From Candidatus Fermentibacterota bacterium (GTDB lineage Bacteria > JAFGKV01): a DNA stretch of 15,400 nt. Where the stretch lies: the NCBI GenBank assembly GCA_016928395.1, contig JAFGKV010000221.1, positions 1 through 15,400 on the forward strand, written 5' to 3'. Below the pieces are notes generated by a model. The model ran no database searches and was not told the DNA's origin. It worked only from the letters and a program-made list of their open reading frames with translations. This document shows positions 1-15,400 of the stretch, piece after piece (the first letter of the stretch is position 1; the number at the start of each line of letters is the position of its first letter). The position numbers were made by a program, and so were the translations under genes.

Positions 1-1912
1 GGGGCCACGGGTACGCCGCCCCCAGTTGCGCCCATGCGTCGTCCAGACTCATGCCGTAGTAGGCGATCTGCTCCGTGCCCCCACTCCGGAACCGCCACGC
101 CGCCACCTGGCAGTCCGCGCTGTCCTCCTGGTCCATCATCCACGCAACCAGCCGCTGCGGTGACCGCACCTGCGAGAGATACCAGTTGTCCAGAAACATC
201 GAGCTGCTCGCATCCACCAGTAGGCACGCGTGGTTGAACGGTTCGATCTGCAGCCGATGCACCCGGTCGTGCCCGCCGGTCTGGCCCGGGAGACCATCGT
301 CCCCCTCGTACCCGACCCACTCCTCGGTATCGGCGTCCCAGTATGCCGCGGTCCCCGGATTCGCATCCAGCGCATGCCGTGTCACCGCGTCCTCGGCCCA
401 GATCACCAGGCGCCTGTCTCCTGCCATCAGGTTCCGGACGCTGTCCCACGTCACGAGCGGATACCGCCCCACCCACCGGTCCCGCGGGTGCACCACGCTG
501 TCCCACCGTACCGTCTCGAACGGCAGCCCCGCGTACGGACCCTCCAGGGTCACCCGGATGGTGTCGTGCATCCCCTCCGAGAATAGCAGTTCGACTTCCA
601 GCACGTCCCCCTGGACTAGCCGTACCGGCTCGTCTGTCTCCACCGCCAGCTCATCCCCTTCCCAGTGGGCATCGTACACGACCGTCGAATCCCTGGTCCC
701 CCTCGTCTGCCGCACCAACGCCCGATTCACCGGGGGCGCGAAGTTGTCGACGAACACCGTGTCGTGCACCGCGGCCGTATCCCCCGAGTGCGACCACGCG
801 TCCAGGAACACGTCATACCACCCATCCGGAAATCGCGCCTCCTCGTTCCGCGTCGCAGTCCCCGTCCCGCTCGTGTCCACCCTGGTAGGCCAGCAGTTCT
901 CCTCTATGTTCGAGATCCCCTTGGTCACGCTCGGCGCGCTCTCCCCGCAGTTGGTCACGATGTAGCGACAGAGTGGCCAGTCTATGGGCGAAGTCTCAGG
1001 ATCAACGAACGTTGCATAGTATGCCAGTGAGTCCGCCATCTCGAACGGACCCCGCATCATCAGCATGCACCGGTAGGGGATCGTGCCGCCGGTATCGACC
1101 GGGGACACGGAGTATCCGATACCGTAGATCCCTGGATCGTAGTTGCCCCCGGTCACTGCTACGGCGCCAACTACGATGTCAGCTGAGTCCTTCAGGACAT
1201 ACTCCTGCCTCGTCGAGTCCCAGAATGTCTGTGCAAGTTGGATGGTCTCTCGCCTGTCCTTCACGTAGTCGATCGCGTAGTTGTGCCTTCCCACCGCCGG
1301 TCGCGGGGCAAACTCCACATTCTGACTCGGCGCCGGCACCAGACTGTCCAAGGGGTTGCACACCGACCGGGTCAGGTTCCCGACCTCCTCCTCCAGGTAG
1401 AAGTGCAGATGACAGTTCTCCAGATTCGGCCTGAACGGCGCGACCCAACCGAGAACGTCGCCAGAGGAGACCGTCGAATCACGGCCAAGGTCCGGTCGTG
1501 GAATGACATGCCCGTAGTGCCAGGATGGATTGCCGGCCATGGTCCTCGCAATGGTGATGTAGCTCAAGTGGACTTGGTTGCCAGTGAACGTCTGCGCGGC
1601 TGTCACATACCCGCCAAACACCGCCAACACCGCGGTACCGGAGTCCTTGGGGATGTCGACACCGGTGTGATAGCGGATGTTGGCAAGATACTGCTCAGGA
1701 TGGGTTGGGGTGGCCGGTATCGTGTCGATAGCGAACACGTAACCATTCCAATCCCCATACGTCTTGTTGATCGCATGCGCAGAGTTCTGCGGCGCCACCG
1801 GCCACGGAATACCGAATACCTGGTGTGCAGTCCCAAGCAGAACCGCTGCCGTGACCACCACCCAGATCCCAGCCAATGAGCATGTCCTCGCGTCGTGCCT
1901 TCCTGCAGTCAT
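1..1912 (-). CDS. Secreted M23/LytM-type metallopeptidase with a C-terminal VWA-like region, 3' end outside window
   Basis: The frame is open from an ATG at 1912 to the window edge (637 residues, no stop seen). A positively charged start and a hydrophobic stretch at about 14-29 look like a signal peptide, followed by an IPWPV motif that the neighbouring peptidase also has (YPWPF). The M23 hallmarks are complete: H82 and D86 in YHTGVDI, H135 in WHYGHV, and H168/H170 in CHLHF, i.e. the zinc ligands and catalytic histidines of LytM-type endopeptidases. Family knowledge suggests cleavage of peptidoglycan cross-links or secreted proteins outside the cytoplasm. Residues 180-560 are beta-rich and unrecognised. 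At 567-572 DASSSM fits the DxSxS metal site of a VWA domain, which would be cut by the window. The start is supported by a GGGGG ribosome-binding stretch about 7 nt upstream and a 10-nt gap to the preceding gene. Peptidase fold likely; VWA tentative. Confidence 0.85.
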   Translation of the reverse strand, partial: MTAGRHDARTCSLAGIWVVVTAAVLLGTAHQVFGIPWPVAPQNSAHAINKTYGDWNGYVFAIDTIPATPTHPEQYLANIRYHTGVDIPKDSGTAVLAVFGGYVTAAQTFTGNQVHLSYITIARTMAGNPSWHYGHVIPRPDLGRDSTVSSGDVLGWVAPFRPNLENCHLHFYLEEEVGNLTRSVCNPLDSLVPAPSQNVEFAPRPAVGRHNYAIDYVKDRRETIQLAQTFWDSTRQEYVLKDSADIVVGAVAVTGGNYDPGIYGIGYSVSPVDTGGTIPYRCMLMMRGPFEMADSLAYYATFVDPETSPIDWPLCRYIVTNCGESAPSVTKGISNIEENCWPTRVDTSGTGTATRNEEARFPDGWYDVFLDAWSHSGDTAAVHDTVFVDNFAPPVNRALVRQTRGTRDSTVVYDAHWEGDELAVETDEPVRLVQGDVLEVELLFSEGMHDTIRVTLEGPYAGLPFETVRWDSVVHPRDRWVGRYPLVTWDSVRNLMAGDRRLVIWAEDAVTRHALDANPGTAAYWDADTEEWVGYEGDDGLPGQTGGHDRVHRLQIEPFNHACLLVDASSSMFLDNWYLSQVRSPQRLVAWMMDQEDSADCQVAAWRFRSGGTEQIAYYGMSLDDAWAQLGAAYPWP

Positions 1913-1922
1913 CACGCACCCC

Positions 1923-3299
1923 CTATTCCTGAACCACCAGCCTGCTGAACTGCAGCCGGACTGCCTTCTCGAGGAGGAATACACCATCGGGCGATAGGTA
2001 CGGGATGGCCTCGCCCATCCCTCCTATCGGCGATACGTAGCGCTCTCCAACCGGCCTCGGTACCCACAGAAGCTGCACTCCATCCCCTGACAGGATGGTC
2101 AGGCTCCCCCCCTGCTCCACAATCGCCACGATCTCCCCCTCCCGGCTGGTACCCACTCCCGCAATCCGGGCGCCTGTCCGATACTCCCACAGCAGTCTCC
2201 CGGTGCTAGCCTCTCGTATGTGAACAAGGCGCGCCGCCCGGTACACGGCTACCATTCGCGACCCATCCGCCGACATGACAACCTCGGCGGTCGTGGTCTT
2301 CATCAGCTCCGACGCAACGGTCTTCCCTTGGCTGTCAACCACGTACAATGTACCCCCCGACCGTTCCTCTGGTCCGCCCGTTGCCACGGCAGTGAACACC
2401 GCTCGTGATCCGTCGGGGGATATATCCACGATGCCTCCAAACCCCCCTGTCCCCCCCGGCACCGCCTCACTGGCCCACTTCAGTTCGCCCGACTCGTCGC
2501 ACGCCCGAAGCCCACATGTTCGCCCAAAGTCAACGCGATGATCGTAGGGACCTGCCGCCGTGTGTACCACAAATGTCGATCCATCAGCGGAAAGTGCCGC
2601 CCTCTGAAGGTAGCTGAAGCCATTCCGTTCCACACACTCTCCGGCCTTCCCGCAGAACCAGCCTCTCCGGGCTCCTATCTTCACCACTACTTCCCCATCA
2701 TCCGAAATATGCGACACCACGTCCCCGTACCATTCGTATTCCAAGTGCGTATTGTACGGCCCGAACTCCTTCTCCCAGTAGATCCGCCCTTCCACGTCCA
2801 TGTACACCTCACGCCAGTGGGCCTTCTGCTGCCATTGGGCGTTGAGCCGAGCACTCTTGGCTTCTCCGAACTCCGGCGTCAGCCCTCCCCCGGGCGGTGG
2901 CGCCGGCTCCGGAGGTACCTCCGGCCCCTCGATCCGCATCACTCGCACCAGCCAGTACTTCATGTTCCGCGAGGCGTACACCGTGAAACTCCGCACCTTG
3001 TCCCCAGGTCGAACCGCCGGGATGTCCATCGTCGTCCCGTCATCCAACCACAGCTGCTTGGTCCGGTACGCCGCCCAGTGGCGGATCTGGTTCAGGAGCC
3101 ATTCCTTGTCTTCTTGCGGGATGCTCGTGTCGGCTAGCACCGCCTTGATCTCAGGCGGCGGGAACCCCTCCGCGAACACCTCTTCCCCCTCTCCCGGGGT
3201 CTGCCAGATCTCCTCCAACCGCAGCGGCCACTCTTCCTCCGCGAGCACGGATACCGCTGCCACCATCATGATCCCCGCGACCACCAAACCTGCTCTCAT
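1923..3299 (-). CDS. Secreted beta-propeller-like protein, first gene of the second cassette
   Basis: 458 residues from the ATG at 3299. I chose this start over the upstream in-frame ATG at 3455 because it has a strong AAGGAGGGAG ribosome-binding site and opens a clear signal peptide (MRAGLVVAGI then MMVAAVSVLA, cleavage probably before EEEW). Residues 21-125 form an N-terminal region with a charged helix at 60-80; a proline/glycine linker lies at 128-140. The rest carries repeated S-x-D-G motifs (SADGSTF, SPDGSRA, SADGSRM, SPDGVFL) and W-rich strands ending in short turns, typical of WD40/PQQ-like propeller blades. The exact repeat family and ligand cannot be told from sequence. It lies 10 nt upstream of the M23-type peptidase gene, so the two are probably one transcript and may act together in the periplasm or at the cell surface. 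Confidence 0.8.
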   Translation of the reverse strand: MRAGLVVAGIMMVAAVSVLAEEEWPLRLEEIWQTPGEGEEVFAEGFPPPEIKAVLADTSIPQEDKEWLLNQIRHWAAYRTKQLWLDDGTTMDIPAVRPGDKVRSFTVYASRNMKYWLVRVMRIEGPEVPPEPAPPPGGGLTPEFGEAKSARLNAQWQQKAHWREVYMDVEGRIYWEKEFGPYNTHLEYEWYGDVVSHISDDGEVVVKIGARRGWFCGKAGECVERNGFSYLQRAALSADGSTFVVHTAAGPYDHRVDFGRTCGLRACDESGELKWASEAVPGGTGGFGGIVDISPDGSRAVFTAVATGGPEERSGGTLYVVDSQGKTVASELMKTTTAEVVMSADGSRMVAVYRAARLVHIREASTGRLLWEYRTGARIAGVGTSREGEIVAIVEQGGSLTILSGDGVQLLWVPRPVGERYVSPIGGMGEAIPYLSPDGVFLLEKAVRLQFSRLVVQE

Positions 3300-3328
3300 G
3301 ACTCCCTCCTTGAGTTGTGCAGTTCCCT
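3292..3328 (-). repeat. 37-nt leader/start-region repeat, copy 1
   Basis: This segment holds the ribosome-binding site, start codon and first codons of the 458-residue propeller gene, plus about 29 nt of 5' leader. It matches 5397-5433 at 36 of 37 positions. Both copies sit at the same place relative to the ATG. Further upstream, 3381-3416 matches 5490-5525 at 25 of 36 positions, including a shared GCTTGAC, so the paralogy extends to about -115. Confidence 0.85.
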
Positions 3329-3405
3329 CGTTCATTACCCTTCGTCCAGCACGGACACAATCCGCGCAAGGTGTTCTTGTCGGCAAGCTCGGTTCGCCAT
3401 TGTCT

Positions 3406-3447
3406 GGAGTCAAGCGCCATGCTTGTCCGACCACGGCTCTTGACTCC
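3406..3447 (-). terminator. Strong intergenic hairpin, possible terminator or mRNA-end structure
   Basis: Read on the minus strand, the arm at 3447-3432 (GGAGTCAAG then AGCCGTG) pairs with 3421-3406 (CATGGCG then CTTGACTCC): 16 positions with one A-G mismatch and one G-U pair, around a 10-nt loop. It starts about 24 nt after the stop of the upstream peptidase gene and ends about 107 nt before the next gene. There is no T-run after it, so it is not a classic intrinsic terminator; a processing or stabilising structure is equally possible. Confidence 0.5.
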
Positions 3448-3470
3448 ATCATCAAGTCTACACCCTCCAG

Positions 3471-4466
3471 TCAGACTTCCCTCAGCCTCCGCTTTCCGCT
3501 CCCACAATCACTATCGGTATCGGTATCGATCGCGGGTTCCCCTCCGATTGCCCAATCCGACCACCTCGCGTCTTCGTTCCGGGTCGCACTGCTGTCCGCA
3601 TCCCACGCGTCTCCCACCCCCGTCCTCGTGTTCCAGAAGCGGTTCGCTGGCTGCGTGCCGTCGACGCAGGTGTTCGTGATCCAGTACTCGGGTCGTGACG
3701 CGTACACGCTCTTGTGGATGGTCGTCCCAAGCCCCGAATGGCTCGCCACTTGCGTGAACCGGATCGTCGGATCGCTGAACTTGTCCAGCACCAGCGAGTC
3801 TGTCTCGTGAGTGTAGATCCGGAACCCCAGCCGGTACGGCATGAGCTCCTCATCCGTCCCCTCGGGGCTCAGGCTGTCTCTTCCCGCCACCGCGATATCC
3901 ACCTTGCCGGTCAGGGTGTCCTGCAGGACGACCGAGCTGGATCCTTGCCTGCAGAACGTCAATGAGTCGACGATGGGCGGAATGGTATCCACGAACGAAT
4001 CCAGGAAGAGGAGCGGGTTGTTCTTGATAGCAGGGCCGGATGCGGGACCGTCGTTGAGATGTAGGTGGTTGGCGTTTGGGCGTACTCTCCCAATTGCTTG
4101 AGCAAGGCTGATAGTAGACCCTTCCCTCACCGCCGATGTGTCGATCAGCACATGTACGTAGCCAAATCCATTCTGCCATGCCGCATCGCCTGCCCAGAAC
4201 CATGAGCTATCGGCAGGGTAGATGTATCTGACCACGGCTGTGGATATCGCGTACAGAGTATCCGAGATCCCAGGCGCGGGCTGGATGTCCACGCCTGCGT
4301 GGAGCCGGTTGGGGTTCTCGGTCGTGCCGTGCCGATATGCCCCCACCGTCTGCCGGATCACCTGTTGGCTACTCGTCGCATGATCGAACGGCCAGGGGTA
4401 GCTCAGCCCCACACCCGCGAGTCCACAGATGAGCCCTCCAACCAGGAATGCCCTCGCCCCCTTCAT
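3471..4466 (-). CDS. Secreted M23/LytM-type metallopeptidase, possibly shortened at the C terminus
   Basis: 331 residues. A signal peptide (MKGARAFLVGGLICGLAGVG) is followed by YPWPF, as in the paralogue ending the next cassette. The M23 metal and catalytic pattern is present: H56 and D60 in LHAGVDI, H105 in GYVHV, H134 and H136 in NHLHL. Residues 150-280 form a beta-rich region of unknown role. From about 290 the sequence parallels the paralogue (ATRNEDAR against ATRNEEAR), but the FPDGWYDV strand that follows in the paralogue is missing. The protein ends in a short low-complexity DTDTDSD tail and a basic end. The ATG overlaps the stop of the upstream propeller gene in an ATGA, implying translational coupling. 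Substrate is unknown: peptidoglycan or a secreted protein. Confidence 0.82.
   Translation of the reverse strand: MKGARAFLVGGLICGLAGVGLSYPWPFDHATSSQQVIRQTVGAYRHGTTENPNRLHAGVDIQPAPGISDTLYAISTAVVRYIYPADSSWFWAGDAAWQNGFGYVHVLIDTSAVREGSTISLAQAIGRVRPNANHLHLNDGPASGPAIKNNPLLFLDSFVDTIPPIVDSLTFCRQGSSSVVLQDTLTGKVDIAVAGRDSLSPEGTDEELMPYRLGFRIYTHETDSLVLDKFSDPTIRFTQVASHSGLGTTIHKSVYASRPEYWITNTCVDGTQPANRFWNTRTGVGDAWDADSSATRNEDARWSDWAIGGEPAIDTDTDSDCGSGKRRLREV
3512..3529 (-). repeat. Three-copy 6-bp tandem repeat in a gene end
   Basis: Three adjacent 6-mers (TATCGG, TATCGG, TATCGA on the plus strand) encode the Asp-Thr repeat near the C terminus of the 331-residue peptidase. Such a short array is a possible slippage site, but a three-copy array can also arise by chance. 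Confidence 0.5.
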
Positions 4467-5404
4467 GGCTGCTGCTCCACAGGCTTCCCAGTCTTCAGGT
4501 CACGAAGGAGCACCGTCTGCCCTGATGGGGACAAGGCTGCAAGTACGCCCCCCCCAACCTCCAGCCTCCTGTAGGGCAACCCCTCCAGAGTCTCTTGCCA
4601 GGACAGCTCCCCATCCTGGGAGAGCACTCTTACCCGGTTGCCGCCATCCGGGGGTCCAACCAACGACCCAATCACCACCACGCTGGCGTCGGAATCCACC
4701 TCCAGGATCCTCACCTCCTCATTTCGATACTCCTGTCTCCAGTGGATCACTCCACTCGGACTCACCAGCGCAACTTCCGATAGGCTGCCATGCCCGCACA
4801 CGTTGAACAGGTCAGTTCTCGATACGACAATATCCCTGTCCATCATCTTGATCAAAGCGATTCCACATGGCTCCTCGTCTCCGCACCCGCACCCCTTATC
4901 CGAGAGCCTCACCAGCTTCGACGTGCCGGAGGGAATATCCACAACGATGAACTCGCCCAGACTGCGATACACCACACACAGTGTGTCCGACGACAGCAGC
5001 GCCACCCCGCCAGGATGAAGGCCATGCCAGAGAACGTCCGTCGAAAGCCGTTCGTGGCCCGCCTCGTCGATCAGGAGCAGATGACTCCTCCACGGACCAC
5101 GACCGCCGGCAGTGAACGTATAGGTGAGGGGCAACGGATTGACGAGGATCGTATCTTTGGCCGCATAGTCGAACAGCACCACGACCGCCCCAAAGCCCGG
5201 CTCTGCCAGTCGAATCAGCCTCGGCGTAACACTTGCCGCAAACCCCATCTCCATCCGGAACACCACGCTGTCGCCTCTTATCACCACGATGGTCGTTGAA
5301 TCCTCTACCACCGCTTTCAGCTCGGACCGAGCCGGCGAACTGCCGCCCCAGCCCATCAGGAGCACCATGGCTCCTACCGCACCCATCAACTGCCTTGCTC
5401 TCAT
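4463..5404 (-). CDS. Secreted beta-propeller-like protein, first gene of the first cassette
   Basis: 313 residues, beginning MRARQLMGAVGAMVLLMGWG, a signal peptide probably cleaved near the SSPARS segment. The mature part is almost entirely short hydrophobic beta strands alternating with Gly/Asp turns (for example GEFIVVDIPSG, SPSGVIHWRQ, SQDGELSWQ, SPSGQTVLL), as in WD40 or PQQ-like propellers. It is shorter than the related 458-residue protein and lacks that protein's N-terminal extension. A cysteine group at C172, C174, C180 and C203 could form disulfides or bind a metal. The start is fixed by the AAGGAGGGAG site in the leader shared with the other propeller gene. Its TGA overlaps the ATG of the peptidase gene, so the pair is a bicistron. 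No specific function can be named. Confidence 0.75.
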   Translation of the reverse strand: MRARQLMGAVGAMVLLMGWGGSSPARSELKAVVEDSTTIVVIRGDSVVFRMEMGFAASVTPRLIRLAEPGFGAVVVLFDYAAKDTILVNPLPLTYTFTAGGRGPWRSHLLLIDEAGHERLSTDVLWHGLHPGGVALLSSDTLCVVYRSLGEFIVVDIPSGTSKLVRLSDKGCGCGDEEPCGIALIKMMDRDIVVSRTDLFNVCGHGSLSEVALVSPSGVIHWRQEYRNEEVRILEVDSDASVVVIGSLVGPPDGGNRVRVLSQDGELSWQETLEGLPYRRLEVGGGVLAALSPSGQTVLLRDLKTGKPVEQQP

Positions 5405-5433
5405 GGCTCCCTCCTTGAGTTGTGCAGTTCCCT
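5397..5433 (-). repeat. 37-nt leader/start-region repeat, copy 2
   Basis: Second copy of the start-region repeat (36 of 37 identical to 3292-3328; the only difference is at 5406 against 3301). It includes the ribosome-binding site, ATG and first codons of the 313-residue propeller gene. Such conservation in a non-coding leader, while the proteins have diverged strongly, suggests recent copying, gene conversion or a constrained regulatory role. Confidence 0.85.
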
Positions 5434-5894
5434 GGCATGCCCTATGTCCTCCCGCGGCCCGGGCATACCCCGCCGAATGCTACTTCCTCCGGCAACCAGG
5501 GCTCCCCATCGACTCACGTCAAGCCAAGTCTTGATGATCCCATCCCCCATGTTCTCGACTCATCCCGGCCGAGCCCGCGGCCCATTCCCGGTTCCGCGCG
5601 TCCGTAGGTCGGGGCGACAAACGGACCCGACAAAGCGGGTCTCTCCACCGAAACCATCCCCGCTTGTCGACGCCGGCGTGAAATGTCTCGAAATCGTCGG
5701 TGGAAGGATTCCCTGGCGATCCCCTCGAATCCCTTTGGCCGAAGAAGAGCCATTTCGAAACGGCGTTGACACCCTTGAGCAGCGTGAGTGCGCCCGGCGC
5801 CCGCGGAGGCCCCCTGAACCCTGGCTCCTCACTCCTCACTCCTATCTCGCCCCGGCCTGAACTCTGCGGGATCCTCGCCTGACAGGGCTGTTTC
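5434..5894. other. Intergenic region between divergent transcription units
   Basis: I find no convincing gene here; the open frames lack ribosome-binding sites and recognisable protein character. It holds the paralogous upstream block of the propeller leader (5490-5525), a structured repeat (5629-5727), and a short tandem 7-mer, CTCCTCA twice then CTCCTA, at 5825-5844. A GCTTGACG at 5518-5524 (minus strand) could be a -35 element for the propeller gene, but no matching -10 is visible. Confidence 0.6.
5629..5727 (-). repeat. Structured intergenic repeat, copy 1
   Basis: Read on the minus strand, 5713-5662 aligns with 14895-14946 (plus strand) at 40 of 52 positions without gaps, and weaker similarity extends 14 nt further upstream to 5727. 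The core is TTTCACGCCGG, one variable base, then GTCGACA. The GACA opens a hairpin: 5668-5659 (GACAAGCGGG) pairs with 5639-5629 (CCCGCTTTGTC) with one bulged T and a 19-nt loop. The other copy has an unrelated inner stem at the same place, also closed by GACA/TGTC, as expected for a conserved structure. A competing hairpin, GACCCG with CGGGTC (5624-5641), shares the same bases. Confidence 0.65.
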
Positions 5895-5939
5895 TTGACA
5901 GCTCCGCCGGAGAAGGGTATATAGGATTTGTCCTATATA
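5895..5939 (+). promoter_or_regulatory. Promoter of the padR-receptor operon with a PadR-type operator
   Basis: A consensus -35 TTGACA (5895-5900) and a -10 TATATA (5918-5923) are separated by exactly 17 nt. The -10 lies in a perfect inverted repeat, TATATAGGA (5918-5926), TTTG, TCCTATATA (5931-5939). A third half-site, TCCTATACCC, follows at 5947-5956, and a CTCCG-C-CGGAG dyad (5902-5912) sits between -35 and -10. Protein bound to the 9-4-9 repeat would block polymerase; the adjacent PadR gene is the obvious candidate for autorepression. Confidence 0.75.
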
Positions 5940-5972
5940 TGACACGTCCTATACCCCATCCATGGAGTTGCC

Positions 5973-6536
5973 ATGTCATTGGATCACGCCGTCCTTGGGT
6001 TTCTCACCTATGGCCCGTCCACGGGCTACGACCTCAAGAAGTTGTTCGACAGCACGGTTCGCCACTTCTGGCCGGCGGACCAGAGCCAGATCTACCGTAC
6101 CCTCGCACGCTTGGGCGCCCAGGGCTTTGTCGCTCATGAGCTGATCGACCAGGATCCCCTTCCTGATCGCAAGGTCTACTCTCTGACCGAGGACGGCCGG
6201 GCGGAGTTCCTTCGCTGGCTTGCGGCACCCCACGCGCCCGACCCGGTGAGGGAGGGTTCGCTGATTCAGGTGTTTTTCGCGGGCCACCTGAGTGATGAGG
6301 AGATCCTTCGACTGGCGAAACTGCAGGCCAAGGGGTTGCGGCAGCGCATACGGACCCTGGAAGGTTTGTGCCCGTTGCTGGAAGAGCACGCCTCCCAGAT
6401 CGGTACTCGGCGGGATGCGTTCTTCTGGGGAGTGACCTTGGAGCACGGCCTCTTGATGAATCGCGCGGCGCTTCGATGGATCGAGAATGTCATCAAACGG
6501 CTCAAGACTCCGGGCCAGACACCCGTCGCGTCCTGA
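5973..6536 (+). CDS. PadR-family transcriptional regulator
   Basis: 187 residues. The N-terminal third is a PadR winged helix: the opening LDHAVLGFLTYGPSTGYDLKKLF, the QIYRTLARLGAQGFV recognition-helix region, and the PDRKVYSLTEDGRAEFLRWL wing are all typical. Residues 90-175 are a helical dimerisation domain of the PadR C-terminal type (EGSLIQVFFAGHLSDEEILRL and onward). PadR proteins are usually ligand-responsive repressors that control an adjacent transporter, pump or receptor. Here a perfect inverted repeat overlies its own -10, suggesting autorepression, and the TonB-dependent receptor begins 40 nt downstream, probably on the same transcript. The start uses a GGAG site (5964-5967) 5 nt before the ATG. 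The inducing ligand is unknown. Confidence 0.93.
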   Translation: MSLDHAVLGFLTYGPSTGYDLKKLFDSTVRHFWPADQSQIYRTLARLGAQGFVAHELIDQDPLPDRKVYSLTEDGRAEFLRWLAAPHAPDPVREGSLIQVFFAGHLSDEEILRLAKLQAKGLRQRIRTLEGLCPLLEEHASQIGTRRDAFFWGVTLEHGLLMNRAALRWIENVIKRLKTPGQTPVAS

Positions 6537-6576
6537 CACCGCGCCGCTTCGCTCTCATCCGGTGGAAAGAGACGCC

Positions 6577-8862
6577 ATGCGCCGGGTTCCGCACATACTG
6601 CTGATCATGGGGCTGATGTCGGTGTGTGCGGCCGCATCACCCGTCGGCTCCATTCGGGGCTCTGTGGTAGACGCCGTCACTCGGGCACCCCTGGGAGGTG
6701 CCAATGTCATGCTTGCGGCCACGGACCGCGGCGCCGTCGCAGACTCCGGCGGCGTGTTCGTCATCGAGGCCGTTCCTGCCGGTCCGTACACCCTGCAGGT
6801 CTCATTCATAGGATACGGCGACATCATGAAGCCTGATGTCATCGTGCGTTCGGGCAGGATCACCACCGTGGCGGTGCAGCTCTCGCCCCAGGCTGTCCAG
6901 GGCCAGGGCATTACCATCACCGCCGGGTATTTCGCCGAGGATGCCGAGCAACTCCCCAGTACTGTCGGCTTCTCCTATGAGGAGATTCGGCGCGCACCAG
7001 GGTCGGGGGGAGACATCTGCCGCATCGTCGCCGGGTTGCCCAGCCTCGCAAAGGTGGATGATCAGAAGAACAGCCTCATTGTCCGGGGCGGCAGCCCCAT
7101 GGAGAACGCCTTCTTCCTTGACGGCATCGAGGTGCCCAATATCAATCACTTTCCTTCCCAGGCCTCGTCCGGCGGCCCCATCAGCATTCTCAATGTCGAC
7201 CTCATCCAGGACGTCAGGTTCCATGCCGGGGGATTCTCCGCCGCCTATGGCGACCGGCTTTCTTCGGTGATGGACATTGCGTTGCGCCAGGGCAACCGCA
7301 GCCAGTTCGATGCCCAGCTTGACTTGAACTTCACGGGATTCGGCGCGGTGGTGGAAGGCCCCTTGGTTTCCGAACGGGGCTCATGGCTGGTGTCCGCCCG
7401 GCGCAGCTACCTGGACCTCCTCATCGGCGCCATTGACGTCGGCGCGACCATCGCCCCCCGATACGGCGACTATCAGGCCAAGGTGGCGTATGATCTCTCC
7501 GGTGCCCACACGGTGAGCGGCCTCGCCGTCTGGAGTGATGATCGTATGACTTCCGATCAGGAGCAGGCCATTGAAAACGATATGGTCTACTTCGGCGACC
7601 AGGATCTGCTGGTGGGAACCACCGGTGTGACGTGGCGGGCTCTCTGGAACCGGAACGGCTACTCAACGACCTCGATCTCCCACACGATTCAGCGGTTCTC
7701 CGAGGATTTCTACGAGGCTGGCTCGCAGGCGCAACTTCTGAAGAACCGCTCCACCGAACAGGCATGGCGTCTCAGGAATACCAACCAGTTCAGGCTGAGC
7801 GATGCCAATCGCATCGAGTTCGGCATCGAGGCGGCCCGAGTGGTGAACGACTACGACAATCACTATGCCGCCTATACCAGCGCCGTGGGCGACACCGTGC
7901 CGGCCAGCGCACTGGACGCCCGCCACTCCGCCACGACGTTTGGCGTGTTCGTATCGCATCAGATCGATCCCCTGCCGCGGCTTTCCGTCACCGTGGGGAC
8001 TCGCCTCGACCGATCCGCCGCCGCGAACTGGCACCTGTCGCCCCGGGCGGGCCTTGCCCTTCAACTGGGCAGCCATACGGTGGTCCATGCCGCCACAGGC
8101 GTGTTCCACCAGGGACTTCCCAGCCTGCTTTGGGCCCTCAATCACGGTGCGAACCTGAAGGATCCCCGGGCGGTTCACTACATCGCGGGGCTGGAGCACC
8201 TGCTCAACGAAAGCACCAAGCTGACGGTAGAAGCCTATGTGAAAGACTACCGTGATTTCCCCATGGATCCGACACAACCGGGTATGTTCCTCATCGACGA
8301 GACACAGTACTGGTTCGGGTTCTACACACCTCACGACACGATGGTGAGTGGGGGAAACGCCTCGTCGCGAGGTGTCGAACTCATGGTTCAGAAGAAGCTG
8401 GCCAGGGGCCTCTACGGCTTGGCCAGTGGGGCGTATTTCAGGACCAGATATGAGGGCCTGGACGAGATCTGGCGGGATCGCGTCTGGGACAATCGCATCG
8501 TGCTCAGCGCCGAGGGAGGCTGGAAACCCAATTCGCGCTGGGAGCTGAGCACGCGATGGATCTATGCCGGCGGTCCGCCCTACACGCCCTTCGACATGGC
8601 GGCCTCACAGGAACTCAATCGGGCAGTCTTGGATGAGGCCCGCATCAACGATGCCCGGTATCCCGCCTACCATGCCCTCAACCTGCGTATCGATCGGCGA
8701 TGGCACTTCCGCGCCTCCAACATCGTGGCCTACCTGAGCATATGGAATTCGTACAATCGCCGGAACGTCGCCAGTTACTTCTGGAATCAACACGAGAACC
8801 GCCCGGGCACCATCTACCAGTGGGGCGCCCTGCCCGTCCTCGGTATTGAGTATGAGTTCTGA
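6577..8862 (+). CDS. TonB-dependent outer-membrane receptor with a carboxypeptidase-regulatory-like N-terminal domain
   Basis: 761 residues from the ATG at 6577, chosen because it gives a signal peptide (MRRVPHILLIMGLMSVCAAA) and follows a GGTGGAAAGAG site; the frame is open further upstream without signal character. Residues about 24-105 form a CarboxypepD_reg-like domain (GSIRGSVVDAVTRAPLGGANV ... YTLQVSFIGY). About 120-240 is the plug (ICRIVAGLPSL, LIVRGGSPMENAFFLDGIEVPN, YGDRLSSVMDIALR). The rest is an outer-membrane beta barrel rich in alternating aromatic strands, ending YEF with the usual C-terminal Phe. The protein should bind and import a substrate (siderophore, glycan fragment, peptide or cofactor) using TonB energy. 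No SusD partner or clear TonB box was seen, and the substrate is not readable. It is probably co-transcribed with the PadR regulator upstream. Confidence 0.93.
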   Translation: MRRVPHILLIMGLMSVCAAASPVGSIRGSVVDAVTRAPLGGANVMLAATDRGAVADSGGVFVIEAVPAGPYTLQVSFIGYGDIMKPDVIVRSGRITTVAVQLSPQAVQGQGITITAGYFAEDAEQLPSTVGFSYEEIRRAPGSGGDICRIVAGLPSLAKVDDQKNSLIVRGGSPMENAFFLDGIEVPNINHFPSQASSGGPISILNVDLIQDVRFHAGGFSAAYGDRLSSVMDIALRQGNRSQFDAQLDLNFTGFGAVVEGPLVSERGSWLVSARRSYLDLLIGAIDVGATIAPRYGDYQAKVAYDLSGAHTVSGLAVWSDDRMTSDQEQAIENDMVYFGDQDLLVGTTGVTWRALWNRNGYSTTSISHTIQRFSEDFYEAGSQAQLLKNRSTEQAWRLRNTNQFRLSDANRIEFGIEAARVVNDYDNHYAAYTSAVGDTVPASALDARHSATTFGVFVSHQIDPLPRLSVTVGTRLDRSAAANWHLSPRAGLALQLGSHTVVHAATGVFHQGLPSLLWALNHGANLKDPRAVHYIAGLEHLLNESTKLTVEAYVKDYRDFPMDPTQPGMFLIDETQYWFGFYTPHDTMVSGGNASSRGVELMVQKKLARGLYGLASGAYFRTRYEGLDEIWRDRVWDNRIVLSAEGGWKPNSRWELSTRWIYAGGPPYTPFDMAASQELNRAVLDEARINDARYPAYHALNLRIDRRWHFRASNIVAYLSIWNSYNRRNVASYFWNQHENRPGTIYQWGALPVLGIEYEF

Positions 8863-8986
8863 GGAAGACTCATCGCTTGTTCCCACGTTTCAACGTTCGA
8901 ACGAATCGGCATAGCCGGCCGCGGCCTTCCATCGCCACGGCTGTCCTCAAGGATCCCGAAGTCTTTTAGGCAGGCGTCAGCGGATC
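8863..8986. other. Intergenic stretch after the receptor gene
   Basis: It contains a 10-bp palindrome (CGTTCGAACG, 8894-8903) and a GC-rich stretch with GGCCGCGGCC, but no hairpin followed by a T-run and no gene. Nothing further can be supported. Confidence 0.5.
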
Positions 8987-9015
8987 TTGATATGAACTAA
9001 CTGTTTAGTTATACT
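8987..9015 (+). promoter_or_regulatory. Promoter and TetR-type operator of the exporter operon
   Basis: A -35 TTGATA (8987-8992) and a -10 TATACT (9010-9015) are 17 nt apart. Between them lies an inverted repeat, AACTAA (8995-9000), CTGT, TTAGTT (9005-9010), filling the spacer and touching the -10. A repressor bound there would block the promoter; the first gene of the operon is a TetR regulator, so autorepression with co-control of the exporter is the simple reading. Confidence 0.72.
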
Positions 9016-9057
9016 ATTCGGTAGGTTTCACCACTCATTCAGTCAATGGAGGGCTTC

Positions 9058-9708
9058 ATGGCTCCTTCAGGTGCCCAAGAGCGCCGTGCCGAGACGCGGG
9101 ACAAGATCCTGGCCGCGGCCGCGGACGTCTTCGCCGAGCGCGGGTTTGCCGGCGCGAGCGTGGATGAGATGGCCCGACGATCGGGTGTGAACAAGGCGAT
9201 GCTGTACTACCATGTAGGTGACAAGCAGGCGCTCTACACCGCAGTGCTGGCGCGGAACATCGATCATGTCAAGGGAGTGCTTTCTTCCGCCATAGACGCT
9301 GCCGACGGGCCGGCGGAACGCCTCACCGCCATGCTCTATTCACTGACCACCATCGTGCGCGAGGCGCCGGCCTACCACCGGCTCGTGCTCCGGGAGATGG
9401 CCAGCGGGGGCGCTCATCTGGAGCATGAGATCCTGATCCGGTTTGTGGGTATCGTGGGTCTCACCCGGAAGGTATTGGATGAGGGCCGGGCCGCGGGCCT
9501 ATTCCGCGATCTCAACCCCTTCTTGATTCATCTCCTCTTGATCGGCGGCGTCATTGCGACGGCGGCGCAGCCCCTGCGCCGGAGGCTGATCGAATCCGGG
9601 TTGTTTTCCACCGAAGCGTCGGGCGCCATGCCGGATCCGGCCGCATTCGTGGCCGATGTGATCATGAATGGTATTCGAGTGCCGGCTTCCGGAGGTGTAT
9701 CCTTATGA
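9058..9708 (+). CDS. TetR/AcrR-family regulator of the exporter operon
   Basis: 216 residues from the ATG at 9058; a GGAGGG site at 9048-9053 favours this over the ATG at 9046, which lies inside that site. Residues about 15-60 are a TetR helix-turn-helix (RDKILAAAADVFAERGFAG, SVDEMARRSGVNKAMLYYH, VGDKQALYTAV). The remaining helical part is the ligand-binding and dimerisation domain, too divergent to name a ligand. Its TGA overlaps the start of the adaptor gene, so it is translated as part of the exporter operon. Family knowledge predicts derepression by a toxic compound or lipid carried by the pump. In the enterobacterial YbhGFSR locus a TetR protein (CecR) occupies the same place, but I cannot claim orthology. 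Confidence 0.92.
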   Translation: MAPSGAQERRAETRDKILAAAADVFAERGFAGASVDEMARRSGVNKAMLYYHVGDKQALYTAVLARNIDHVKGVLSSAIDAADGPAERLTAMLYSLTTIVREAPAYHRLVLREMASGGAHLEHEILIRFVGIVGLTRKVLDEGRAAGLFRDLNPFLIHLLLIGGVIATAAQPLRRRLIESGLFSTEASGAMPDPAAFVADVIMNGIRVPASGGVSL

Positions 9709-10676
9709 TGCGGGGCTCCTTTCTCTTTCTCTCTTTGGTTCTCATGATACGCTGCGGCGGCAACCATGGTGGCACGATCCGCGCCTCGGGCCATATCGAG
9801 GCGACGGACGTGCGGGTCGCCGCCAAGGTGGGCGGCCGTCTGGCAGCCGTGCTAGTCCAGGAAGGCGATTCGGTGCAGGCAGGCCAGCTCGTTGCCCAGA
9901 TCGATACCGTGGATGCCGCCTTGGAATTGGCCCGCGCGCAGGCCGAACTGGCCAGAGCCGATGCACAGCTGCGACTCCTGGAAGCAGGTTCGCGACGGGA
10001 GGATCTGACCCGGGCTACGGAGGAGGTTGCCCGAGCCGAGGCGGAGCTCCACGCCGCCCAGCGTGACCTGGCGAGGTTGGAGACATTGGCCTCCCAGGGC
10101 GCCGCGACCCCCAAGGCATTGGACGATGCCCGAACCCGGCGAGATATCGCCGACCGTTCGTTCAGGGCCGTACGGGCCGCACAGGAACGCGTGGCCACGG
10201 GCGCACGGGTGGAGGAAGTGGATATGGCGCGGGCCCAAAGGGATGCCGCCCAGGCCATGACCGATGCAGTCGCACAACGCCGTGCCGATACGGAGATACG
10301 GTCTCCATTGCGCGGGGTTGTGACGGTCCGTGCAGCCGAGCCGGGAGAGATCATCCCGCCCGGCGGGCTCATCTGCGTGGTGAGCGATCTGGCCAATCCC
10401 TGGCTCGTGGTCTATCTGGATGAACCCTCGTTGGGGAGAGTACGGTTGCGCGACACGGTGGAGGTTCGGGTCGACGGCGTGGATGAGGCCATGGCTGGCG
10501 TGCTGATTCATGTGGCCTCGGTGGCCGAGTTCACACCCAAGAACGTCCAGACCCCACACGAGCGGGCAAAGCTCGTGTACAAGGCCAAGGTCTTGCTGCA
10601 GAACCCCGTGGGCACCTTCAAGCCGGGGATGCCCGCCGATGCAATCTTCACGGCACAGGAGGGCCGGGGTTCATGA
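9705..10676 (+). CDS. ybhG: HlyD-family periplasmic adaptor of an ABC exporter (YbhG-like)
   Basis: 323 residues. After a short N-terminal hydrophobic anchor or signal (FLFLSLVLMI, then C17 in the frame from 9705) comes the first half of a biotinyl/lipoyl-like domain (ASGHIEATDVRVAAKVGGRL ... VQEGDSVQAGQLVAQID). An Ala/Arg/Glu-rich coiled-coil hairpin covers about 70-205. The second lipoyl half and beta-barrel (EIRSPLRGVVTV, GEIIPPGGLICVV, WLVVYLDEPSLGRVRL) follow. This is the membrane-fusion layout linking an inner-membrane pump to an outer-membrane channel. MIRC is a poor lipobox because Arg sits before the Cys, so lipidation is doubtful. The start overlaps the TetR stop; the ATG at 9708 is an alternative one codon later. 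The downstream ATPase start overlaps this stop by 4 nt. Symbol by analogy. Confidence 0.9.
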   Translation: MMRGSFLFLSLVLMIRCGGNHGGTIRASGHIEATDVRVAAKVGGRLAAVLVQEGDSVQAGQLVAQIDTVDAALELARAQAELARADAQLRLLEAGSRREDLTRATEEVARAEAELHAAQRDLARLETLASQGAATPKALDDARTRRDIADRSFRAVRAAQERVATGARVEEVDMARAQRDAAQAMTDAVAQRRADTEIRSPLRGVVTVRAAEPGEIIPPGGLICVVSDLANPWLVVYLDEPSLGRVRLRDTVEVRVDGVDEAMAGVLIHVASVAEFTPKNVQTPHERAKLVYKAKVLLQNPVGTFKPGMPADAIFTAQEGRGS

Positions 10677-11608
10677 CGAACCAGGCCCTCGTCTCGGCCG
10701 AGGGCCTCGTGGTACGGTATGGCATCACCGAGGCCGTGCGAGGGATCAGCCTCTCCGTACACGAAGGCGAAGTGGTCGGGCTGATCGGCCCCGACGGCGC
10801 AGGCAAGACCTCGACGCTCCGGGTGATCGCCGGGCTCCATCCGGCCACCGCAGGCACGGTTACCGTGCTCGGCCGTGACGCATGGCGCCATCGCCGGGCT
10901 CTACATCTCTCTCTTGGGTATCTGGCACAACGCTTTGCGCTGTACGGAGATCTCACCGTCGACGAGAACATGCAGTTCTTCGCGCTCCTGTTGGGCGTGC
11001 CCCAATGGGAGTCTCGCAGAGACGAACTCCTGGGTCGGGTCGGACTCACGCGGTTTCATACTCGGCTCGCGGATCACCTGTCTGGCGGCATGCGACAGAA
11101 GCTGGCCCTTGCCGTGAGCCTGATGCATGCACCGCGGATCCTGCTGCTCGATGAGTCCACCACCGGTGTCGATCCGATCACGCGCAGGGAGTTCTGGAAT
11201 CTGCTCGCCGATCTGGTGGCCGAAGGACTCACGTTGGTGCTGGCTACGCCCTACCTCGATGAGGCTGAACGCTGTTCCCGCGTGGTGCTCATGCACCGTG
11301 GCAACATCCTCGCGGAAGGGGAACCGCAGGCGCTGGCCTCCCTTATCCCCGGGGCGGTCTTCGAGGTGGCGGCCACGCCGCGGCATCAGGCAGGCAGAGC
11401 CCTACAGCATTGCCCCGGAATCGTAGACGTCCAGCCGTTTGCGGCACGATTCCACGTGCGCGTGGCATCCCCTGAGGGGGGTGCGGAACACATCCGTGGC
11501 GCGCTGGAGGCGGCGGGATGCGATGTTGAAGACCTGCGCCCGACCCTCCCCAGGCTCGAAGACGTGTTCCTCCATCTTACTCAGGCGGCCAACCGCAATC
11601 AGGAGTGA
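10673..11608 (+). CDS. ABC transporter ATPase, equivalent to the N-terminal half of YbhF
   Basis: 311 residues. Walker A is GPDGAGKTS (39-47), the Q-loop Gln is Q86, the signature LSGGM lies at 136-140, and Walker B ends in D160-E161 (ILLLDESTTGVDP). The H-loop position is Pro (P193 in LATPYLDEAE) instead of His, so its ATP site may be weak; from memory, the first nucleotide-binding domain of YbhF and RbbA-type proteins also lacks this His. The C-terminal LEDVFLHLT tail is typical of drug-export ATPases of this class. It should pair with the next ATPase to power the two ABC-2 permeases downstream. Its start overlaps the adaptor stop by 4 nt and the next gene follows after 4 nt. Confidence 0.93.
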   Translation: MTNQALVSAEGLVVRYGITEAVRGISLSVHEGEVVGLIGPDGAGKTSTLRVIAGLHPATAGTVTVLGRDAWRHRRALHLSLGYLAQRFALYGDLTVDENMQFFALLLGVPQWESRRDELLGRVGLTRFHTRLADHLSGGMRQKLALAVSLMHAPRILLLDESTTGVDPITRREFWNLLADLVAEGLTLVLATPYLDEAERCSRVVLMHRGNILAEGEPQALASLIPGAVFEVAATPRHQAGRALQHCPGIVDVQPFAARFHVRVASPEGGAEHIRGALEAAGCDVEDLRPTLPRLEDVFLHLTQAANRNQE

Positions 11609-11612
11609 TCCC

Positions 11613-12548
11613 GTGCACCAATCCTCCCCCGTAATCTGCCGTGAGCTCAGCCGCTCCTTCGGCTCATTCGTGGCGGTGGACCGGGTGTCGTTCGAGGTCA
11701 AGGGGGGTGAGATCTTTGGGTTCCTGGGCTCCAACGGCGCGGGAAAGACCACCACGATCCGCATGCTGTGCGGCCTGCTGCGGCCCAGCGGGGGGCATGC
11801 TGAAGTTATGGGGTTCGACGTGGCGACACAGGCGCGGGAGGTCAAACGCCGCGTCGGCTATATGTCACAGCGCTTCTCGCTGTATCGTGATCTCACCGTG
11901 CGGGAAAACCTGGCGTTCTGGGGCGGCGCCTACGGCCTTCGGGGCGTGCGGCTTCAATCCAGGATCGACTGGGCCGTGAACATCGGCGGGCTCTCGGGCG
12001 CCACCCGGGCCTTGGTGCGCGACCTTCCCGGAGGCTTCGCGCAGCGGCTCGCCTTGGGATGTGCCTTGCTCCACGAACCACCCGTTGTCTTTCTCGACGA
12101 GCCCACGGGAGGCGTCGACGCAGAGGCCCGGAGGCGATTCTGGGACCTGATCGATGATCTCGCGGACTCTGGCACGACTGTGTTTGTCACCACCCACTAC
12201 ATGGACGAGGCTGAACGCTGCCACCGCGTCGCCCTCATGCACGAGGGGCGCCTCCTGGCGTTGGACAGCGTGCCCCGGCTGCGGGACGTGTTCTCCAGGG
12301 ACGCGCTGGTCGAGGTCCGGTGTCCCAAAGCTGCCCAGGCCATGGCCGTTCTTGAGGGAATCCCCGGGGTGACTGAGGTCGCGCTCTTCGGTGCACGTCT
12401 GCACGCGGTACTGGGTTCGCCACACCTGCAAGCCCGGGTGCAGGCGACACTGGAAGGCGCAGGCTTCGCCCCCACCATGGTCGAGGGCATCGTGCCGTCG
12501 CTGGAAGATGTGTTCATTCACATCATCGGTTCGGGGGCCGCGGCATGA
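11613..12548 (+). CDS. ABC transporter ATPase, equivalent to the C-terminal half of YbhF
   Basis: 311 residues from a GTG at 11613, chosen because AGGAG at 11601-11605 lies 7 nt upstream and the protein then aligns in register with its neighbour (both Walker A motifs at 39-47). The frame stays open upstream into the previous gene, but that part is a shadow. Walker A SNGAGKTTT, Q86, signature LPGGF (138-142), Walker B D162-E163 (FLDEPTGGVD) and the H-loop H195 (TTHYMDEAE) are all present, so this site should hydrolyse ATP. The two neighbours share length, motif spacing and the LEDVF C-terminal end, pointing to duplication or to a split of a fused ancestor. The TGA overlaps the first permease start in an ATGA. 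Confidence 0.92.
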   Translation: MHQSSPVICRELSRSFGSFVAVDRVSFEVKGGEIFGFLGSNGAGKTTTIRMLCGLLRPSGGHAEVMGFDVATQAREVKRRVGYMSQRFSLYRDLTVRENLAFWGGAYGLRGVRLQSRIDWAVNIGGLSGATRALVRDLPGGFAQRLALGCALLHEPPVVFLDEPTGGVDAEARRRFWDLIDDLADSGTTVFVTTHYMDEAERCHRVALMHEGRLLALDSVPRLRDVFSRDALVEVRCPKAAQAMAVLEGIPGVTEVALFGARLHAVLGSPHLQARVQATLEGAGFAPTMVEGIVPSLEDVFIHIIGSGAAA

Positions 12549-13648
12549 TCCGGCGGATTCTGGCCATGGCAGTGAAGGAGTTCCTTCATCTCAAGCGCGA
12601 TCGCCGGACAACCTTGCTCCTTTTGGGCATGCCCGCAGTATTGCTGGTGTTCTACGGCTTTGCGCTCTCCTTCGATGTGGAGCATATCCGACTCGCGATA
12701 ATCGATCAGGACAACAGCGCCGCCAGCCGCGGGGTTCACAGCGCTTTCCTTCGATGCGGATTCTTCGACCTCGTGTGGAGGGGGCGCGATCCTCGTGCTC
12801 TCGATCGTCTCCTGGATACCGGCCGGGCCCAGGCCGCGGTGGTGATCCCTCCGGGGTATGGCGCCGCGCTGAGCGCCGGACGGGGCACCTCGCTGCAGTT
12901 CGTGCTCGACGGCGCCGATGCCCGGATGGCGACCACGGTGCTGGGCTATGCCCGTCAGATCGCGGTATCCATCAGTCCCGTAATGTATTCGGGCGGGCGG
13001 CTCGGGCCCGTCACCGCCGTTGTTCGGGTATGGTTCAATCCGAATCTGTCGTCCCCGGTATTCCTCCTACCGGGTCTGGTGGCCTTCATCATGGCCATTT
13101 CCGCTGTTGTTGCCACCGCCCTGGCCGTGGCCAGGGAGAAGGAGCGCGGCACGATCGAGGCCCTCCGTGCCACCCCGCTTAAGGCCATCGAACTCATAGT
13201 GGGAAAGACGATTCCCTACTTCGTCATCGGGATCGCAGCGGCGACCTTCTGCCTCGCCGCCGCCTGGGCCGTCTTCGGCATGCCCATGGAGGGCTCCCTG
13301 CTGTGGTTGGCCTTGGTGACGATCCTTTTCCTGGCGGGAAGCCTGGGCTGGGGCGTGTTCATATCCACCGTGGCCGATTCGCAGCAGGTCGCCTTCCAGT
13401 TGGGATTGATAAGCTCCATGCTGCCAAACATGCTGCTCTCGGGGTTCATCTTTCCCATTTCATCGATGCCCGTGGTCTTGCGCGCCATCACCCATGTCGT
13501 CCCTGCCCGCTACTTTCTCGCGGCGCTGCGGGAGATCGTGCTGAAAGGCGCCGGCATCGGGGTCTGGTGGCAGGATGCTCTGGGCCTGCTGGCGTTCACT
13601 GTCGCGATCCTCGTATTCGCCACCGCCAGGATGGTCAGGAGCCTGTGA
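12545..13648 (+). CDS. ABC-2 type permease, first subunit (YbhS/YbhR-like)
   Basis: 367 residues of the ABC-2 exporter permease type. A cytoplasmic start with an amphipathic KEFLHLKRDRR stretch leads into TM1 (23-43). A large external domain follows (44-168) ending in WFNPN, then TM2 (172-195), a cytoplasmic REKERGTIEALRATPLK elbow (197-213), and TM3 to TM6 (about 224-246, 252-274, 284-305, 342-362). SGFIFPISSMP and VPARYFL are family-typical. It should form a heterodimer with the next gene product, driven by the two ATPases and joined to the HlyD adaptor, to export a drug or toxic small molecule. The substrate is not readable. The stop and next start share one base (TGATG). Confidence 0.93.
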   Translation: MIRRILAMAVKEFLHLKRDRRTTLLLLGMPAVLLVFYGFALSFDVEHIRLAIIDQDNSAASRGVHSAFLRCGFFDLVWRGRDPRALDRLLDTGRAQAAVVIPPGYGAALSAGRGTSLQFVLDGADARMATTVLGYARQIAVSISPVMYSGGRLGPVTAVVRVWFNPNLSSPVFLLPGLVAFIMAISAVVATALAVAREKERGTIEALRATPLKAIELIVGKTIPYFVIGIAAATFCLAAAWAVFGMPMEGSLLWLALVTILFLAGSLGWGVFISTVADSQQVAFQLGLISSMLPNMLLSGFIFPISSMPVVLRAITHVVPARYFLAALREIVLKGAGIGVWWQDALGLLAFTVAILVFATARMVRSL

Positions 13649-14739
13649 TGCACGCGGTGCTCGTGGTGGTGCGCAAGGAGCTGGCCCAGCTCCGCCGCGA
13701 TCCAAAGATCCTGCCGTTACTCTTTCTAGCCCCGGTTCTGCAGATGCTCATCCTGGGATATGCCGTCACCACGGACGTCACGCACGTGGAGCTGGCGGTA
13801 TGTGATCTCGACCGGACTCCGCTGAGCAGACGGCTCATCGATGCATTCATTAGTTCGCGGTACTTTCGGGTGACCGCCCGGGTGGCATCGCAGCCCGAGA
13901 TAGACCGGCTCCTGCAGGACGGCTCCGCCAAGGTCGCCCTGACGATTCCCGCGGGCTTCGCGGCGGAACGACAGTCGGGGAGGCCGGGCGCAGTGCAGCT
14001 CCTTGCCGATGGGGCAGACCCCTCCAGCGGCACTATCGGCCTGGCCTATGCGGCGAACGTGTTGGCCGGGCTGACGGCCGAGAGCGTGACCCCGTTGGTC
14101 GAGCTCCGCCCGGTGGTGCGTTACAACCCCGATCTGCTGAGTAAGAATTTCATGGTTCCCGGGACGCTGGCCATGATACTCATGGTGATGACCATGATGC
14201 TCACCGGCATGGCATTGGTTCGCGAGACGGAGATCGACACCATGGAACAGCTCTTGGTCACACCGCTCAAGCCGGAGGCGCTGATCGTGGGGAAACTCCT
14301 GGCCTACGCGTCAGTGGCCATCGTCGAGATTCTCTCCGCCCTCCCGGTCGTGTTGTTCTGGTTCAAGGTGCCCCTGCGGGGATCATTCCCGACCCTCATG
14401 GGCCTGTCGCTCTTGTTCATGCTGTGCACGCTGGGTATCGGTCTTCTCGTCTCGACGCTGGCGCGCACCCAGCAGCAGGCCATGATGATCACAGCCTTCG
14501 TATTCATGCTGCCCCAGATCTACCTGTCGGGGTTTGCCTTCCCTCTGCAGAACATGCCACGGATCTTCCAGCTCATCAGCTATGCGGTACCCCTGCGCTA
14601 CTACGTCACGATCCTCCGCGGCGTGTTCCTGAAAGGGGTTGGCATCTGCGTGCTCTGGCCCCAGGCGCTGGCACTACTGGGCCTGGGCCTCGCCATCCTC
14701 ACCCTGGCGAGGCTCAGGTTCCGAAAGCAGCTCGGCTAG
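13648..14739 (+). CDS. ABC-2 type permease, second subunit (YbhS/YbhR-like)
   Basis: 363 residues from the ATG at 13648, which shares its A with the stop of the first permease; the longer open frame back to 13303 is a shadow. The layout matches its partner: RKELAQLRRDPK start, TM1 (22-42), external domain to about 166 ending in RYNPDLLSKNF, TM2 (168-190), the RETEIDTMEQLLVTPLKPE elbow (192-210), then TM3 to TM6 (about 214-237, 247-269, 279-300, 336-355). SGFAFPLQNMP and VPLRYYV correspond to SGFIFPISSMP and VPARYFL in the partner. It closes the six-gene operon; a short hairpin follows about 85 nt downstream. I cannot tell which permease corresponds to YbhS and which to YbhR. Confidence 0.93.
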   Translation: MHAVLVVVRKELAQLRRDPKILPLLFLAPVLQMLILGYAVTTDVTHVELAVCDLDRTPLSRRLIDAFISSRYFRVTARVASQPEIDRLLQDGSAKVALTIPAGFAAERQSGRPGAVQLLADGADPSSGTIGLAYAANVLAGLTAESVTPLVELRPVVRYNPDLLSKNFMVPGTLAMILMVMTMMLTGMALVRETEIDTMEQLLVTPLKPEALIVGKLLAYASVAIVEILSALPVVLFWFKVPLRGSFPTLMGLSLLFMLCTLGIGLLVSTLARTQQQAMMITAFVFMLPQIYLSGFAFPLQNMPRIFQLISYAVPLRYYVTILRGVFLKGVGICVLWPQALALLGLGLAILTLARLRFRKQLG

Positions 14740-14824
14740 TGCCATCCCCCTCGCCGCGCAGGTCGCCGATTACCTGGCGCGCCACAATCAGCCGTTCGCT
14801 CGCGTGCTGGATCCCGGCGTCTGG

Positions 14825-14842
14825 GCGCAGGCAAGCCTGCGC
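14825..14842 (+). terminator. Short perfect hairpin downstream of the exporter operon
   Basis: GCGCAGGC, AA, GCCTGCGC forms a perfect 8-bp inverted repeat (7 bp with a four-base CAAG loop). It stands 85 nt after the last exporter gene and is symmetric, so it could act on both strands between convergent units. No T-run follows, so intrinsic termination is unproven. The rest of 14740-14880 shows nothing else I can name. Confidence 0.4.
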
Positions 14843-14880
14843 ACTCCATAGCGTGCCGGGTTCCATTTGCCGGAAGAGAT

Positions 14881-14969
14881 CGCGGCGATTCCGAGGGAAC
14901 GCCCTCACCGGCGAGTTCAGTACATTTCACGCCGGTGTCGACACGCCCAGCGCGTACGCTGGATTTGTC
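14881..14969 (+). repeat. Structured intergenic repeat, copy 2
   Basis: 14895-14946 matches the minus strand at 5713-5662 at 40 of 52 positions; similarity continues weakly upstream to 14881. After the TTTCACGCCGG ... GTCGACA core comes a hairpin: GACA (14940-14943) with TGTC (14966-14969) as outer stem, and CCAGCG (14947-14952) with CGCTGG (14957-14962) around a CGTA loop. The inner stem sequence differs entirely from copy 1 while the place and outer pairs are kept. It lies between the convergent exporter operon and hicB. Confidence 0.65.
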
Positions 14970-14982
14970 TGGTTGGGTGCCC

Positions 14983-15306
14983 CTATTTCGCGGCCAGTTC
15001 CAAGGCGTCGTGCACCCACGCATTCAGGCTCTTGTGCTCCTTCTTGGCATGGATCGCGACGGCCATGTGCAACTCGGGTTCGACCCGGACCATGAACTTC
15101 CCGGAATAGGGCTTTTCGGGTGACTCACCACGCTCGGCACAGAACTCAAGGTAGTCATCCACAGAATCCCGGAAGGCCTTGCGCAGTTGCCGCACCGTTG
15201 CCCCCTGGAACGTCACGACATCCCGAAGGTTGATAACCTCGCCATGGAAGATGTCAGCCTCGTCGTCGAACTCGACCTGCCCAATATACCCTTTGTACTC
15301 CATCAT
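14983..15306 (-). CDS. hicB: HicB-family antitoxin
   Basis: 107 residues. The N-terminal part (KGYIGQVEFDDEADIFHGEVINLRDVVTFQGATVRQLRKAFRDSVDDYLEFCAERGESPEKPYSGKF) is the partly degraded RNase-H-like HicB fold, with the characteristic FHGEV, DVVTF and DYLEFC motifs. Residues about 68-107 form a ribbon-helix-helix DNA-binding end (KFMVRVEPELHMAVAIHAKKEHKSLNAWVHDALELA). HicB proteins neutralise the HicA mRNA interferase and repress their own operon. A GAGGTG site lies just upstream and the ATG overlaps the stop of an upstream gene in an ATGA, as expected for a coupled toxin-antitoxin pair. Whether a true HicA lies upstream cannot be seen. The gene runs convergent to the exporter operon. Confidence 0.88.
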   Translation of the reverse strand: MMEYKGYIGQVEFDDEADIFHGEVINLRDVVTFQGATVRQLRKAFRDSVDDYLEFCAERGESPEKPYSGKFMVRVEPELHMAVAIHAKKEHKSLNAWVHDALELAAK

Positions 15307-15400
15307 GATGTCACCTCGGCTTCCTTCAAGAACCTGCGCACCGAACTCACGGCTCCTTTGTCCGTAACCCGCTGACGCGCACTTCCACCATTACTCCTAA
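15303..15400 (-). CDS. 3' end of a gene overlapping hicB, possibly the hicA toxin (partial)
   Basis: The last 31 codons of a minus-strand frame, open from the window edge, end in a TGA that overlaps the hicB ATG by 4 nt. The visible C terminus ends GAVSSVRRFLKEAEVTS. The overlap and position are those of hicA in hicAB pairs, but these residues do not show a decisive HicA motif, so the product stays unassigned. An internal fusion or an unrelated upstream gene is possible. Confidence 0.45.
   Translation of the reverse strand, partial: RSNGGSARQRVTDKGAVSSVRRFLKEAEVTS

Follow-up and report, generated by a model that had tools for sequence, protein, structure and literature searches.

The window, a 15,400-nucleotide stretch of a draft genome from a Candidatus Fermentibacterota bacterium, carries two intergenic copies of a repeat in opposite orientation. 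Copy 1 occupies a gap between divergent genes and copy 2 a gap between convergent genes, where it adjoins a HicB gene at 14983-15306. A third copy whose gene context could be placed, on contig C95, lies between co-directional genes; with three gap types among the placed copies, the repeat keeps no constant position with respect to gene ends. The features of the two copies and their flanks are as follows.

5629 to 5664, minus strand: first hairpin described earlier, outside the element; its GACA is the element end and the rest is flank, with TGTC in 2 of 17 copies
5665 to 5771, minus strand: copy 1, a complete but internally deleted MITE of 107 bp, both terminal inverted repeats exact to the family pattern
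5665 to 5689, plus strand: right-end-type terminal inverted repeat of copy 1, TGTCGACGCCGGCGTGAAATGTCTC, matching the other end at 19 of 25 positions and the family pattern with 0 mismatches
5747 to 5771, minus strand: left-end-type terminal inverted repeat of copy 1, TGTCAACGCCGTTTCGAAATGGCTC, with 0 mismatches to the pattern over 5751-5771
14824 to 14943, plus strand: copy 2, 5'-truncated (left end missing), corresponding to positions 222-341 of the full element with 89% identity over 120 bp
14825 to 14842, no strand assigned: internal 8-bp palindrome GCGCAGGC-AA-GCCTGCGC, the last in the row of palindromes of full-length copies
14919 to 14943, plus strand: right terminal repeat of copy 2, within 14824 to 14943
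14944 to 14972, plus strand: second hairpin described earlier, in the flank of copy 2 and outside the repeat

Two other features lie on either side of copy 1. Two 38-bp stretches, at 3291-3328 and 5396-5433, are 97% identical and sit at the starts of minus-strand genes, where they span the ribosome-binding region and the first codons. A dyad, TATAGGATTTGTCCTATA, is found at 5919-5953 upstream of a gene for a PadR-type regulator; a segment of about 35-43 bp that spans or borders the dyad matches several other places in the second genome of the genus, and the dyad is perhaps an operator common to several genes.

The two copies form an inverted pair of 67 nt (5662-5728 and 14880-14946, 75% complementary), the sole inverted pair in the window, and a 22-nt motif from the element end matches the window twice where 0.01 matches are expected. 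The core that a sequence-only reading of the window had described as common to two regions in opposite orientation is therefore well above chance. The same motif, with up to two mismatches, occurs 10 times in the 4.8-Mb draft genome that contains the window (G000), while a control search with the motif read backwards gives 0 occurrences there. That reading had also proposed a search of the host genome and related assemblies, and further copies are indeed present: a 113-nt consensus finds 10 places in G000 and 8 in G001, the second genome of the genus. It finds 0 in G002, the sole other genome searched for the family and phylum. In total, about 18 copies are dispersed across G000 and G001, and their flanks are unrelated. 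In G031, an unrelated genome, two matches extend over just 26 to 33 bases (E 8e-4) and do not resemble members of the family. A single exact match in the public genome collection, in a Spirochaeta MAG, where an elongation-factor-like gene apparently ends, was set aside as chance. The viral contigs and plasmids searched contain 0 matches, and a literature search for the 11-mers at the element's ends returned unrelated papers only, with no description of the end sequences. Among the genomes searched, the MITE family is confined to one genus.

The element is bounded by imperfect terminal inverted repeats of 25 bp (TGTCAACGCCGTTTCGAAATGGCTC at the left end, TGTCGACGCCGGCGTGAAATGTCTC at the right), which are identical at 19 of 25 positions (binomial p ~5e-7) and begin 5'-TGTC(A/G)ACGCCG. 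A search of G000 with the end pattern identifies 19 ends, against 0 for the reversed pattern. Inward-facing pairs of ends on a single contig are found in G000 at C276 (107 bp, window copy 1), C216 (284 bp), C91 (364 bp), and C95 (491 bp), and in G001 at C369 (341 bp) and C174 (339 bp). These six two-ended copies thus range from 107 to 491 bp, within the 50-500 bp known for MITEs (PMC10969869); several other copies are single-ended. The element is GC-rich, and its full-length copies, of about 340 bp, have a variable interior with several palindromes in a row. The ends enclose no conserved gene: a six-frame reading of a full-length copy meets stops in most frames and shows no recognisable protein, and copies differ from one another by large deletions.

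Both window copies look old. The minus strand of copy 1 reads TGTCAACGCCG...CGGCGTCGACA and corresponds to just positions 3-37 and 278-341 of a 341-bp full-length relative in G001, so that it has lost about 240 bp from its interior. Near copy 2, a pattern search finds no left-end terminal repeat. A candidate 8-kb composite transposon between ends at C232:44937 and 52932 was rejected, as both copies overlap in element coordinates and are therefore two separate decayed copies.

Several copies carry traces of insertion. Exact target duplications flank the copies at C95 (CCCGGG, 6 bp) and C369 (CGAGACC, 7 bp). The probability that two random flanks share a perfect 6-9 base repeat is 0.0013 per copy, and the chance of 2 exact duplications in 7 copies is ~4e-5. 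Four other copies have no visible duplication, including window copy 1, where 3 of 6 flanking bases agree. The copy at C174 sits inside a second repeat with 22-bp inverted ends (GATTCTGCTGA..AACCCCCAT). C330 holds a paralogous copy of this second repeat that is unfilled and 69% identical to the interrupted one, and the alignment of the two passes straight through the insertion point. The alignment scores highest with exactly 6 bases deleted from the right flank (79, versus 71 with none deleted), as a decayed 6-bp target duplication at C174 would predict. No orthologous empty site could be shown in G001 for either window copy or for the C95 copy because gene order broke beyond the nearest gene at each tested site; the comparable G001 stretches lack the element.

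The second inverted-repeat family is itself found in three places: at C330 (locus L125, ~31104-31293), where it is roughly 160-190 bp long; at C174 of G001 (L147, ~2909-3455), in interrupted form; and at C91 of G000 (L122, ~35759), as one end.

The earlier suggestion that the repeat is dispersed throughout the genome, and perhaps a small mobile element of palindromic type, is supported by the inverted repeats at its ends, the target duplications, the host repeat that one copy interrupts, and the presence of ~18 copies across two genomes. We consider it very probable (about 0.9) that the repeat is a MITE family that was mobilised in trans and is now mostly decayed. We infer that the TGTC...GACA ends were the recognition sites of a transposase supplied in trans, which would have excised or copied the element and placed it at a target cut with a 6-7 bp stagger; the varied lengths would stem from later truncation and internal deletion.

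The 107-491 bp spread and the several copies with one end only would also be consistent with degraded remnants of a larger gene-carrying transposon or integrated element that lost its middle separately each time. This is unlikely, however, as the two full-length copies of G001 share the same 340-bp anatomy and are 95% identical over that whole length within unrelated flanks, implying that the miniature form itself moved. Moreover, no longer two-ended copy was found.

As a MITE family, the element is best compared with the bacterial MITEs Correia/NEMIS, RUP, Chunjie, and QMITE1/2, which are likewise shorter than 500 bp, intergenic, and bounded by terminal inverted repeats, with target duplications that fade with age, a strongly folding transcript, many truncated copies, REP-like truncated derivatives, and nesting in other elements (PMC10969869, PMC2229807). 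QMITE2 copies without ends, for example, come to resemble REPs (PMC10969869, PMC2229807). The terminal inverted repeats of Correia measure 24 bp, against 25 bp here. MITEs are usually AT-rich (PMC10969869). Whereas the commonest families are TA-ended and AT-rich, the element described here is TGTC-ended and GC-rich, and its GC content counts against the MITE reading. It also differs from the known bacterial MITEs in its 6-7 bp duplication and in that no autonomous relative was identified in G000 or G001. We regard it as a new MITE family, apparently undescribed, of an already known and ordinary kind. It adds a MITE family, with one insertion nested in a second family, for a sparsely sampled bacterial lineage, and it aids the annotation of such genomes while raising no new biological question.

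The search for a transposase covered the two incomplete draft genomes, in which no autonomous partner with the same ends was found and none of the close end pairs encloses a transposase. Among the proteins near 20 copies, no transposase is present in the 25 of 68 matched families that were listed. The IS21 and IS481 families have TG...CA tips and variable short target duplications, which the element appears to recall in its own tips and short variable duplications. An rve-type transposase was considered as the partner, but there is one match in each of G000 and G001 and neither has the element's ends. Both drafts are fragmented, and assemblies of this kind often break at insertion sequences, so the partner may be unassembled, belong to another family, or be extinct.

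In 359 kb of sampled DNA, the palindromes of the interior are rare away from element copies, and the close matches to the GCGCAGGC-AA-GCCTGCGC palindrome in that sample sit at element copies. The left arm of this palindrome is lost in C287, C232, and C52, so it is not maintained. The row of palindromes in full-length copies could be a selected cargo, for example of sites for protein binding or transcript processing, with the element distributing it to intergenic regions as a mobile regulatory module. We consider this very unlikely. The element shows no sign of a host function.

The sequence-only reading had drawn, as part of the repeat, a hairpin that opens with GACA and closes with TGTC. The hairpin does not belong to it: 17 aligned copies agree up to ...CGCCGGCGTCGACA (GTCGACA) and show no conservation beyond. 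TGTC follows within the next 45 nt past the element end in 2 of the 17, both of them window copies, where chance predicts about 3 (45/256 per copy), and the hairpin is thus absent from 15 of 17 copies. Both hairpins are physically present and fold. As they lie outside the element and TGTC occurs at chance level, their differing inner stems are unrelated flanking DNA and not the covariation-like pattern of a conserved structure. A helix within the conserved end, CACCGGCG with CGCCGGCG, was examined by pair counts: across 17 sequences, 0 of its 8 pairs have both partners altered, so that there are 0 compensatory changes and no support for a conserved fold. Two copies with flanks that pair by chance had mimicked covariation, and the 17-copy sample removed the false reading. 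The interval first assigned to the repeat, 5629-5727, does overlap the element, but it holds 36 bp of flank and omits 44 bp of element. From its end at the hairpin, the element runs in the opposite direction, reaching 5771 (+) in copy 1.

These results bear on whether the repeat is a conserved structured RNA (a 3' UTR, sRNA, or riboswitch) at many loci with a fold under selection. A full-length copy does fold far better than its shuffles (z -4.8), mainly through the internal palindromes and the paired ends; strong transcript folding is, however, expected of any MITE (PMC10969869). With the hairpin missing from most copies, no double change in the conserved-end helix, no Rfam match, no fixed position relative to the placed genes, and internal deletions and truncations that do not restore the fold, a selected RNA is most improbable. 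The suggestion of a transcript-end structure is not supported either, given the rarity of the hairpin and the varied gene context of the placed copies.

A REP/BIME-type repeat spread by RAYT, a Y1 transposase, was considered because five Y1_Tnp genes are present and the element contains REP-like palindromes. REP/BIME repeats resemble the element in being intergenic, palindromic, and mosaic, and G000 has five PF01797 matches, with two of the five RAYT genes amid their own short palindromic repeats. REPs are not known to have terminal inverted repeats or target duplications. Here, in contrast, the element has both and is not beside RAYT genes: in the flanks examined, 0 of 5 RAYT loci carry its ends or the tested internal palindromes, which are moreover rare outside element copies in the sample, making such an origin scarcely credible next to a MITE family. 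The two RAYT-like genes with repeats of their own, which occur in the same genome as the element, are at L031 (G000:C207) and L032 (G000:C117); the palindromic repeats around them are GTAGGGGAGGG..GTGCCCTCCC and TGTAGGAGCGGCGTCAGCCGCGAA.

Toxin-antitoxin genes adjoin several copies of the element, at 14983-15306 in the window and at loci L044, L009, and L027. A MazF/PemK-like toxin is encoded near the copy at C149, and, judged from sequence only, a putative AbrB-like antitoxin is encoded at C216 and a putative antitoxin-like protein at C323 of G001. A further dispersed repeat, the third, measures up to ~220 nt; it is located at ~2076-2295 of C174 in G001 (L147) and has matches of 73-85% identity in at least 7 contigs of G000, at C310, C130, C47 (two places), C335, C23, C248, and C280.
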